From: Panacibacter ginsenosidivorans | Lineage (GTDB): Bacteria > Bacteroidota > Bacteroidia > Chitinophagales > Chitinophagaceae | Assembly (NCBI RefSeq): GCF_007971225.1 | Contig: NZ_CP042435.1 | Coordinates: forward strand, 5,149,501-5,213,500 | Length of the DNA: 64,000 nt | Reading direction: 5' to 3' | In this document: positions 1 through 64,000 of the stretch, piece by piece | Numbering within the stretch: the first letter of the stretch is position 1 | Layout: each line of letters begins with the position of its first letter | Position numbers and translations under genes: made by a program | Notes under the pieces: generated by a model | Databases searched by the model: none | The model's input: the letters and a program-made list of their open reading frames with translations, nothing else | What the model was told of the DNA's origin: nothing

Positions 1-1519
1 TAACCTGCAGGTTGCATTCATGCCATGGAAAGGTTACAACTTTGAAGATGCTATCGTTATCAGCGAGAAAGTAGTTCGTGAAGATCTGTTTACTTCTATC
101 CATATTGATGAATATGAATTGGAAGTTCGTGATACAAAACTTGGTGAAGAAGAATTAACGCCTGATATTCCAAACGTTTCTGAAGAAGCTACCAAAGACC
201 TTGACGAAAATGGTATCATCCGTATTGGTGCTCAGGTTCGCGAAGGCGATATTCTTATCGGTAAGATCACACCAAAAGGTGAAAGCGATCCTACACCGGA
301 AGAAAAATTATTACGTGCCATCTTCGGTGATAAAGCAGGTGACGCAAAAGATGCTTCTTTAAAAGCACCTAACGGAACTGAAGGTGTTGTAATTGATAAG
401 AAGCTTTTCCAGCGTGCAAAGAAAGATAAGAATGCAAAGATCCGTGAGAAAGCACAACTTGAAAAAGTAGAGAAGGTTCACGATAAAAATGAAGAAGATC
501 TGAAAGAAGTATTGCTAAGCAAATTGCAAACATTACTTCGTGACAAATCCTCTGCAGGTGTTACCAACAACTTTGGCGAAATGCTGATTGGTAAAACTGC
601 TAAGTTCAATGTTAAGAATCTTGCGGCAATCGATTACCAGAACGTTAATCCTTTGAACTGGACTGGTGATGCAGTTGTTGATGACCAGATCAATACTTTG
701 TTACACAACTTCAACATCAAATACAACGAAGAACTTGGTCGTTACAAGAGAGAGAAATTCAATATCTCTATCGGTGATGAATTACCTGCAGGTGTTTTGA
801 AACTTGCTAAAGTTTACCTCGCTGTAAAACGTAAGTTGAAAGTGGGTGATAAAATGGCGGGTCGTCACGGAAACAAAGGTATCGTTGCCAAGATCGTTCG
901 TGCAGAAGATATGCCGTTCATGGAAGATGGAACACCGGTTGATATTGTATTGAATCCATTGGGTGTACCATCACGTATGAACCTCGGTCAGATTTATGAA
1001 ACAATTCTTGGATGGGCAGGTAAGAAGATGGGCGTTAAATTTGCTACACCAATTTTTGATGGTGCTACAGTAGATGAGATCGGTCAGTATTGCACAGATG
1101 CAGGAATTCCTTCAATGGGTCACACTTATCTGTACGATGGTGAAACCGGCGAACGCTTCCACCAAAAAGCAACAGTTGGTGTTATTTACATCATTAAGCT
1201 GCACCACATGGTTGATGATAAGATGCATGCCCGTTCAATCGGACCATACTCTCTTATCACACAACAGCCACTCGGCGGTAAAGCACAGTTCGGTGGTCAG
1301 CGTTTTGGTGAAATGGAAGTTTGGGCACTCGAAGCTTATGGTGCAGCAAATATTCTGCAGGAATTGCTTACGCTTAAATCAGATGATATCATCGGTCGTG
1401 CAAAGACTTATGAAGCCATCGTTAAAGGTGATAATATTCCAAGAGCAGGTGTACCGGAATCATTCAATGTATTGGTTCATGAGTTACGCGGCTTAGGTCT
1501 CGATCTTAAATTTGAATAA
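1..1519 (+). CDS. rpoB: DNA-directed RNA polymerase subunit beta, C-terminal part (5' end outside window)
   Basis: This is the C-terminal part of the RNA polymerase beta subunit, which builds the catalytic cleft with beta-prime. The reading frame is open from base 2, before the first in-frame ATG at 20, so the gene enters from the left edge; about 505 residues remain. Seen in sequence: the [12 protein letters not shown] block near the start, the [11 protein letters not shown] block of the active-site region, the block containing [10 protein letters not shown], the clamp-anchoring [15 protein letters not shown] block, and an ordinary C-terminus ending GLGLDLKFE. The stop codon is followed 22 bases later by an intrinsic terminator. 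rpoC, which normally follows rpoB directly, is absent downstream. Identification is secure. Confidence 0.98.
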
Positions 1520-1541
1520 GCAAAACGCTTACATCATATTC

Positions 1542-1570
1542 AAGGCTGTTCGAAAGAACAGCCTTTTTTT
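1542..1570 (+). terminator. Intrinsic terminator of rpoB
   Basis: A perfect 10-bp stem (AAGGCTGTTC / GAACAGCCTT) closed by a GAAA tetraloop is followed by a run of T. It lies 22 bases after the rpoB stop. The T-tract runs directly into the outer end of the first dispersed repeat arm. Confidence 0.93.
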
Positions 1571-1650
1571 ATTTTATGTAATTAGCTGTATTGCTTCTAT
1601 GAAGCTTTACTTGCGTCGCACTCTTGTACTGTAATTCTTTATTGAGCTTT
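1571..1650 (+). repeat. Dispersed repeat arm, left orientation (single)
   Basis: Family definition used for all later entries. A left arm runs from an outer tip like TTTTATGAGCCCGGC, through a segment like GCTATTAAGCTTTC, to the core GTTGCGTCGCACACTTGTAC, then an inner part like GTTTTGTTCATTATTGAGC. A right arm is its reverse complement. Here the core is at 1611-1629 (CACTC variant) and the inner part ends TTTATTGAGC. The outer tip merges with the rpoB terminator T-tract. Confidence 0.85.
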
Positions 1651-1806
1651 TAACAAGAATATTAAATGGCTACTCTTAGCTTACGTAAGGATTAATTTGT
1701 TAGTGTTGTTTTAATCATTGTCTTTGAATCCATTTGATAGAATAATTTGTCTATTCGAACCTCTTATAATACACAACACATCAGTAGTCTTGTCATCTGT
1801 TTCACG

Positions 1807-2165
1807 CTAATAAAAGTCTACCCAATAATTTTCTTCTTTCAGCAAGTTTATTGTGTTTTTTAATGAATCAGAATATTGAATTGCATTATTGCAAAAGCTA
1901 TTTGAATATTCTATTAATTTAATAATAAAGTGCCGATCAGCTTTGCTTGAAATGGATTTTAGACTTCGGTCGAATACATCAATATCGCCGCTGTTTCATA
2001 TTCATTTCTACAGTATTTAAGTTTTGGAAGCTTATTCTTAAGAAGGTTTAAATAAATGCTGTCGATCCATCTTAACAAAGAAGTATCTGGTTCATATACA
2101 TTGTTTTTTGCTAAACAATTTCCTGAAATTAGAAGATATATAAATAGCAGAAAAAAAGCACGCAT
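1807..2165 (-). pseudogene. Small secreted protein gene interrupted by a frameshift
   Basis: The first part (2165 down to 1959, 68 codons) begins with a clear signal peptide (MRAFFLLFIYLLISGNCLA) and then stops. Around 1978-1985 the reading continues without a stop in another frame for about 58 codons. That part reads DVFDRSLKSISSK near its start, ends in WVDFY, and has its stop at 1807-1809. Together they would make a secreted protein of about 120 residues; the shift corresponds to one lost base. I recognise no family. It could be a decayed gene, a sequencing error or, less likely, a programmed shift. It sits between a left arm (1571) and a right arm (2218) of the dispersed repeat. Confidence 0.6.
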
Positions 2166-2217
2166 TTGTTTTACAAGTATAACGTTGATGAAATATGTTT
2201 ATTATATTTCGATAAAA

Positions 2218-2294
2218 GCTCAGCACTGCCGCGAACGCACAAGTGAGTGACACAACAAAAGCTTATAATAATTCAAAAGCTTGTCAACAAAAAA
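2218..2294 (-). repeat. Dispersed repeat arm, right orientation, subtype B (single)
   Basis: The core ACGCACAAGTGAGTGACACAAC-type sequence spans 2235-2256. The outer tip is TTGTCAACAAAAAA instead of GGCTCATAAAA, which defines subtype B. The outer tip abuts the 3' end of the DUF72 gene. Confidence 0.82.
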
Positions 2295-2296
2295 CA

Positions 2297-3229
2297 TCAA
2301 TCAAACAAGCCTTTCTGTCTTGGTTTTTGTTGCGTTGTATCTTTTATAAACACGGGCTTTTGTAATTGCAAACCACAAGCCGCATTAAGTTTGTCAACAA
2401 GATAAACAGTTAACTCAGGTGAGTATGCCTCATCATGCATGTGCATGAAAAAATAGAGTTCCTGTAAACCCTTGTCCAGCCAGTATTTCATGCGATCAAC
2501 CCAAACATCTGTTCTTGTATAATCAGTGGGGTGCAGGCTGTTGCCAACATAACGGATGAATACTTTCGGAATAGTAAGATGCATATGTGCACAATCTCTT
2601 CTGCCACTTGTATCTGTTATAACAGCACCCATATTCATTTCTTTAAGTGTACCAAATAACTCTTCTCGTATATGTTGTTTGCCAAACCAATCATGATGAC
2701 GCACTTCAAGAAAGAATTGCAGATCGGTTGGCAACGATCTTAAGTAAGTAAACAACTCATCTTTTCTATTTGGACTAAATGTATCACTCACCTGCACAAA
2801 GATAGGCCCGAGATGTTCTTCAAATGCAACTATACCTCGCAGGAATTCAGAAGTAAGAAAATCTTTTCCTTTTAAACTTCCACGATGTGTAACGCCCTGG
2901 TACATTTTCGGACAGAATAAAAAATCTTTTCCTTTTGCTTTTGCAGCCCATTTTGCAATGCCTGTTGCTCCATAAATTTTGTAGTGTGTTGCATTCAGTT
3001 CAATGCAATTATAGTGTTGTACATAATGATCAAGAAAATCTTTTTCCTTTGTTTTGGGCGGATATATTTTGCCTACCCATTCCAATCTTCCCCATTTGGC
3101 ACAACCTATATAAACTTTGGGATTCTTTACAGGCTTACCTTTCAGCACTTGTTTGTTAAACACAGGCTCTGCAGGTAAAGAAAAATCTATATTATTTAAT
3201 TCGCTTTCATCAACACGTCCGAATTCCAT
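2297..3229 (-). CDS. DUF72 family protein (YecE-like)
   Basis: A 310-residue protein of the DUF72/YecE family, TIM-barrel proteins of unknown biochemical role. Recognisable features are the VYIGCAKWG entry strand, the HYNCIELNATHYKIY segment typical of the first barrel half, a VQVSDTF strand, and the FLEVRHHDWF segment. Near the C-terminus HMHDEAY and a PVFIKD tail are less typical. It lies 21 bases downstream of the amidase gene on the same strand, so the two are probably cotranscribed. There is no signal peptide, so it should be cytoplasmic. The family call is firm; a function cannot be given. Confidence 0.9.
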   Translation of the reverse strand: MEFGRVDESELNNIDFSLPAEPVFNKQVLKGKPVKNPKVYIGCAKWGRLEWVGKIYPPKTKEKDFLDHYVQHYNCIELNATHYKIYGATGIAKWAAKAKGKDFLFCPKMYQGVTHRGSLKGKDFLTSEFLRGIVAFEEHLGPIFVQVSDTFSPNRKDELFTYLRSLPTDLQFFLEVRHHDWFGKQHIREELFGTLKEMNMGAVITDTSGRRDCAHMHLTIPKVFIRYVGNSLHPTDYTRTDVWVDRMKYWLDKGLQELYFFMHMHDEAYSPELTVYLVDKLNAACGLQLQKPVFIKDTTQQKPRQKGLFD

Positions 3230-3250
3230 GAGTAAAATATTTTAGCAATA

Positions 3251-4066
3251 TCAGTCAAACTTTTTTTCTACCATGTACAACACTTTCTTATCGGCGTCAC
3301 TTAAAACTCTCGTTGTATCCTGCAGCCAATGTCTTTTAAAAGTTAGTATTGCAGCAGTAGTATCCTTTGTATCATAACCGATAATGCGTAATGCTTTTAT
3401 ATCATCAAAAAATGGTGGCATTATTATATTCGTTGTATCATCGTACCAATTACCAAACCCTTTGCCTGCAAGCTCTTTCCAGGGAAAGAATATGTTGGGA
3501 TCATTTTTTCTTGTTGGTGCAATATCTGCATGACCAATAACATTTGCAGTTGGAATATTATATGTTTTCTTCAACGACGTTAATAATTGCAAAAGGCTTT
3601 TCATTTGCGCATCAGGAAAAAAATCAAAACCATTATTGTCGAGTTCAATGCCGATGCTGCTGCTGTTAATATCTGCATCATTGCCCCATTTGCCTGCACC
3701 AGCATGCCATGCACGCAGATAATCATTTAGCATGTGATGAATCGTTCCGTCTTTGCAAATAACATAGTGTGCACTTACCTGTGTACGTTGCAGCGTAAAT
3801 GTTTTCAGTGTTTGCCCGCAACTGTCTTGTGCTGTGTGATGTATGATAACAAAGTTTGGTTTGCGCAAATTAAAGTTGGTAGTTCCTACAAAGTATGGTG
3901 CGTTTTGTAAGGAGTCTTCCAATGGATAGGTAGCAATTGTTTTCGAAAAAGCTTTAGCTTGTTTTTTATACAATTTATTTGTTGCTGCATACGGATTGCG
4001 CGAACAACTAAGTAATTGTAAAAATGATATAAAAATTAATAACAAAATTCTGTGTCTCATGTTCAT
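3251..4066 (-). CDS. N-acetylmuramoyl-L-alanine amidase (Amidase_2/PGRP fold) lipoprotein
   Basis: A 271-residue predicted lipoprotein that should cleave the bond between N-acetylmuramic acid and L-alanine in peptidoglycan, outside the inner membrane. A hydrophobic leader ends in the lipobox LLSC (Cys about residue 21). The amidase domain follows: FVIIHHTAQDSC supplies the first zinc histidine, VSAHYVI and SSIGIELDN the middle of the fold, and VIGHADIAPTRKNDPN the second zinc histidine and the catalytic region. An alternative start is the Met two codons in. The C-terminal 60 residues are not recognised. It leads a likely two-gene unit with the DUF72 gene. Confidence 0.88.
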   Translation of the reverse strand: MNMRHRILLLIFISFLQLLSCSRNPYAATNKLYKKQAKAFSKTIATYPLEDSLQNAPYFVGTTNFNLRKPNFVIIHHTAQDSCGQTLKTFTLQRTQVSAHYVICKDGTIHHMLNDYLRAWHAGAGKWGNDADINSSSIGIELDNNGFDFFPDAQMKSLLQLLTSLKKTYNIPTANVIGHADIAPTRKNDPNIFFPWKELAGKGFGNWYDDTTNIIMPPFFDDIKALRIIGYDTKDTTAAILTFKRHWLQDTTRVLSDADKKVLYMVEKKFD

Positions 4067-4108
4067 ATTTGTAAAATGAAATTAAGCAATGATTTTTATG
4101 TAGCAGGA

Positions 4109-4293
4109 TTATGTAACCAGCTGCAGTAAAATTATGATGCTACTGTTGCGTCGCACTCTTGTACAGGTGAATAATAAGTGGTCAATGGTGAAGGACTTAT
4201 TAACCATTCACAATTGACCATTCACGATCAGAACGTACAAGTGAGTGACACAACTGGGTTGCTAGAAGTACAACAGCTTGCAACCAAAAATAA
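4109..4293. repeat. Dispersed repeat, full palindrome (left A + right B)
   Basis: The left core is GTTGCGTCGCACTCTTGTAC at 4145-4164. The right core is GTACAAGTGAGTGACACAAC at 4235-4254, with a subtype-B-like tip. The loop contains a second, nested inverted repeat, TGGTCAATGGTGAA against TTCACAATTGACCA (one mismatch). Confidence 0.85.
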
Positions 4294-4340
4294 ATATCCA
4301 TATTAATCACATCATATATCTTTATTGCAACAGACATTTT

Positions 4341-5138
4341 ATGCTTAGCATTAGTGAACTATATATTTACCCGGTTAAATCATTAGGTGGTGTTGCTGTA
4401 AATGAAGCAAAGCTTACAGATCGTGGGTTTGAGCATGACAGACGCTGGATGCTGGTCGATGCTGCAGGGAAATTTATTTCGCAACGTGAAGTAAATGAAA
4501 TGTCGTTATTAAGAGTTTCTATTACTGATGAAAATTTATTGATACACCATTTACATAAACAAGGGCATATATTATCTGTTCCATTGCACAATGAAAATGA
4601 TGCGCCGGTTACAGTAAATATTTGGGATGATGTTTGTGAAGCAACTTACATTAGTAAAGAAGCAGATGCGTGGTTTTCTGAAATACTTTCGCAGGAATGC
4701 AGGCTGGTATATATGCCTGATGATACGCGGCGACTTGTTGATTTGAAATATGCTCATCATAATGAAATCACCAGTTTTTCTGATGGTTATCCTTTGCTGA
4801 TTATTGGACAGGCATCACTTGATGATCTTAATGAAAAACTTACAGAACCCTTACCTATAAACCGTTTTAGACCGAATATTGTGTTTACGGGTGGTTATCC
4901 TTTCCAGGAAGATGATATGAAAGCCTTTGAAATTAACGGTATAAATTTTTATGGTGTAAAGCTTTGTGCACGTTGTGTTATTACAACCATTGATCAGCAA
5001 ACCGGTGAGAAAAATAAAGAGCCACTTAAAACACTAAGCACATACCGCATGCGGGATAACAAGGTTTACTTTGGTCAAAACCTTTTATATAATAACACCG
5101 GCACGCTTCATGCAGGCGATAAAATAACGCTGCTTTAA
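4341..5138 (+). CDS. MOSC domain-containing protein (mARC/YcbX-like)
   Basis: A 265-residue protein with an N-terminal MOSC beta-barrel domain (YPVKSLGG near residue 11, then DRRWMLVD) and a C-terminal MOSC domain. The segment KLCARCVITTID includes the cysteine that in mARC-type proteins ligates the molybdenum cofactor. It is probably a molybdenum-cofactor sulfurtransferase-related or N-hydroxylated-compound reductase protein. The frame is open from 4278, but that would put 21 residues inside the dispersed repeat. The ATG at 4341 gives the family-typical N-terminus LSISELYIYPVKS and is preferred. No electron-transfer partner (ferredoxin domain) is fused here. Confidence 0.88.
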   Translation: MLSISELYIYPVKSLGGVAVNEAKLTDRGFEHDRRWMLVDAAGKFISQREVNEMSLLRVSITDENLLIHHLHKQGHILSVPLHNENDAPVTVNIWDDVCEATYISKEADAWFSEILSQECRLVYMPDDTRRLVDLKYAHHNEITSFSDGYPLLIIGQASLDDLNEKLTEPLPINRFRPNIVFTGGYPFQEDDMKAFEINGINFYGVKLCARCVITTIDQQTGEKNKEPLKTLSTYRMRDNKVYFGQNLLYNNTGTLHAGDKITLL

Positions 5139-5224
5139 ACTTCATCGAATATTTTTGATAGTTTGTCGAAATCAATTATAAGCTTGTATTATTAGGAGTA
5201 GCTTTATATTGAAACACTACTGCT

Positions 5225-6403
5225 ATGGAATTTGATAATGACAGAATAATAAGACCGGTCAACAAGATCGAAATTACGGGTTGGATAATTCTTTGCCTTA
5301 TGAATCCCCTCGTTAATTGGTGGAGTATATTCCATGAATATTTAAAAGCTCATCCCACTCCAATAGTATTGGACCTTTTAGTTATTATTATCATTAATAT
5401 GCTGTTTCTTCCTGCTTATGTATTATATGCCAGGTTTATTGTTTCTAAATTTCTTTTTCGTAAACGGTACATTCTTTTTGCACTATTGAGTATTGGTTTC
5501 TTCCTGGTGATACAATCATTATTTTTTGCGATCTGCTCAATTGTTTTAACGATCCATGATCTTACGCCTCCCGAATTCAATTATGTTTCTCATAGCTATG
5601 GCACGTTCATTCGCGAAGGTTTATGGATCATTATCAACATGCTTTTTGCCGGGGTAATTTGCTTTATAAGAGAAGCGATGACAAAAGATGATTCGATGGC
5701 TATACTTCAAAAGGAAAATAATTTTTATAAACTTCGATACCTGCGTGCGCAACTGAATCCTCATTTTCTTTTTAATACGTTGAATAGTATTTATTCGCTT
5801 AGCCTGCAAAAATCTGATAAAGCGCCTGAAGCAGTAGTAAAACTGGCAGATGTAATGCGCTACCTGATATACGAATGCAATGAAGACAGGATTTCTTTGA
5901 ATAAAGAAATTGATTTCATCAGGAACTATATTGAAATAGAAAAAATAAGGTTTAAAGCAGATATACGTTTTACTGTGGAAGGAGATACGGAAGGCATAAT
6001 GATAGAACCTTTTCTTTTTATTTCTTTTATTGAAAACGGATTTAAACACGCATTGGATAATACGGAGATTGAGCCATTTATTTATATTACTATAAAAGTA
6101 AAGCCAGGTGAGATCGTATTAAATGTACTCAACAATACAAACATTGATCTTGAGACACAGGCAAAGAGAATTCATGGCAAAGGTATCAGCGGAAGTAAGA
6201 GCCTGCTTGAATTATTATATCCTGCTGCTTACACATTGGATATTATTCAAACGGATAAAGATGAAAGACAGGAAAGCAAAGTAAGGCTCAAAAATGCAAA
6301 AGACCGGTTGGAAACATTATATCCCGATGCTCACACGCTTGATGTAATTTTAAAGAACAATGTATTCACAGTTTCATTAATTATAAAACCACAGGCTGCT
6401 TGA
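5225..6403 (+). CDS. LytS/YehU-type sensor histidine kinase
   Basis: A 392-residue membrane histidine kinase. Four hydrophobic segments lie in the first 145 residues. A short linker leads to the His_kinase domain, whose LNPHFLFNTLNS motif carries the phospho-acceptor histidine (H180). The C-terminal ATPase region has ENGFKHAL as the N-box. Its G-box is unusual (GKGISGSKS instead of GxGLxN), and the following block is present twice: LLELLYPAAYTLDII, then 35 residues on RLETLYPDAHTLDVI. This looks like an internal tandem duplication at the end of the kinase. Its stop codon overlaps the start of the response regulator, so the two are translated together and form a pair. No periplasmic sensor domain is visible. 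Confidence 0.9.
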   Translation: MEFDNDRIIRPVNKIEITGWIILCLMNPLVNWWSIFHEYLKAHPTPIVLDLLVIIIINMLFLPAYVLYARFIVSKFLFRKRYILFALLSIGFFLVIQSLFFAICSIVLTIHDLTPPEFNYVSHSYGTFIREGLWIIINMLFAGVICFIREAMTKDDSMAILQKENNFYKLRYLRAQLNPHFLFNTLNSIYSLSLQKSDKAPEAVVKLADVMRYLIYECNEDRISLNKEIDFIRNYIEIEKIRFKADIRFTVEGDTEGIMIEPFLFISFIENGFKHALDNTEIEPFIYITIKVKPGEIVLNVLNNTNIDLETQAKRIHGKGISGSKSLLELLYPAAYTLDIIQTDKDERQESKVRLKNAKDRLETLYPDAHTLDVILKNNVFTVSLIIKPQAA

Positions 6404-7098
6404 TAAAGTGTATAATAGTAGAAGACGAAGTACTTGCACAGCAGGTTATTCAAAGCCATTTGCAAAAAGCAGAAAGATTTGAACTGGTAGGTGTTTGCAA
6501 TAATGCGATGGAAGCGCAGGCATTGTTGAATAAGTATGAAGTTGACCTGATGTTTCTTGATATTCAATTACCCGGAATGACTGGACTGAATTTTCTGCGT
6601 TCATTAAACAATCCGCCACTCGTTGTGCTCACAACAGCTTATGCAGAGTACGCATTAGAGAGTTATGAATTCAATGTTATTGATTATTTGCTAAAGCCCA
6701 TTTCATTTGATCGTTTTTCAAAAACGATCAGTAAAATTGTTGACGGCAAATTTGTTTTACAAAACAAAACTGAAAGCGGCGATGTAACCGGTGATCATAT
6801 CTTCATTAAAAGCAATAGCAAATTTTTTAAGATCGACTTTCCTGATATTATTTACATAGAAGGCATGAAAGATTATTTAAAAATTCATACGCAGGAAAAC
6901 ATACTTGTTACACACCAGACGATGCAGGAAATGGAACAGTTGCTACCTTCAAAGCAATTTATCCGTGTACACAAATCTTATATTATTGCAGTTGCGCACA
7001 TCAAAAGCATTTACGGAAACTCTATAGAAATGGGTAAAGCAACCATCCCTATTGGCATAAGTTATAAAGAGAAAGTAATGAATCTTATCGCCCGTTGA
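6400..7098 (+). CDS. LytTR family response regulator
   Basis: A 232-residue regulator that should receive phosphate from the kinase encoded just upstream and bind DNA. The receiver domain (about 1-120) shows the acidic pair in IIVEDE, the phospho-acceptor Asp54 in LMFLDIQLPG, and the conserved Lys in YLLKPISF. The LytTR DNA-binding domain (about 130-232) shows FIKSNSKFFKI, IIYIEGMKDYLKI and FIRVHKSYII. The start is a TTG at 6400 whose last two bases are the first two of the kinase TGA stop. This 4-base overlap implies translational coupling. Targets are unknown. Confidence 0.93.
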   Translation: MIKCIIVEDEVLAQQVIQSHLQKAERFELVGVCNNAMEAQALLNKYEVDLMFLDIQLPGMTGLNFLRSLNNPPLVVLTTAYAEYALESYEFNVIDYLLKPISFDRFSKTISKIVDGKFVLQNKTESGDVTGDHIFIKSNSKFFKIDFPDIIYIEGMKDYLKIHTQENILVTHQTMQEMEQLLPSKQFIRVHKSYIIAVAHIKSIYGNSIEMGKATIPIGISYKEKVMNLIAR

Positions 7099-7108
7099 TT
7101 GCAATGAA

Positions 7109-7190
7109 TTTTTTATGGACCTGGCTTTTGATCTTATGGCATCGCCTGTTGCGTCGCACTCTTCAACACCTTATTATTTAGTGAGCAAAA
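7109..7190 (+). repeat. Dispersed repeat arm, left orientation (single)
   Basis: Core GTTGCGTCGCACTCTT at 7148-7163 with outer tip TTTTTTATGGACCTGGC, 11 bases after the stop of the response regulator. The inner end reads TTATTATTTAGTGAGC. Together with the right arm at 7731 it brackets the methyltransferase gene. Confidence 0.82.
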
Positions 7191-7193
7191 AGT

Positions 7194-7712
7194 TTATAGT
7201 TTTATCAATGCTGCATACATATTCGCTCTTCCAAAAACTGAAGGATGTTCTTGTAATTTTATTATCTCTTTGTGTTTTATTTGTTTGAATAATGTATTTA
7301 AAGATGAAAAACTCAATGGGTAAGGAACCCAGGGATTTGATTTATCTGTATCATATTCTACTAATAATAAATAACCATCTTTCCTTAATAAGTGCATCAA
7401 CTTATTTATGAATAAAATTTTATCTTTTACGTAATGAAGGGAGTTAGCCATTAATACACCATTCAGATCACTAAGAGGTATAGTGTCTTTAATAAAATCA
7501 AGTTGCAAAAATTCAATTGTAATTGGTGTAGAGAATTTTCTAAAGCCGCCTATGGTTTTATCTACTGCATAAATTGTACTGTTGTTATTCAGCAAGTTTG
7601 CTAAGGCTTGTGTAAACAAACCCGAACCACAACCCAGATCAGCCCACGTTTGTGGCGCTGTGTGCAGGATGTCTTTATGTTGAATTAATTTTATTGCCTC
7701 GCTTAATTGCAT
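7194..7712 (-). CDS. Class I SAM-dependent methyltransferase (short)
   Basis: A 172-residue methyltransferase; the substrate cannot be inferred. Motif I is WADLGCGSGLFTQAL (residues 23-37), with the acidic ribose-binding residue in YAVDKTIGG. Motif IV is GVLMANSLHYVKD, followed by the strand GYLLLVEYDTD. At 172 residues it is shorter than most class I enzymes and has no extra substrate domain. The whole gene lies in the interval between a left and a right arm of the dispersed repeat, with its 3' end almost touching the left arm. The start at 7712 is the only good ATG. A housekeeping role is not apparent. Confidence 0.85.
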   Translation of the reverse strand: MQLSEAIKLIQHKDILHTAPQTWADLGCGSGLFTQALANLLNNNSTIYAVDKTIGGFRKFSTPITIEFLQLDFIKDTIPLSDLNGVLMANSLHYVKDKILFINKLMHLLRKDGYLLLVEYDTDKSNPWVPYPLSFSSLNTLFKQIKHKEIIKLQEHPSVFGRANMYAALIKL

Positions 7713-7730
7713 ATTCTATCAGGTGCTACT

Positions 7731-7813
7731 AATTGCTGAATAAAGATAAGAACGTACAAGCGTGCGACGCAAGGAAGATGCGTAATAGTAATATAGTCTG
7801 GCTCATAAAAATT
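7731..7813 (-). repeat. Dispersed repeat arm, right orientation (single)
   Basis: Core GTACAAGCGTGCGACGCAA at 7754-7772, outer tip TCTGGCTCATAAAAATTA. The tip abuts the 3' end of the Lhr helicase gene, and the inner end faces the methyltransferase start. Confidence 0.85.
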
Positions 7814-7828
7814 ACTATCATTTATATT

Positions 7829-10354
7829 TTAATTTTCAAGTTGCTGTTGCATTCTTCTTATGCGATCTTCCAGTCTTTCAGATGAAAGATTATACCTGCT
7901 TAATCCATCAACGATAATAGGAAAAGACAACGGTGTAAACTGCTGTGGAAACATAATCACGATGCGACTATTTTGTATACGCTGCAATGCATTGCGCAAA
8001 CGCACTTCTTCCATCTGCTGATCAAACACTTCCTGGTATGCCTGCCGCAATAAAATATTATGGGGGTCATATTCGCTAAACACCTTGAAAAGCAGTCCGG
8101 CAGAGGATTGCAGGTGTCTTGCCTTTTTTTGCTCACCAGGAAAACCCTGGAAGATCAATCCGCCAATCACAGCAATATCACGGAATTTACGTGTTGCCAT
8201 TTCAACAGAGTTTACACTCTTTTGAATGTCTGTAATAAGATTTTCAGTTGTAAATAATTCATGCACGTTGGTGTCATCCACAGGAATGGGGCGATCACTC
8301 AATAATTCAAAACCGTAATCATTCATAGCGATAGAAAAAGTAATGGCTGTTGCTTTGCTGATGCGGTATGCCATCAATGAACTCATGGCTTCATGCACCT
8401 GCCTGCCTTCAAACGGATACACCATTAAATGATAACCATCTTTATCTTCGATATGTTCTATCAGCAATTCATCTGATTGTGGAATATGTGATAATTCCTT
8501 TTGCAATTCAAACAATGGCTGCAAACTTTTTAATTCAATTTCATCAAGATCATTGGCTGCGATCTTATTAAATGTGTTACGCAGCACATGACCCAGATTT
8601 GCAGTAAGACTCATTCTTCCACCCATCCAGCTTGGCACCAATGCTTTCTTCGATTTTGATTTACGTGTAAGCACTGTCATATCTTTTATAGCAACCATTT
8701 CAAGATTATAACCACCAAACACAAACACGTCACCAGGCTCCAAACGACTAATGAACCATTCTTCAATCACACCAATATAGCCACCACTCATGAATTTTAC
8801 TTTCATCATCGCATCACTAACAATAGTGCCAATATGCATTCGATGCCGCATGGCAATGCGCCTGTTGCGTATGCGGTATAAGCCATCAATAACTTCTACT
8901 TTTTTATATTCATCATAATGTTCCAGCGCTTTACCGCCACTGGTGATATGATATATTACTTCATGCCACTCACTTTCTTTTATATCAGCAAAACAATAAG
9001 TTGATCTTACTTCTTCGAAAATTTCCTCTGGCCTGAAACCCTCGCCAATAGCTAATGTGCAGAGATATTGTATCAATACATCAAAGCAAAGCAACATTGG
9101 TTCACGACTTTCTATTACTTTGTCCTTGATGGCTTCTTTTAATGCTGCAGCTTCTACCAATTCCAATGAATGTGTTGGTAAAAAATAAATCTTACTTACA
9201 TCACCGGGCCTGTGCCCACTGCGGCCTGCACGTTGTAAAAACCTTGATACACCTTTAGGAGAACCAACCTGTATTACAGTATCAACGGGCCTAAAATCAA
9301 CACCAAGATCAAGACTTGCAGTACACACCACTGCTTTCAATTTTTGTGTATGCAATGCTTCTTCAACCCACCAACGCAGCTCTTGTTCAATACTGCCATG
9401 GTGCAATGCAATGGCGCCGGCAAGCTGTGGCGCAATATCAAGAATGGTTTGATACCATCTTTCACTCATGCCTCTTGTATTAATAAAAATGAGCGTGGTA
9501 TTGCTTGCTTCAATGATGGGAATAATTTGTGCAGCCAGCTTAATACCAAGATGGCCCGCCCATGGGTATTTTTCTATCTCGTCTGGTATAATGGAATAAA
9601 CTTCTGTACGCTTATGCAGGTTTGCTTTTACAATTACACTTTCTTCAAAATTTACAGGCGCAAGCAACACTTCTCTTGCTTCTTCCAGATTTCCAATTGT
9701 TGCGCTAATACCCCAAACAGAAATTTGTTTTTTTTGACTTTTAACTTTTGACTTTTCACCTTCTCTGTTGTCTATTGCCAATTGCCCATTGACGACATTT
9801 ACAATCCTGCTCACCGCCAATTCCACTTGTACACCACGTTTACTGCCAAGCAATTCATGCCATTCATCAACAGCAATAATGCGCAGGTCTTTAAAAGTTT
9901 CAGGATAGCCTTTTTGCGCCAATAATAAATGTAAACTCTCCGGAGTTATCAGCAACACCTCGGGTATATTACGTTTTTGTTTTTGCCGCTCACTGGTGTC
10001 TGTATCACCATTACGAATGCCAACTTTCCATTGCATGCCTAATTCTGCAATTACTTCTTCCATGGCACGTGCAATATCTTTTGCCAATGCACGCAGTGGT
10101 GTTACCCACAATAATTGTAAACCGTTTTTTGATTTCGTTTTGTAGTTGTCCGGATGTTCGTTAATGAATTGTATTACACTGCCAATAAAAACGGAGAATG
10201 TTTTTCCGCAGCCTGTAGGGGCATTTACCAAACCGCTTTTGCCATCAAGAATATGCTGCCACGTTTCCTGCTGAAAGCTAAATGGGGCAAAGCTTTTGGC
10301 AGTAAACCAATCTTTTATAATTTGAAAGCCTTTTGTTCTATTTAATGATGCCAT
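7829..10354 (-). CDS. Ligase-associated DEXH-box helicase, bacterial Lhr type
   Basis: An 841-residue superfamily 2 helicase of the short bacterial Lhr group, whose members unwind DNA-DNA or RNA-DNA duplexes in a proposed DNA-repair pathway. Motifs seen: Walker A NAPTGCGKTFS (about residue 40), the DExH box as VDEWHELLG, motif III as GISATIGN, motif VI as QRAGRSGHRPGD, and then the Lhr-specific C-terminal half. Family members usually sit beside an exonuclease, an ATP-dependent DNA ligase and a phosphoesterase; none is next to it here. Between AVSRIV and QISVWG the protein carries about 21-24 extra, polar residues (NGQLAIDNREGEKS and on). They are encoded by a low-complexity sequence that otherwise occurs between genes in this window. 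Confidence 0.93.
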   Translation of the reverse strand: MASLNRTKGFQIIKDWFTAKSFAPFSFQQETWQHILDGKSGLVNAPTGCGKTFSVFIGSVIQFINEHPDNYKTKSKNGLQLLWVTPLRALAKDIARAMEEVIAELGMQWKVGIRNGDTDTSERQKQKRNIPEVLLITPESLHLLLAQKGYPETFKDLRIIAVDEWHELLGSKRGVQVELAVSRIVNVVNGQLAIDNREGEKSKVKSQKKQISVWGISATIGNLEEAREVLLAPVNFEESVIVKANLHKRTEVYSIIPDEIEKYPWAGHLGIKLAAQIIPIIEASNTTLIFINTRGMSERWYQTILDIAPQLAGAIALHHGSIEQELRWWVEEALHTQKLKAVVCTASLDLGVDFRPVDTVIQVGSPKGVSRFLQRAGRSGHRPGDVSKIYFLPTHSLELVEAAALKEAIKDKVIESREPMLLCFDVLIQYLCTLAIGEGFRPEEIFEEVRSTYCFADIKESEWHEVIYHITSGGKALEHYDEYKKVEVIDGLYRIRNRRIAMRHRMHIGTIVSDAMMKVKFMSGGYIGVIEEWFISRLEPGDVFVFGGYNLEMVAIKDMTVLTRKSKSKKALVPSWMGGRMSLTANLGHVLRNTFNKIAANDLDEIELKSLQPLFELQKELSHIPQSDELLIEHIEDKDGYHLMVYPFEGRQVHEAMSSLMAYRISKATAITFSIAMNDYGFELLSDRPIPVDDTNVHELFTTENLITDIQKSVNSVEMATRKFRDIAVIGGLIFQGFPGEQKKARHLQSSAGLLFKVFSEYDPHNILLRQAYQEVFDQQMEEVRLRNALQRIQNSRIVIMFPQQFTPLSFPIIVDGLSRYNLSSERLEDRIRRMQQQLEN
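9728..9798. repeat. Low-complexity intergenic-type repeat inserted in frame in the Lhr gene
   Basis: On the plus strand it is made of repeated words TTTGACTTTTAACTTTTGAC and then GTCTATTGCCAATTGCCC. The same words (GTCAATTG, AGTCAAAA, GTGAAAAG) occur in repeat loops at 4180-4226 and 57622-57669 and in the gap at 19247-19275. The insertion keeps the helicase frame. Confidence 0.65.
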
Positions 10355-10392
10355 TCTATATTTTTCAGCACCATGAAAGTAAGCAGAGAAAT

Positions 10393-10532
10393 ATTATAAA
10401 CCCAACTGTATTCCTGCTATTAAGCATTGTTGCGTCGCACTCTTGTACGCTTTGCTCAGTATTGAACTTAATGCAGAAGAGTGCGACGCAACGAAAGTCT
10501 AATACTTATTCTGCAGATGGGAGCAAAAAAAT
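10393..10532. repeat. Dispersed repeat, full palindrome
   Basis: Left core GTTGCGTCGCACTCTTGTAC at 10429-10448, right core GAAGAGTGCGACGCAAC at 10476-10492, loop of about 27 bases. The inner bases GCTTTGCTCAGTATTGAAC are typical of the family. Tips read TATTATAAACCCAACTG and CAGATGGGAGCAAAAAA. The 10355-10680 gap otherwise holds only the next inverted repeat. Confidence 0.88.
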
Positions 10533-10669
10533 ATCCCGTTGTAAGACTGAAAATGCATTCGTATGTATTCAAAGCGCAATTCAAAAGTGTCCCATTTCCT
10601 TTGGATCGCCGACATATGAGGTTATACAAGTGCTTCGTCAATCTTACAACGGGATAGGGTGTTATCCCG
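10532..10669. repeat. Second-type inverted repeat of about 125 bp with a terminal hairpin
   Basis: TATCCCGTTGTAAGACTGA at 10532-10550 matches, inverted and with one mismatch, TCAATCTTACAACGGGATA at 10638-10656; 87 bases lie between. The right end overlaps a hairpin CGGGATA / TATCCCG (10650-10669) followed on the plus strand by a T-rich stretch. No coding potential is seen inside. It is unlike the main repeat family. Confidence 0.65.
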
Positions 10670-10680
10670 GTTATTATTTT

Positions 10681-13278
10681 TTATTCACCGGCCGCATTCC
10701 ATGCGGTTGTTAAAATATAGGCATCTGCATTGCCGGCATTTTTATTTTCATAACTGCAATTGATCGTTCTGCTTTCGCCGGGCGCCAGTGAAAAATAATT
10801 GTCATCAAAAATTACCGGCAAAATATCATCTCCATCTTTTCCTTTCAATGCACGCAGGTGCACAAAAAATGCAACAGCTTTGCCTGTATTGGTTATTGTA
10901 ATATGTTGTGTTGTTGATAACTCCTTTTTAGTTGTTATGTAATCGGTTTTTAGCGAGGTCTTTGGTAGTTGCTGCAAACCACTAAGATCTGTATAAGCAG
11001 ATTGCGGCGTGTAGAACCACGTTGATTTATTCCAGTTAAGCACATCCTGTTTTTGTGAAAGCCAGTACCAGTTGATGCTTTTTGTTTTGCCATTTGCATC
11101 AGTCAATTCAAGTCGTAAAAAATAAACATCACTTAAATCTTTGATCGCTGGAAGAACAAAACATTTTGTTATTGCATCTTCTTTTACTGACGTTACAATC
11201 GAATGATTAAACTTCAAGACACCATTAATATCATATATCGCTGCTTTGGCAGTTAGATTATTAAAGCTTTTTAACAAGGAATTATTTATAATCACTTCAT
11301 TTGATTTGTAAGAATATTGAACATGCAGAGGTTCCATCGATTTCTTCATACCAAAATAAGTGCCTGCAGGATAGAGAAAATAATCATAGGTATGCCAGAT
11401 TAAGCCGGGCCATGGATTGCTGAGCATCCATTGCACTACGCCTGTTGCTGTGTTGTATTTATTTAAACCATATGCTTCCATCATAGCACGATGAGCTTCA
11501 TAATTCTGTGCCTGTGCTTTATCAAGGAACTCCTGTATAGTTGTTGATTTGCCATAACGGTTATTCAATGCTTCATTAAATATTTTTGTATCGCCAAATT
11601 CCATGGTGCCACAATGATAAAGCCAATCACTGTTTGTATACCACAAAGAATCTTTCGGAATAAACTTGATTAAACTTTCATAAGGTGGGATAGAAGGCCC
11701 CGGTGAGATCTCTGTTGCAAAACTCCATGCACCACCATATTTGTGCGGATCTGTTTCCCAATAAATGGGCGGCACCCAATCATAAGGCCCGGCCATTTTT
11801 ACGCCGCTTTTGCCAGACACTTTCGATACACCTTCGTTTGCAGTAGCAAGTATAGGATTGGGCCATTTCAATTCTTTTTCTATAGCAAGGTAACCGCTTT
11901 CTACAGAAGTATCTGTTGGCGGCATATCGCTTCCATTGAGCCAGCTAAGCATACAGGCTTTATTGCGCAGCCAGTACATAACACTGCGGTCAGATTCCAT
12001 GGCAACATTTCTTTCTTCTGCACTCCAGCTTTTTGGATATTGCCATGAACCGCAACACATCCATCCTGTCATTACCAGCAAACCATATTTATCACAGAGA
12101 TCATAAAAATTGTCATCTTCAAATTTTCCTTCTGAACGTACGATGTTCATGTTCATATCCCGCACCAGTTTTATTTCCTGCTCCTGTCTTTCTGGTGAGC
12201 GACGCTGAAAAATATCAGGCGACCATGCTGCACCACGCAACATGATTGGTTTACCATTAACAATAAATTCTCTTGCATCATTACTGATAAATACAGAAGT
12301 TATTTCTCTGATACCAAAATTCTCTTTGATAGTATTGCTTATATTTTCTTTAACAACAGACTGCAGGGTGATGGTATTTAGGTCAGGATTGCCATATTGC
12401 CAGGGCCACCAGATGCGTGGGTTTTCTATGTTTAATTGTTTGTAATCTGTCGGCTTAAATGTAATGCTTTTCGATTCATTTGGTTGAAGATGTATTTTCT
12501 GTTCAAAATTGATGTTGTTATTGATCTTTCCTTTTACTGTTACGTCCTGCGCTTCGCCGGAATAATTTATTACTTCCGCATCTACCGTTAAATGTGCAAC
12601 CGTAAGGGCTTTGGAATTAAACTTTGTTGTAACCAATGGATAACGAACGGCAACTTTATCATAAGTACTGATGCTTACATTATTTACGATGCCTCCGTTA
12701 TAATCTGCAGGATAATGTATCCAGTCTGCATAATCTATTGCAAGGTCACCATCTTTTTTATTAGGATTGAATGGGCTTAATATCTCCAATGCTATAACAT
12801 TCTTGCCATCTTCATTGATGAACTTTGTAATATCAAGATCAAAAATTCTGAATGGCCCTTTGATTACTGAAGAATCTTTTACAAGCACACCATTTACCCA
12901 AAGATTTGCTTTGTAATTAATGCCATGCAGTGTAAGTATCACTGTTTTATTTTTTTCACCTACAGGTAATTCAAATGTTTTTCTGAACCACCACGAATGG
13001 TCAAATCTTTCACCTGAAATTTTCTCCAGGTTCTTACCATAGAACGGATCAAAATCAAATTCTTTGTTAGCAATAAGGCCTGCAATAATTGTGGTAGGCA
13101 CAGAAACGTTATACCAATTATTTGCTGTAAAATTTTCCTGCGATATTTCTTTACCACCTGCTTTATCTGTTAGCGAAGATTGCATTTTCCATCCATCGCT
13201 TAATATTATTTTGTTTTCATCCTGCGCAACTGCATTGATAAGTAAGAGCAGGAAAAGAATTGTGATGAAGTGTTTCAT
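10681..13278 (-). CDS. Glycoside hydrolase family 2 protein (exo-beta-glucosaminidase/beta-mannosidase-like), secreted
   Basis: An 865-residue secreted enzyme with the GH2 layout: signal peptide (cleavage near AVAQD), sugar-binding domain (SWWFRKTFELP, LHGINYKANLWVNG), immunoglobulin-like domain, TIM barrel and C-terminal beta domains. The barrel shows MLRGAAWSPDIF, VRSEGKFEDDNFYDLCDKYG, an acid/base region SWLNGSDMPP, and a candidate nucleophile region FATEISPG. GSD in place of the common NE resembles the exo-beta-D-glucosaminidase subgroup. The substrate is therefore likely a beta-linked amino sugar or mannose, but this is inferred. The gene starts 20 bases after the AraC-type regulator on the same strand, so the two probably form one unit. 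Confidence 0.88.
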   Translation of the reverse strand: MKHFITILFLLLLINAVAQDENKIILSDGWKMQSSLTDKAGGKEISQENFTANNWYNVSVPTTIIAGLIANKEFDFDPFYGKNLEKISGERFDHSWWFRKTFELPVGEKNKTVILTLHGINYKANLWVNGVLVKDSSVIKGPFRIFDLDITKFINEDGKNVIALEILSPFNPNKKDGDLAIDYADWIHYPADYNGGIVNNVSISTYDKVAVRYPLVTTKFNSKALTVAHLTVDAEVINYSGEAQDVTVKGKINNNINFEQKIHLQPNESKSITFKPTDYKQLNIENPRIWWPWQYGNPDLNTITLQSVVKENISNTIKENFGIREITSVFISNDAREFIVNGKPIMLRGAAWSPDIFQRRSPERQEQEIKLVRDMNMNIVRSEGKFEDDNFYDLCDKYGLLVMTGWMCCGSWQYPKSWSAEERNVAMESDRSVMYWLRNKACMLSWLNGSDMPPTDTSVESGYLAIEKELKWPNPILATANEGVSKVSGKSGVKMAGPYDWVPPIYWETDPHKYGGAWSFATEISPGPSIPPYESLIKFIPKDSLWYTNSDWLYHCGTMEFGDTKIFNEALNNRYGKSTTIQEFLDKAQAQNYEAHRAMMEAYGLNKYNTATGVVQWMLSNPWPGLIWHTYDYFLYPAGTYFGMKKSMEPLHVQYSYKSNEVIINNSLLKSFNNLTAKAAIYDINGVLKFNHSIVTSVKEDAITKCFVLPAIKDLSDVYFLRLELTDANGKTKSINWYWLSQKQDVLNWNKSTWFYTPQSAYTDLSGLQQLPKTSLKTDYITTKKELSTTQHITITNTGKAVAFFVHLRALKGKDGDDILPVIFDDNYFSLAPGESRTINCSYENKNAGNADAYILTTAWNAAGE

Positions 13279-13298
13279 TGTATACTATTTATAATAAC

Positions 13299-14462
13299 TT
13301 ATTTTATTAAATGTTTTTTTCTGTATTCACCCGGCGTGCATCCTTTTACTTCTTTAAAAAGTCGGGAAAGATTTTTGCTGCTGTCAAACCCGGTTTCGGT
13401 AGCTATCTCAAAAATGCTTTTATCTGTTTCGAGTAAAAGGCGCGAAAATTTTTCAATGCGCAAATGATAGATATACCTGTATAAAGGAAAGCCGGTAACT
13501 TTTTGAAAACGTGTTTCCAAAGCTCTTCTGGAAAGCGGAATATGTTTTAATACATGCGTTACCCGCAGATTCTGGTGAATATTTTCATGAATGTATTTCA
13601 ATGCAGGAAGTATGTAAGGATCATTCGCTGCGTAGATATCTGTTGATTGCCTTGTTACAGTTTGCATAGGCTTTACAATAATATCGTTCCATTGTTGTTT
13701 TCTTTTTTGTTTGATCATTTTATCCATCAATGCAGCAGCATCATAACCACCTTTTATAACATCCAGACTAATACTTGATAATGCAGGGTTTGAAATGGTA
13801 CAGATCATTTCATCATTGTCAACACCAAGCGCAGCAAGTTCTTCAGGGATTCTGATGCCGGTTAACTTACATGCTTCTGTTATCTGCTGACCAAGATTAT
13901 CATCACATGCCATCAATGCCATAGGCTTAGGCAAAGATGTGAGCCATTCACTCAACGGCGAAGGTTTGTAATACCATAATTCAGAGGTATTTGATCTGCG
14001 TTGTTCAAAATAATGAACCTTATATCCGTGTTTTTTTACGGTTGCTTCATAACCTTCTGCACGTTCTCTCGACCATACAATATTTTTAAAACCATAGAAA
14101 GCGAAATTGGTATAGCCATTTTTCAAAAAATATTCAGCAGCCATTTTACCGGTGTCATTATATGCACCCGTAATGTTTACGGCATTGCTTAACCGCTCTT
14201 TAAAATCCTGTGCTATCAAAGGAATACCTGCACGTTTTATTTGCTCTGCATCATCTTCTGTGCGTATGCGCCCTATAATTCCATCTGCACCCCAATCTTT
14301 TGCCCATTTGCAAAAATTTTTTATACCATGGGCATCTTTAAATGCTTCAGGCATACGGCAAAACACCCATGGCCCATGTTCTTTTGCATACGCCATAATT
14401 CCTTTTATCAGGCCTCGGCCATACTCTTCCGCTAAATCTGTTAACAGGATTATCTTAGGCAT
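13299..14462 (-). CDS. XylR-like AraC-family transcriptional regulator with sugar-binding domain
   Basis: A 387-residue regulator. The N-terminal 270 residues have a LacI/periplasmic-binding-protein fold (IILLTDLAEEYGRGLIKG at the start, ALMACDDNLGQQITEAC, then LAALGVDNDE). The C-terminal 100 residues are an AraC/XylS helix-turn-helix domain (HVLKHIPLSRRALETRF and FEIATETGFDSSKNLSRLF). This is the architecture of the xylose-operon regulator XylR, so it should bind a sugar and activate transcription. It is immediately upstream of the GH2 gene and near a sugar permease, which makes these the likely targets. The ligand is unknown. Confidence 0.92.
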   Translation of the reverse strand: MPKIILLTDLAEEYGRGLIKGIMAYAKEHGPWVFCRMPEAFKDAHGIKNFCKWAKDWGADGIIGRIRTEDDAEQIKRAGIPLIAQDFKERLSNAVNITGAYNDTGKMAAEYFLKNGYTNFAFYGFKNIVWSRERAEGYEATVKKHGYKVHYFEQRRSNTSELWYYKPSPLSEWLTSLPKPMALMACDDNLGQQITEACKLTGIRIPEELAALGVDNDEMICTISNPALSSISLDVIKGGYDAAALMDKMIKQKRKQQWNDIIVKPMQTVTRQSTDIYAANDPYILPALKYIHENIHQNLRVTHVLKHIPLSRRALETRFQKVTGFPLYRYIYHLRIEKFSRLLLETDKSIFEIATETGFDSSKNLSRLFKEVKGCTPGEYRKKHLIK

Positions 14463-14493
14463 ATATTTTTATTCATGTAAATATTTGATATGA

Positions 14494-14725
14494 TTTTTAT
14501 GTACCCGGCCGCAGTGTTTGTAGCATCGCCTGTTGCGTCGCACACTTGTACGTTCAGAACAATGATAAAAAGTTCAAACGTTTACATGTTCAACAATTCA
14601 CGCGTTTACAGGTGCAAGCAACCCGTAAACATTTAAACTCGTGAACTGTTGAAACTCTTGAAGGAGCAAAAGTGTGCGACGCAACAGAAGTTTAATATTT
14701 GTACTACAGCCAGGCCAATAAAAAT
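14494..14725. repeat. Dispersed repeat, full palindrome with long loop
   Basis: Left core GTTGCGTCGCACACTTGTAC at 14532-14551, right core AAGTGTGCGACGCAAC at 14670-14685. The 118-base loop contains a nested imperfect inverted repeat (GTTCAACAATTCACG against CGTGAACTGTTGAA) and repeated GTTTACA words. The right tip GGCCAATAAAAA abuts the permease 3' end. Confidence 0.88.
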
Positions 14726-14728
14726 TTT

Positions 14729-15994
14729 CTATGCATCTTTTGATTTGAACAGATCACGCAATGATATTTTGGAATTATTTACCAGAGGCTTTGCCCATAT
14801 GCCCATGCTGAATAAGTACCCCAGTGTTAAAAGCAAAAACAACATAGCAGTTCTTAAACCTGTATAGTCAGAAATTCCCCCAATTAATAATGGTACAACA
14901 GCACCACCAATAATGCCTGTGCATAGGATGCCTGCAAAGCTGCCATGATGTTTGGCAACAGAATTTAAACCAAGTGAAATAACAATGCTCCACATAACAG
15001 ATGCAAAAAAGCCGCAAGCCGGAAATGCAATCACAGCAATACCTGCAGAGCCATACAATGCTGCGAGTAAACTAAGCATAGCGCCTGCAACAAATACCTG
15101 CAGTAATTTTCGGCTGTCATATAACTTTAGTAATACAAGGCCGAGTAAACAACCTGCAGTCATTAATCCCCAAAACCATGCAACAGCAGATGCACCTTTT
15201 GTTTCAGGGTCAAGACCATGATAGAGTTGCAGGAATTTTGAGATCCAGTTGGCGATGCCCTGCTCTGTGCCTACATAGCAAAATGTACCAAAGAAAAAAA
15301 GAATGGTATAACGGTTTTTCAGTAATTCTTTAAAGTTATCCAGCGTTCCTATCTTCTCATCTTCTTTCAATTCTACTTTCGGAAATTTTATACTCCAGAT
15401 AACTAATATCATTAATAAGGTAACGAGTGCAAATACCCAATATAAAGAGACCCACTCCAAATGTTGCGGTACAATTTTATTCAGCACATTAACTATTACG
15501 TTGCTGGTATCAGTATGTACGTTTTGTACTAAGTAACTATACAACCATGGGCTGATAAAAGAAGCAAGCCCAAAGAACACCTGCGCCAGTACTGAGTTGA
15601 ATGCAAAATGTTCTTCACCACCTGCAGCACGCAACAGCGGATTTATTACGACTTGCAGCATCGCCATTCCAAGGCCAATTAAAAACAAGGAAAGCAGTGC
15701 TACCGTGAAACTGGTAAAAAATACAAAAAGCATGGCGCCTGCCAGTGCAAGCAGGAAGCCAAGTATCAACACAAGTTTCTCGCTGTATTGTTCAATTAAA
15801 ATACCGGCAGGTATAGACATTACACCATAAGCCACAAAAAATGAAAAGGGCAGAAAGCCGGCAAGGCCAAGGCTTAGATGAAAGCTGTCAATAATATCAG
15901 GCACCAATGGCCCGAGTATATTGGTAAGAAAAGAGATCACAAAAAATATGACCATTACAAGTATTACCAGCAGCGTTTGTCTTTTTGGATTCAT
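14729..15994 (-). CDS. Sugar MFS transporter, FucP-like
   Basis: A 421-residue inner-membrane protein with about 12 hydrophobic segments, of the major-facilitator FucP group (L-fucose, glucose or galactose:proton symport). Seen: the first helix with SFLTNILGPLVPDI, the FFVAYGVMSIPAGILIEQ loop after helix 2, the helix-4 segment with GLGMAMLQVVINPLLR, and YVGTEQGIANW in helix 7, all typical positions. It is on the same strand as the regulator and GH2 genes but is separated from them by a full palindromic repeat, so it is probably a separate transcript. It would import the sugar released by the GH2 enzyme; the exact sugar is unknown. Confidence 0.9.
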   Translation of the reverse strand: MNPKRQTLLVILVMVIFFVISFLTNILGPLVPDIIDSFHLSLGLAGFLPFSFFVAYGVMSIPAGILIEQYSEKLVLILGFLLALAGAMLFVFFTSFTVALLSLFLIGLGMAMLQVVINPLLRAAGGEEHFAFNSVLAQVFFGLASFISPWLYSYLVQNVHTDTSNVIVNVLNKIVPQHLEWVSLYWVFALVTLLMILVIWSIKFPKVELKEDEKIGTLDNFKELLKNRYTILFFFGTFCYVGTEQGIANWISKFLQLYHGLDPETKGASAVAWFWGLMTAGCLLGLVLLKLYDSRKLLQVFVAGAMLSLLAALYGSAGIAVIAFPACGFFASVMWSIVISLGLNSVAKHHGSFAGILCTGIIGGAVVPLLIGGISDYTGLRTAMLFLLLTLGYLFSMGIWAKPLVNNSKISLRDLFKSKDA

Positions 15995-16120
15995 ATAGTG
16001 GCTTTCGTAAAGAGAGGATAAAGCTATGCAGATTCCGCAGATATTCCATTCGTATTTTGCGTATAATATTCTTCGATTTGCGCAAGTGGACTCAAAAATG
16101 CTGTAGTGCTAACCTGTTGC

Positions 16121-16192
16121 CTGAAGATCTGAACGTACAAGTGTGCGACGCAACAATCTTTAATATTTATTCTCCAGTTTGGTGCATAAATT
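16121..16192 (-). repeat. Dispersed repeat arm, right orientation (single)
   Basis: Core GTACAAGTGTGCGACGCAAC at 16135-16154, outer tip CCAGTTTGGTGCATAAATTA. It lies between the divergent permease and porin genes; its tip faces the porin start. No left partner is visible in the same gap (15995-16320). Confidence 0.85.
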
Positions 16193-16246
16193 ATTTTATT
16201 CTCATAATTAAAATATGCTGCAATAGATGAATAGTAAATACAAAAC

Positions 16247-16284
16247 GTTTCCTGATTCCGTAAAGTGGTTTCCTGATTGCGTAA
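16247..16284 (+). promoter_or_regulatory. Tandem 17-bp direct repeat upstream of the porin gene
   Basis: GTTTCCTGATTCCGTAA (16247-16263) and GTTTCCTGATTGCGTAA (16268-16284) differ at one base and are 21 bp apart, two helical turns. A TTTTG and a TACTTTCG promoter-like pair follow at about 16293-16315, just before the porin ATG. It is probably a regulator site for the porin. Confidence 0.55.
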
Positions 16285-16320
16285 GTCACCTGTTTTGTAT
16301 ATAATTACTTTCGCGGCATT

Positions 16321-17553
16321 ATGAGAAAGCGTTTACTATTATTTATTTCTGTGTTTGTGGTGTTTGTATCTAATGCGCAATACCGAACTAATGCACAGCA
16401 ATTGATTATGACGAATGAGGATTCTTTGAATGCGGGTATTTCAAAAAATAAAACGGTTCTTTCCGGCTACGGAAGTGCTTCTTACCAGCGGGATTTTAAC
16501 CTGAAACAATCTACTGCAACATTAGAAAGAGTAGTACTTTTTGTTGGTCACCAGTTCAATCCTAAAATTTCTGTTTTTACGGAAATGGAAATTGAAAATG
16601 CAAAAGTTGAAGGTGGTGAGCCAGGCGGTGAAATTGCATTAGAGCAGGCATTCTTAAAATTCAATCTCAATCCCAGGCAATATCTTATTGCCGGGTTGAT
16701 TATTCCGCGTATTGGTTTGCTCAACGAAAATCATCTGCCCGTAAATTTCAATGGAGTAGAAAGACCATTGGTTGAACAACTGGTCATTCCGGCAACATGG
16801 AGAGAGTTGGGTATTGGATTTTACGGAACTGCAAACAGGTTACCATTAAACTATAGTGTTGCGCTGGTGAACGGTTTAAACAGTGAGGGGTTTGAACATG
16901 GCAGCGGCATACGCGAAGGCCGTGCTGAAGGCCGCAACGCTACTGCCAATAATCTTGCGGTAACTGCTTCGCTGCAATACAGTGTAAGCAATTTCAAATT
17001 CCAGGTATCGGGTTACATGGGCGGTACGGTTGGACTTCCTAAAACAAGTGCAGACAGTCTGGGGCTTAACAGCGGCGCGTTTGGTACACCTCTTTATCTT
17101 GGCGAAGCAAATATGCAATATGCGAATAATGGTTTCTCCGCAAAGGTATTAGGTGCCTATATTGCTTATCCCGATGCGGAAAAAATAAATACGGCATACG
17201 CAAAAAATATTGCTAAAGGTATGTATGGTGCGTATGCAGAATTTGGTTATGACTGGTTGTATAGGAAACAAAAGAAAGCGCAGCTCATCACTTTTGCACG
17301 TGCAGAAATGTTTGATCTGAACGCTTCTATTCCGGCACCGCCCAAAGCCATATACGATGGCACAGAAAAGCAAACACATATCATTGCGGGTTTTAGTTAT
17401 TTGCCTATTCCAAACGTGGTTATAAAAGCAGATGTGCGTTTGCTGCATACCGGTGCGCAGAATCCTGATCTTGTTATCAATCCTGCACCCAATGCATTAC
17501 CCTATCAGCAGAGCAACCAGTTTTTTAATCTTGGTATTGGTTATTCCTTTTAG
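16321..17553 (+). CDS. Outer-membrane porin (phosphate-selective porin O/P-like)
   Basis: A 410-residue outer-membrane protein. A signal peptide (cleavage near SNAQY) is followed by a repetitive beta-strand pattern ending in an aromatic-rich FFNLGIGYSF, the usual last strand and terminal Phe of barrel proteins. The segment FVGHQFNPKISVFTEMEIE and the QYLIAGLIIPRIGLLNEN segment are typical of the porin O/P group in Bacteroidota. It is followed by the Rieske, imelysin and di-haem genes, all plus strand and all exported, suggesting a shared envelope function such as metal or phosphate/redox handling. Single repeat arms lie on both sides. The substrate is not predictable. Confidence 0.8.
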   Translation: MRKRLLLFISVFVVFVSNAQYRTNAQQLIMTNEDSLNAGISKNKTVLSGYGSASYQRDFNLKQSTATLERVVLFVGHQFNPKISVFTEMEIENAKVEGGEPGGEIALEQAFLKFNLNPRQYLIAGLIIPRIGLLNENHLPVNFNGVERPLVEQLVIPATWRELGIGFYGTANRLPLNYSVALVNGLNSEGFEHGSGIREGRAEGRNATANNLAVTASLQYSVSNFKFQVSGYMGGTVGLPKTSADSLGLNSGAFGTPLYLGEANMQYANNGFSAKVLGAYIAYPDAEKINTAYAKNIAKGMYGAYAEFGYDWLYRKQKKAQLITFARAEMFDLNASIPAPPKAIYDGTEKQTHIIAGFSYLPIPNVVIKADVRLLHTGAQNPDLVINPAPNALPYQQSNQFFNLGIGYSF

Positions 17554-17554
17554 T

Positions 17555-17625
17555 TTTTTGGGACCGAACTGTGGCATACAAATGAAGCTTTTGTTGCGTC
17601 GCACACTTGTACACAAGAGATAGTT
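17555..17625 (+). repeat. Dispersed repeat arm, left orientation (single)
   Basis: Core GTTGCGTCGCACACTTGTAC at 17593-17612, preceded by GCATACAAATGAAGCTTTT. It starts directly after the porin stop codon. Confidence 0.83.
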
Positions 17626-17723
17626 TCGGCAATTCACCGGGTAACGTTTACAAGTTGTTTTATTAATTGCAAATAGCACGTAGGCTAATTCATCTTTATG
17701 CAGCAACAAAAGCAATCAACATT

Positions 17724-18167
17724 ATGAAAAGAAAAGAATTTATAACGTCTTCCTGTAAAGCATGTATGCTAATGACTGCCGGATATTTTTTACCAAAACT
17801 TACGGGTTGCAGTCCGGCAGCATACAGTGTTTTTAAAACAGACATTGTTGATAAAAAGATCAGCATCCCTTTGAGCATGTTTGATCAGAGTGCCGTGCAG
17901 TTTGTAAGGCCAAAAGGCTGGTATTTTGATATTGCTGTACAAAAAAACGCTGACAATACTTATCAGGCGTTATTGCTGCAGTGCACACACCAGGAAAACC
18001 AGCTAACACCAAATGGAAAGAATGGATACCAATGCAGTTTACATGGCAGCCAGTTTGATATGGTTGGTAATGTAAGGAAAGGCCCTGCTGAAAAGCCGCT
18101 GGAACGTTATTACACAAGTATTGAAAATAATAATCTCGTCATTCAAATACCAAAAGCGCCTATTTAA
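17724..18167 (+). CDS. Rieske [2Fe-2S] domain protein, exported
   Basis: A 147-residue electron-transfer protein. The N-terminus has a twin-Cys, moderately hydrophobic leader (KACMLMTAGYFLPKLTGC) that could be a lipoprotein signal or an anchor. The Rieske cluster ligands are CTH (first loop) and CSLH (second loop), both intact, followed by the FDMVGNV strand. The frame is open from 17667, but the ATG at 17724 (MKRKEF) gives a proper signal sequence and is chosen. The stop is one base before the start of the imelysin gene, so they are cotranscribed. It probably feeds or drains electrons for a metal uptake or oxidation step with the next two genes. Confidence 0.87.
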   Translation: MKRKEFITSSCKACMLMTAGYFLPKLTGCSPAAYSVFKTDIVDKKISIPLSMFDQSAVQFVRPKGWYFDIAVQKNADNTYQALLLQCTHQENQLTPNGKNGYQCSLHGSQFDMVGNVRKGPAEKPLERYYTSIENNNLVIQIPKAPI

Positions 18168-18168
18168 A

Positions 18169-19242
18169 ATGAAGAAAACATTTCTCGCATTAAGCATAGC
18201 AGTAACTGTAATTTTTGCTGCCTGTAATAAAGCACCACAAGCCATACCGCAAACAGATGATTTTGCTACGCTTGAACAAACAGTGCTAACAGACTTCACC
18301 AATAACATAGCGCTGAGTGGTTATTTAAATCTTAGTGTTAAAGCAATGCAGTTAAATACGGCATTGCAAAATCTTAATGCAAATACTACGGAAGTAAATC
18401 TTGCCACAGCAAGACAGGCATGGAAAGATATGCGTACCGTGTGGGAACAATGCGAAAGTTTTTTGTTTGGCCCTGTTGAAGATAATGACTACGATCCCAA
18501 CATGGATACATGGCCAACAGATTACCAGCAGATGGATGCATTGCTGGCAAGTGCAAATTCGCTTACAGTAAGCGATATACAAGGTCTTACTTTATCCCTG
18601 CGTGGTTATCATCCTATTGAATATATCATCTTTGGAAACCATGGAAGCCGCACTGCTGCTGAGATAACAACACGACAGAAAGAATATATGATGAGTTTAT
18701 CAACTGATCTTAGCAACACCTGTAATGACCTGTACTTAAGTTGGGCTTCTGCTCCTGAAAACTTTGCACAGCAGGTTATTACTGCGGGAACTGGCAGCAC
18801 AAAGTATGCAAAGAAACAGGAAGTGTATATAGCACTGGTTGATGGCCTGACCGGTATTTGCGAAGAAGTAGGCGAAGGCAAAATGAAGGAGCCTTTTGAT
18901 GCAAAAGATGCGCAGTTGGTAGAATCTCCTTATTCAGGAAACTCAACAATAGATTTTAAGAATAATATCATCGGGATACAGAATGTATATCTTGGTTTAA
19001 ATGGTGGCAAAGGTTTGAAAGATCTTGTTGCTGCAAAAAATAAATCATTAGACAATACTATTCAAAATGAGATAACGGCAGCGATCAATTCTTTTGATAA
19101 TATTTCTGGTTATTATGAAGATGCGATCATTACTACTGATGGCCGTGTAAAGATCCAGGCAACGATGGATGTACTGGCTACATTAAAAGAAACATTGGAG
19201 AATGATCTGAAGCCTTTTATTGTGCAGTATATATTGGATTAG
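18169..19242 (+). CDS. Imelysin family (M75-type) lipoprotein
   Basis: A 357-residue envelope lipoprotein: MKKTFLALSIAV leader and lipobox FAAC (Cys about residue 18). The imelysin fold is marked by WKDMRTVWEQCESFLFGP and by the GxHxxE-like motif in RGYHPIEYIIFGNHGS, the candidate metal-binding site. Family members such as IrpA and EfeO are iron-regulated and linked to iron acquisition; proteolytic activity is doubtful. Pairing of imelysin with a di-haem oxidoreductase, as here, is a known arrangement in other bacteria. The open frame begins at 18121, but the ATG at 18169, one base after the Rieske stop, fits the signal peptide. Confidence 0.9.
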   Translation: MKKTFLALSIAVTVIFAACNKAPQAIPQTDDFATLEQTVLTDFTNNIALSGYLNLSVKAMQLNTALQNLNANTTEVNLATARQAWKDMRTVWEQCESFLFGPVEDNDYDPNMDTWPTDYQQMDALLASANSLTVSDIQGLTLSLRGYHPIEYIIFGNHGSRTAAEITTRQKEYMMSLSTDLSNTCNDLYLSWASAPENFAQQVITAGTGSTKYAKKQEVYIALVDGLTGICEEVGEGKMKEPFDAKDAQLVESPYSGNSTIDFKNNIIGIQNVYLGLNGGKGLKDLVAAKNKSLDNTIQNEITAAINSFDNISGYYEDAIITTDGRVKIQATMDVLATLKETLENDLKPFIVQYILD

Positions 19243-19286
19243 ACTGTGAAAGGTGAAAAGTAAGATGTGAAATTTCTTCCCGGTTG

Positions 19287-19365
19287 TTGATATAAATTCT
19301 TAAGTACAAGTGTGCGACGCAAGGGACTATGATAGTAGTACCGAAGTTTGGTTCATAAAATAAAA
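19287..19365 (-). repeat. Dispersed repeat arm, right orientation (single)
   Basis: Core GTACAAGTGTGCGACGCAA at 19304-19322, outer tip AGTTTGGTTCATAAAATAAA. It lies 20 bp upstream of the di-haem gene start. Just before it, 19247-19275 holds the low-complexity words GTGAAAGGTGAAAAGTAAG. Confidence 0.85.
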
Positions 19366-19383
19366 TACAGTAAGAAAAACAAC

Positions 19384-20757
19384 ATGAAAAAAATTTGGGT
19401 CATCGGTATTGTGGTGGTGAGCATTAGTGGATTTACTATGTGCAATAAAGCCGATGTATTTCCTGATGCCGGTTATGATGAGAGGCTAAGCGCCGGGCTT
19501 GCTACTGTATTTGATGAAACATCCAAAGCTTTTTCTCATGCAGTGGAAGGATTGAGTGACCGTGATATGGAAGTGCATGAGTTAGGTGATGCTGCGTTTG
19601 AACAAACTTTTGTAAGTGCACCTGCGCCTGTAAACAGCGGACTTGGCCCCGTGTTTAATAATGTATCCTGTATATCTTGTCACCACAACGATGGGAAAGG
19701 TACGCCCACAGCGGGTTTCAGCACCTCGTCTATGTTGTTTAGAATAAGCATCCCGGGTGCAGATGAATATGGTGGACCGTTAGCAGCAATTGGTTATGGT
19801 GGTCAATTGCAGGACCAGGCTGTGTTTGGTAAACAACCCGAAGTACATGTTGATATCAACTATAATGATAAAGAAATTAATTACCCTGATGGCAGCAGTG
19901 TTGTGTTGCGTGACCCGGTTTATACTATTACGCAGTCTTATTTATTACTGCCTGCCGGTCATATGTTATCGCCACGTATGGCGCCGCCTGTATTTGGTAC
20001 GGGCTTGCTTGAACTGATACCTGAAAGCACCATTCTTTCTTTTGCGGATGAGAACGATAAAGATGGTGATGGCATAAGCGGTAAACCAAATTATGTGTAC
20101 AATGCATACACAAAAGAAACTGAATTGGGAAGGTTTGGTTTGAAAGCAAACAATCCCAATTTATTGGTTCAGGTTGCGGGTGCATATAACCAGGACATGG
20201 GTATTACGAGTTATGTTTTTCCGCAGGAAAGCAGTTATGGACAAGCGCAATCCGATGCATATAAAGATGATCCTGAATTGGCAGATAGTATTTTAAATGA
20301 AGTTGCATTTTATGTAAAAACACTGGCAGTTCCTGCAAGAAGAAATGTTACAGATGTAACCATAAAAGAAGGCGAACAATTATTTAATCAGATAAATTGT
20401 ACGGGTTGTCATAAGCAGACAATGCAAACCGGTGTTGATGTAACGATCAGGCAATTAAGCAATCAGCGCATACATCCTTACACTGATCTTTTGTTGCATG
20501 ATATGGGTGATGGCCTTGCAGATAACCGGCCCGATTTTCTTGCCGATGGTAAAGAGTGGCGTACTACTCCTTTATGGGGAATAGGATTGTTTCAGAAGAC
20601 AAATGGTATTCCTTATTTTTTACACGATGGCCGTGCAAGAACATTGGAAGAAGCCATTCTCTGGCATGGCGGCGAAGCAGAAAAAAGTAAAAATGCATTT
20701 ATGCAGTTAACAAAAACAGAAAGAGATAAGATCATTAAGTTTTTGAATTCCCTGTAA
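19384..20757 (+). CDS. Di-haem oxidoreductase family lipoprotein (DHOR)
   Basis: A 457-residue exported c-type cytochrome. A lipoprotein-like leader ends at GFTMC. Two haem motifs are visible: CISCHHNDGKG (about residue 100) and CTGCHKQTMQTG (about residue 340). The conserved segments TPLWGIGLFQ, FLHDGRARTLEEAILWHGGEA and the final KFLNSL are characteristic of the DHOR group, which resembles bacterial cytochrome c peroxidases. The start at 19384 (MKKIWV) is preferred over an upstream GTG/ATG region at 19348 in the repeat tip. With imelysin upstream, it probably changes the oxidation state of a metal during uptake. Confidence 0.9.
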   Translation: MKKIWVIGIVVVSISGFTMCNKADVFPDAGYDERLSAGLATVFDETSKAFSHAVEGLSDRDMEVHELGDAAFEQTFVSAPAPVNSGLGPVFNNVSCISCHHNDGKGTPTAGFSTSSMLFRISIPGADEYGGPLAAIGYGGQLQDQAVFGKQPEVHVDINYNDKEINYPDGSSVVLRDPVYTITQSYLLLPAGHMLSPRMAPPVFGTGLLELIPESTILSFADENDKDGDGISGKPNYVYNAYTKETELGRFGLKANNPNLLVQVAGAYNQDMGITSYVFPQESSYGQAQSDAYKDDPELADSILNEVAFYVKTLAVPARRNVTDVTIKEGEQLFNQINCTGCHKQTMQTGVDVTIRQLSNQRIHPYTDLLLHDMGDGLADNRPDFLADGKEWRTTPLWGIGLFQKTNGIPYFLHDGRARTLEEAILWHGGEAEKSKNAFMQLTKTERDKIIKFLNSL

Positions 20758-20814
20758 GAAAACCCCGCTATAATTAAAGCAATTGTTATTCTGAATAGCA
20801 ATTGCTTATTTGTT

Positions 20815-20900
20815 TGTATGAATATCGTTTAACCCAACAGTATAGCATCATTCATCGTTCCTTGCGTCGCACTCTTGTGCATTTTGTTCATTACGCAAAA
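20815..20900 (+). repeat. Dispersed repeat arm, left orientation (single)
   Basis: Core CTTGCGTCGCACTCTTGTGC at 20861-20880, inner part ATTTTGTTCATTACGC. It follows the di-haem gene, and its inner end is close to the promoter of the next gene. Confidence 0.83.
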
Positions 20901-20912
20901 TGCGGTAATTAT

Positions 20913-20920
20913 TATTTTTG
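20913..20920 (+). promoter_or_regulatory. Bacteroidota -7 box upstream of methyltransferase
   Basis: TATTTTTG fits TAnnTTTG and lies 17 bases before the ATG at 20938. A TTTG at 20883-20886, inside the repeat arm, could be the -33 box, but the 26-base spacing is longer than usual. Confidence 0.45.
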
Positions 20921-20937
20921 CGCATCAATAATTAATC

Positions 20938-21564
20938 ATGAATACAAGAGAAGCGTACAACACGTGGGCAGAACAATACGACACGAACATAAATAAAACA
21001 AGAGACCTTGAAGCACAGGCGCTGCGTACAACACTTGGCGCAATTCCTTTTGATAAATGTTTGGAGATTGGTTGTGGCACAGGAAAGAATACAGAATGGT
21101 TGATAACAAAAGCAAAGCACATAACAGCTGTTGATCTCTCAGAGGAAATGCTGGCAAAAGCAAAAGCAAAGATCAACAATAGTAATGTTGAATTTATACA
21201 GGCAGATGTCACTGCTGAATGGTCATTTGGAAAACAACAGTATGACCTGGTAACATTCAGTCTTGTACTCGAGCATATCGAAAACCTTGATGCGATCTTT
21301 GAAAAAGTTGCAGCAACATTAACTGAAGGTGGATATGTTTATGTTGGGGAATTACATCCTTTCAAACAATATAATGGCAGCAAAGCAAGGTTTGAGACAT
21401 CAGATGGTGTTACTATTGTGCCATGTTATGATCACCATGTATCAGATTTTATGCTGGCCGCTAAACAAAATGGCCTGGTACTGGTTGATATAAATGAATA
21501 TTTTGATGACAATGATAGAAATACAATACCAAGGATATTAAACATTCTTTTTAAAAAGGCCTGA
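20938..21564 (+). CDS. Class I SAM-dependent methyltransferase
   Basis: A 208-residue methyltransferase of the Methyltransf_11/25 type. Motif I is CLEIGCGTGKNTEWL (about residues 41-55), the ribose-binding acidic residue is in ITAVDLSEEML, motif II/III is in FIQADVTAEWSF, and LVTFSLVLEHIENLD is the motif IV region. The N-terminal YNTWAEQYD is typical of small-molecule methyltransferases, but no substrate can be inferred. It is a stand-alone gene between a left arm (20815) and a right arm (21590) of the dispersed repeat, like the shorter methyltransferase at 7194. The ATG start is well placed after a promoter-like box. Confidence 0.88.
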   Translation: MNTREAYNTWAEQYDTNINKTRDLEAQALRTTLGAIPFDKCLEIGCGTGKNTEWLITKAKHITAVDLSEEMLAKAKAKINNSNVEFIQADVTAEWSFGKQQYDLVTFSLVLEHIENLDAIFEKVAATLTEGGYVYVGELHPFKQYNGSKARFETSDGVTIVPCYDHHVSDFMLAAKQNGLVLVDINEYFDDNDRNTIPRILNILFKKA

Positions 21565-21589
21565 TTTTTTATCATTTAAAAATCGGAAC

Positions 21590-21650
21590 CCTGAAGTGTG
21601 CGACGCAACAGTTGCTTAATAGCAGCAATACAGCCTGGCTCATAAAAATA
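21590..21650 (-). repeat. Dispersed repeat arm, right orientation (single)
   Basis: Core GAAGTGTGCGACGCAAC at 21593-21609, then GCTTAATAGCAGCAATAC and tip GCCTGGCTCATAAAAATA. The tip A-run merges with the terminator of the Lcl-domain gene. The inner part is short. Confidence 0.85.
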
Positions 21651-21688
21651 AAAAGGCCACCGGAAGTATAAACTATCGGTGGCTTTTT
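21651..21688 (-). terminator. Intrinsic terminator, possibly bidirectional
   Basis: GCCACCG (21656-21662) pairs with CGGTGGC (21677-21683). An A-run precedes and a T-run follows, so it could act in both directions. On the minus strand it ends the Lcl-domain gene. Confidence 0.85.
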
Positions 21689-21701
21689 CAAAAGAAATGC
21701 A

Positions 21702-22280
21702 CTAAAAAGTTCTTACAGCACGCACATGGTAAATTTTACTTTTGTCACTTTGTTTGCGGCCGCCTGTAGAAAAGTTTTGCGCCCATGCAATATTTCCATC
21801 AACTTCAGTTGAGCTCCAATATACAAAATTGCCTGCTCCAATAATCGCTTTTTGTTTATATACTTCAGCAAGTTCATTTTTAGAAGGCAGGTACCAATCA
21901 TTATAGACATCAACTTTTAGTTGTGCACATACCCTGGCTGCATACACACCTGTGGTGCCTTGTGCTTTTACGATTTTTCGGGTATTAGCCGGGCCTGTTC
22001 CAATAATTTTTCCTGTTGCACCGGTAATGCCGTACACACCATTGTACCAGGTAGCACCGAGGCTTTGATCTGTTTTTGCTGCAATTAGTCCGTGTGCACC
22101 CGATGTGTCTATATAAATTATAATGCCACCCTGGTAATCCTGCCCGATCACAAGTGCCTGCACTGATTTACTTGCATCTGCAGCAGCAAGACCGGTATTG
22201 GTATGAATACTTTCTTTTTTACAGGCAACAACCGACAGCAAAATAATAGCTGCGAGAGTGGTTTTCATTGATGTTTTCAT
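21702..22280 (-). CDS. Lcl C-terminal domain (DUF1566) lipoprotein
   Basis: A 192-residue exported lipoprotein with leader MKTSMKTTLAAIILLSVVAC (Cys about residue 20). The mature part contains the Lcl/DUF1566 signature: YQGGIIIYID near the front, GATWYNG, VCAQLKVDVYNDWYLPSKNELAEVYKQ, YWSSTEVDG, WAQNFSTGG and a final HVRAVRTF. Such domains are found in surface lectin-like proteins; binding partners are unknown. A second possible start is at the internal MKTTL. Downstream lies a clear terminator, so it is a single-gene transcript. Confidence 0.88.
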   Translation of the reverse strand: MKTSMKTTLAAIILLSVVACKKESIHTNTGLAAADASKSVQALVIGQDYQGGIIIYIDTSGAHGLIAAKTDQSLGATWYNGVYGITGATGKIIGTGPANTRKIVKAQGTTGVYAARVCAQLKVDVYNDWYLPSKNELAEVYKQKAIIGAGNFVYWSSTEVDGNIAWAQNFSTGGRKQSDKSKIYHVRAVRTF

Positions 22281-22678
22281 TTTATTTTTTTTGGTTTTAA
22301 AAGATACAGTTTAATGTATTAAGACCAGAGGCCACTTCTTTAATAAATAAGTCTTGATCTTAATTCTTGCCAGCAGGGAAATAGCAATCTTAACAGTACG
22401 GAGCAATCAGGTCCGGTATTTTTATTTGATCAGTTTTTTTTGATTTTTTGTTTACGATATTGGTACAAAAATTAAACCGAATATAGCGTATTGCCAACAC
22501 AAAACATAAAAGTGCGAAGTATTTCTTTGTAAGTAAAGTTTTTAAGTGGCTGAGAAATCTTATAAAAAGTATGTTCGTCTTCCTAGCAGAATGATAATAA
22601 ATATTATAAAGGTTGTTTATCAAATTCTAACTCCTTTAAATAACATGGTGTAACTTAGTTTGGTAAACATAGTGGATT
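22281..22678. other. AT-rich intergenic region between divergent genes
   Basis: This 398-base gap separates the divergent Lcl lipoprotein and flavin reductase genes, so both promoters must lie here. No dispersed repeat arm, terminator or convincing gene is seen. A 77-codon minus-strand frame (22390-22623) lacks family or signal features and is not called. Confidence 0.6.
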
Positions 22679-23347
22679 ATGGAAAACACTTCTGTAAAAA
22701 TAATAGCTGTAAGAAATGTTACACATAATGTAAGGTCTTTTACTGTTGAAAAGCCCGCTGGCTTTACTTATCAGCCCGGGCAGGCTACCGAGCTTTCTGT
22801 TTTAAAACCAGGCTGGGAAAAAGAAAAACGGCCATTTACTTTTACGTCTTTGCCCAACGGTGATCATCTTGAATTTACCATAAAATGCTATACCGATCAT
22901 GATGGTGTTACCAACCAGCTTTCAAAAGCACAAGCAGGCGATATGCTCGAAATTAGCGATGCCTGGGGTGCTATTGAATACAAAGGCGAGGGTGTGTTTA
23001 TTGCAGGCGGCGCCGGAGTTACACCGTTCATTGCTATACTGCGTTATTTGCATGCCGAAAATAAAATCGGCAATAACCAACTTTTCTTTTCTAACCGAAC
23101 ATTGAAAGATATTATACTTAAAGAAGAGTTTGAAAAGATGCTTGGCATCAATTTTATTAATATCATTACAGAAGAAAATTCTGAAGCATACATGCACGGC
23201 AGGATAGATAAGACTTTCCTGCATCAGAACATAACCAATTTCAATCAGCCTTTTTATGTGTGCGGCCCCGATGCCTTTACCGCCGATATTTTAAATGCTT
23301 TAAAAGAATCCGGTGCACATCCTGATAGTTTGGTTTTTGAAAAATAG
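22679..23347 (+). CDS. FAD/NAD(P)-binding ferredoxin reductase-like oxidoreductase
   Basis: A 222-residue flavoprotein of the ferredoxin-NADP reductase family. The FAD-binding barrel spans about 1-100, with FTYQPGQATELSV and KRPFTFTSLP as the flavin-binding RxY(T)xS-type region (written RPFTFTS). The NAD(P) domain follows, with IAGGAGVTPFIAILRYL as its glycine-rich phosphate loop and VCGPDAFTADILNAL near the C-terminus. There is no attached 2Fe-2S ferredoxin domain, so it works with a separate electron carrier. The gene stands alone, with a left repeat arm just downstream. The specific role is unknown. Confidence 0.88.
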   Translation: MENTSVKIIAVRNVTHNVRSFTVEKPAGFTYQPGQATELSVLKPGWEKEKRPFTFTSLPNGDHLEFTIKCYTDHDGVTNQLSKAQAGDMLEISDAWGAIEYKGEGVFIAGGAGVTPFIAILRYLHAENKIGNNQLFFSNRTLKDIILKEEFEKMLGINFINIITEENSEAYMHGRIDKTFLHQNITNFNQPFYVCGPDAFTADILNALKESGAHPDSLVFEK

Positions 23348-23353
23348 GAAATT

Positions 23354-23432
23354 GTTTTTTTTGCCGTCTGTATTACTAATGGTAAGCTTCTGTTGCGTCG
23401 CACACTTGTACTGCTGGTAATTTTATCAGCAA
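23354..23432 (+). repeat. Dispersed repeat arm, left orientation (single)
   Basis: Core GTTGCGTCGCACACTTGTAC at 23392-23411, outer tip TTTTTTTTGCCGTCTG, seven bases after the reductase stop. Confidence 0.83.
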
Positions 23433-23481
23433 TTACACTTTATCATTAGCCATAGTATACGTACATTTCGTGCATAAATAC

Positions 23482-24636
23482 ATGCAGGCTAAATCTACAT
23501 TATATTTCAAAGGATTAAACGGGCTTCGTTTCATGGCAGCATTACTGGTAGTTTTTGCGCATGTGCCCACTTTTATTACTAAAACTTCAAATCCAAATAT
23601 TTACGATTTCAGGCCGTTCTCATTTTTCAGCAATGGTGGTCTGGCTGTAGATTTCTTTTTTGTGCTTAGCGGTTTTCTTATCACTTCTTTATTATTAAAA
23701 GAGCACGAAGAATCAGGCACCATCAGCGTTAAACGATTTTACATCAGAAGAATGCTGCGTATATGGCCACTGTATTATCTTATAGTATTTATTGCTTTTG
23801 CTGTTTTCCCCATACTGGCCAACATATTTCATTTAAGACCAGACCCTGGTCTAAGTGTTCCTCAATTGCTTATGTATATTTTATTGCTGCCCAATTTCAC
23901 TTTTATTTTTGGGCCACGTATTTTATTGTTCCCGCTATGGTCCATTGGTGTAGAAGAGCAATTCTACCTGATAATAGCGCCGGTTATAAAATACAAAAAG
24001 AAAAGCCTTGCTCTCATCTTTGCAACTGTTATTATTGTCAAGTTGTTTTTGAATTTTTTTGCCGGCCAGGTAACCCCGGCAACTACTGCAACGATTATCA
24101 TATTAGACCTTCGATTTGAAGCTATATGTATTGGTTGCCTTGGTGCAATATTTATAAGAAGCCGTTACAAATATTTGTTAGATAAATTATTTGGCCTGCC
24201 TTTACAGCTGTTATTTTTCGGGATATTGTTCGCGGTATTATTTTTCAACAAAACTTTACCCGCTGCAGGCATTCCTGTTATAAGTCCTCTTTTTAGTGTT
24301 TTAACTAACAGAATTTATAACGGTGTGCCAATGGGTATTGTATTCCTGTACGTTATTTTGTGTGTTTCACTCAATAAAAGAAGTATTATTAAAACCGGCG
24401 GTAAAACGTTTGAATTACTTGGAAATATTTCTTATGGTATGTACATGTATCATGTAATGACGTGCTTCGTGGTTATAGGGATTATGAAACGTTTTTTTTT
24501 AGACATTCCGGTTACAACCGCAACCATTATGTGTTATTTACTATGTGTGTTTTTCACTATGCTGGTGGCTTACCTTTCTTATGTCTTTTTCGAAAAAAGA
24601 TTTTTGAATCTAAAAAAGAAATTTGAGAACGCATAA
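23482..24636 (+). CDS. Acyltransferase family 3 membrane protein
   Basis: A 384-residue inner-membrane protein with about ten hydrophobic segments, of the acyltransferase-3 family (OafA/NodX type) that O-acetylates sugars of surface polysaccharides. Diagnostic features: FKGLNGLRFMAALLVVFAH with the catalytic His, the GLAVDFFFVLSGFLIT segment, FYIRRMLRIWPLYYL, and WSIGVEEQFYLI. The open frame begins with GTG at 23470, but the ATG at 23482 (MQAKSTL) is the better start. It has no SGNH domain. The neighbours are unrelated, so its target polysaccharide is unknown. Confidence 0.92.
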   Translation: MQAKSTLYFKGLNGLRFMAALLVVFAHVPTFITKTSNPNIYDFRPFSFFSNGGLAVDFFFVLSGFLITSLLLKEHEESGTISVKRFYIRRMLRIWPLYYLIVFIAFAVFPILANIFHLRPDPGLSVPQLLMYILLLPNFTFIFGPRILLFPLWSIGVEEQFYLIIAPVIKYKKKSLALIFATVIIVKLFLNFFAGQVTPATTATIIILDLRFEAICIGCLGAIFIRSRYKYLLDKLFGLPLQLLFFGILFAVLFFNKTLPAAGIPVISPLFSVLTNRIYNGVPMGIVFLYVILCVSLNKRSIIKTGGKTFELLGNISYGMYMYHVMTCFVVIGIMKRFFLDIPVTTATIMCYLLCVFFTMLVAYLSYVFFEKRFLNLKKKFENA

Positions 24637-24640
24637 GTAG

Positions 24641-24720
24641 TTTTTTTGTACCCGCCGCTAGCTTTTCATGGCATCGGCTCTTGCGTCGCACACTTATACT
24701 GATGATTTATAATCAGCAGA
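24641..24720 (+). repeat. Dispersed repeat arm, left orientation (single)
   Basis: Core TTGCGTCGCACACTTATAC at 24681-24699, outer tip TTTTTTTGTACCCGCCGC. It starts within five bases of the acyltransferase stop. With the right arm at 26349 it brackets the M20 peptidase gene. Confidence 0.83.
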
Positions 24721-24781
24721 ATCAATTTGTTGATTGTTTCATTCGTGTACACAGCTAATTTTACTTTATAAAACTTAGTTC

Positions 24782-26317
24782 ATGAGAAAAATTTTCTGCT
24801 TCCTTAGTTTAAGTGTTTTGGTAAGCAAATTCATCCTTGCTCAATCAGTGGGAGTTGAATCAATCAATAAATATGTAAAGCAAAATACCGGTCATATTAT
24901 TAATGAATTTACAAGTTTTCTTTCGATACCAAATATTGCTGCAGACACGCCGGGCCTTCAAAAGAATACGGCATTTATTATGTCTATGATGAGCAAACGT
25001 GGTATTCAAAACATACAATTACTAAATACAACTGTTCAGAGCGCACCTCCTGCAGTATACGGAGAAGTGATGGTTCCCGGCGCCAAACAAACACTAATTT
25101 TTTATGCGCATTATGATGGCCAGCCTGTTAACCCGGCGCAATGGGCAAAAGAGCTTGATCCGTTTCAGCCTGGATTATTTACAGGTGCAATAGATAAAGG
25201 AGGAACAAATATTTCTTTTCCTGCCGATGGCATGTATAATAATGACTGGAGAATTTATGCACGTGCCGCTTCTGATGATAAGGCAGGTGTTGATGTTATC
25301 CTTAATGCATATGACGCCATTAAAATTAGCGGATCTGCGCTTAGCTGTAATCTAAAATTTTTCTTTGAGGGAGAGGAGGAAGCCGGTTCCATACATCTTA
25401 ACGAAATATTGGAAAAATATAAAGCTTTACTTGAATCAGATTTATGGATCATTTGTGACGGGCCTGTTCATCAATCAGGAAAAAAGCAAATTGTATTTGG
25501 TGTTCGTGGTGATACACATCTTGATCTTACAGTATATGCATCAAAAAGGCCGCTGCATAGCGGTCATTACGGCAATTGGGCGCCTAACCCCGCTATGATG
25601 CTGGCAAAATTATTAGCTTCCATGAAAGATGAAAACGGCAGAGTTATGGTGAAAGGTTTTTATGATGATGTAACACCTTTAACTGCCACTGAAAAAAATG
25701 CACTGGCAGAAGTGCCATCAGTTGATGAGCAAATGAAAAAGGAACTGGGAATAAGTGTTACAGAGATGAAAGGCCTCTCACTAACAGAAGCTATAAACCA
25801 GCCCTCATTAAACATCAATGGTATGCAAAGCGGTAATGTTGGTAAACTTGCTTCGAACCAGATACCAACTTATGCCACAGCAGTTATTGATCTGCGGCTG
25901 GTATTGGGTAACTATTGGAGAAGGCAACAACAAAAAGTGATCGATCATATTAAAGCACAGGGATACTTTGTAACAGATCATGAACCTACTGATGAAGAAA
26001 GAAAAGAATATGCAAAGATTATAAAAGTGATACCTGCAAATGATGGTTATAATGCACAGCGAACCGCTATGGATCTGCCCATAATTAAAAAAGTAATTGA
26101 TGCGGTTAAAACTACTACCAGGGATCAGGTAGTACTTCAGCCAACAATGGGTGGCAGTCTTCCGTTGTTTTTATTTGAAAAATACCTTGGGGCCAAAACT
26201 GTTACAGTTCCGATAGCTAATTACGATAATAACCAGCATGCCGAAAATGAGAATATCCGTTTGGGTAATTTATTTGAAGGAATAGAAACAATGGCATCAC
26301 TAATGTTGATTAAATAA
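24782..26317 (+). CDS. M20/M25/M40 family metallopeptidase, exported
   Basis: A 511-residue di-zinc peptidase with a signal peptide (cleavage near ILAQS). The M20 catalytic centre is visible as FYAHYDGQPVNP (first zinc His and following Asp), ASDDKAGV (bridging Asp), FFEGEEEAGS (catalytic Glu pair) and ICDGPV. A dimerisation domain follows (residues about 235-390). The C-terminal NNQHAENENIRLGN supplies the last zinc His. Members act as dipeptidases or carboxypeptidases on small peptides; here the site would be the periplasm. It is the only gene between two inward-facing repeat arms. Confidence 0.92.
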   Translation: MRKIFCFLSLSVLVSKFILAQSVGVESINKYVKQNTGHIINEFTSFLSIPNIAADTPGLQKNTAFIMSMMSKRGIQNIQLLNTTVQSAPPAVYGEVMVPGAKQTLIFYAHYDGQPVNPAQWAKELDPFQPGLFTGAIDKGGTNISFPADGMYNNDWRIYARAASDDKAGVDVILNAYDAIKISGSALSCNLKFFFEGEEEAGSIHLNEILEKYKALLESDLWIICDGPVHQSGKKQIVFGVRGDTHLDLTVYASKRPLHSGHYGNWAPNPAMMLAKLLASMKDENGRVMVKGFYDDVTPLTATEKNALAEVPSVDEQMKKELGISVTEMKGLSLTEAINQPSLNINGMQSGNVGKLASNQIPTYATAVIDLRLVLGNYWRRQQQKVIDHIKAQGYFVTDHEPTDEERKEYAKIIKVIPANDGYNAQRTAMDLPIIKKVIDAVKTTTRDQVVLQPTMGGSLPLFLFEKYLGAKTVTVPIANYDNNQHAENENIRLGNLFEGIETMASLMLIK

Positions 26318-26348
26318 TTCTACTGTACAATTTTTTTTGTTCATAAAA

Positions 26349-26416
26349 GTTTTGGATGTATAAGTGAGTGACACAACCACTGATGCCACCTGCACAACAG
26401 CCTGTCAACAAAAAAT
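26349..26416 (-). repeat. Dispersed repeat arm, right orientation, subtype B (single)
   Basis: Core GTATAAGTGAGTGACACAAC at 26358-26377, outer tip GCCTGTCAACAAAAAATC. It ends 17 bases before the polymerase IV ATG. Confidence 0.83.
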
Positions 26417-26432
26417 CTTCTCTACCTTTACA

Positions 26433-27602
26433 ATGTTCATGAATAAGCCGCAACGTTATATTGCCCATTTTGATCTGGACTCTTTCTTTGTAAGTGTTGA
26501 AGTATTGAATAATCCTGCGTTAAAAGATAAACCTGTGATCGTTGGCGGTAGCCGGGAACGTGGCGTGGTAGCGGCCTGCAGCTATGCGGCAAGAAAATTT
26601 GGCGTTCATTCTGCAATGGCGATGAAGAAGGCAATGCAGCTTTGCCCGCAGGCAATTTTAGTACGTGGTACACGTGGTGAGTATAGTAGATTTTCGAGAT
26701 GGGTGACAGAAATTATTGCTGCAAAAGCGCCCTTGTTTGAAAAAGCAAGTATAGACGAATTCTACATTGATCTTACAGGCATGGACAAATATTTCGATCC
26801 ATACCAATGGACAATCGATCTGCGCCAGGAGATCATAGATAAAACACAACTACCAATTTCATTTGGTCTGTCATCTAATAAACTGGTTTCAAAAATTGCG
26901 ACGGATGAGGCTAAACCCAACGGATACATTTTTATTCAGCCTGGAAGAGAAAGAGATTTTTTAGCGCCGCTGCCTGTTAATAAAATCCCCGGAGTAGGAG
27001 AAAGCACTTTTATTACACTTAAAGAAATGGGCATTAAATATATCGGGGACATTACAAAAAAGTCTGCTGATGAAATGGAAAAAAAGCTTGGCAAATGGGG
27101 CGCTGATCTTTGGCAAAAAGCGCATGGCATCCATCATGGAGAAGTGCATTCATATCATGAAGCAAAATCGATCTCAACTGAAAATACTTTTGAAACAAAT
27201 ACTGCTGATGTAGAGTTTTTGTTGAGTGAATTGGTGCGTATGACAGAACGTGTTGGCTACGAATTGCGGCAGGATGAAAAACTTGCAGGTTGCATAGCAG
27301 TAAAAATTCGTTATCCGAATTTTGATACTACATCCCGCCAGACAACGATTAATTATACGTTGCGTGATGATGAATTGATCTTTGCAGCAAAGGACCTGTT
27401 TCATAAACTCTATAAGAAAGGTCAACCCGTTCGTTTGCTTGGTGTGCGTTTGAGCGAATTAACGAACCATGCGGTGCAGGCCAGTTTATTTGACGACGGT
27501 GAAAAGAAAAACAATTTGTATAAAGCCATTGATGATGTAAAAAATAAATTCGGCAAAACTTTTTTGCAGAAGGGAAGAACGGTGCGTAAAGAAAAGGAAT
27601 AA
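26433..27602 (+). CDS. dinB: DNA polymerase IV (Y-family translesion polymerase)
   Basis: A 389-residue Y-family polymerase for error-prone bypass of DNA damage. Catalytic motifs are AHFDLDSFFVSVE near the N-terminus and KASIDEFYIDLTG. The steric and helix-hairpin-helix regions are SFGLSSNKLVSKIA and KIPGVGE. QASLFDDG near the C-terminus is a good sliding-clamp-binding motif. The frame is open from a GTG at 26364, but that would translate the repeat arm; the ATG at 26433 or the one at 26439 is the real start. No SOS box was recognised. There is no operon partner. Confidence 0.95.
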   Translation: MFMNKPQRYIAHFDLDSFFVSVEVLNNPALKDKPVIVGGSRERGVVAACSYAARKFGVHSAMAMKKAMQLCPQAILVRGTRGEYSRFSRWVTEIIAAKAPLFEKASIDEFYIDLTGMDKYFDPYQWTIDLRQEIIDKTQLPISFGLSSNKLVSKIATDEAKPNGYIFIQPGRERDFLAPLPVNKIPGVGESTFITLKEMGIKYIGDITKKSADEMEKKLGKWGADLWQKAHGIHHGEVHSYHEAKSISTENTFETNTADVEFLLSELVRMTERVGYELRQDEKLAGCIAVKIRYPNFDTTSRQTTINYTLRDDELIFAAKDLFHKLYKKGQPVRLLGVRLSELTNHAVQASLFDDGEKKNNLYKAIDDVKNKFGKTFLQKGRTVRKEKE

Positions 27603-27662
27603 CAATTTACCGCAGAGACGAGACAGAGCGAAGTAATTTATTATAAAAGATGATTCTACAAT

Positions 27663-27741
27663 GCTGAAGAGAATTTCTGAACGCACAAGTGAGTGACACA
27701 ACAGAAGCTCAATAGTAGCAATGGTGTTTGTCAATAAAAAA
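27663..27741 (-). repeat. Dispersed repeat arm, right orientation, subtype B (single)
   Basis: Core ACGCACAAGTGAGTGACACA at 27681-27700, then GAAGCTCAATAGTAGCAATG and tip GTTTGTCAATAAAAA. Its tip faces the peroxiredoxin promoter. Confidence 0.84.
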
Positions 27742-27807
27742 TCTCCGCGCTTCCGTGTCTTTGCGGGGAAAGAGAAAAAAATATTAGTCCACTTAACCAG
27801 TAGGTTT

Positions 27808-27815
27808 TATATTTG
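27808..27815 (+). promoter_or_regulatory. Bacteroidota -7 box of the peroxiredoxin gene
   Basis: TATATTTG matches TAnnTTTG exactly, 20 bases before the ATG at 27836. No perfect TTTG -33 box is present; TTAG at 27784-27787 is the nearest candidate. Confidence 0.55.
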
Positions 27816-27835
27816 CAGTCCTAAAAACATGAATT

Positions 27836-28474
27836 ATGAGTTTACGTTTAGGCGATGATGCGCCAAATTTCCAGGCAAAAACAACTGCAGGCGATATTGA
27901 TTTTTATGAGTACCTCGGAAATAGCTGGGGTATTTTGTTTTCTCACCCTGCAGATTATACGCCGGTTTGTACAACAGAACTCGGCCGTACCGCATTACTC
28001 AACGAAGAGTTTGCAAAGCGCAATGTAAAAGTGCTTGCAGTAAGTGTTGACCCGCTCGATAAACATTTTGGCTGGGTGAATGATATTAATGAAACACAAA
28101 ATTGTACCGTTAACTTTCCCATCATTGCAGATGAAGACAAAAAAGTTGCAACGTTGTATGACATGATTCATCCAAACGCTTCAGCAACTGCAACAGTGCG
28201 CTCCTTATTTGTAATTGGTCCTGATAAAAAAGTAAAACTCATGATCACGTATCCTGCATCAACAGGAAGAAATTTTCATGAAGTATTGCGTGTGATAGAT
28301 TCATTGCAGTTAACTGCTAATTACAGCGTAGCCACTCCTGCAAACTGGGAAGGTGGCGAGGATGTAATTGTGGTGCCTGCCGTAAGCACAGAAGATGCCA
28401 TTAAGAAATTCCCTAAAGGCGTAAAAGTTATAAAGCCCTACTTGCGTTATACACCACAACCAAATATTGATTAA
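27836..28474 (+). CDS. Peroxiredoxin, 1-Cys (Prx6-like)
   Basis: A 212-residue cytoplasmic peroxidase that reduces hydrogen peroxide and organic hydroperoxides. The peroxidatic cysteine is in HPADYTPVCTTELGR (about Cys46). The length, the long C-terminal arm and the segments LAVSVDPLDKHFGW and TYPASTGRNFHEVLRVIDSLQ place it in the Prx6/1-Cys group. A second cysteine (ETQNCTVNF) is not in a usual resolving position. It is preceded by a clear promoter box and closed by a strong terminator, so it is a single-gene unit. Confidence 0.95.
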   Translation: MSLRLGDDAPNFQAKTTAGDIDFYEYLGNSWGILFSHPADYTPVCTTELGRTALLNEEFAKRNVKVLAVSVDPLDKHFGWVNDINETQNCTVNFPIIADEDKKVATLYDMIHPNASATATVRSLFVIGPDKKVKLMITYPASTGRNFHEVLRVIDSLQLTANYSVATPANWEGGEDVIVVPAVSTEDAIKKFPKGVKVIKPYLRYTPQPNID

Positions 28475-28520
28475 ATTCAGTAATCGTCTCAAAAGAAACG
28501 ATGCGCAAATATTATATGAG

Positions 28521-28547
28521 GCCCGGTAATTTTCTGCCGGGTTTTTT
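28521..28547 (+). terminator. Intrinsic terminator of the peroxiredoxin gene
   Basis: CCCGG (28522-28526) pairs with CCGGG (28537-28541) and TTTTTT follows. The T-tract is also the outer tip of the next repeat arm (TTTTTTATGCACC). Confidence 0.85.
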
Positions 28548-28621
28548 ATGCACCAAACTTTAGTGCTGCTATTTACCAACGGTTGCGTCGCACTCTTGTA
28601 CTCAATTAATTCTATTCAGCA
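28542..28621 (+). repeat. Dispersed repeat arm, left orientation (single)
   Basis: Core GTTGCGTCGCACTCTTGTAC at 28582-28601; inner part AATTAATTCTATTCAGC. It starts inside the T-tract of the preceding terminator. Confidence 0.84.
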
Positions 28622-28664
28622 TTGTATTGCATACTTCATTAATTTCATAATCTAATAACCACTT

Positions 28665-29939
28665 ATGAGACAAATATTTCTTGCTGTTGCTTTATTGGTA
28701 ACAAACTTTCTTTTCGCACAAAAAACTATTATCTATTGCGGAAAATTAATTGATGTAAAGAACCTTCAGGTGCTTACCGAAATGTCAATCATTGTTGAAG
28801 GTAATAAGATCGTTGATGTACAAAAAGGTTATATACAGGCAGGCGCATCAGATAAAACAATTGATCTTAAAAATAAAACCGTAATGCCGGGACTTATAGA
28901 TTGTCACGTACATCTTGAAAATGAAACAAGCCCTGATGATTTTGCGAAACAGTTTACTGAAAACCCTGCTGACATTGCATTTGAATCAACAGTGTTTGCA
29001 AAGACAACATTAATGGCTGGCTTTACAACAGTTCGTGATGTGGGTGGTTCAGGTGTAAATATTTCTTTACGTAATGCGATAAACAAAGGAGAAGTAGTTG
29101 GACCAGGAATTTATACTGCAGGAAAAATTATTGGTTCAACCGGTGGCCATGCAGATCCTACAACAGGTCTTCGCGAAGATCTTATGGGCAACCCTGGTCC
29201 CGGTGATGGCGTTGCAGATGGCGTAGAAGAATGTATAAAAGCTGTACGTAAACGTTACAAAGAAGGGAGCGATCTTATAAAAATAACTGCATCAGGTGGT
29301 GTATTAAGTTTGGAAAAAGATGGAACCGGTGCACAGTTCAGTGAAGAAGAAATAAAAGCAATTGTACAAACGGCAAAAGATTATGGAATGAAAGTAGCCG
29401 CACATGCTCATGGTGCAGAAGCCATCAAACGTGCAGTACGTGCAGGCGTTGCATCTATTGAACACGGCACTTACATGGATGATGAGGGAATGCAGTTGAT
29501 GAAACAATATGGAACATATTATGTGCCTACGATCATTGCAGGTAAGTCTGTTGCAGACTCTGCAAAGAAGCCTGGTTATTATCCTGCGGTTATTGCCGGC
29601 AAAGCAATTGTAATAGGTGCACAGATACAAAGCACATTCGGCAAAGCATATAAAGCTGGCGTGAAGATCGCGTTCGGTACAGACGCCGGGGTCTACGCAC
29701 ATGGCAAGAACTGGAAAGAATTTATTTACATGACAGAAGCCGGTATGCCCATTCTCGAAGCAATCAAAGCGGCTACGGTCAATGCGTCTGATTTAATTGG
29801 CGTTAATAATATCGGCAGTATTGAAAAAGATAAGCTTGCAGACATCATTGCTGTTGATGGCGATCCAACAAAAGATGTAAATGCTATGGGTAATGTAAAG
29901 TTTGTAATGAAAGCAGGAGTTGTTTATAAGAGTGAATAA
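28665..29939 (+). CDS. Amidohydrolase family protein, exported (Xaa-Pro dipeptidase/imidazolonepropionase-like)
   Basis: A 424-residue metal-dependent hydrolase with a signal peptide (cleavage near LFAQK). The amidohydrolase metal site is complete: LIDCHVHLE (HxH), the carbamylated-Lys region DLIKITASGGVL, VAAHAHG, IEHGTYMDD, and the catalytic Asp in AFGTDAGVY. The N- and C-terminal strands form the usual small beta-sandwich, with LADIIAVDGDP near the end. Homologues hydrolyse dipeptides or cyclic amides. The gene stands alone between repeat arms. Activity at substrate level is unknown. Confidence 0.9.
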   Translation: MRQIFLAVALLVTNFLFAQKTIIYCGKLIDVKNLQVLTEMSIIVEGNKIVDVQKGYIQAGASDKTIDLKNKTVMPGLIDCHVHLENETSPDDFAKQFTENPADIAFESTVFAKTTLMAGFTTVRDVGGSGVNISLRNAINKGEVVGPGIYTAGKIIGSTGGHADPTTGLREDLMGNPGPGDGVADGVEECIKAVRKRYKEGSDLIKITASGGVLSLEKDGTGAQFSEEEIKAIVQTAKDYGMKVAAHAHGAEAIKRAVRAGVASIEHGTYMDDEGMQLMKQYGTYYVPTIIAGKSVADSAKKPGYYPAVIAGKAIVIGAQIQSTFGKAYKAGVKIAFGTDAGVYAHGKNWKEFIYMTEAGMPILEAIKAATVNASDLIGVNNIGSIEKDKLADIIAVDGDPTKDVNAMGNVKFVMKAGVVYKSE

Positions 29940-29940
29940 G

Positions 29941-30018
29941 TTTTGTTTACTAACAGAATAGCCACTATTGGGCTTTGTTGTCTCACTCACTTGTACGCTT
30001 TGTTCTTTATTCAGCAAT
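29941..30018 (+). repeat. Dispersed repeat arm, left orientation, subtype B (single)
   Basis: Core GTTGTCTCACTCACTTGTAC at 29977-29996, inner GCTTTGTTCTTTATTCAGC, outer tip TTTTGTTTACTAACAG. It starts one base after the amidohydrolase stop. Confidence 0.82.
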
Positions 30019-30048
30019 AATTTTATTTTCTAACGATAAAACATTTCT

Positions 30049-31287
30049 ATGCTGCACAATTTTTCATTATTCAAAAAACTATTATTTGGTTTTACGGTTG
30101 TAATTATTTTCTCCCAGTGCAAAGAAAATGAAGAACATGAAAATGGTAATGAACTGTTTGAATACAATGACAACATAAGTACAAGATGGAGTAGCCCTGA
30201 AAATATAAATGGCGTGCAGGGTGCCGGTGGCAAAGAAAACAATGCTGCCAAAGGTCATGCATTTGATTCTATTGCAACAGGCGCAACTTACAAATTGCTT
30301 GATATAAGAGACATGGGCATTATCAACAGAATGTGGGTTACAATTAATGATCGCAGCCCTGAAATGCTACGTGCATTAAAGATCGAAATGTTTTGGGATG
30401 GTGCTGATAAACCCGCAGTGAGTGTGCCTTTCGGAGATTTCTTTGGTATTGGTCTCGGGCAAACAACCGCATTTCAAAATGCATTGTTTGCAAACGCAGA
30501 AGGCAGATCATTCAACTGTTTTATAGAGATGCCTTTTAAATCGGGAGCGAAGATCCAGGTAGTAAATGAATCGTCGAAAACACTGCCCTTGTTCTTCTTT
30601 GATGTTGATTATAGTTTATTAAAAGAGTGGGATGATGACTATATGTATTTTCATGCATACTGGCACAGAGACACCGAAACAAAACTTGCACAGGATTTTG
30701 AAATATTACCTCAGATCGAAGGCAAAGGAAGGTTTCTCGGAACCAATATTAGTGTTGCTGCAAATCGTGCCTATCGTAAGTCATGGTTTGGAGAAGGTGA
30801 AGTGAAAATCTATTTAGATAATGATAAAGATTATCCAACGCTCAATGGTACCGGGACAGAAGATTATATAGGCACCGGTTGGGGACAGGGAAAATTTATC
30901 AATAACTATAGTGGCTGCACTGTTGCAGATGATACCTTACTGCAATGGGCTTTTTATCGCTATCATATTCCTGATCCTGTTTTCTTTAAAACAGGTTGTC
31001 GTGTTGCTATGCAGCAAATAGGAGGGGATGCAACAGATAGTGTTGCTGCATATCAAAAAGAAGGAGCACAACTCATTCCTGTTTCTACAAGTGAAAGCCA
31101 GTTTCATTCATTTTATAAAAAAGACAGCGTGGTACAACTTGCCACTTCTCCATACAAGGGCTGGACTAATTTTTACCGTTCAGATGATGTTTCTGCTGTT
31201 GCTTATTTTTATTTGGATAAACCAACAAATAATTTAAATGCAATACAACCTCTATCAATACGCACAACAGAGTTAAGACACAAATAA
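30049..31287 (+). CDS. DUF2961 (glycoside hydrolase family 172-type) lipoprotein
   Basis: A 412-residue predicted lipoprotein (lipobox IFSQC, Cys about residue 24) of the DUF2961 family, now counted as GH172. Characterised members act on alpha-D-fructofuranose or alpha-D-arabinofuranose linkages. Family segments visible are WSSPENINGVQGAGGKEN, MGIINRMWVTIND, SVPFGDFFGIG, FIEMPFKSGAKI and the LNGTGTEDYIGTGWGQG block with its acidic residues. The 3' end is two bases from the convergent end of a sugar-responsive GntR-type regulator gene, which may control it. The exact substrate is not predictable. Confidence 0.87.
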   Translation: MLHNFSLFKKLLFGFTVVIIFSQCKENEEHENGNELFEYNDNISTRWSSPENINGVQGAGGKENNAAKGHAFDSIATGATYKLLDIRDMGIINRMWVTINDRSPEMLRALKIEMFWDGADKPAVSVPFGDFFGIGLGQTTAFQNALFANAEGRSFNCFIEMPFKSGAKIQVVNESSKTLPLFFFDVDYSLLKEWDDDYMYFHAYWHRDTETKLAQDFEILPQIEGKGRFLGTNISVAANRAYRKSWFGEGEVKIYLDNDKDYPTLNGTGTEDYIGTGWGQGKFINNYSGCTVADDTLLQWAFYRYHIPDPVFFKTGCRVAMQQIGGDATDSVAAYQKEGAQLIPVSTSESQFHSFYKKDSVVQLATSPYKGWTNFYRSDDVSAVAYFYLDKPTNNLNAIQPLSIRTTELRHK

Positions 31288-31289
31288 GA

Positions 31290-32321
31290 TCATAAAGACT
31301 CGCGAAGCGTTAAATAAAACGGCGCCGCAAAATGCTCCGTTGATTTATTACGGATCAGCTCAGCAGCTTTTGCCCCCATAGCATAAAAATCTGTAGAGAT
31401 TGTAGTAATGCCATTGAGAATTATTTTTTTCAATGGCGTTTCGTTGTAAGAGATAACACCCACCTGTTTGCCCACTTCCAGTTTTGTTTCAATGATCCTT
31501 TCTATAAGTGTAACAAGGTCATTTTCCATAAGGCTTATATAAACTTCACCCTCATTAATGGCAGTGCTGTTGATGTCAGCTACCACATCATAATTAAAAG
31601 CGTACTGGTTGCAGAACCTGTAAAACCCTTCGAGTATTTGTTTTGGGTGATAAGTATAATCCGGAAAAATGATCCTGATGGTCTGGTACCTGCTTAGCTG
31701 TTGCACTGCTTGTTCCAATGCATTGTAAATGTCTTTTTCAAAATCTTCATACACTGCAGCAAATTTGCCCTCAACGCCTGCAAGCATTTGATCAAACAGT
31801 AACAATTTTTCTTTGGGAATGGTGTTAATGATCTCGTATGCATTTTCACCACCTTCTAAAAAATGCGGTATAATAACATAGTTGGTGTAATCATCTCTTT
31901 TATTGGTAAGTAGTTTTCTGAATAAAGAAAAGTCGTTATTGTAAATGTAAAAATCTATTACTGCATCTTCGCCAAGGCTTGCTACAAAAGCATCGTACAT
32001 GATCTTTTTATGCGTACTCAGCTTATTAAAAAGCAGGAATATTTTTATTGGTTGCTTTACATCTGTATTGGAAATAAAATATCCTTTGCCAGGCACAGAG
32101 CCAATTACACCAAGCTTCTTTAAATGTTTATAAGCTTTCTCTGCAGTGTCTCTTGATATATCGAGTTCAAAACTGAGATCATTTATTGACGGCAGCAAAT
32201 AACCTTTCTCAATTTTTTTTTCTTCAATGGCTTTTACAATAGAGTTGGTAAGCTGCACATACTTGGGCGTTACAGCATATTCATCAATAGATATAAGCCG
32301 GTATATATTTTCCGATGCCAT
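31290..32321 (-). CDS. GntR-type regulator with sugar-binding (LacI-like) effector domain
   Basis: A 343-residue transcription factor. The N-terminal winged helix (about 1-80) is GntR type: YLLPSINDLSFELDISRDTAEKAYKHLKKLG and VPGKGYFIS. The remaining 260 residues have a periplasmic-binding-protein fold (IKIFLLFNKLSTHKKIMYDAF at its start, TIRIIFPDYTYHPKQI, QVGVISYNETPLKKI). Such proteins in Bacteroidota sense monosaccharides and control nearby glycan genes. It is convergent with the DUF2961 gene and two bases apart. The ligand is unknown. Confidence 0.88.
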   Translation of the reverse strand: MASENIYRLISIDEYAVTPKYVQLTNSIVKAIEEKKIEKGYLLPSINDLSFELDISRDTAEKAYKHLKKLGVIGSVPGKGYFISNTDVKQPIKIFLLFNKLSTHKKIMYDAFVASLGEDAVIDFYIYNNDFSLFRKLLTNKRDDYTNYVIIPHFLEGGENAYEIINTIPKEKLLLFDQMLAGVEGKFAAVYEDFEKDIYNALEQAVQQLSRYQTIRIIFPDYTYHPKQILEGFYRFCNQYAFNYDVVADINSTAINEGEVYISLMENDLVTLIERIIETKLEVGKQVGVISYNETPLKKIILNGITTISTDFYAMGAKAAELIRNKSTEHFAAPFYLTLRESL

Positions 32322-32418
32322 GATATTACAAAGCTAAGACCGCTGAATTAAAAACATATAAGTAAATATTGTCGGTATAAGTACTCTTACATTCAAGAGC
32401 AGCTGATAATAGTGGAAG

Positions 32419-32498
32419 AATAATGTGTAACCAGGCTTTTGTTCATCCATTAAACTTTCCTTGCGTCGCACGCTTGTACTGCAAAACATTATTCAGCA
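32419..32498 (+). repeat. Dispersed repeat arm, left orientation (single)
   Basis: Core TTGCGTCGCACGCTTGTAC at 32461-32479, preceded by CCATTAAACTTTCC; outer tip GTGTAACCAGGCTTTTG. Unlike most left arms it lies upstream of a minus-strand gene (GntR) and downstream of another (NUDIX). Confidence 0.82.
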
Positions 32499-32519
32499 CC
32501 TAAAACAATTAACGATTTT

Positions 32520-33284
32520 TCACTTTTTACTTTCCGCAAATCTATACAAATAAGGAGCTTTATGAGACTTGCCATTGTATTGCTTTTCCAATCGTTCAAG
32601 TACATTCATACTAAGCATCTTTCGCTGAAAATTGGTGCGCACGAATTTCTTTTGATAAACGGCTTCATATAATTTTTGTAACTGTCCCATCGTAAATGTT
32701 TCACTCATTAAATTGAAACCAACAAGTTTTTCGTCAAGGTCCGCTTGTAATCTTTTCAATGCTTTGTTAATGATAACATCGTGATCGTATAAAACTTTTG
32801 GAAGTTTGCTTACATCAAACCATTTAACCTCTGTGAAGAATACTTCTGTCACCGGGTTCACCTTTGTATCATCTATCAAAGCATAATAACATACAGAAAC
32901 AAAACGCTGCGCAAACCAATTGCTGTTCGGTAGGGTGCCGATCATTTTTTGCGTTAGTTCCATAGCAACCTCTTCCTTAGAGCGACTTGTATTTCCTGAT
33001 GTATAAAATTGTTCCAGGTAAATATTTTTCAACCCGGTTCTTTCCTGCAATATGCGCAAAGCTGCATCATCAAGGTTTTCTTCTTTCATGATATATCCTC
33101 CTGGCAGCACGAAATAGGGCGTATTGCCAAAGCGTAGCATCAATGCTTTTAGTTTGTCATTGTGAAAACCAAAGATCACGGTGTCAACCGATACACCTGC
33201 CATATAAATATGGGGTGCGGTTTCCAGGAACTCTTTTATTCCTTTCTTTAATGCTGAGTCGTTTACAAAGTCTATAGTACTCAT
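32520..33284 (-). CDS. NUDIX-fold transcriptional regulator, AraR/NrtR-like
   Basis: A 254-residue protein with a NUDIX domain (about 25-165) followed by a winged helix-turn-helix (about 170-250, with FTMGQLQKLYEAVYQK and NFQRKMLSM). This is the layout of NrtR and of the arabinose regulator AraR of Bacteroides. The NUDIX box reads GGYIMKEENLDDAALRILQE and RTGL: the RE pair is RI and the EE pair is ER, so hydrolase activity is probably lost and the fold serves as a ligand sensor. L-arabinose is a reasonable guess because a GH127 gene lies about 20 kb away. A perfect palindrome upstream (33370) may be its own operator. Confidence 0.8.
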   Translation of the reverse strand: MSTIDFVNDSALKKGIKEFLETAPHIYMAGVSVDTVIFGFHNDKLKALMLRFGNTPYFVLPGGYIMKEENLDDAALRILQERTGLKNIYLEQFYTSGNTSRSKEEVAMELTQKMIGTLPNSNWFAQRFVSVCYYALIDDTKVNPVTEVFFTEVKWFDVSKLPKVLYDHDVIINKALKRLQADLDEKLVGFNLMSETFTMGQLQKLYEAVYQKKFVRTNFQRKMLSMNVLERLEKQYNGKSHKAPYLYRFAESKK

Positions 33285-33369
33285 TTTGAACGCAATTTAT
33301 GGTGACTTCATGTTGCTTTAACGAACTGGTCGCTTAGTAAATTTCCTTTAAGAAAATAAAATTACACAT

Positions 33370-33405
33370 TATTGTATCAAAATGATACAATAGCTGTTAT
33401 ATTTG
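33370..33405. promoter_or_regulatory. Perfect palindrome (candidate operator) next to a -7 box
   Basis: TATTGTATCA (33370-33379) and TGATACAATA (33383-33392) form a perfect 10-bp inverted repeat with a 3-base spacer. Six bases later, TATATTTG (33398-33405) matches the Bacteroidota -7 box on the plus strand. The site lies 86 bp upstream of the NUDIX regulator start, in the gap shared with the divergent gene at 33560. Confidence 0.6.
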
Positions 33406-33559
33406 TCAAATATATTTCGTGATTGCATGTGCCGGGCTTTACAGAATAATAAGATTGCTGTAAGGTCAAACAACTGCCAGGAGAAGAACAACTGACTAAA
33501 AAGCCGGCATTCTAACATCACTGAAATAAACAATACTCAAAAATTTAAAATCAAAAAAA

Positions 33560-33946
33560 ATGAAAAAGTTCACTTCAGTTCTTGTGGGAATTCTTTGTCT
33601 TATTGTATCTGTAAACGTAAACGCGCAATCAAAAACCGGTGCCGATTATTTCAAAGGAAAATGGAGTGTGCTGATAAAGGGCACACCCAACGGAGATGCA
33701 AAAATGATCTTCGTTCTTGAAAATAACAACGATTCTATTGCAGGCGTGGTGCGGGATACAACAGGCACGGAGATAGCAAAAATTACAAGCGTTGAACTGA
33801 AGGATACAGAAGTAACACTTTATTTTACTGCGCAGGGTTATGATGTTAACCTGTTAATGACAAAGAAAGACGATGATCACACAACAGGCAGCCTGATGAG
33901 CATGTTTGATGCCGAAGGTGAGCGTATCAAAGAAATGAAGAACTAG
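33560..33946 (+). CDS. Small secreted protein of unknown function
   Basis: A 128-residue exported protein: leader MKKFTSVLVGILCLIVSV with cleavage near NAQSK. The mature part is rich in alternating hydrophobic and polar residues (KGKWSVLIKG, AKMIFVLENNND, EVTLYFTAQGYDV), which suggests a small beta-barrel such as a lipocalin-like or DUF3471-like fold. No family motif is certain. It is divergent from the NUDIX regulator, with a candidate operator/promoter between them, so it may be regulated by it. The gene is certain; function is not. Confidence 0.75.
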   Translation: MKKFTSVLVGILCLIVSVNVNAQSKTGADYFKGKWSVLIKGTPNGDAKMIFVLENNNDSIAGVVRDTTGTEIAKITSVELKDTEVTLYFTAQGYDVNLLMTKKDDDHTTGSLMSMFDAEGERIKEMKN

Positions 33947-33961
33947 TTATAATTAGAATTC

Positions 33962-34090
33962 GATTTTGTACAAGGCTCCATTACTACTATGCGACACCTG
34001 TTGCGTCGCACACTTCATCGTTCAGTTCAGTAATGAGCAAGGCGTACAAGTGAGCGACACAACAAGAAATATGTCGCGGTTTTTTTGAGG
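33962..34090. repeat. Dispersed repeat, full palindrome (mixed subtype)
   Basis: Left core GTTGCGTCGCACACTT at 34000-34015, right core GTACAAGTGAGCGACACAAC at 34044-34063, short loop with AGTAATGAGC. The right tip is diverged. The gap 33947-34328 holds this element, a small hairpin (34154) and one more arm (34212). Confidence 0.8.
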
Positions 34091-34153
34091 CTCGTCGCAT
34101 AATAATTAAAGAATAAGTTTTGGTTGAGGGAAATAATATACTTTAGCCGACAT

Positions 34154-34174
34154 ATTGCGTAACGATAACGCAAT
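34154..34174. promoter_or_regulatory. Small inverted repeat upstream of the ThuA/dehydrogenase gene
   Basis: ATTGCGT and ACGCAAT (7 bp each, 7-base spacer) lie 155 bp before the start codon. They are outside the repeat arms and could be an operator or a 5' leader hairpin. Confidence 0.35.
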
Positions 34175-34211
34175 AAAAAGTATTAAGATTTTAAGTGCAT
34201 TAGATTATCTG

Positions 34212-34289
34212 ACGATTGGTAAACAAAGCGCTGAAGAGTGCGACGCAACGAAAGCTTAATAGCAGCAATAGCTTATGGCTCATAAAATT
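34212..34289 (-). repeat. Dispersed repeat arm, right orientation (single)
   Basis: Core GAAGAGTGCGACGCAACG at 34233-34250, then AAAGCTTAATAGCAGCAATA and tip TTATGGCTCATAAAATTT. It is 40 bp upstream of the ThuA-domain gene. Confidence 0.87.
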
Positions 34290-34328
34290 TCATTTATATA
34301 AAAGGTTAGAATTTTTAAATCAACGATT

Positions 34329-37300
34329 ATGCAACCAAAACATACAGTTATAAAAACTGTGTACACATTTATTATTGCTTTGTTGACAATGTGTTTTACG
34401 AATACGCTGAGTGCTCAAACGCAGCGTGTGCTTGTGTTTTACAAGACAGCTGGTTTTAGACATGCATCTATCGATGCAGGTAAAAAAGCGCTGACGCAAA
34501 TGGCTACAGAGAAAGGGTTTGCTATTGACTTTACAGAAGATGCCACACAATTCACTACAAACAATCTGAAAAAATACAATGCTGTTGTTTTCCTGAGTAC
34601 TACGGGAGACGTGTTGAACAATGATCAGCAACAGGAATTTGAAAGATATATACAGGCGGGTGGCGGCTATCTGGGCATACATGCCGCTGCAGATTGTGAA
34701 TATGATTGGCCCTGGTATGGAAGACTTGTTGGTGCCTGGTTTCTCGATCACCCGATGCCAAATAATATTCAGAAAGGAAAATATTATGTAGTTGATAAGA
34801 ATAATGCGGCAACAGCAGGAATGCCCGATACATTTGAACGTACAGATGAATTTTATAGTTTCAAAAATATTGATCCATCCATTCATGTATTGGTGAAGAT
34901 CGATGAAGCATCTTACAAAGGTGGAAAGAATGGCGATAACCATCCCATGAGCTGGTATCATGATTTTGATGGCGGCCGCGCTTTTTATACCAACATGGGT
35001 CATACCGATGAAACATTTATGGAACCACTGTTCCTAAATCATCTCTGGGCTGGTTTGCATTATGTAATGGGTGGTGATGCGCCAACTGCACTGGATTATT
35101 CAAAAGCTAAACCCGAGGAGAATCGTTTTTCAAAAGTTGTACTGGAAGAAAAATTAAATGAACCGATGGAATTAAGTGTACTGAATGATGGGCGTGTTTT
35201 GTTTATTGAAAGACATGGTGCTGTAAAATTGTACAACATCAAAACAAAACAATTAAAGACGATCGCTACAATCCCGGTTAGCACAAAGTACACAGATAAA
35301 GATGGCAAAACATCCGAAGCAGAAGATGGATTACTTGGCTTGAATAAAGATCCAGACTTTGCTATGAATCATTGGATATATCTCTATTATTCTGATCCGG
35401 CAAAATCAAGGAATATATTAACAAGGTACACGCTCAAAGGGGATGCACTCGATCTTAGTTCAAAGAAAGTTATTCTCGAAGTGGCTACACAACGTGAGCA
35501 ATGCTGCCACACTGGCGGCTCCATTACATTTGACGCACAAGGCAATCTTTATTTGTCTACCGGAGATAATACAAGCCCGAGAGCAACCGTATATGCACCT
35601 ATTGATGAACGTGAAGGCAGGTCTCCGTGGGATGCACAAAAATCTGCTGCAAACACCAATGATCTGCGTGGAAAAATATTACGCATAAAACCACAGCCTG
35701 ATGGAACCTACACTATTCCCGATGGTAATCTTTTTCCAAAGGGCGAAGCGCAAACAAGACCTGAAATATTTGTAATGGGCAACAGGAATCCTTTCAGAAT
35801 TTCTGTTGATAAAGAATCCGGCTTTCTTTATTGGGGAGAAGTTGGCCCCGATTCAAACAATCCAGATTCATTGAAAGGCCCTGCAGCACAGGATGAAATG
35901 AACCAGGCAAGAAAAGCCGGCAACTTCGGCTGGCCTTATTTTGTTGGAGATAACAAAGCATACAATCATTTTGATTTTGCAAGCAATACATCAGGTCCAA
36001 AATTCGATCCTGAAAAACCAATCAACAATTCTCCAAACAGTTCAGGGCTGAAAGAATTGCCACCTGCACAAAAAGCATTCATATGGTATCCTTATGCCGA
36101 ATCAAAAGAGTTTCCATTGGTTGGTACTGGCGGCAGAACTGCAATGGCTGGCCCTGTTTTTCATAGTGATGAATTTAAAACTGCACAACGTGCATTTCCA
36201 AAATATTACGATGGCAAACTATTGATCTATGAATGGATGCGTGGCTGGATCATGGCGGTAACAATGGATAAACAGAGCAATTATGTTTCTATGGAACGCT
36301 TTATGCCAAGTTATAAATTCAGTAATCCGATGGATATGGAGTTTGCTGCTAATGGTGATCTCTATATGCTTGAATATGGTTCTGGTTGGTTCACTGCAAA
36401 TGATGATGCACGTTTAATTCGCATAGAATATAACGGTGGTAATAGAAATCCATCTATACAAATTGCTGAAGATAAAATGGCGGGTTCTATTCCGTTCAAT
36501 GCAAGCCTTACATCAAAAGGTACAAAAGATGCAGATGGCGATACATTAACGTATTCATGGAAAGTAACTTCAAAAAATGGTTTTTCAAAAACCATCAATG
36601 AGCCGGATGCAAAACTCACCTTTGCTAAAGCAGGCGTGTATAAAGCAACGCTTACTGTAAAAGACAATAAAGGTGGTGTTTCAACACAATCAATGGAATT
36701 AACTGCAGGCAATGAACCTCCTGTCGTTTCATTTGATATTGGTAAGAGCAACAAATCATTTTATGTTCCAAACAAAACATACAATTATAAAGTAGATGTA
36801 AAAGACAAAGAAGACGGGTCCACAGCAAACGGTAAAATAAAACCATCTGCAGTTATAGTTAATATTGATTACCTCGCCGAAGGTTTTGACAAGGCAGAGA
36901 TCATACAGGGGCACCGTACAGCAGAACAGGCAGCCGCAGCGCCAAATGTTTCAAAAGGTTTGAAACTGATAACAGCAAGCGATTGCAGGTCTTGTCATGC
37001 TGATTATAAAAAATCTATTGGCCCTGCCTACTATGCAGTATCAGTAAAGTATAAAGCAAGCAGCGCCGCAGTAGAAAAACTTACGAAGAAAATTATTTCC
37101 GGTGGTAAAGGTGTCTGGGGCGATGTGCCGATGGCTGCGCATCCCAATCTTTCTGCAGAAGATGCCGCAGAAATGATCAAATATATTTTGAGTCTTTCGC
37201 AGCCAAAACCAAAAGTAAAATCATTGCCTGCACAGGGAACTTATACAACAAAGCAACCAGCAGGCGATAAAGGTCAGGGCGTTTACATCTTCCGTGCAGC

Positions 37301-38072
37301 GTACACAGATCATGGTGCCAATGGCTTGCCAGGCGTGGCTTCTGAAGAAACATTCACACTCCGCAACCCAAATATAAACCCATCAAAATATGATGAAGTA
37401 GTTGATGCAACCAAGATGAGTTATGGTGGCAATAATTTTGTTATTCCTTCCAAAACGGGTAGCTACATTAGTCTTAAACAAATAGATCTTACAGGCATCA
37501 GCAGTATAGAAATAACTGCCATGGCGCCTAAAGCGCAATTGAATGCAGAAGGCGGTACCATTGAATTGCACACAGATGCACCCAATGGAAAACTGTTAGG
37601 AAAAACACCTTTTATCGGAGATGCAGGTGGCGGTTTTGGTGGTGGCGGTAAACCTGTTTCGCTTCCCGTAGCGCCAACAGAAGGCATGCACGATATTTAC
37701 CTCGTATTTAAAAACCCAAATGCTAAACAAGGTGCTTCATTGATGGTTGTGTTGAATACAAGTTTCAAAACTGCTGATTCAACCACTAATCAAAATGTTC
37801 AGGCAGCGGTTCCAAAAGCAGACCTCAATGATTATGTTGGAAAATATAAAATGACCAACCTGCCGTTTCCATACATTGAAGTAACTGTGCAGGATGGAAA
37901 GCTTATGATGAAGGCAGGAGAGCAGGGCGGAGAAATAACACAAATGGATGAAGCAGATAAATTTGATGCAGGTGGTAAAGCAACGCTCTTATTTATACGC
38001 GACGAAAAGGACAAGGTAAACAAGGTTCAAATGGAAGCAATGAACTTTAAGTTTGAAGGAGTGAAAGAATAA
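34329..38072 (+). CDS. Multidomain exported protein: ThuA, PQQ-type sugar dehydrogenase, PKD, cytochrome c, CBM6-like, DUF3471-like
   Basis: A 1247-residue exported protein. In order: signal peptide (cleavage near TLSAQ, about 30); ThuA-like trehalose-utilisation domain (about 32-245, with GGGYLGIHAAADCEYDW); glucose/sorbosone dehydrogenase beta-propeller (about 260-700, with EDGLLGLNKDPDF, HTGGSITFDAQGNLYLSTGD and FVMGNRNPFRIS); PKD domain (about 710-800); cytochrome c with haem motif CRSCH at residue 886; a beta domain resembling CBM6 (about 975-1130); and a C-terminal DUF3471-like domain (about 1165-1247). It probably oxidises a sugar and passes electrons to its own haem. The same C-terminal domain ends the GH78 protein at 49806. 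Right and left repeat arms flank it. Confidence 0.88.
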   Translation: MQPKHTVIKTVYTFIIALLTMCFTNTLSAQTQRVLVFYKTAGFRHASIDAGKKALTQMATEKGFAIDFTEDATQFTTNNLKKYNAVVFLSTTGDVLNNDQQQEFERYIQAGGGYLGIHAAADCEYDWPWYGRLVGAWFLDHPMPNNIQKGKYYVVDKNNAATAGMPDTFERTDEFYSFKNIDPSIHVLVKIDEASYKGGKNGDNHPMSWYHDFDGGRAFYTNMGHTDETFMEPLFLNHLWAGLHYVMGGDAPTALDYSKAKPEENRFSKVVLEEKLNEPMELSVLNDGRVLFIERHGAVKLYNIKTKQLKTIATIPVSTKYTDKDGKTSEAEDGLLGLNKDPDFAMNHWIYLYYSDPAKSRNILTRYTLKGDALDLSSKKVILEVATQREQCCHTGGSITFDAQGNLYLSTGDNTSPRATVYAPIDEREGRSPWDAQKSAANTNDLRGKILRIKPQPDGTYTIPDGNLFPKGEAQTRPEIFVMGNRNPFRISVDKESGFLYWGEVGPDSNNPDSLKGPAAQDEMNQARKAGNFGWPYFVGDNKAYNHFDFASNTSGPKFDPEKPINNSPNSSGLKELPPAQKAFIWYPYAESKEFPLVGTGGRTAMAGPVFHSDEFKTAQRAFPKYYDGKLLIYEWMRGWIMAVTMDKQSNYVSMERFMPSYKFSNPMDMEFAANGDLYMLEYGSGWFTANDDARLIRIEYNGGNRNPSIQIAEDKMAGSIPFNASLTSKGTKDADGDTLTYSWKVTSKNGFSKTINEPDAKLTFAKAGVYKATLTVKDNKGGVSTQSMELTAGNEPPVVSFDIGKSNKSFYVPNKTYNYKVDVKDKEDGSTANGKIKPSAVIVNIDYLAEGFDKAEIIQGHRTAEQAAAAPNVSKGLKLITASDCRSCHADYKKSIGPAYYAVSVKYKASSAAVEKLTKKIISGGKGVWGDVPMAAHPNLSAEDAAEMIKYILSLSQPKPKVKSLPAQGTYTTKQPAGDKGQGVYIFRAAYTDHGANGLPGVASEETFTLRNPNINPSKYDEVVDATKMSYGGNNFVIPSKTGSYISLKQIDLTGISSIEITAMAPKAQLNAEGGTIELHTDAPNGKLLGKTPFIGDAGGGFGGGGKPVSLPVAPTEGMHDIYLVFKNPNAKQGASLMVVLNTSFKTADSTTNQNVQAAVPKADLNDYVGKYKMTNLPFPYIEVTVQDGKLMMKAGEQGGEITQMDEADKFDAGGKATLLFIRDEKDKVNKVQMEAMNFKFEGVKE

Positions 38073-38151
38073 TTTTATGAGCCCGGCAATTAAGCATGCA
38101 TGAAACTTTCGTTGCGTCGCACACTTGTACTGTTTGAACATAATTGAGCAA
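38073..38151 (+). repeat. Dispersed repeat arm, left orientation (single)
   Basis: One of the best-preserved arms: tip TTTTATGAGCCCGGCAATTA starts a base after the stop codon, core GTTGCGTCGCACACTTGTAC at 38111-38130, inner GTTTGAACATAATTGAGC. Confidence 0.9.
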
Positions 38152-38165
38152 TGAAAAAGCAATAG

Positions 38166-38200
38166 CGGTCTTACGCTTCAAAAGTGTAAGACCGTTTCTT
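38166..38200 (+). terminator. Intrinsic terminator downstream of the ThuA/dehydrogenase gene
   Basis: A 13-bp stem, CGGTCTTACGCTT (38166-38178) with AAGTGTAAGACCG (38182-38194), one G-U pair, loop CAA, then TTTCTTATTTT. It lies after the repeat arm, so the arm is in the transcript's 3' untranslated region. Confidence 0.82.
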
Positions 38201-38269
38201 ATTTTAGCAGGAACAAAAATTCCCAACTATCCTTTATCTTACACGCAAAACCTAAATCGCACTTCGGCT

Positions 38270-41200
38270 ATGAGCATTTACGCTATTAAACAATACCACA
38301 GGGAGCTTGAAGATCTAAAACATTACGGCGGCACTACAAAAGAAACTGCTATTCGTTTTGCTTTTCAGAAATTATTAGATGAATATGGTAAGCCCTTAAA
38401 CCTGCGTCTTGTACCGGAAGTTTCTATAAAACTAAAAAATGGTAAAACAGTAACACCCGATGGAACTTTAAAAGACCAGCTGCGATTAGATCATGGTTAT
38501 TGGGAAAGTAAGGATGAAGCAGACGATATAAACGAAGAAATAAAAAAGAAATTCGGCAAAGGTTACCCAAGCGATAATATTCTTTTTGAAGATACCAATA
38601 CGGCTGTTCTTTACCAGCATGGCACAGAAGTAATGCGTGTGCCCATGCAGGAAGAAGAACAATTGGATAAACTCCTCAACAAATACATAAGTTTTGAGCG
38701 CCAGGAAATAAAAGACTTTCGTGCGGCTATTGAAAAATTCAAAGAAGATATTCCAAAAGTTACAGCAGCCATCCGCGAAATAATAGAAAAGCAAAACGAT
38801 AATGCATCATACAAAGAAGCCCTGCATAGTTTTCATGAACTCTGCAAACAATCCATCAATCCTGATATAACAGATGCTGATGTGCAGGAAATGATCGTGC
38901 AGCATATTCTTAGTGCAGACATCTTTAACACCATTTTTGATGAACCGCATTTTCACCAGGAAAATAATATAGCACGGGAACTGAATAAAGTTGTGGAAAC
39001 TTTTTTTACCGGTGCGGCACGCAGGCAAACACTGGGCAGCATAAAACATTATTACGATACCATTAATGCAAACGCCGCAGGTATTGCAGACCACCATGAG
39101 AAACAAAAATTCTTAAAAGTGGTGTATGAAAATTTTTATAAAGGTTATAATCCAAAAGCCGCAGACCGTTTGGGCATTGTTTACACACCAAATGAGATTG
39201 TGCAGTTCATGATAAAAAGCACAGATTATTTACTGCACAAACATTTTAGTAAAACACTGGCCGATAAAAATGTAGAGATACTTGACCCTGCCACAGGCAC
39301 AGGAACTTTTATCTGCGACATTATAGATTTTCTTCCCCGCAATAAACTCGAATACAAATACAAAAACGAACTGCATGCAAATGAGCTGGCAATACTGCCT
39401 TACTATATTGCCAACCTTAATATTGAATACACCTACAAACAAAAGATGGGCAACTATGCAGAGTTTGAGAATTTATGTTTTGTAGATACGCTTGACAATA
39501 CTGGCTTTCATTGGGTTGGCAAACAGGGCAATTTGTTTGGTGTAAGTGCAGAGAACGCAGCAAGAGTACGAAAGCAAAATGAAAAAAAGATAAGCGTTCT
39601 TATTGGCAACCCGCCTTATAATGCTAATCAGCAAAATGAAAATGACAACAATAAAAACCGCGAATATCCTACAATCGACAAGAGAATACGAGAAACTTTT
39701 GGAAAGGTCTCAAAAGCTCAGAATAAGAATAAAATATTCGATATGTATTCGAGATTTTTTCGATGGGCAATGGATAGATTAGATGGCAATGGAATAATCG
39801 CATTTGTTTCAAATCGAAGTTATATTGATAGTAAAGCATTTGATGGATTTCGTAAAACAATACAAACTGAGTATGACTATGCCTACATAATAGATACACA
39901 AAGTGACGTCAGAACAAATCCGAAGATCGCTGGAACAACGCATAATGTTTTTGGAATACAAACTGGAGTTGCAATTGTTTTTCTTTTGAGATTAAGTAGC
40001 GGAAAAATAAAAGACAACGATTGCCGAATTCAATATGTGAGCATGAGAGATGAATGGAGGAAAGAAGAAAAACTGCAATGGTTAGTTGAAAATCCTATTG
40101 AAAAAATTGAATTTGAAAATCTAATACCGGATAAAAATAATAACTGGATTAATAATTCGGAGAGTGATTACGAAAATCTTATCCCTTTGATAAATAAAAA
40201 TGTAAAATCGGGTAACTCTGAGAATTCAATATTTCGATTATATACACTAGGCATAAGAACGAATAGAGATGAATGGGTTTATGATTTCAACTCCGATGAA
40301 TTATTTAAGAAGGTTAAATTTCTCTCTGAAAATTATAATAGACAAGTACCTAAGTTTAAAGGAAGAAAATATGATGAGATAGACAATGAAATAGATTATT
40401 CGATAAAATGGGCAAGAGAATTAAAAAAATATCTATGTCGAGGGGTATTTTCAAAAGCCGATAGTAATTATATAACAGATGCTTCTTATCGTCCCTATGT
40501 ATCAAAATCTTTCTTTTCTGAAAGAGTCTTTATAGAAATGATTTATCAGATACCAAACATTTTCGGAATAGATGGAAATAGATTTGAAAATGCTGTAATA
40601 ACTTTCGATTCAAATCAGAAAAATAATTTTGCGACGCTCGCTACTAAGAATATTCCTGATTTACATTTCACTGGAGATAGTCAAGTTCTCCCTCTGTACC
40701 GCTACACAAAAGAAGGTCAACGTATAGAAAACATAACCGATTGGGCATTGCAACAATTCAAAGAACAGTACAAAGAAAGCAACATAACCAAACAAGATAT
40801 TTTTTATTACGTTTACGCAGTACTCCATCATCCCGCCTACCGCAAAAAATACGAGCTTAATTTAAAAAGAGAATTTCCTCGCATACCATTCTACGAAAAT
40901 TTTATGCGGTGGGCGAAATGGGGAGAGCAGTTAATGAACCTGCACATTAATTATGAAACAGTGCAGCCATTTAATTTACTGATTGAAAAAGTAAATGCAG
41001 GCTCAACCACAGATACAGAGAAACTACAGAAAGCAAAACTAAAAGCAGATAAAACAAACGGCATTATAGAACTCGATGCAGCTACTACTTTAACAGGCAT
41101 TCCAAAAACAGCGTGGGATTATAAACTCGGAAACCGCAGCGCATTGGAATGGGTGCTCGATCAATACAAAGAAAAGAAACCATCAGACCCAACCATTGCA

Positions 41201-41320
41201 GAAAAATTCAACACCTACAAATTTGCAGACTACAAAGAACATGTAATTGATCTTTTAAGAAGAGTATGCACTGTAAGTGTAGAAACAATGAACATTATTG
41301 CACAAATGCCGGATGAGTAA
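38270..41320 (+). CDS. Single-polypeptide restriction-modification enzyme, type ISP/IIG-like, no helicase
   Basis: A 1016-residue enzyme that should both cut and N6-adenine-methylate DNA. N-terminal PD-(D/E)xK nuclease: VTPDGTL (Asp64) and GYWESKDE (Glu79, Lys81). After a helical linker comes the methyltransferase: ILDPATGTGTF (motif I, about 338) and IGNPPYNAN (motif IV, about 446). A variable target-recognition region follows, then a C-terminal part typical of type ISP proteins (FYYVYAVLHHPAYRKKYE, FPRIPFY, KTAWDYKLGNRSALEW). Type ISP enzymes carry a helicase between nuclease and methylase; none is present. The open frame begins at 38144 in the repeat/terminator zone, but the ATG at 38270 gives the conserved start. 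No separate specificity or methylase gene lies nearby. Confidence 0.87.
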   Translation: MSIYAIKQYHRELEDLKHYGGTTKETAIRFAFQKLLDEYGKPLNLRLVPEVSIKLKNGKTVTPDGTLKDQLRLDHGYWESKDEADDINEEIKKKFGKGYPSDNILFEDTNTAVLYQHGTEVMRVPMQEEEQLDKLLNKYISFERQEIKDFRAAIEKFKEDIPKVTAAIREIIEKQNDNASYKEALHSFHELCKQSINPDITDADVQEMIVQHILSADIFNTIFDEPHFHQENNIARELNKVVETFFTGAARRQTLGSIKHYYDTINANAAGIADHHEKQKFLKVVYENFYKGYNPKAADRLGIVYTPNEIVQFMIKSTDYLLHKHFSKTLADKNVEILDPATGTGTFICDIIDFLPRNKLEYKYKNELHANELAILPYYIANLNIEYTYKQKMGNYAEFENLCFVDTLDNTGFHWVGKQGNLFGVSAENAARVRKQNEKKISVLIGNPPYNANQQNENDNNKNREYPTIDKRIRETFGKVSKAQNKNKIFDMYSRFFRWAMDRLDGNGIIAFVSNRSYIDSKAFDGFRKTIQTEYDYAYIIDTQSDVRTNPKIAGTTHNVFGIQTGVAIVFLLRLSSGKIKDNDCRIQYVSMRDEWRKEEKLQWLVENPIEKIEFENLIPDKNNNWINNSESDYENLIPLINKNVKSGNSENSIFRLYTLGIRTNRDEWVYDFNSDELFKKVKFLSENYNRQVPKFKGRKYDEIDNEIDYSIKWARELKKYLCRGVFSKADSNYITDASYRPYVSKSFFSERVFIEMIYQIPNIFGIDGNRFENAVITFDSNQKNNFATLATKNIPDLHFTGDSQVLPLYRYTKEGQRIENITDWALQQFKEQYKESNITKQDIFYYVYAVLHHPAYRKKYELNLKREFPRIPFYENFMRWAKWGEQLMNLHINYETVQPFNLLIEKVNAGSTTDTEKLQKAKLKADKTNGIIELDAATTLTGIPKTAWDYKLGNRSALEWVLDQYKEKKPSDPTIAEKFNTYKFADYKEHVIDLLRRVCTVSVETMNIIAQMPDE

Positions 41321-41398
41321 ATTATGAACCCGGCAACAGAATATGCATTAAGCAGCCGTTGCGTCGCACACTTGTACTAAAGGTAATGCTACTGAGCA
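41318..41398 (+). repeat. Dispersed repeat arm, left orientation (single)
   Basis: Tip AATTATGAACCCGGCAAC begins in the stop codon of the restriction-modification gene. Core GTTGCGTCGCACACTTGTAC at 41358-41377; inner part ends CTACTGAGC. Confidence 0.88.
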
Positions 41399-41407
41399 GT
41401 GCGAAAC

Positions 41408-41517
41408 AGATGCCTCATTCTTCGGCATGACAAGCTGAAGTTCTTGAACGAAGCTGAAATTTTATGCTCAGCAAAATAATTATTCCTTAGCTTGTCATGC
41501 TGACGAAGGAAGCATCT
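41408..41517. repeat. Inverted repeat of the TGTCATGCTGA / AAGCATCT type
   Basis: AGCTTGTCATGCTGACGAAG begins the right half (41489-41517). Its imperfect reverse complement is at 41408-41436, 52 bases away. TGTCATGCTGA...AGCATCT words are widespread intergenic repeats in many bacteria; this is a different family from the main arms. Confidence 0.7.
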
Positions 41518-41518
41518 T

Positions 41519-41592
41519 TCTCCGCCAGGGTGCGTGTTCCGCACCAATATCAAATGAAAAATGGTTCGTGAGACACGAACCAGGGCAATGGA
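41519..41592 (+). repeat. Direct repeat copy 1 with two hairpins
   Basis: It contains hairpins GGTGCG/CGCACC (41529-41545) and GGTTCGTG/CACGAACC (41563-41581). A diverged copy in the same orientation lies at 42062-42140, so the two bracket the small membrane-protein gene. A further CCGCC...GGCGG pair is at 41602-41635. Confidence 0.7.
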
Positions 41593-41664
41593 GTTTCAAA
41601 TTCCGCCACAAACACAAATGCGTGAACGCTGGCGGTAATTATATAACTATCTTAATAAACTAAC

Positions 41665-42051
41665 ATGACACGAGTAATTCCTTTATGGGTAACAATTGTT
41701 GCAAGCTTAATGACCTTAAGTATCTTAGCGTTTTCTATAAATCTTGTTGTTTATCCAAAAACATTTTTCCCCGACACTGATTTTTTAGCAAAAAATGTAA
41801 GACATTTTACAACCATGTGGGCTATGAGACAATTTTCTATTGGAGCCCTGATTGCTTATTCCCTGGTTAAGCAAAGTGTTCCCACTCTTAAAATCGCCCT
41901 GTCATTAGTGTTTCTTGTAAATATTTTTACCATAGTTGAAGGTGCTTATATAAATAATATTTTTTCAATTGTTGAGTCAATAATTTATTGCTGTGTTTCA
42001 GCGATAATGATATTTGCAATACACAAAAAAGCAAAAGTTTTGAAATTGTAA
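41665..42051 (+). CDS. Small four-helix membrane protein of unknown function
   Basis: A 128-residue protein with four hydrophobic segments (about 8-28, 50-68, 75-95 and 100-120) and a basic C-terminus (HKKAKVLKL). A polar loop with FFPDTDFLAKNVRHF follows the first helix. It resembles small DoxX/DUF4345-like membrane proteins only in shape; no motif proves this. It is bracketed by two direct repeats and, outside these, by a left and a right arm of the dispersed repeat, which suggests an accessory gene acquired with repeat sequence. Its codon use looks ordinary. Confidence 0.7.
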   Translation: MTRVIPLWVTIVASLMTLSILAFSINLVVYPKTFFPDTDFLAKNVRHFTTMWAMRQFSIGALIAYSLVKQSVPTLKIALSLVFLVNIFTIVEGAYINNIFSIVESIIYCCVSAIMIFAIHKKAKVLKL

Positions 42052-42061
42052 TTAGAGTAAC

Positions 42062-42140
42062 CTCCGCCAAGGCGCGTGTCTCACGCACCAATATTTTAGC
42101 AAATGAAAACGATTCGGGAGGCACGAACCATGACAATGGC
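42062..42140 (+). repeat. Direct repeat copy 2
   Basis: A diverged copy of 41519-41592. Shared words include CTCCGCCA, GCGTGT, CGCACCAATAT, CAAATGAAAA, CACGAACCA and CAATGG. It follows the membrane-protein gene by 11 bases. Confidence 0.68.
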
Positions 42141-42154
42141 TTCGCAATGAAGAT

Positions 42155-42224
42155 CAATGAAGGGAACGTATAAGTGTGCGACGCAAGGAACGATGCCACC
42201 TGCGCCAAAGATGGCTACCCAAAA
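42155..42224 (-). repeat. Dispersed repeat arm, right orientation (single, diverged)
   Basis: Core GTATAAGTGTGCGACGCAA at 42168-42186; the outer part is diverged (AAGATGGCTACCCAAAATTC). It lies 68 bp upstream of the GH106 start. Confidence 0.78.
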
Positions 42225-42291
42225 TTCAACCATGACGGCGCATGATGGTTGTATAATTATCGTGTTCTACATTTATCGCATCAAACTTGTC

Positions 42292-45200
42292 ATGATGAAA
42301 AAAATCTTTCTCTTTTCTGCTGCAACACTATTATCAGTTGTTGCTTTTTCTCAAACAAACAGTACTTCTAAAGACAGTGTATATGCGAACTTTAAAACAC
42401 CACCAAACAGCGCAAAGCCACGTGTGTGGTGGCATTGGATGAATGGCAACATAACTCAATACGGCATTCGCAAAGATCTTGAATGGATGCATCGTGTTGG
42501 CATTGGCGGTTTTCAGAATTTTGACGCTGCATTGGCTACACCGCAGATCGTAGAGAAGCGTTTAACATACATGACGCCTGAGTGGAAAGATGCGTTCAGG
42601 TTTACTGCAAAGCTTGCAGATTCTTTGCATCTTGAAATGGCAATTGCAGGTTCACCTGGCTGGAGTGAAAGTGGTGGTCCGTGGGTAAAACCGGAAGATG
42701 GCATGAAAAAAATTGTATGGACAGAAACACGTGTTGCAGGCGGAACGTCTAACATTAAAATACCTTCGCAAAAAGGTGTTACCGGTCCCATTCAGAATAT
42801 TCCTATGCAACCGGGTTTTGGCGAAACTGTTGATGCTTCAAAACTTTCTTTATTTTATAAAGACATTGCAGTTGTTGCTTACAAATTACCGGAAACAGAC
42901 AAATCATTAAGTGAATTAAATGCCGTGGTTACATCAAGCGGTGGGAATTTTATATTACAACAATTAACAGATGGGGATCTTGGTACCACTAATCTTTTAC
43001 CAAGAGATACAGTTGCCGGTTTTGGTTGGATACAATTTGCTTTTCAACAACCGCAAACCATTAAAGCAATAACAATGGTAGGCGGCGGTAATCCCGGTGT
43101 TTTTGGAATGGGTGCTGATGCGAAAGATAGCCGCAAACTTGAAGCAAGTGACGATGGTGTTAACTATAAACTTATTTGTATCATACCGCCAGGTGCAGTA
43201 TTAGAACAAACAATTACCATACCTCCAACCACTGCAAAATATTTTCGCGTTACGGTAAAAAATCCTCCAATGGCTACTAACCCGGGCGCAGCCTTTGGTT
43301 TTGGCGGACCTGTAAAAGATATTGGTGGTACTGAAATAGCAGAAATTGTTTTGCATACTGCAGATCGCATAAACATGATAGAAGAGAAAGATGCATTTGC
43401 TCCTGTTGGTGATTTGGATAAAAAAACAACTACAAGTGCAAATGATGTTGTTGCTACGAATGATATCATTGATCTTACCAATAAACTGAATACAGATGGA
43501 ACATTAAACTGGACTGCTCCTGCCGGAGAATGGAATATTGTTCGCTTTGGTTATTCGCTGATGGGCATCACTAATCACCCTGCTTCTCCCGAAGCAACAG
43601 GTTTGGAAGTTGATAAATTAGATCCTGTTGCTATCAAAAATTATTTTGAAAATTATCTTGATCAATATAAAGATGCAACTGGTGGTTTGATGGGAAGCAA
43701 AGGTGGTTTGCAATATATGATCACAGATAGCTGGGAAGCTGGTGCACAAAACTGGACAGCCAATCTCCCTGCAGAATTTCAGAAACGCAGAGGTTATAGT
43801 ATTATTCCATGGTTGCCTGTCTTAACAGGGCAAGTAATAAAAAGTGCACAGGCAAGTGAACAGTTCCTGTTTGATTTCAGGCATACACTCAGTGAACTTG
43901 TTGCAGGATATCATTACGATGGCTTGACGAAAATTCTTGCAGCGCATGGCATGAAACGTTATTCAGAATCGCATGAAGATGGTCGTGCATTGATTGCGGA
44001 TGGTATGGAAGTGAAAAGATCAGCTGCTATACCTATGTCTGCACTGTGGACACCCAATGCTTTTATAAATGGAAACGATCAAACAAAACATACTGTTGAT
44101 ATCCGTGAGTCTGCATCTGTTGCACATATCTACGGACAAAATCTTGTAGCCGCTGAAAGCCTTACTGCGCTTGGTATTGGAGGTACAGCATGGTCTTATT
44201 ACCCTGAAAACTTAAAACCAAGTGTGGACCTTGAATTGGCAAGTGGCTTGAACAGGTTTGTGATTCACTGCTCCCCGCATCAACCGGTAGATGATAAAAT
44301 TCCGGGGCTTGGTCTTGGGCCATTCGGGCAGTGGTACACACGTCATGAAACATGGGCTGAGCAGGCAGTAGCATGGAATGCTTATTTATCACGCAGCAGC
44401 TACATGTTACAACAAGGGAAATTTGTTGCAGATATTGTTTACTATTATGGAGAAGACAATAACATAACTTCTTTATTTGGTAAGAAGCCTCCCGTTATTC
44501 CTGAAGGATATAATTACGATTACATCAACGCAGATGCACTCATCAATGTGTTAACATTTAAAGATGATAAACTCACTACACCAAGTGGTATGAGTTACCG
44601 TGTACTGGTGCTTGATAGCAACGCAACAAAAATGTCGTTGCCTGTACTGCGTAAAATAAGTGCATTGGTAAAAGCAGGTGCAACTGTTGCAGGCGTTAAA
44701 CCAATATCAACACCAAGCCTGGCAGATGACCAAAATGAATTCAATAAACTCGTTAATGAAATATGGTCTTCATTCAATGCAAAAGTTACTGAAGGAAAAT
44801 CTTTGAGTGATGTGCTGAATGTACCACCTGATTTTACTTATACAAAACCACAGAACAATACAAAGTTGTTATACGTTCACCGCAAAACAAATGACCGTGA
44901 TATTTATTGGATAAACAGCAGAACCAGTGATGTACAGGATCTCGAAGCAACATTCCGTGTTGATGGAAAAGTGCCTGAGTTATGGTTTGCAGAAACAGGA
45001 AAAACAGAACCACTTTCTTACAGTATTGCAAATGGTGTTACAAAAGTTAAACTGCACATGGAACCAAACGATGCATTCTTCATCGTGTTCAAAGACAAAG
45101 CAACAAAAGCTTCTGTTGAGTTACCTGCTCTTAAAGTAAAAGAGCTTGCAACAATAAGCAGCGAATGGAATATTGATTTTCAAAAGAACCGCGGTGCGCC

Positions 45201-45633
45201 TGCTTCTGTTAAAGTAAATGATCTCACTTCATGGTCTGATAATACTGATGCTGGTATAAAATATTTTTCTGGTACCGGCACTTATACAAAAACAATTACT
45301 GCATCTGCAGATTGGTTTAAAAAAGATGTTGAACTGTGGTTGAACCTTGGCGATGTAAAGAATCTTGCAGAAGTAATTGTGAACGGTAAATCATTGGGCA
45401 TTCTCTGGAAAAAACCTTTCCGTGTTAATATCACCAGTGCATTGAAGCCCGGCGCAAACACTGTGGTGGTAAAGGTTACCAACCTTTGGGTAAACCGCCT
45501 GATCGGCGATGCACAGCCAAATGTTACCAATAAAATTACTTACACAACCATGCCTTTCTACCAGGCAAATTCAAAATTGCAGTCATCAGGTTTGTTGGGT
45601 CCGGTGCAGATAATATCTGTTGACAGAAAGTAA
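42292..45633 (+). CDS. Glycoside hydrolase family 106-like protein (alpha-L-rhamnosidase), exported
   Basis: A 1113-residue secreted enzyme. The signal peptide (MMKKIFLFSAATLLSVVAFS) is followed by the GH106 signature RVWWHWMNGNITQYGIRKDL, then MHRVGIGGFQNFD, AIAGSPGWSESGGPWV, and a barrel with ITDSWEAGAQNWT, RYSESHEDGRA and LVAAESLTALG, which holds likely catalytic Glu residues. A discoidin-like insert (about 290-360) and a C-terminal galactose-binding-like domain (LWLNLGDVKNLAEVIVNGK) complete it. It would release alpha-linked L-rhamnose from polysaccharide. The frame is open from 42157 through a repeat arm; the ATG at 42292 starts the signal peptide. It stands near two GH78-type genes. Confidence 0.9.
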   Translation: MMKKIFLFSAATLLSVVAFSQTNSTSKDSVYANFKTPPNSAKPRVWWHWMNGNITQYGIRKDLEWMHRVGIGGFQNFDAALATPQIVEKRLTYMTPEWKDAFRFTAKLADSLHLEMAIAGSPGWSESGGPWVKPEDGMKKIVWTETRVAGGTSNIKIPSQKGVTGPIQNIPMQPGFGETVDASKLSLFYKDIAVVAYKLPETDKSLSELNAVVTSSGGNFILQQLTDGDLGTTNLLPRDTVAGFGWIQFAFQQPQTIKAITMVGGGNPGVFGMGADAKDSRKLEASDDGVNYKLICIIPPGAVLEQTITIPPTTAKYFRVTVKNPPMATNPGAAFGFGGPVKDIGGTEIAEIVLHTADRINMIEEKDAFAPVGDLDKKTTTSANDVVATNDIIDLTNKLNTDGTLNWTAPAGEWNIVRFGYSLMGITNHPASPEATGLEVDKLDPVAIKNYFENYLDQYKDATGGLMGSKGGLQYMITDSWEAGAQNWTANLPAEFQKRRGYSIIPWLPVLTGQVIKSAQASEQFLFDFRHTLSELVAGYHYDGLTKILAAHGMKRYSESHEDGRALIADGMEVKRSAAIPMSALWTPNAFINGNDQTKHTVDIRESASVAHIYGQNLVAAESLTALGIGGTAWSYYPENLKPSVDLELASGLNRFVIHCSPHQPVDDKIPGLGLGPFGQWYTRHETWAEQAVAWNAYLSRSSYMLQQGKFVADIVYYYGEDNNITSLFGKKPPVIPEGYNYDYINADALINVLTFKDDKLTTPSGMSYRVLVLDSNATKMSLPVLRKISALVKAGATVAGVKPISTPSLADDQNEFNKLVNEIWSSFNAKVTEGKSLSDVLNVPPDFTYTKPQNNTKLLYVHRKTNDRDIYWINSRTSDVQDLEATFRVDGKVPELWFAETGKTEPLSYSIANGVTKVKLHMEPNDAFFIVFKDKATKASVELPALKVKELATISSEWNIDFQKNRGAPASVKVNDLTSWSDNTDAGIKYFSGTGTYTKTITASADWFKKDVELWLNLGDVKNLAEVIVNGKSLGILWKKPFRVNITSALKPGANTVVVKVTNLWVNRLIGDAQPNVTNKITYTTMPFYQANSKLQSSGLLGPVQIISVDRK

Positions 45634-45642
45634 TTAGTATTC

Positions 45643-45681
45643 AAAAGTCCCTCTCCTTTGGAAAGGGATTTAGGGAGAGGT
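45643..45681. repeat. Intergenic palindrome of the CCCTCTCC type
   Basis: AGTCCCTCTCCTTTGGAAAG continues to GGGATTTAGGGAGAGG. CCCTCTCC pairs with GGGAGAGG, and CTCTCC with the nearer AAAGGGA. This class of CCCTCTCC/GGAGAGGG palindrome is common between genes in Bacteroidota. It may serve as the 3' end of the GH106 transcript. Confidence 0.65.
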
Positions 45682-45790
45682 CTTTGTGAGCCGTGCTTTA
45701 GAATAAGCGTGAAACTTTCGTTGCGTCGCACACTTGTACGTTTTGTTCTTTGCCAAACAACGAACAACTATTAAAGTGTGCGACGCAATG
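45682..45790. repeat. Dispersed repeat, palindrome with truncated right arm
   Basis: Left tip TTTGTGAGCCGTGC, left core GTTGCGTCGCACACTTGTAC at 45720-45739, inner GTTTTGTTCTTTGCC, right core AAAGTGTGCGACGCAA at 45773-45788. The right arm stops soon after its core, 30 bp before the esterase ATG. Confidence 0.85.
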
Positions 45791-45819
45791 TTTATATTTA
45801 TATTATTTAAAATGAATTC

Positions 45820-46686
45820 ATGAAAAAGCTACTATCAGTCTTATTTATATTTATTGCATTTTATTCAAATGCACAAACAGTAATTCCATTATACAATGGT
45901 GCAGCACCCGGTTCTGAAAACTGGAACTGGGATGAGACACAGATCAAAGCTGATATCGGCACTATTATATCGGATGTTTCGCATCCTTCCATAACAGCCT
46001 ACGTGCCTGCAAATCCAAATGGCACAGCCGTGATCATTGCGCCAGGTGGTGCGTTTCATGTGCTTGCTTTTGATCTCGAAGGAACTGAAGTGGCAAAACG
46101 TTTAAATGCAAAAGGCATTATTGCTTTTGTTTTAAAATATCGCGTGGTGCATAATGATCCTGCGCATCCTGAGAACAGTATTGGCGCATTAATGTCAAGC
46201 GGAAATTTTAAAAAGCTCGATTCACTCAATGCACCTGTTGTGCCACTAGCCATGCAGGATGGGTTGACTGCAGTAAAATATGTACGTGAGCATGCAGCCG
46301 AATATAAAATTGATCCAAATAAAATTGGCTTTATGGGTTTCTCTGCCGGTGGAACTGTAACCATGTCTGTCGTGTACAGCGCCACAGATGAAAGCCGCCC
46401 GAATTTTGTTGCGCCCATTTATGCGTATGAAAAAGCTATCATTGGCTCAATAGTGCCATCTGCAAAAACGCCCATTTTTATTACTGCCGCAAGCGATGAT
46501 GATCTTGGTCTTGCAACACACAGTGTTCATATTTATTTAAAATGGCTTGAAGCAAAACAGCCTGCGGAACTGCACATGTATGAACAAGGCAAACATGGTT
46601 TTGGTACAAAGAAGCAAGGCCTTCCTGTTGATGCATGGATGGACAGGTTTGCAGACTGGCTTGCGATGCATAATTTGATAAAATAA
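45820..46686 (+). CDS. Alpha/beta hydrolase (carbohydrate esterase-like), exported
   Basis: A 288-residue secreted hydrolase: leader with cleavage near SNAQT, an oxyanion-type VIIAPGGAFH strand, the nucleophile elbow GFMGFSAGGTV (GxSxG with Ser), a likely catalytic Asp in FITAASDDDLG, and the His in EQGKHGFGTK. Close relatives are annotated as acetyl xylan esterases or endo-1,4-beta-xylanase B-like esterases and remove acetyl groups from plant polysaccharides. Its position between GH106 and GH78 genes supports a role in deacetylating the same substrate. The exact ester is not known. Confidence 0.85.
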   Translation: MKKLLSVLFIFIAFYSNAQTVIPLYNGAAPGSENWNWDETQIKADIGTIISDVSHPSITAYVPANPNGTAVIIAPGGAFHVLAFDLEGTEVAKRLNAKGIIAFVLKYRVVHNDPAHPENSIGALMSSGNFKKLDSLNAPVVPLAMQDGLTAVKYVREHAAEYKIDPNKIGFMGFSAGGTVTMSVVYSATDESRPNFVAPIYAYEKAIIGSIVPSAKTPIFITAASDDDLGLATHSVHIYLKWLEAKQPAELHMYEQGKHGFGTKKQGLPVDAWMDRFADWLAMHNLIK

Positions 46687-46696
46687 TAAAAAGAAT

Positions 46697-46843
46697 ATTG
46701 TGTACCCGGCTGCAGTGTATGCATTAAACTTTCGTTGCGTCGCACACTTCTACGCTTTGTACTTTGCTCAACAATGAACCGGAACCTAAAGTGTGCGACG
46801 CAACAGGTGCTCCAGAGTATTACTACAGTTGGGCTCAAAAAAA
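46697..46843. repeat. Dispersed repeat, full palindrome
   Basis: Left tip TTGTGTACCCGGCTGCAGTG, left core GTTGCGTCGCACACTTCTAC at 46734-46753, inner ACTTTGCTCAACAATGAACC, right core AAGTGTGCGACGCAAC at 46789-46804, right tip CAGTTGGGCTCAAAAAAA. Confidence 0.88.
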
Positions 46844-46880
46844 TATTTACTTTATCAGATTCAGAACAAGAAAAATAAAC

Positions 46881-47177
46881 ATGATTAAGCATAGCGTTAT
46901 TTTCAAACTGAAGTATCCCGAAGATTCTGTTGAAGCGCAAAATTTTTTTAAGTCAGCAAAAGAACTGGCGTCTATTTCCGGCGTTCAAAATTTTGAAAGC
47001 CTGCGGCAAACAAGTAAGAAAAATAATTACGATTTTGGATTCTCTATGGAGTTTACAAATAGAATTTTATATGAAGAGTACAATAAACATCCGCTGCATG
47101 TAAATTTTATACAGGAATACTGGCTACCTTGTGTTGCAGAATTTATGGAAACTGATTATGAGCCAATGGATGCATAA
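46881..47177 (+). CDS. Dabb (stress-responsive A/B barrel) domain protein
   Basis: A 98-residue protein that forms a dimeric alpha/beta barrel in characterised relatives. Dabb signs are the opening MIKHSVIFKLK, FKSAKELASISGVQNFE, DFGFSMEF and YNKHPLHVNFIQEYWLP. It has no signal peptide. The frame is open from a TTG at 46764 inside the repeat, but the ATG at 46881 starts exactly at the first family strand. It is 44 bases upstream of the epimerase-like gene and probably in one transcript with it. Dabb proteins near sugar genes may be small lyases or epimerases; no activity can be assigned. Confidence 0.85.
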   Translation: MIKHSVIFKLKYPEDSVEAQNFFKSAKELASISGVQNFESLRQTSKKNNYDFGFSMEFTNRILYEEYNKHPLHVNFIQEYWLPCVAEFMETDYEPMDA

Positions 47178-47221
47178 ATATTTCCAAAGCAAAAGCATAT
47201 AAAACCTAAAATAAAAAGAAA

Positions 47222-48106
47222 ATGAAAAAAGCGATCTTGCCTGTATTATTACTTAACCTCTTTTTTGCTGCCTGTAACAGTGGCCAACAATCCAGTGCAA
47301 CCTCAGATTCAACTGCAACAACTGCCTCAACTGTTGATCCTTCGAAAGACTGGAAATTTGGTGTGGCGTTATGGACATTTCATGATGTGGACTTCCCGCC
47401 GGCATTGGATAAGGTTGACAGTGTTGGTTTAAAATATATTGAGCCCAACACTTTTACAAGAGCCGGTGCTGAATTAAAAGATTCTATTATTATGTCGCTA
47501 TCTCCTGCGGGAATAGAAAAACTGAAAGCGTTGATTGCGCAGAAAGGGTTAACGTGCGAATCAATTTACATAGCTGGTGACACCACTTTAAAATCATGGG
47601 TAAAACAATTCGATATTGCGAAACAATTTGGCGTACAATTCGTAACTACCGAGCCGCCATTGAATATGTGGAACCAGGTTGATAGTCTTGCGGGTGCTTA
47701 CGGAATTAAAGTAGCAATACATGAGCATTGGAATGGCTTTAGTCATTATTGGGATACTGATACAACATTGATGGCAATAAAAGATCATCCAAACTTTTAT
47801 GTATGTGCAGATCTTGGGCACTGGCCCAAGAGCGGAGTAGATCCGTTGGATGCTGTTAAGAAATTAAGCGGTCATATTATTGCGGTACATTTTAAAGATA
47901 TTGCTGCATACAATGACCCAAAATTGAAAGATGTGGTTACAGGAACAGGTGTGGTAAAATTTCCTGAAATATTTGCTGAACTGAAGAGGCAAAATTTTAA
48001 CGGGCATATTTATATAGAAAGAGATTCGATAGAACCGGCAGGCAATGTAGCTTCTGTAATGCAGGAAATAAAATATTATAACGACCAGGTAAGTAAGCTA
48101 AAGTAA
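47222..48106 (+). CDS. Sugar phosphate isomerase/epimerase-like TIM-barrel lipoprotein
   Basis: A 294-residue lipoprotein (lipobox FFAAC, Cys about 18) followed by a Ser/Thr-rich linker and an AP-endonuclease-2/xylose-isomerase-like barrel. The barrel shows FGVALWTFHD, GLKYIEPNTF, VKVAIHEHWN-like strand (written GIKVAIHEHWNG), FYVCADLGHWPKSG and VHFKDIAAYND, with Glu, His, Asp and His in the places of the usual metal site. Being lipid-anchored, it should act in the periplasm on free sugars or sugar acids, not phosphates. It is cotranscribed with the Dabb gene and closed by a terminator. Confidence 0.88.
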   Translation: MKKAILPVLLLNLFFAACNSGQQSSATSDSTATTASTVDPSKDWKFGVALWTFHDVDFPPALDKVDSVGLKYIEPNTFTRAGAELKDSIIMSLSPAGIEKLKALIAQKGLTCESIYIAGDTTLKSWVKQFDIAKQFGVQFVTTEPPLNMWNQVDSLAGAYGIKVAIHEHWNGFSHYWDTDTTLMAIKDHPNFYVCADLGHWPKSGVDPLDAVKKLSGHIIAVHFKDIAAYNDPKLKDVVTGTGVVKFPEIFAELKRQNFNGHIYIERDSIEPAGNVASVMQEIKYYNDQVSKLK

Positions 48107-48133
48107 CAGTAAATATTATTAAAGAATAATGCG

Positions 48134-48165
48134 TGCACAGGTCTTTTGATCTGTGCATTTTTTTT
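48134..48165 (+). terminator. Intrinsic terminator of the Dabb/epimerase unit
   Basis: TGCACAG (48134-48140) pairs with CTGTGCA (48151-48157), followed by eight T. Confidence 0.88.
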
Positions 48166-48299
48166 ACCATTCAATGATATCCTAAACCACTTATAAAACA
48201 ATTTTATTTCAGTGCTTACTATTACACATATTTGTATTCCAGCCTTCACCACTTTTCCCAGATCTTAACCGGTTTATTTATTGCTAAAAAAGAAATTTT

Positions 48300-48683
48300 A
48301 TGAGAAAGTCATTTCTGCTGACCGGTACTTTAATGCTTATGATATGGGTTAGTATCTCCTGTTATCATTATGATGACCACAATATCAGTATAAGTGTAAG
48401 TGAAACAAAAAGCACTTATAAAATGTCTGCACATTTCAACAGGAGTAAAACAAAAGAGGTGCATGAATACATGGATAAGAAACTTGGTTATCCAAATAAC
48501 GTCTCTTTTGTAAACAGTGAAATAGATGCTACACTTACATTGCAGGACGCAACAACATTTTATATAAGATCATACCCCGGGGAATTGGAAATAAAACTTG
48601 ACAAAGAAAAAAATTCTTATGAAGCATATGAAAGAGTAAAGAAAATGTGTGAAGGAATAAAATCTGTGGTAGCAGGTAAATAA
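48300..48683 (+). CDS. Small lipoprotein of unknown function
   Basis: A 127-residue protein with a leader ending in the lipobox SISC (Cys about residue 21). The mature part (SISVSETKSTYKMSAHF, EVHEYMDKKLG, SFVNSEIDATLTLQDATTF, YIRSYPGELEIKLD) looks like a small alpha/beta domain with an amphipathic helix near the end. I recognise no family. It has its own start well after the previous terminator, and no repeat arm borders it. The gene is likely real because of the signal sequence and ordinary codon use. Confidence 0.72.
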   Translation: MRKSFLLTGTLMLMIWVSISCYHYDDHNISISVSETKSTYKMSAHFNRSKTKEVHEYMDKKLGYPNNVSFVNSEIDATLTLQDATTFYIRSYPGELEIKLDKEKNSYEAYERVKKMCEGIKSVVAGK

Positions 48684-48738
48684 GAAATATTCATTAGCTG
48701 AAATAATTAGTCATCCTTTCTGCTTTGCCCTTTACGAT

Positions 48739-48945
48739 TTATTTGGCGGCTTCAACCATTTTTAAAATATCTTCTACAAATACTGCCTGTTGTGCTTTTT
48801 TGCCGTCGCTCCAAATACATTCATACCTGTCTATAATGGCGATGTTCCCATTAGAAGTATGAGATTCAGCATGACCTTTCACGGTCATTAGGGGGCTGCC
48901 GGTTTTTAAGACTACTTTATCGCCTGCTTTAAATTTGTTTGCCAT
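48739..48945 (-). CDS. YodC/DUF2158 family small protein
   Basis: A 68-residue cytoplasmic protein of the DUF2158 family: FKAGDKVVLKTGSPLMTVKG at the front, and RYECIWSDGKKAQQAVF with the conserved CxW-DG region. These small beta-barrel proteins have no established function. It is convergent with the lipoprotein gene upstream in the sequence and divergent from the 49127 gene. The ATG at 48945 gives the typical N-terminus. Confidence 0.88.
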   Translation of the reverse strand: MANKFKAGDKVVLKTGSPLMTVKGHAESHTSNGNIAIIDRYECIWSDGKKAQQAVFVEDILKMVEAAK

Positions 48946-49126
48946 TACAGATGGTTTATGCGCACAAGGTATTACTAATAAAATAATGGAGCGATTTATT
49001 TATTCTGTGCCGTTGCAAACTGCTTTAAATGTTGCCGGGTATTAACTGGTATTTTAACGGAATTTTTTATATCCTCTTTATGTAAAATGGCATGCATTTG
49101 CGTCTAATAAGTATAAAACGCTTACT

Positions 49127-49453
49127 ATGGAAAGGAACTCTACACAACAGGAAATATTACTGATGACAGGCTCAGGTTTTTTTCAGCAACAATGCTTTGA
49201 AAAGAATGAACAGGACAACAGTAAAAATTTATCCCAGGAAGAAAAGATTGAAGAAGCATGCTGGAACGGTTTGCTCCACGAATTACTTCCCGATGTAATA
49301 AATAAAGATGCAGATGGCAAAGCACTAATGCTTTGGCAGGTTACGCCGTGCAAATCTTTCCTGGAGATTGAACTGTGTGAAACGCCGGCTGCAAGCGACA
49401 GGTATTACTCAATCGATCCATATACTTTTCTGCGCGAAAGTTTCAACAATTAA
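49127..49453 (+). CDS. Conserved-looking hypothetical protein
   Basis: A 108-residue acidic cytoplasmic protein without signal or membrane segments. Visible parts are EILLMTGSGFFQQQCFEKN, EEACWNGLLHELLPDVI, LWQVTPCKSFLEIELCE and SIDPYTFLRESFNN. I do not recognise a family. A good ATG, a clear downstream intrinsic terminator and normal codon use support a real gene. It stands alone. Confidence 0.68.
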   Translation: MERNSTQQEILLMTGSGFFQQQCFEKNEQDNSKNLSQEEKIEEACWNGLLHELLPDVINKDADGKALMLWQVTPCKSFLEIELCETPAASDRYYSIDPYTFLRESFNN

Positions 49454-49481
49454 TTCCTATATATTGCCTCTTATAAAAAGC

Positions 49482-49510
49482 CCGCTTTTAATAAAGCGGT
49501 TTTTCTTTTT
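49482..49510 (+). terminator. Intrinsic terminator
   Basis: CCGCTTT (49482-49488) pairs with AAAGCGG (49493-49499), followed by TTTTTCTTTTTT. Its T-tract runs into the next repeat element. Confidence 0.85.
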
Positions 49511-49645
49511 TGTGTATCAAACTTTTTATAAGCATTAAACTTTCGTTGCGTCGCACTCTTGTACGCTTTGTTCATTAATGATCTGAACGATGCAGAGTGC
49601 GACGCAACGAAAGCTTAATAGAAATTTTAAAGCCGGGTTCATAAA
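49503..49645. repeat. Dispersed repeat, full palindrome
   Basis: Left core GTTGCGTCGCACTCTTGTAC at 49545-49564, inner GCTTTGTTCATTAATGATC, right core GCAGAGTGCGACGCAAC at 49592-49608, then GAAAGCTTAATAG and tip AAGCCGGGTTCATAAAG. The rest of the 49454-49805 gap holds only a small TCTCC/GGAGA hairpin near 49700 and the presumed GH78 promoter. Confidence 0.88.
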
Positions 49646-49805
49646 GCCATTGAATCCAAACTTAATGCACATCTTTACCACGCTATCATTTTGAAGTCTC
49701 CATTTACGGAGATTTATACGGTTTACAGGACAGTGCAGGACGGTTGCTCAGGTTTATGGTGTATTTTAGAACGCTTATATTAGTGTTTCAATAACCCAAC
49801 TTGCC

Positions 49806-52781
49806 ATGAAGAAAGCAATTGTATTAACAGCAATTCTACAGTTATTTGTTCTTGTAAATTTTGCACAATTAAAAGTGCAATATCTGCTAACGGAAAATCT
49901 TACCAATCCCATTGGTCTTGATGTAACACAACCTCGTTTTAGCTGGCAACTGGTTGCCGGTGCAAGAAGAAATGTAATGCAATCGGCTTATGAGATCATG
50001 GTGTCTTCACCCAAAGGAAATGTTTGGAAGAGTGGCAAAGTAATGAGCGATTCTTCTGTGCATGTAATGTATAAAGGTGTGCCTCTGCAAAGCGGCACAA
50101 AATATACATGGGAAGTTCGTGTGTGGGATAACAGCGGAAGCAAGCCTTCAGCATGGAGTGAGCCCGCATTTTTTCAGACAGCATTATTAAATGTTGCTGA
50201 CTGGAAAGCAAAATGGATTGCACCAGGTTATGTAGAAGATTCTGTAATGCGGCCAAGTCCATATTTCAGGAAGGAATTTGCTACAAAGAAAAAAATAAGT
50301 GCTGCTGTTGCGTACATCACTGCTCATGGCATGTATGAAGCGCAGATAAATGGCGTTCGTGTCGGTGATGCATATTTAACGCCGGGCTGGACTTCTTATA
50401 AAAAGCGTTTGCAGTATCAAACCTATGATGTTTCGAATCTATTAAAGAACGGAAGCAATGCAATTGGCGTAACACTTGGCAGCGGCTGGTATCGTGGCAT
50501 TATTGGGTTTACGAATAGCATTAATGTTTATGGAAAAGATATTGCATTATTAATGCAGCTTGAAATAACCTATTCAGATGGCTCTAAAGAAATAATTGTT
50601 TCAGATGATTCGTGGAAATCATCAACCGGTGCTATCCGTTATGCAGAAATATATAACGGAGAAACTATTGATGCACGCATGGAAAAGAAAGGCTGGAGCA
50701 ATCCCGGTTATGACGATAAAGACTGGGATGATGTAAAAGTTATGGATTATTCAATGAATGTGTTGCTTGCAGAATATAATGAACCTGTAAAAATGCATGA
50801 AACATTCAAGCCTGTAAAAATATTTACCACACCAAGAGGAGAGAAGGTGATAGACTTCGGGCAGAACCTTGTTGGTTGGGTAGTGGTAAAAGTAAAAGGC
50901 AATGCAGGAGATAAGATAACACTTTCACATGCCGAAGTACTAGATAAAGAAGGTAATGTTTATCTCGATAATCTCCGTGAAGCAAAAGCACAGGACACTT
51001 ATATTTTAAAAGGTGGTGAAGAAGAAACATTTCATCCGCATTTTACCTGGCAGGGTTTTCGTTATTGCAAAGTAGAAGATTACCCCGGAGAAATTACTGC
51101 AGATAATTTTGAAGCGGTTACGTTGTATTCCGATATGACACCAACAGGCACCTTCACTTCTTCTAATGCACTTATTAATCAACTGCAACATAATATTCAA
51201 TGGGGCCAAAGAGGAAACTTTCTTGATGTGCCAACTGATTGTCCCCAAAGAGATGAAAGACTTGGCTGGACCGGTGATGCGCAGGCATTTTCAAGAACAG
51301 CCTCTTTTAATTTCCGTGTAAATAACTTCTTTACAAAATGGTTGAAAGACCTTGAAGCAGATCAGCAAAATGGTGTGGTGCCTTTTGTAATTCCAAATGT
51401 ATTAGGAGCAGCAATTAGCAGCGCAGGCTGGGCAGATGTTGCCACCATTGCTCCATGGAATATGTATTTGGCTTATGGCGATAAAAGAATTTTAGAAAAC
51501 CAATACAGCAGCATGAAAGCTTATGTGGAAAGCATTCGCAAGATCGCAAAGAATGATCTCTGGAATACGGGCTTTCATTTTGGCGATTGGTTATTCTATC
51601 GTCCCGAAGATGACAATGATGGCCGTGCTGCAGTTACCGATAAATATTTAATTGCGCAATGTTTCTATGCAAACTCAACTCAGTTGTTGATCAACGCTGC
51701 AAAAGTATTGGGCAACACCAAAGATGTTGATGAGTATACGAATCTTTTGCAGCATATAAAAGATGCATTCAATAAAGAATATGTTACAGAAAGTGGAAGA
51801 CTCGTTTCAAGTACGCAAACTGCTTATGTGCTTGCACTCAACTTTGATATGCTGCCTGAAAACCAACGCCGGCAGGCTGCGCAGCGTTTGGCTGATAATG
51901 TAAAAAGTTATGGTAATCACCTTACAACGGGTTTTCTTGGCACGCCATATCTCTGTCATGTGTTAACGCGTTTTGGGTTTACAGATGTTGCTTATAAATT
52001 GTTATTGCAGGATACTTATCCTTCATGGTTGTATCCTGTAAAGATGGGTGCCACAACGATCTGGGAAAGATGGGACGGCGAAAAACCTGACAGTACTTTT
52101 CAAACACCGGGTATGAATTCATTCAACCACTATGCGTATGGTGCTATCGGCGATTGGATGTATCGCAAGATGGTTGGTCTTGATACATACGAAGATGGTG
52201 TTGGTTATAAGCACATAAAAATTCAACCACATATCGGGGGAGATTTTACAAATGCATCGGCTTCTCTTAAAACTTATTATGGAACTGTTAGCAGCGGATG
52301 GAAAATTAATGCTGATAAAATTTTAATGGATGTTACTATTCCTGCAAACACAACTGCAACAATTTATTTACCTGCTTCAACTGCAGGTTCAGTAATGGAA
52401 AGTGGCAAGGCATTGAGTACAGATATCAGGGTAAATGGTGTTGAAGATGGTTATGTTGTAATAAATGTTGGTTCCGGTAAATATCATTTTGAAGTGCCAA
52501 AAATTACAACACTTGCAAGCAGTATAAACGTTGACGACTACATTGGAAAATATAAAACGGGTGGCGGCATGGTTGATATGATTGAGATCGTTGCAGAGAA
52601 TGGAAAGCTGATTGCAAAAGTAAGAACCAACAGCGGCGAACTTCAGCCGGTAAAAGATGCGAAAGATAAATTTACCAGTGCGGATGGTTCTACTGTTACA
52701 TTTACAAGAGATGCAACTAGCAAAGTTGTAAAAATAAAAATGGATGCACTGGGTATGACGTTCGAAGGTGTGAAGCAATAA
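49806..52781 (+). CDS. Alpha-L-rhamnosidase, GH78, with C-terminal DUF3471-like domain
   Basis: A 991-residue exported enzyme that removes terminal alpha-L-rhamnose. After the signal peptide (cleavage near NFAQL) come an N-terminal Ig-like domain (LTENLTNPIGLDVTQPRFSW), the rhamnosidase N domain (RKEFATKKKISAAVAYITAHG, YLTPGWTSYKKRLQYQTYDV), and the (alpha/alpha)6 barrel with the acidic signature DCPQRDERLGWTGDAQAF. Next is the C-terminal domain with PVKMGATTIWERWDG and MNSFNHYAYGAIGDWMY. The last 85 residues (DDYIGKYKTGG to MTFEGVKQ) form an extra domain like DUF3471, also found at the end of the 34329 protein. The substrate is likely a rhamnogalacturonan or flavonoid-type glycan. Confidence 0.95.
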   Translation: MKKAIVLTAILQLFVLVNFAQLKVQYLLTENLTNPIGLDVTQPRFSWQLVAGARRNVMQSAYEIMVSSPKGNVWKSGKVMSDSSVHVMYKGVPLQSGTKYTWEVRVWDNSGSKPSAWSEPAFFQTALLNVADWKAKWIAPGYVEDSVMRPSPYFRKEFATKKKISAAVAYITAHGMYEAQINGVRVGDAYLTPGWTSYKKRLQYQTYDVSNLLKNGSNAIGVTLGSGWYRGIIGFTNSINVYGKDIALLMQLEITYSDGSKEIIVSDDSWKSSTGAIRYAEIYNGETIDARMEKKGWSNPGYDDKDWDDVKVMDYSMNVLLAEYNEPVKMHETFKPVKIFTTPRGEKVIDFGQNLVGWVVVKVKGNAGDKITLSHAEVLDKEGNVYLDNLREAKAQDTYILKGGEEETFHPHFTWQGFRYCKVEDYPGEITADNFEAVTLYSDMTPTGTFTSSNALINQLQHNIQWGQRGNFLDVPTDCPQRDERLGWTGDAQAFSRTASFNFRVNNFFTKWLKDLEADQQNGVVPFVIPNVLGAAISSAGWADVATIAPWNMYLAYGDKRILENQYSSMKAYVESIRKIAKNDLWNTGFHFGDWLFYRPEDDNDGRAAVTDKYLIAQCFYANSTQLLINAAKVLGNTKDVDEYTNLLQHIKDAFNKEYVTESGRLVSSTQTAYVLALNFDMLPENQRRQAAQRLADNVKSYGNHLTTGFLGTPYLCHVLTRFGFTDVAYKLLLQDTYPSWLYPVKMGATTIWERWDGEKPDSTFQTPGMNSFNHYAYGAIGDWMYRKMVGLDTYEDGVGYKHIKIQPHIGGDFTNASASLKTYYGTVSSGWKINADKILMDVTIPANTTATIYLPASTAGSVMESGKALSTDIRVNGVEDGYVVINVGSGKYHFEVPKITTLASSINVDDYIGKYKTGGGMVDMIEIVAENGKLIAKVRTNSGELQPVKDAKDKFTSADGSTVTFTRDATSKVVKIKMDALGMTFEGVKQ

Positions 52782-52860
52782 TTTTATTTACCCAACTGCA
52801 TTACTGCTATTATGCTTACTTGCGTCGCACGCTTGTGCTGCAGAAATAAAGTTCAACACA
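52782..52860 (+). repeat. Dispersed repeat arm, left orientation (single)
   Basis: Tip TTTTATTTACCCAACTGCA starts right after the GH78 stop; core CTTGCGTCGCACGCTTGTGC at 52819-52838. It lies between the convergent GH78 and GH127 genes. Confidence 0.85.
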
Positions 52861-52884
52861 AGTGTTACTTCACAAACTTTCAGG

Positions 52885-54840
52885 TCAATTGATTTTTATG
52901 GCAGTTACTTTTGTGGGTAACCATACCTGCATGGCATTATTGCCGCGGTTTGCCCATGTGTAATAAGGAATTGCTTTAATGGTTGTTGTTTGAGTATTTA
53001 CGGAATTGCCATCAGCGGCGGCAACAATCACAGATGCCTTTGCTTCCAGTGCAACTATCTTTTCAGTCAATACATTAGAATTTACTATGATAAATGTAGA
53101 GCTTTGTGGCAGCAACAAATTCCATACACCTTCATTATTATCTTTCATTTCTACGCAGTAAACAAGTGGTCCACGTTGTAATGCGATCCTGTTTGCATCA
53201 GCGGTAACTTCTGACCTGGCAACAATCTTTCTTACCTGCATTGGCAACAGCATGGTAACAACATCGCCTTTTTTCCATTCCCGGTCAATTACAGCATAGC
53301 CAAGTTCTGTATTGTAAGTAGCAGGTTTCCCATTTACAAGAATTGTTACTGAATCATTGTAATGATCAGTGTATCCATACAGATCCCCGGGCACCGGCGT
53401 ATTTACCGCCCAACCTGGAATGCGTATATGTAATGCATATTGCATTTTCTTATCAGGTTGCGCAGTAATATTTATATTACCATCCCAGGGATAATTTGTT
53501 TCCATGCGTATGCCAACATTTCCCTTTTTTAATGCAATATTTGTGTTGCTGCCTACAAAAAGATTCACCCAGATATCTTTTTCATTATTCGCGTAAATAT
53601 AATTACCGAGAGAAGCGATCAATCGTGCAATATTAGCCGGACAACACGCTGTGCCAAACCACTCACGCCTGCTATTCTGCCCATTTGAAGCAAGTGGGTT
53701 ACCATAAAAGAAATGATCGCCACTAATAGAAATGCCATCAAGTGCACCATTGTATAAACTTCTTTCAAGCACATCCATGTATTTGCTTTCGCCTGTCAAT
53801 GCGTTCATGCGCTGGTTCCAGAAAACCATGCCTACGGATGCACAGGTTTCGCAATAAGCATATTCATTCGGAAGATCATAATCTTTACTAAAACCTTCAT
53901 TACCGCCCGATGAACCAATACCGCCGGTGATGTACATGTTCCGGCCTACAACATCATTCCATACATTTTTCATCGCATTCATATAGCTGGTGTCGCCGGT
54001 TTGTGCGGCTACATCGGCAGCACCGGTATAGAGATACATTGCCCTTACGGCGTGCCCTGTTATCTCTGTTTGCTGACTTACCGGCAACACATCCTGTGCA
54101 TAAGCAGTGTCTTTCCAGTCGGTCCATGTATAACCATGCGCATAGCCATGCCCACGTTCTTCAAGTAACCAATGCGATAGGTTTAAATATTTTTTATTAC
54201 CCGTTACACGATACAATTTCACAAGTGCCAGTTCGAGTTCTTCGTGACCGGTAACCCAATGCCTTTTACCGGGACCAAAAACAGAATCAAAATAATCAGC
54301 CCATTTAATACATATATCTAAAAATTTTCTTTTGCCGGTTGCATTGTAATAGGCAACTGCAGCTTCAATCATATGACCGGCATTATAATCTTCATGCATA
54401 CTCATGTCCGTCCATCGCAGGCTAAGATCATTCAAAGTAAAATAGGTATTCAGGTAGCCATCCGGTAATTGTGCCGCAGCAATTTTATCTATCCATTCAT
54501 CTGCTTTTGCTTCCAGCGCAGAATCATGATCATTGGCTATTGAATAAGACATTGCTTCCAGTGCCTTGAATACATCGCTGTCATCATAAAAAATCCCTTC
54601 ATGTTTCTCGCCTTTCTTTCTTGCCACTTTTTCAAAATTTCTAAGGCGTGGCGTAGCCACTTCCGTTTGGTAAATGCATGCATTAAGTGTAGTAGTTGCT
54701 ACGAGATCCATTTTAGGCTTCCAAAAATGATCTGTAATATTTACTCTTGAAAAAACAACAGGATCAAAATGCTGAATGCTTTGTGCGTTTGCTGCATCAA
54801 TACATATTATTGATGCAAGAATAGTGATGGCAGATCTCAT
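52885..54840 (-). CDS. Beta-L-arabinofuranosidase, GH127 (DUF1680), exported
   Basis: A 651-residue exported enzyme. The signal peptide begins at the ATG at 54840 (MRSAITILASIICIDAANAQ); an open frame up to 54951 adds 37 unlikely residues. The (alpha/alpha)6 barrel carries DSDVFKALEAMSYSI, GHMIEAAVAYYNATGKRKFL and EYAYCETCASVGMVFW. The metal/nucleophile residues known from Bifidobacterium HypBA1 (one Glu and three Cys, with Zn) are all matched: Glu331 and Cys333, then Cys399 and Cys400 in GTACCPANI. It should release beta-L-arabinofuranose. Its location between two rhamnosidase-type genes fits removal of arabinose side chains. Confidence 0.94.
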   Translation of the reverse strand: MRSAITILASIICIDAANAQSIQHFDPVVFSRVNITDHFWKPKMDLVATTTLNACIYQTEVATPRLRNFEKVARKKGEKHEGIFYDDSDVFKALEAMSYSIANDHDSALEAKADEWIDKIAAAQLPDGYLNTYFTLNDLSLRWTDMSMHEDYNAGHMIEAAVAYYNATGKRKFLDICIKWADYFDSVFGPGKRHWVTGHEELELALVKLYRVTGNKKYLNLSHWLLEERGHGYAHGYTWTDWKDTAYAQDVLPVSQQTEITGHAVRAMYLYTGAADVAAQTGDTSYMNAMKNVWNDVVGRNMYITGGIGSSGGNEGFSKDYDLPNEYAYCETCASVGMVFWNQRMNALTGESKYMDVLERSLYNGALDGISISGDHFFYGNPLASNGQNSRREWFGTACCPANIARLIASLGNYIYANNEKDIWVNLFVGSNTNIALKKGNVGIRMETNYPWDGNINITAQPDKKMQYALHIRIPGWAVNTPVPGDLYGYTDHYNDSVTILVNGKPATYNTELGYAVIDREWKKGDVVTMLLPMQVRKIVARSEVTADANRIALQRGPLVYCVEMKDNNEGVWNLLLPQSSTFIIVNSNVLTEKIVALEAKASVIVAAADGNSVNTQTTTIKAIPYYTWANRGNNAMQVWLPTKVTAIKIN

Positions 54841-54899
54841 TGAAAAGAATTTAAAGCGTACTTGTAAAAATAGTTGATGTGTGTTTAATTTATTCAAAT

Positions 54900-55124
54900 G
54901 TTTTTTTGAGCCAGGCAATTGAATAACAATTGGGCTGTTGTTGCGTCGCACACTTGTACGCAGGAAAATATTTCAGCAATAATAAGTTTACATGTTTCCA
55001 CTATTTGTATTTGAATTACTCGTAAACTTGTTATGCAATGTATTTGCCGAACAACGCTATAGTGTACAAGTGTGCGACGCAACAAAAGTCTGGTAGTTGC
55101 TGTAAAGTTGGGGTCATAAATATT
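54900..55124. repeat. Dispersed repeat, full palindrome with long loop
   Basis: Left tip TTTTTTTTGAGCCAGGC, left core GTTGCGTCGCACACTTGTAC at 54940-54959, right core GTACAAGTGTGCGACGCAAC at 55064-55083, right tip GTTGGGGTCATAAATATT. The 104-base loop contains a nested pair AAGTTTAC / GTAAACTT. Confidence 0.88.
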
Positions 55125-55144
55125 TCTTTTAAAATCTTCTTGCT

Positions 55145-57535
55145 ATGAATAAAAAAATAAAATGCTTTTTACTTGGCTTTGTTTTTTTTAGCAATCTGGT
55201 TGCACAACAAATAGATCCATCTATTTTGCATGAACAGTGGAAAGCCAGGTGGATCGCGGTCCCCGGCGAACCATCAAAAGAATATGGGGTGTATTTATTC
55301 AGAAAGAATATTGATGTTACCGGCAAACCATCTTCTTTTGTAGTGCATGTCTCCGGCGATAACAGGTATAAATTATTTGTAAATGGAAATCTTGTTTCGC
55401 TTGGTCCGGCACGCAGCGACCTGTATTACTGGAATTTTGAAACTGTTGATATTGCTGCATATTTGACTACCGGAAAAAATACATTGGCTGCAATTGTCTG
55501 GAATGATGGCGATGAAAGACCGGAAGGACAGATATCAAACCGTACTGGTTTTGTTATGCAGGGAGACACGCAAAATGAATCTGCAGTAAATACAAACGAT
55601 TCATGGAAATGTATGCGTGATGTGGCTTATAAGCCGTTAACAGGTGTTGGCTATTATACTTATTATGTTGCAGGTCCGGGTGAGTTGGTTGATATGAAAC
55701 AATCCGTGCAGGGCTGGATGAAAAATGATTTTGATGATAGTCAATGGTTGAAAGCATCGCAGAACTGGTCCGGAGCTTCACCAAAAGGCATTGGTGATAT
55801 TAATGGTTGGATGATGGTGCCATCTCCATTGCCGCAAATGGAAAGAACAACACAACGGTTGAAAGCGTTAAGAAAAGCAACAGGAATAAATGCACCGGGA
55901 GGTTTTCCTGCGACAAAAACTTCTTTCACTATTCCTGCAAATACAAATGCAATATTGTTGCTGGATCAATCTTATTTAACCAATGCATATGTAACATTGC
56001 AATTCTCAAAAGGCAAAGATGCAGCAATAACATTGAAATATGCAGAAGCTTTGTTTGAGAAAGATCCTACAGGCAGAGGCATGCAACCTAAAGGAAACCG
56101 TGATGTGGTAGAAGGAAAATATTTTGTTGGCAGAAGAGACAGCATTATTTCAAGTGGAGAAGATAAACAAGACTTTACTACTTTATCGTACAGAACATTT
56201 CGTTACATACAATTAACTGTTCAAACAAAAGATGAACCGTTAACCTTGGATGATCTTTATGGAACATTCACGGGGTATCCATTTAAACTGAATGCAAAAT
56301 TTTCTGCAGATGATAATGATACACTAAATAAAATTTTGGAAATAGGCTGGCGCACTGCAAGATCATGTGCTATGGAAACATACATGGATTGCCCTTATTA
56401 TGAACAGTTGCAATATATTGGCGACAGCCGCATACAGGCGCTTGTAACATTGTACAACAGTGGTGATGATCGTTTGGTGCGCAATGCCATCAATCAAATG
56501 GATCATTCACGCATTGCAGAAGGAATAACGTTGAGCCGACATCCATCTTTTTCTCCGCAACAGATCCCAACATTTTCTTTGTGGTATATTGGCATGTTGC
56601 ATGATTACTGGATGTATCGTGGCGACAGCAATTTTATAAAGGACAAATTGCAGGGTGTAAGAAATGTGTTGTGGTTTTACAGCAAATATCAGCAGACAGA
56701 TGGAGCATTAAAAGGCGTGCCTTACTGGATGTTCACCGATTGGGTTGATGACCGCAAAGGCTGGAGCGGTGGCACGGCACCTTATAGTAAAGACGGAAGC
56801 TCTGCTGTGCTTGATCTTCAATTGCTGTGGGCATTACAGGTTGCCGCAGATATGGAGAAACATTTAGGTTCTGCAGAATATGCAGCCACTTATACAAATA
56901 AAGCAATGCAATTACAGAAAACGATTCGTGCAAAATATTGGGATGCATCCAAAGGTTTTTTTGCAGATACAGATGATAAAGATATTTACTCACAACATGC
57001 AAATGCGTTGGCAATTCTTACCAACACGATTGAAGGCAGCGACGCAACTGCATTGGCAAAGAAAATACAGACAGATAATTTGTTGGCACCAGCATCTATT
57101 TATTTCAAATATTATTTGCACATGGCTTATACCAAAGCGGGCCTTGGAAATGATTATTTGAAATGGCTTGATATATGGCGGGACAATATTAAGATGGGCA
57201 TGACCACTTGGGCAGAGATTTCAAACATAAGTGAAACACGTTCTGATTGTCATGCATGGGGTGCAAGTCCAAATATAGAATTTTACAGAACTATTCTCGG
57301 TATTGATTCCGATGCACCAGGTTTTAGTAAAATAAAAATTGAACCACATCTTGGCGATTTGAAAAATGCAGAAGGTTCTGTTCCGCATCCAAACGGAACA
57401 ATTGTTACCAGTTATAAAATGGATGGAGGTAAATGGAATATTGAAATTACTTTACCTGCAAATACTTCCGGAAGATTTGTATGGAAAGGAAAACCATATC
57501 CATTGAAAGTTGGCAGTAATAAATTTTTGTTGTAA
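55145..57535 (+). CDS. GH78-like alpha-L-rhamnosidase, exported
   Basis: A 796-residue exported protein of the rhamnosidase superfamily. Signal peptide (cleavage near NLVAQ), then a galactose-binding-like N domain (LFRKNIDVTGKPSSFVVHVS, RYKLFVNGNLVSLGPARSD), a beta domain, and the (alpha/alpha)6 barrel with METYMDCPYYEQLQYIGDSR (the family has an Asp/Glu pair here), FTDWVDDRKGWSG and WAEISNISETRSDCHAWGAS near the end. Compared with the GH78 at 49806 it is shorter, lacks the extra C-terminal domain and has DCPYYEQ instead of DCPQRDER, so its specificity may differ. It is divergent from GH127 across a full palindromic repeat. Confidence 0.9.
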   Translation: MNKKIKCFLLGFVFFSNLVAQQIDPSILHEQWKARWIAVPGEPSKEYGVYLFRKNIDVTGKPSSFVVHVSGDNRYKLFVNGNLVSLGPARSDLYYWNFETVDIAAYLTTGKNTLAAIVWNDGDERPEGQISNRTGFVMQGDTQNESAVNTNDSWKCMRDVAYKPLTGVGYYTYYVAGPGELVDMKQSVQGWMKNDFDDSQWLKASQNWSGASPKGIGDINGWMMVPSPLPQMERTTQRLKALRKATGINAPGGFPATKTSFTIPANTNAILLLDQSYLTNAYVTLQFSKGKDAAITLKYAEALFEKDPTGRGMQPKGNRDVVEGKYFVGRRDSIISSGEDKQDFTTLSYRTFRYIQLTVQTKDEPLTLDDLYGTFTGYPFKLNAKFSADDNDTLNKILEIGWRTARSCAMETYMDCPYYEQLQYIGDSRIQALVTLYNSGDDRLVRNAINQMDHSRIAEGITLSRHPSFSPQQIPTFSLWYIGMLHDYWMYRGDSNFIKDKLQGVRNVLWFYSKYQQTDGALKGVPYWMFTDWVDDRKGWSGGTAPYSKDGSSAVLDLQLLWALQVAADMEKHLGSAEYAATYTNKAMQLQKTIRAKYWDASKGFFADTDDKDIYSQHANALAILTNTIEGSDATALAKKIQTDNLLAPASIYFKYYLHMAYTKAGLGNDYLKWLDIWRDNIKMGMTTWAEISNISETRSDCHAWGASPNIEFYRTILGIDSDAPGFSKIKIEPHLGDLKNAEGSVPHPNGTIVTSYKMDGGKWNIEITLPANTSGRFVWKGKPYPLKVGSNKFLL

Positions 57536-57539
57536 TATT

Positions 57540-57738
57540 TTTATTTGACGGGCTGAAGAGCTGCAATGTTGCTTCTGTTGTGTCACTCACTTGTACGTTC
57601 AATTCATTATTGAACAAAGTAAAAAGTCAAAATTCAAAAGCACGAAGACTTTTTTGAATTTTGACTTTTGAATTATTTTGCAGTACAAGTGTGCGACGCA
57701 ACAGATGATGCTATGAAAAACTTTTGCTGGTAAACAAA
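57540..57738. repeat. Dispersed repeat, full palindrome (left B + right A) with perfect nested hairpin
   Basis: Left core GTTGTGTCACTCACTTGTAC at 57577-57596 with B-type tip TTTTATTTGACGGGC; right core GTACAAGTGTGCGACGCAAC at 57683-57702. The loop holds a perfect 18-bp inverted repeat, AAAAGTCAAAATTCAAAA (57622-57639) with TTTTGAATTTTGACTTTT (57652-57669). Confidence 0.88.
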
Positions 57739-57748
57739 CAATTTGTCT

Positions 57749-60250
57749 TTATTTCAAATTTTTATCCGGCTTTGCTACATGTTGCTTCAGCGTTAAATAA
57801 TCTAGAAAGTAAATAACCTTTAGAGAGAGATTATTATTGTTGTCTGATTTGATCGTGTTTTTGAAGTTTTCAAAATAGCGTGATTCTACATCGTTACTGA
57901 AATACTGCGTTGCATTCTTCCAAACAATATTGATGAAGCTTCCCGGCGCAAACTGCCATGAGTAAACCATGTCTATATTAAAGAAATTTACATTTTGGTT
58001 TGCGTCAGGATGAAAGTCTGGATTAGGTTTTAGCGTTCCATCGTGTTGAAGTATAAAGAAATCTTTGTTGTCAACCGTACTTAGATAATGCCTTGCTCTG
58101 AAAGTAATTCCCATCTTGTTGGTGAAACTATATTTTACACTTAGCGTATTTTCAACTGTGTTTACTTTTCGTTTTGCAAAATTGATATCACTGCTTCCGT
58201 CAACATAAGTATAGCCCATATTGTTCAACTGCGGGGAGAGATTTAAATTATGCGAAAGACTTAATTTATTGTTGATCCTAAAGTTTTGTCCCATAGAGAT
58301 GTTTGCACTAAACTGGCCGTAAAAATTTATGCCTGTTTTTGTAAACGCATCTATGAAGAAAGAATATTTTTTACTGTCGTTACTCTCGGCCCATGCTTCT
58401 ACCATTATATTACTACCACGCTTAAAGAACCAACCGGTTTGTCTTGGTTCATAAAAATCATTTTGTTTAAAGTTGTACCCTGTAAATATTCCAAAGAACC
58501 AAAGCTTTTTGGTTTGTACGTTAGCGTTTACATTAAAACCTGCAGATTGATATTTTTCATCTACCGGTGCAATCTTCTTTGCAAGCATGCTGCTGTTAAC
58601 GTTGAAGTTAACATTGATGCGATTATACCAACCTTTTGGTTCATTAAAATGATAGCCCATCCATAAATAATGATTGATATAATTGTTATTGGTAAAATAA
58701 CCCATATCATCACTGCTATATTTGGTATCTGTTCTTTCCTGTGACAAATTGAAATTAAAACGGCCACTGGTTTTACCAAAATGTAATTCATGACTAAAAC
58801 CGGTTTCTGTTTTTCCTTCTGATAAATAGCCAAAACGATTGCTTACAGCAAGTTTACCACCAAGGTTATAAGTGTTCTTTTTATTATTTAATTCAAATAG
58901 GCCTGCTGTTACATTAGCATCATAATCTTTGCCGCTGCGCCATACATTTGTGTTGATAAGTGATACACTGGAATTGTGTTTCAGGGTTTGATCAAGAACA
59001 AATACATTGTAATTAGTCAATGGATCGGTGAGTAACTGGCTCTGTTCTTTTGTTGAAGTGTTTTCTATTGTGGCATATTGTGGTTTAGTGATCGCATTTA
59101 AAAAGCCAATGCCCAGGCCACTTTGTGTACGGCCTGAAATTTTTGTAGCGTTGATCAATTTAGATTCCGTTGGATTTTTTATGATGCTTTCTGAACTATC
59201 TATCTCATTATACACATCATACCTGTGAATAGGAGAGCCGCCTATTCTTCTTGAATAAAATAAATTTCCTTTACTAAATAATTCAGTTCCCTCTGTAAAG
59301 AAATTCCGGTACTCATTATATTTTACTTCAAACGGTGTAAGATTCAGAACCTGGTTATCACTTTGCACCTGCCCGAAATCCGGTATCAGCGTAGCATCTA
59401 AAGTAAATGCCTGGTTAATGCCATACTTTACATCAAGGCCACCATTAACCTGGCTTGTCCAGTTTTTTTCAGCAGGATTATTATATGGGTAATGATTGCC
59501 ATAAACTGACAAATAAGGTGAGAATTGCAAACGCAATGGTGGCTTTATATTCGATAAGCCTTTCCATATACCTTCCTGTGTAAGAAAGCCATTTACATTT
59601 ACATCAATTGGATTCCACGTATTTTGTTCTTCTGTTTTCCTTCTTCTGCGTGTTATGTTAACGCCCCAATCCTGCACATCTTTTTTGCCAAAGCGAATAG
59701 CAGAAAAAGGGATGAACATTTCAAAACTCCAGCCACTATCTGTTATAACGGCACCGCTTTTCCATACGCCGTTCCAGCTAAAATCTTCCATGTCTCCATC
59801 CATACTTGGCGGGTTCATTTTTGCATCCCATTGTTCACCTAATGGCGTCACAAAATATTCAAAGCCGTTTAGCTTATCATTGTATGTGTCAAAAATAACC
59901 CCGATATAATCATTGGTTCCATAGCCGTCACGCACTCCCATAAGTTGCGTGGCAATACTGTCTTTGCTTCTTTCATAACAAAAGCCCCCAAAATAAATCC
60001 CTTCGTCACTATACATTAAATAGGCAATTGTTCTGTTTTCAAAATTTTCTTTAGCGCCCATCTTTGGTCTGAAGTAAACCAAATCAGTCATTACAGCTGC
60101 ATCTTTCCATGCTTCCTCATTTAACACTCCATCAATTTTTAAAATGCCTGCTGTACGTTTTGCATCAAGCACCCTGGGTTTGTTTGTTTGTGCCGTGCTT
60201 CTAAAAGAAACAAGCAGAAAAAAGATGAATAATGCAGTGCTGGTTTTCAT
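57749..60250 (-). CDS. DUF5916 outer-membrane protein with N-terminal CBM9-like domain
   Basis: An 833-residue exported protein. Signal peptide (cleavage near STAQT), then a CBM9-like domain (about 28-220: LKIDGVLNEEAWKDAA, AYLMYSDEGIYFGGFCYE, WSFEMFIPFSAIRFG). A long C-terminal region is rich in beta-strands and aromatic residues (DUF5916), with FRNFFTEGTELFSKGNLFYSR-like text (written YNEYRNFFTEGTELFSK) and a probable outer-membrane barrel. The family is widespread in Bacteroidota and has no proven function; binding or transport of glycans or peptides is possible. Its 3' end is next to a full repeat palindrome shared with the GH78-like gene. Confidence 0.88.
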   Translation of the reverse strand: MKTSTALFIFFLLVSFRSTAQTNKPRVLDAKRTAGILKIDGVLNEEAWKDAAVMTDLVYFRPKMGAKENFENRTIAYLMYSDEGIYFGGFCYERSKDSIATQLMGVRDGYGTNDYIGVIFDTYNDKLNGFEYFVTPLGEQWDAKMNPPSMDGDMEDFSWNGVWKSGAVITDSGWSFEMFIPFSAIRFGKKDVQDWGVNITRRRRKTEEQNTWNPIDVNVNGFLTQEGIWKGLSNIKPPLRLQFSPYLSVYGNHYPYNNPAEKNWTSQVNGGLDVKYGINQAFTLDATLIPDFGQVQSDNQVLNLTPFEVKYNEYRNFFTEGTELFSKGNLFYSRRIGGSPIHRYDVYNEIDSSESIIKNPTESKLINATKISGRTQSGLGIGFLNAITKPQYATIENTSTKEQSQLLTDPLTNYNVFVLDQTLKHNSSVSLINTNVWRSGKDYDANVTAGLFELNNKKNTYNLGGKLAVSNRFGYLSEGKTETGFSHELHFGKTSGRFNFNLSQERTDTKYSSDDMGYFTNNNYINHYLWMGYHFNEPKGWYNRINVNFNVNSSMLAKKIAPVDEKYQSAGFNVNANVQTKKLWFFGIFTGYNFKQNDFYEPRQTGWFFKRGSNIMVEAWAESNDSKKYSFFIDAFTKTGINFYGQFSANISMGQNFRINNKLSLSHNLNLSPQLNNMGYTYVDGSSDINFAKRKVNTVENTLSVKYSFTNKMGITFRARHYLSTVDNKDFFILQHDGTLKPNPDFHPDANQNVNFFNIDMVYSWQFAPGSFINIVWKNATQYFSNDVESRYFENFKNTIKSDNNNNLSLKVIYFLDYLTLKQHVAKPDKNLK

Positions 60251-60410
60251 GATCCTGTATAAAGGTTTTATGCTGAACGGGATAAGTGTGCAAAATGTTA
60301 CACTACTAGTTTTTTCGTAGATTCAAAATTCAAGGATATTGATACCGGTAAACAGTTAATTTATGTAAAGAGTAGTTTATGGCTGACGAATGGTAAGAGA
60401 GAAGCGAAAT

Positions 60411-60490
60411 ATTTTTTTGAGCCAGGGTTAAGAATCTGCATAAAGATTTTGTTGCGTCGCACACTTGTACGTTTTACTTATAAAGCAACA
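60411..60490 (+). repeat. Dispersed repeat arm, left orientation (single)
   Basis: Tip ATTTTTTTGAGCCAGGG, core GTTGCGTCGCACACTTGTAC at 60451-60470. The 60251-60599 gap contains nothing else that I recognise apart from the presumed DUF5916 promoter. Confidence 0.86.
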
Positions 60491-60599
60491 AAGTAAACAG
60501 GACAGGATTGTATAAGATAAATGGGAATGTAAACGACTGTATAGTTTTTGCTGTCGTTAAAATTATTTTTTTCGCAGATTAAAAGTAAAGTTTATCTGG

Positions 60600-61430
60600 C
60601 TACTCTTTTATAAACTTTTGGGTAAATAAAGTTTTATCTGGCATCAATATCCTCACAAGATAAAGACCGGTTGCCAGTTGTCTTACATCAATGCTTTCCA
60701 TAACAAGCTTATTTTCAGTAAAAGATGTGGATTGCTGACGTAGTATTTTGCCTGTGCCATCAAAAACAATTATGGAGCCATTGCCACTTTGTTTCGCTAT
60801 AATTTCTATCCAAAGTCTGTCTGATACAGGATTTGGATACATCCTGAAAGGCACGGCATCGGGTCCTTTTACTGAAACAATATTTGAATAGCCATAAGTT
60901 GTATCACTGTTGAGTTGCCTGATACGATAGAAAGTAACACCGCTGTAATCATTATAATCGGGTAAATGATAATTCTTTTTGAAGTTGGTTTTTGTTGAAG
61001 CCAATGCAAAATTAATAGTGGCAAAATGAAAGGTATCGGCAGGTGATCTTTCAATATTAAAGCCCGATGCTTTGAACGCATATTTTGTTTCCCAATTCAG
61101 GTCAATGGTTAAATTGTTTGCTCTCTCTGCTTTAAGGGTAAGTGCAGGCTTCTGATCTTTTAGAGATAAACAATTTGCTTTTGCTTTATTTATAAATTCA
61201 GCCGTTTTGAATGTAATAACACTGGGTTCTAAAAGATCAATATGTACGAAATTTATTTTTCTTTCAGCAGGTTGTATCATATTTTCAGCTGGCCGTATGG
61301 GAGTAAATGCAAACGGCATTGCTGCTTTTTTTTGAACAGGCAGTTTAGATGCCGTTAGCTGTGCTTCAGTGTTTCGCGAAAGCATCAGGCCGGTAAGTAT
61401 GCATAATAACAGGTATTTTTTCATCAGCAT
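60600..61430 (-). CDS. Secreted protein with type IX secretion C-terminal sorting domain
   Basis: A 276-residue protein with a signal peptide (cleavage near TEAQL; second possible start at the Met two residues in). The N-terminal part is disordered and Ala/Pro-rich. A fibronectin-like beta domain follows (about 100-190: LTIDLNWETKYAFKASGFNI, ERSPADTFHF, TFYRIRQLNSD). The C-terminal 80 residues are a T9SS sorting domain: RMYPNPVSDRLWI, GKILRQQST, IDVRQLATGLYLVRI and final FTQKFIKE. It should be exported across the outer membrane and attached or released. No catalytic domain is present. It supports the Bacteroidota assignment. Confidence 0.88.
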   Translation of the reverse strand: MLMKKYLLLCILTGLMLSRNTEAQLTASKLPVQKKAAMPFAFTPIRPAENMIQPAERKINFVHIDLLEPSVITFKTAEFINKAKANCLSLKDQKPALTLKAERANNLTIDLNWETKYAFKASGFNIERSPADTFHFATINFALASTKTNFKKNYHLPDYNDYSGVTFYRIRQLNSDTTYGYSNIVSVKGPDAVPFRMYPNPVSDRLWIEIIAKQSGNGSIIVFDGTGKILRQQSTSFTENKLVMESIDVRQLATGLYLVRILMPDKTLFTQKFIKE

Positions 61431-61514
61431 GAATTTTTATTACAGATAAAAATGTGCACCTCAGCTATGGACTGTGCATCAATAGAATGATTCACTTAGC
61501 TACAACGGTAACTG

Positions 61515-62069
61515 TTATGGGAAAACATAATTCCATTCTGCATTGGATTGAACATCCCAGCCATAGGTTGTCTTGTCCCCTCCGCTGCCATCTGCTCTTT
61601 GTTTGCGTTGCTGCCACGCAATTCTTGACGGACTTAACGAAATAGCAAAAGTGGGATATTCAGAACTGGCAGATTCCTGAACTGACGTTATAGTAACATC
61701 TTCCATACGAATCTTATAATAGGTAAAAGCGGTAGTTCCTGGTTTTATCATATAAACATCCACACTGGTAAGTTTTGTGCCATTATAAAGTAGTTTCTTA
61801 AATAAAACGGAAGCAGGATTTATAGACATCATAAAGTTGAACTCTGAGGTGGATGTTTGGCAGCCTGTGGTACCGCTGGGACAGCCACTCTCTCCTTGAG
61901 AAAAAGAAAGTCCATCAATTTCACCGGTGTGTCCGGGCACAACAGAGCCACCGTTTAATAGCGTAGTTCCATCAAGTGCTTTGATTAATACCTGATGTGA
62001 TTGTGCAATTACACTGTTGCAATAAAATATACATGCTGCAATAAACGACAAGGCAATAATTTTTCTCAT
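61515..62069 (-). CDS. Sec-exported Hcp-like protein (T6SS_HCP fold)
   Basis: A 184-residue protein that starts with a signal peptide (cleavage near SVIAQS) and continues as an Hcp-type beta-barrel: GEIDGLSFSQGESG, EFNFMMSINPASVLFKKLLYNG, FTYYKIRMEDVTITSVQES and the C-terminal KTTYGWDVQSNAEW. True Hcp forms the tube of type VI secretion and has no signal peptide; no other T6SS gene is in the window. An exported Hcp fold therefore probably has another role, such as a periplasmic or surface ring-forming protein. It is 84 bases downstream of the T9SS protein's start, on the same strand but upstream of it in transcription order. Confidence 0.85.
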   Translation of the reverse strand: MRKIIALSFIAACIFYCNSVIAQSHQVLIKALDGTTLLNGGSVVPGHTGEIDGLSFSQGESGCPSGTTGCQTSTSEFNFMMSINPASVLFKKLLYNGTKLTSVDVYMIKPGTTAFTYYKIRMEDVTITSVQESASSEYPTFAISLSPSRIAWQQRKQRADGSGGDKTTYGWDVQSNAEWNYVFP

Positions 62070-62503
62070 ACAATTTGTTTTAAATGATCATAACATGTCA
62101 AAGACAGTACTGGCGTATTACTTAACTAAACTGGTGTGATAGATTTGTTAGCGGTACGGTTTGAAAGGATAAACAGAAAAGCCCAATACTGCGTAAGTTA
62201 AAGAAATAAAAGAGAGGAATAAATTATTTTTTGCCTTATGATATTTTGTTCTAATTCGATGGAAAAAATACCGACAAAAAGAGCTCCAAAATAAGAAGCC
62301 GTTATAAAGCGCAATAAGTTTTGAGCAAAATTTTATATCAATCTTACACAATTTTACGTTGTTAAATTATATATGCAGATAAACATAAGGTTTTGAGATA
62401 TATGTGCAATTAAAGTTACCCACCGCTTTTATAGCGTAGCTTTAATGTAAGAAAATAAATTGCTGCGTAATGGGCAATTGATTTATAGTAAAAACAAATT
62501 CCT
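62070..62503. other. Intergenic region, AT-rich
   Basis: A 434-base gap between the divergent Hcp-like and 62504 genes; promoters for both must lie here. A minus-strand frame of 67 codons (62148-62351) is present but lacks a convincing N-terminus or composition and is not called. No dispersed repeat arm is seen. Confidence 0.6.
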
Positions 62504-62761
62504 ATGTTACAAACAAGTTGTGAAATTCGCGGGTTGCTGTATAAACTAAAATATACCCGTATAAATACAAAAGAAGGAGAATTATTTAAAGGCATTCTTT
62601 TTTTAGAAAATGCTTTTGGCTTTTCTTATATTATTAAGGAAGGGAAAATAGTTTTATTCGATCCATCTTTTGCTGACCAGGTTCGTAAAGACGCTATCAT
62701 TAAAGCCATTGCAGAAGATATCAAAAATAGCTATATTAAGTTTCGCCGGCCGGGTATGTAG
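62504..62761 (+). CDS. Small protein of unknown function
   Basis: An 85-residue cytoplasmic protein with an alternating pattern (GLLYKLKYTRINTKEGELF, KGILFLENAFGFSYIIKEGK) and a helical C-terminus (ADQVRKDAIIKAIAEDIKNS). No family was recognised. It has a good ATG and composition close to its neighbours. A full repeat palindrome follows directly after the stop codon, as for many genes here. Confidence 0.65.
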   Translation: MLQTSCEIRGLLYKLKYTRINTKEGELFKGILFLENAFGFSYIIKEGKIVLFDPSFADQVRKDAIIKAIAEDIKNSYIKFRRPGM

Positions 62762-62958
62762 ATACTTATGATACCGGCTGCAGTATTTCATAGGAGCTTT
62801 TCTTGCGTCGCACTCTTGTGCAATTTGGATGTGAAGCGGCAATCGATAAGTTACCAATTTTATTTTATTGTATTAAACGTTTAATACCCTTCAAAACGCA
62901 CAAGTGAGTGACACAACAATCGATGCCATAAAATGCCGCAGCTAGTGACAAAAAAATA
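62762..62958. repeat. Dispersed repeat, full palindrome (left A + right B)
   Basis: Left tip CTTATGATACCGGCTGCAG, left core CTTGCGTCGCACTCTTGTGC at 62802-62821. Right core ACGCACAAGTGAGTGACACA at 62895-62914, right tip GCTAGTGACAAAAAAATAA (subtype B). The loop includes a perfect 16-bp palindrome TATTAAACGTTTAATA (62871-62886). Confidence 0.85.
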
Positions 62959-63010
62959 AAGCGGCATTCACAAATACCAAAATAAAATAATAGCCAGATT
63001 TGTAAATACA

Positions 63011-63050
63011 AAAGCCGGCTATCAAAAAATGTATATGATAACCGGCCTTA
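63011..63050 (-). terminator. Intrinsic terminator of the cyanophycin synthetase gene
   Basis: GCCGGCTATC (63014-63023) pairs, with one C/A mismatch, with GATAACCGGC (63037-63046). On the minus strand TTTTG-rich sequence follows. It lies just after the gene's stop. Confidence 0.75.
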
Positions 63051-63063
63051 TAAAAATCATTCA

Positions 63064-64000
63064 CTACACAGCCGCTAATATTTCTGCATCCTCTTTTTCT
63101 TTCAAAGCTTTTATAAGATCAAGCGCTTCTGCAACCACATCGCACATAATGGTTACAAGAGAACCGGGCTTTGCGGTATTGTAGGCATGCATGATCGCTT
63201 CCTTCTCATTGTAGATAATGGTAATAGGAATTTCTTTTGCTCTTGTTTCATTAATTCCTTCTACCAATAAATTTACAATCTCTTCTGCGGTGCGGCCACG
63301 CAGGTTTTTATCCTGGCGTATAATGATCTCATCAAAACATGTGGCAGAGATGCGGCCAAGATCTTTAATGTCTTCATCACGCCTGTCACCAGTACCGCTG
63401 ATGATACCCACTTTTGGTGTGCCATCCATCTTACTTACAAAATCGCAAAGTAGTTCAAGACCTGCAGGGTTGTGTGCAAAGTCAACCAGGAACTTGAATG
63501 TGCGGAACTCGAATAAATTCAAACGTCCCGGTGTTTGCGAAGCAGAAGGAACAAATGTGCTTAATGCACTGCGTATGTCTTCAATGGAAATATCTTTAAA
63601 TAGATATGTGGCAAGCACAGCAGGTAATGTATTCATAATATTATGCAATGCTTTGCCACCATAAGTAATAGGAATGTCTGTAACCTTTGCCACACGAATC
63701 TTCCAGGTGCCTTTCATGATTGTTACATAACCATTTTCATACACTGCTGCATAACCACCTTCAGCACAATGTGCTTTGATACGCGGATTATTTTCATCCA
63801 TGCTGAAGTAAGCAACATTACATTCAAGGCCTTTATGCATGTTATATACCAGATCATCATCTGCATTTAAAATAGCAAAGCCACTTTTAAATGTCGTTTC
63901 AGGAATTACAGCTTTTACACGAGCCATTTGTTCTAAAGTATCGATGCCACCAAGTCCTAGATGATCCGCTGTAACATTCGTAACAATACTTACGTTGCAA
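63064..64000 (-). CDS. cphA: Cyanophycin synthetase, C-terminal part (5' end outside window)
   Basis: This is the Mur-ligase-like C-terminal module of cyanophycin synthetase, which makes multi-L-arginyl-poly-L-aspartate or a related polymer using ATP. The frame is open to the right edge beyond the Met at 63927: VTNVTADHLGLGGIDTLEQM precedes it, so that Met is internal. About 312 residues are visible, including ARVKAVIPETTFKSG, SQTPGRLNLFEF, FKFLVDFAHNPAGLELL and VGIISGTGDRRDEDI, all typical of the family. The ATP-grasp half lies outside. A related Mur-ligase cannot be excluded, but the motif set fits CphA well. Confidence 0.92.
   Translation of the reverse strand, partial: CNVSIVTNVTADHLGLGGIDTLEQMARVKAVIPETTFKSGFAILNADDDLVYNMHKGLECNVAYFSMDENNPRIKAHCAEGGYAAVYENGYVTIMKGTWKIRVAKVTDIPITYGGKALHNIMNTLPAVLATYLFKDISIEDIRSALSTFVPSASQTPGRLNLFEFRTFKFLVDFAHNPAGLELLCDFVSKMDGTPKVGIISGTGDRRDEDIKDLGRISATCFDEIIIRQDKNLRGRTAEEIVNLLVEGINETRAKEIPITIIYNEKEAIMHAYNTAKPGSLVTIMCDVVAEALDLIKALKEKEDAEILAAV

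Follow-up and report, generated by a model that had tools for sequence, protein, structure and literature searches.

The window, that is, the whole stretch of 64,000 nucleotides of the Panacibacter ginsenosidivorans genome that was analysed, carries a gene for an Lhr-type helicase (Table 1). Its 841-residue product scored 1076 bits against NCBIfam TIGR04121, above the curated cut-off of 850, and is thus a member of the ligase-associated Lhr-type family. The Pfam domains DEAD, Helicase_C, WH_Lhr and DEAD_assoc were all found in this open reading frame.

A preliminary description of this DNA had placed in the gene an in-frame insert of about 21–24 residues. The insert is real. It encodes VVNGQLAIDNREGEKSKVKSQKKQ, flanked by SRIVN and ISVWGISATIGN, and its DNA is a 62-nt array of degenerate heptamers (about 21 codons) located between the motifs DEWH and SATIGN. 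On the coding strand the units read GTCAATG, GGCAATT, GGCAATA, GACAACA, GAGAAG, GTGAAAA, GTCAAAA, GTTAAAA and GTCAAAA. The P value obtained for period 7 against codon shuffles (0.0005) is the floor allowed by 2000 shuffles, and the array consists, like heptameric SSRs, of 7-nt tandem units at the DNA level. The DEWH-to-SATIGN span amounts to 61 residues in the window helicase compared with 43 in the sister genome (G001) and 40–41 in the shortest Lhr homologues. The sister Lhr, about 87–88% identical to the window helicase, lacks the insert.

Table 1. Positions of the features discussed in the text, in window coordinates.
Feature	Position	Strand	Basis or remark
Gene for an 841-aa DEXH helicase of the Lhr type; family TIGR04121 (ligase-associated DNA damage response)	7829..10354	-	ORF and profile matches
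Degenerate heptamer array, in frame, 62 nt	9732..9793	-	TRF period 7 over 9732-9756; codon-shuffle P 0.0005
Array block 1 (GTCAATG GGCAATT GGCAATA GACAACA), encodes VNGQLAIDN	9766..9793	-	similar block in L176/L177
Array block 2 (four GTNAAAA units), encodes ..EKSKVKSQK	9732..9759	-	similar block in L176/L177
Second Lhr loop, about aa 598-606, before DEIELK; array-bearing in relatives, no array here	approx. 8537..8563	-	residue-derived
Inverted-repeat element, GTTG(T/C)GTC.CAC-type ends, heptamer arms AAAGTCAAAATTCAAAA / TTTTGAATTTTGACTTTT, words shared with the array	57577..57702	.	intergenic
Inverted-repeat element, ends of the same type as 57577..57702, arms GGTCAAT / ATTCACA-ATTGACC	4145..4254	.	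intergenic

The array site lies in the first RecA domain, in the loop that joins the post-DEWH helix to the pre-SATIGN strand. In the structural model, residues 196–208, between a helix (172–197) and a strand (212–217), form the longest of six segments with a pLDDT below 50, and confidence is low for the loop's second half. The best solved structures, 5v9x and 7lhl, align to residue 187 and resume at residue 275, and are therefore uninformative on the insert.

Two relatives (loci L176 and L177) possess the same two-block array, with order and frame matching those of the window gene. Their identity to this gene at fourfold sites is 0.41 and 0.43, for saturation expectations of 0.27 and 0.28. 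As the array is shared despite this low identity, it looks inherited within the clade: it probably came from the common ancestor of the clade and was then lost or shortened in the sister species.

The insert had also been said to be made of words belonging to the noncoding repeats of the window. Several of them do recur between genes, less strongly than claimed: TTTTGACTTTT is found again at 57622 and 57659, both within a single hairpin, and ACTTTTCACCTT and CAATTGCCCATT at 19250 and 62469, respectively, which are intergenic according to the ORF mask. A search of the 5.53-Mb genome revealed related arrays in other genes (see below), and the 20-mer TTTGACTTTTAACTTTTGAC proved to be single-copy, its sole site being the helicase gene.

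Heptamer arrays in the Lhr loops of relatives

From 110 Lhr loci we obtained 103 distinct loops, after removal of L027, L030 and L174, in which the loop pattern was absent, and of four duplicates. When each loop was compared with its own codon shuffles, period 7 was significant (P≤0.01) in 32 of the 103, and the control periods 5, 8, 10 and 11 in 1, 2, 0 and 0, respectively. In the 40 loops of at least 60 nt, the lag-7 identity was 0.463 versus 0.264 in the codon shuffles (z 28.6). Lags 14 and 21 gave z values of 24.2 and 18.0, and the remaining lags from 2 to 24 ranged from −5.4 to 2.9. For the 63 shorter loops, z was 5.2 at lag 7 and 3.7 at lag 4. A 7-nt unit does not amount to a whole number of codons, and the repetition therefore belongs to the DNA and not to the protein.

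The words of the arrays vary among species and the period is common to them; arrays of different species have neither a consensus nor an encoded peptide in common. A purine-then-pyrimidine polarity was seen in 21 of 25 Lhr arrays compared with 6 of 13 long non-array loops. As a mark of arrays in TilS this polarity was uninformative, the same gradient being present in 14 of 15 non-array TilS loops.

According to the preliminary description, the insert was a noncoding repeat turned into a protein loop, and similar insertions of unrelated sequence in homologues were to count against this. The alignment of the relatives' Lhr proteins cuts both ways: the heptamer arrays recur, as described above, and the same loop also receives unrelated inserts, with long non-heptamer ones in L022, L196, L200 and L244. 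These inserts, together with 13 loops of at least 60 nt devoid of an array (P>0.05), indicate that the Lhr loop is generally permissive.

Arrays in other loops, other enzymes and other bacteria

We scanned 250 kb of Lhr coding DNA outside loop 1. Eleven further array places were detected, in 7 species, and none at the four control periods. All begin 1144–1301 nt beyond the SAT motif and thus correspond to one second loop, at the place of which the model shows a coil (residues 600–605). This loop was located in 95 of the 103 sequences and tested in 92, with noisy rows (L014, L193, L198) where the pattern ran into conserved sequence. Period 7 was significant (P≤0.01) in 12 of the 92, compared with 0, 1, 0 and 1 for the control periods. 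Species with an array in loop 1 account for 9 of the 12 rows with a second-loop array versus 18 of the 80 others. The two loops share on average 10.0 8-mers within a species versus 2.9 between species, and none in 4 of 9 species.

Thirty TilS loci were fetched and 10 without a pattern match were left out; period-7 arrays were found in 5 of the 20 remaining loops (controls 0, 1, 0 and 0). The TilS loop of P. ginsenosidivorans has 45 residues and an inverted pair, and that of the sister 32 residues and no such pair. In-frame arrays are also present in HldD, PurH, PaaE, RsmF-like, GlcD/GlpC-like and debranching enzymes of the same genome and, in relatives, in ValRS, DprA, a TrmN-like enzyme and HldD. 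Pooled HldD loops (22 of 26 loci) gave a lag-7 z of 3.1; pooled PurH loops (27 of 30 loci) gave no lag-7 excess (z 1.1; lag 5, z 4.2), and PurH is length-neutral with respect to the sister. The debranching enzyme has no counterpart in the sister, and its loop pattern found no gene other than that of P. ginsenosidivorans.

At the scale of the genome, a GKYAAWD-type pattern of three units gave 26 matches, versus 10 for the reversed control. By reading, these represent 20 sites, of which 7 are in genes, 9 are intergenic or upstream and 4 were set aside by eye as chance. Two more array places were found, one being TilS. Related arrays are thus present elsewhere in the genome, as in heptameric SSR systems, and the 7 genic versus 9 non-genic sites are to be compared with about 90% intergenic in Xanthomonas. 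In tool-chosen samples, 7 of 30, 8 of 12, 6 of 12 and 3 of 8 loci were coding, overlapping loci of one place being counted repeatedly (for example L078/L100, L256/L260, L257/L261, L266/L275 and L278/L280). Of 98 family genomes, 22 contain the exact four-unit GKYAAWD pattern (reversed control, 14 of 98); the genome studied and its sister do not.

Two measurements call for caution. Three-unit period-7 arrays at 85% identity, counted over a 464-kb sample, numbered 4 in coding and 4 in noncoding DNA versus 3 in one shuffle; at a level so near that of the shuffle, a short array in one gene can be a chance product. In a sample of the same size, the density of the window loop's own 10-mers in noncoding DNA was 2.2 times that in coding DNA, and the loop ranked 4th of 103 by noncoding 10-mer density. 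As non-array loops took ranks 1 and 5, this test is weak alone.

Comparable repeats are known elsewhere, and the comparisons that follow refer to parts of the reports cited. Xanthomonas (GGGAATC) and Nostoc (GGGGA(C/T)T) have degenerate 7-nt tandem units scattered genome-wide, often as two close arrays in convergent orientation (70 and 75 cases in two Xanthomonas genomes), with an intragenic share of 11% and 7% in Xanthomonas and higher in Nostoc (PMC4692102). The likeness lies in the scattered degenerate units, some of them intragenic; as to convergent pairs, inverted pairs are significant here in 9 of 27 array loops, the window's own not being among them. Those SSRs, however, are G-rich and were studied as quadruplex or regulatory candidates, whereas here species-varying words recur in frame in the same enzyme loops, of which the part of the report concerned gives no instance. 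TAACTGA direct repeats occur in Beggiatoaceae, Cyanobacteria and, beside other heptamers, some Bacteroidetes (MacGregor 2015, PMC4679880). Forward copies have stops in all frames, so that copies in ORFs are reversed or at ORF ends. Unlike the Lhr array, this system has a single fixed word, which in the main genome studied mostly stands immediately before start codons, and its genic copies are found chiefly at the ends of proteins or in hypothetical ones; neither TAACTGA nor TCAGTTA in tandem is found among the units of the window array. The archaeal Borg repeats resemble ours in being fast-evolving, both intergenic and in ORFs, and in yielding disordered protein segments, but all their ORF units are divisible by three, whereas the Lhr unit measures 7 nt and only the net length preserves the frame (PMC9879509). 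A survey of prokaryote satellites derives some of the most abundant bacterial families from heptamer and hexamer repeats and, in the part concerned, deals with satellites only, without in-frame heptamer loops (PMC6749651). No report of in-frame heptamers in Chitinophagaceae was found among the open-licence literature matches listed. Heptamer repeats and in-frame repeats are thus each already known; what seems new is the repeated colonisation of the same enzyme loops.

Origin of the insert

We consider it likely that the insert is a coding copy of a class of degenerate tandem heptamers, rewritten at the DNA level and kept in permissive loops. The period, the frame, the loop, the recurrence across species and genes and, in some genomes, the match of words are direct observations; the source would be copying between loci plus slippage, and the added peptide would be neutral. 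Chitinophagaceae possess such heptamers, sometimes as inverted pairs, both between and inside genes. Arrays would arise or land through a frame-blind process acting on DNA, and would then grow, shrink and change their wording by 7-nt units. Survival in a gene would need a permissive loop, a net length that keeps the frame and stop-free words. As 7 and 3 share no factor, three or more units in a row pass through all three frames, so that the stop-free GTCAAAA is tolerated in any phase and its reverse complement TTTTGAC, which contains TGA, is not. In all 7 genes of the genome with the GTCAAAA/GTCAATG pattern, the stop-free strand is the one read. The earlier idea of a noncoding repeat turned into a protein loop stands in that the loop DNA is of the same class as the noncoding heptamer arrays of the genome and of the family; for a transfer from intergenic DNA, no donor copy was identified.

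Heptamer repeats have long been noted in bacterial genomes. An orthologous loop that is recolonised offers a dated, alignable record, in which the divergence of the core gives time and the loop gives birth, word change and loss. A noncoding-type repeat keeps reshaping a conserved enzyme, since about a third of the Lhr genes examined bear an array in the loop. It also represents a route by which frame-blind, non-triplet repeats extend TilS and ValRS, which are essential, by tens of residues. Conversely, such segments in alignments or structure models can be DNA-repeat noise and not functional insertions.

Possibly, the arrays are instead born in place by local slippage with a preferred 7-nt step, and words never move between loci. 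Heptamers are reported to be over-represented in many bacteria, and slippage linked to the polymerase footprint has been proposed by others as the cause, as given in the part of the report concerned (PMC4692102); one period with differing words between species is in keeping with this. The behaviour of individual words bears directly on the question. Among 12 genomes, the three with GGGAGTC in their Lhr gave 30, 13 and 7 hits for this word in double, one other gave 6 and the remaining 8 gave none. Overlapping windows and the Lhr loops are part of these counts, and a single 252-nt stretch that fits the Lhr loop supplies 6 of the 30. AAGCTGC, the Lhr word of genome G008, is there nearly private to Lhr (2 of 3 exact double hits), as expected from slippage, and has 25 exact double hits in G128, whose Lhr has a different word; a loop word is therefore not always common in its own genome. 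GTSAATC is common to several genomes whose Lhr is without it. The rule that a loop uses its genome's own word is thus supported by GGGAGTC, contradicted by AAGCTGC and left mixed by GTSAATC. Against slippage alone, the same words occupy many places (30 hits in G123 and 49 in G121, counts that again take in overlapping windows and Lhr) as well as both intergenic and coding sites of the P. ginsenosidivorans genome, and simple slippage would not be expected to yield one word as an inverted pair.

A broader and rather unlikely conjecture is that a dedicated activity common to Bacteroidota, Xanthomonas and Cyanobacteria might write inverted, lineage-specific heptamer arrays into chromosomes, for example as templated filler at repaired breaks, the enzyme loops being their in-frame fossils. 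If so, the history and the sequence code of this activity could be read from protein alignments of the Lhr, TilS and ValRS loops.

It is unlikely that a mobile palindrome, akin to Rickettsia palindromic elements or of the MITE/REPIN kind, entered the gene whole. In-frame inverted pairs do exist, in the L221 array (fold z −11) and in the TilS loop mentioned above, other palindromes occupy the Lhr loop of L231 (CCGATAGCTATCGG), L195 (CCCGATAGCGATCGGG) and L223 (CATCCTGAGCTTGTCGAAGGA), and the genome is rich in hairpins with 20-bp ends (45 pairs in 464 kb, 7 of them with heptamers in a strict test). In the window insert, however, inverted arms are not significant (P 0.70), and no GTTGCGTCGCAC-type 20-bp inverted ends were found around 9728–9798 or among the paired elements found. 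We thus rejected the insert as a GTTGCGTCGCAC-ended hairpin; the local intergenic hairpins with these ends are a distinct element. Nor is a hairpin a universal trait of arrays: with arrays under 66 nt left out, 9 of 27 had inverted pairs at P≤0.05, the other 18, including that of the window, having none significant. A fold z below −2 was obtained for 6 of 32 array loops versus 0 of 45 others, with an array median of only −0.38. Y1 (RAYT-type) transposases (PF01797) numbered 0 in the genome, 5 of 14 control genomes being positive, and REPIN/RAYT membership was rejected on this basis. Rickettsia palindromic elements likewise place repeated DNA in frame within unrelated genes; according to the part of the review concerned, they differ in measuring about 150 bp and in forming ten families, each with a conserved peptide (PMC10969869), whereas the window loop is non-palindromic and words and peptides vary by species.

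Selection on the peptide, a positively charged, flexible KSKVKSQ loop that would aid the helicase and leave the DNA repetition as a by-product, is very improbable. EKSKVKSQ or a near-match is present in L002, L176 and L177 despite wide silent-site divergence. Yet the close sister does without the block, other species have unrelated loops, and the loop's second half is modelled with low confidence. Moreover, lags 7 and 14, which are not multiples of 3, match the strength of lag 21, and protein selection cannot yield this.

Finally, an ordinary A+T-rich low-complexity loop falling into a heptamer register by chance is hardly credible: the near-shuffle level of three-unit arrays and the noncoding 10-mers of A+T-rich non-array loops would fit it, but the P value of the window array, the 32 significant loops and the pooled lag-7 z speak against it, the G+C-rich GGGAGTC arrays (L221, L236 and L214) are significant as well, and at the family level codon shuffles and the four control periods rule chance out.

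A heptamer array in an Lhr-type helicase and its counterparts

The helicase gene encodes a protein of 841 aa that passes the NCBIfam cut-off for ligase-associated DEXH helicases (TIGR04121; 1076 bits against 850) and has Pfam matches to WH_Lhr and DEAD_assoc. On the coding strand, between DEWHELLGSKRG and WGISATIGN, it carries nine consecutive units; all measure 7 nt except one of 6 nt. The in-frame repeat noted in the preliminary description was borne out, and is much wider than claimed, with arrays in many species and genes. In the predicted structure, built from 37 sequences only, the first part of the insert extends helix 172-197, and residues 196-208, ahead of strand 212-217, have a pLDDT below 50. 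Since five further segments are also below 50 and the mean pLDDT is 79.5, the model supports a flexible loop and carries no finer detail.

Positions of the arrays and hairpin elements
Feature	Position	Strand	Sequence or remark
Lhr-type helicase gene	window 7829-10354	-	
Lhr array	window 9793 down to 9732	coding (-)	GTCAATG GGCAATT GGCAATA GACAACA GAGAAG GTGAAAA GTCAAAA GTTAAAA GTCAAAA
TilS of the window's genome (L285)	C1:1537307-1538686		GTCAATC GTGAATC GTCAATC GTGAATA ... ACTCAC GATTCAC GATTCAC
TilS match in G022	G022:C1:2653721-2655022		one TAA within
Further inverted pair, window's genome	G000:C1:3244221-3244271		arrays of GTCAATCGTGAATC
Hairpin element	window 4145-4254		abundant inverted repeats, 20-bp ends GTTGCGTCGCAC(A/T)CTTGTAC / GTACAAGTGAGTGACACAAC (all seven)
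Hairpin element	window 10429-10492		
Hairpin element	window 14532-14685		
Hairpin element	window 34000-34063		
Hairpin element	window 54940-55083		
Hairpin element	window 57577-57702		
Hairpin element	window 62802-62917		

A protein search matched Lhr in 52 of 59 relatives, from which 30 loci were taken; the best 80 further loci found by scanning the named genome collection were added, their titles giving Chitinophagaceae genera, Chitinophagales, Sphingobacteriales, Bacteroidetes and one plain bacterium. From these loci, 107 loops were recovered with a motif pattern, and 103 were distinct. In those of at least 60 nt (n=40), identity at lag 7 was 0.463, and codon shuffling lowered it to 0.264 (z 28.6), with z of 24.2 at lag 14, 18.0 at lag 21 and −5.4 to 2.9 at the remaining lags; for the shorter loops (n=63) the z values at lags 7 and 4 were 5.2 and 3.7. 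Tested singly, 32 of the 103 were significant at period 7 (P≤0.01), compared with 1, 2, 0 and 0 at control periods 5, 8, 10 and 11. Because the shuffles preserve both the amino acids and the codons used, and a 7-nt step does not fit whole codons, the repetition is a property of the DNA. Long inserts without heptamers occur in the same loop (L022, L196, L200, L244), so that permissiveness belongs to the loop and the heptamer character to the DNA filling it. The rest of Lhr held 11 period-7 places in 7 species, all 1144-1301 nt past the SAT motif and all in one second loop, before DEIELK, which was significant in 12 of 92 cases (controls 0, 1, 0, 1). Altogether, these data show a frame-blind 7-nt repetition of DNA, confined within Lhr to two permissive loops, recurrent over species and variable in its words.

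Other palindromic repeats also lie in frame in the first loop (CCCTCTCC..GGAGAGGGG, CATCCTGAGCTTGTCGAAGGA, CCGATAGCTATCGG and CCCGATAGCGATCGGG; loci L226, L207, L223, L231 and L195), and the second loop of L226 is a mosaic of several. Period-8 arrays, rarer relatives of the heptamers, were read by eye in the Lhr loop of L173 (GGCAACGG GGCAACAA GGCAAGGA ...) and found significant at period 8 in the TilS loop of L289 (GGGAAGTC GGGAAGTC CGGAAGTC-like).

Arrays in other genes and in the window's genome

TilS carries in-frame arrays in one loop across several genera, some as inverted pairs (L285, L288, L289, L291, L301 and L274). Of 20 recovered loops, 5 had arrays (controls 0, 1, 0, 0), L274 being displayed but left out of this test. 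In the window's genome the segment measures 45 aa and holds an in-frame inverted pair; that of the sister species has 32 aa. The ValRS of G014 (L266), 940 residues of which cover 840 positions in the valine--tRNA ligase profile, has a repeat-like in-frame segment of about 90 aa (VKRETGNGNG... SIHDSRLSVDDSPF...), whose DNA includes GTGAAAC/GGGAAAC units and a GATTCAC/GATTGAC arm. Two species, the window's and that of L257, have arrays in HldD, each in a different loop; at the former loop the sister segment is unrelated and longer (52 against 38 aa). GGTCAAT-type heptamers were seen in this same HldD loop in both genera, in the window species' L108 and in L133 of G013, where a palindrome, TCCCGATAGCTATCGGGA, interrupts them. 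Arrays were also present in a relative's DprA and in a relative's TrmN-like enzyme, which scores below the curated cut-off. Names given to other matches by eye, such as ArgRS, UvrA, NadR, RsmE, Fmt, allantoinase and urocanase, were not counted as evidence.

Three GKYAAWD units, with at most one mismatch, gave 26 matches in the window's genome against 10 for the reversed pattern; generic three-unit period-7 arrays stayed near shuffle level (8 against 3). Among the 20 sites counted, 4 were chance-like, 9 lay between genes or upstream of one, and 7 were genic and in frame, the last all in recognisable genes with the stop-free strand in sense. PMC4679880 reports heptamers (TAACTGA) in Bacteroidetes, and their stop-free orientation within ORFs. 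One genic site, in PurH, is length-neutral relative to the sister, and PurH loops as a set showed no lag-7 excess. Hairpin elements with GTTGCGTCGCAC-type ends enclose 7 of the 9 intergenic or upstream sites. With up to 3 mismatches allowed in the ends, a 464-kb sample held 45 paired elements and 116 unpaired ends; 7 of the pairs had heptamer arms by the strict test. Heptamer arrays are thus a separate layer in permissive places, hairpin interiors included. No Y1/RAYT transposase was found in this genome.

History and origin of the arrays

Array presence was mapped on a FastTree phylogeny of Lhr with the loop left out of the alignment. At least 19 changes were needed, of which starred branches force 11, against a mean of 27.5 with shuffled labels (0 of 500 shuffles as few as 19); the trait is therefore partly inherited and has also undergone many changes. 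Of the 10 rows in the window's own clade, 8 had arrays at P≤0.01. Two of the relatives' loci, L176 and L177, share the window's block order and frame (CAAT units, a GAAG-rich joint, GTCAAAA-type units), although their fourfold-site identities to the window gene are only 0.41 and 0.43, where saturation predicts 0.27 and 0.28. The three like arrays could have arisen independently; the simplest reading of these sequences is that the window array would be ancestral, heptameric to date, and lost or shrunk in the sister. The window copy was probably inherited within the clade. L005 is 91% identical to L176 when the loop is excluded, and has a different loop word, AAGCTGC.

The exact long word is unique to the window's Lhr gene. 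The exact four-unit pattern occurred in 22 of 98 family genomes (reversed control, 14 of 98) and in neither the window's genome nor its sister; some control matches may be other heptamers, as tandem TAACTGA fits the reversed pattern. GGGAGTC clearly fits its own genomes: it gave 30, 13 and 7 matches in the three genomes whose Lhr carries it, 6 in G028 and none in the remaining 8 of the 12 genomes, counts that include overlapping windows and the Lhr loops themselves. The match was mixed for GTSAATC (49 in its source genome G121, 56 in G014, 23 in G017) and contrary for AAGCTGC (3, 2 of them in Lhr, against 25 in another genome), so that copying within a genome is likely for some arrays and no more than possible for others. 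Arrays would originate through slippage together with the copying of words already present; selection would do no more than purge copies that bring in stops, shift the frame or damage the structure. The idea of a noncoding repeat turned protein loop keeps its core; the noncoding-to-coding direction would be one presumed step. For the 7-nt unit, PMC4692102 relays others' hypothesis of polymerase-footprint slippage. Some arrays are inverted pairs, 9 of 27 long ones at P≤0.05; the Xanthomonas heptamers described in that paper include convergent pairs too (70 and 75 cases). Of 32 arrays, 6 folded with z below −2, the Lhr loop of L221 reaching −11; none of 45 non-arrays did so.
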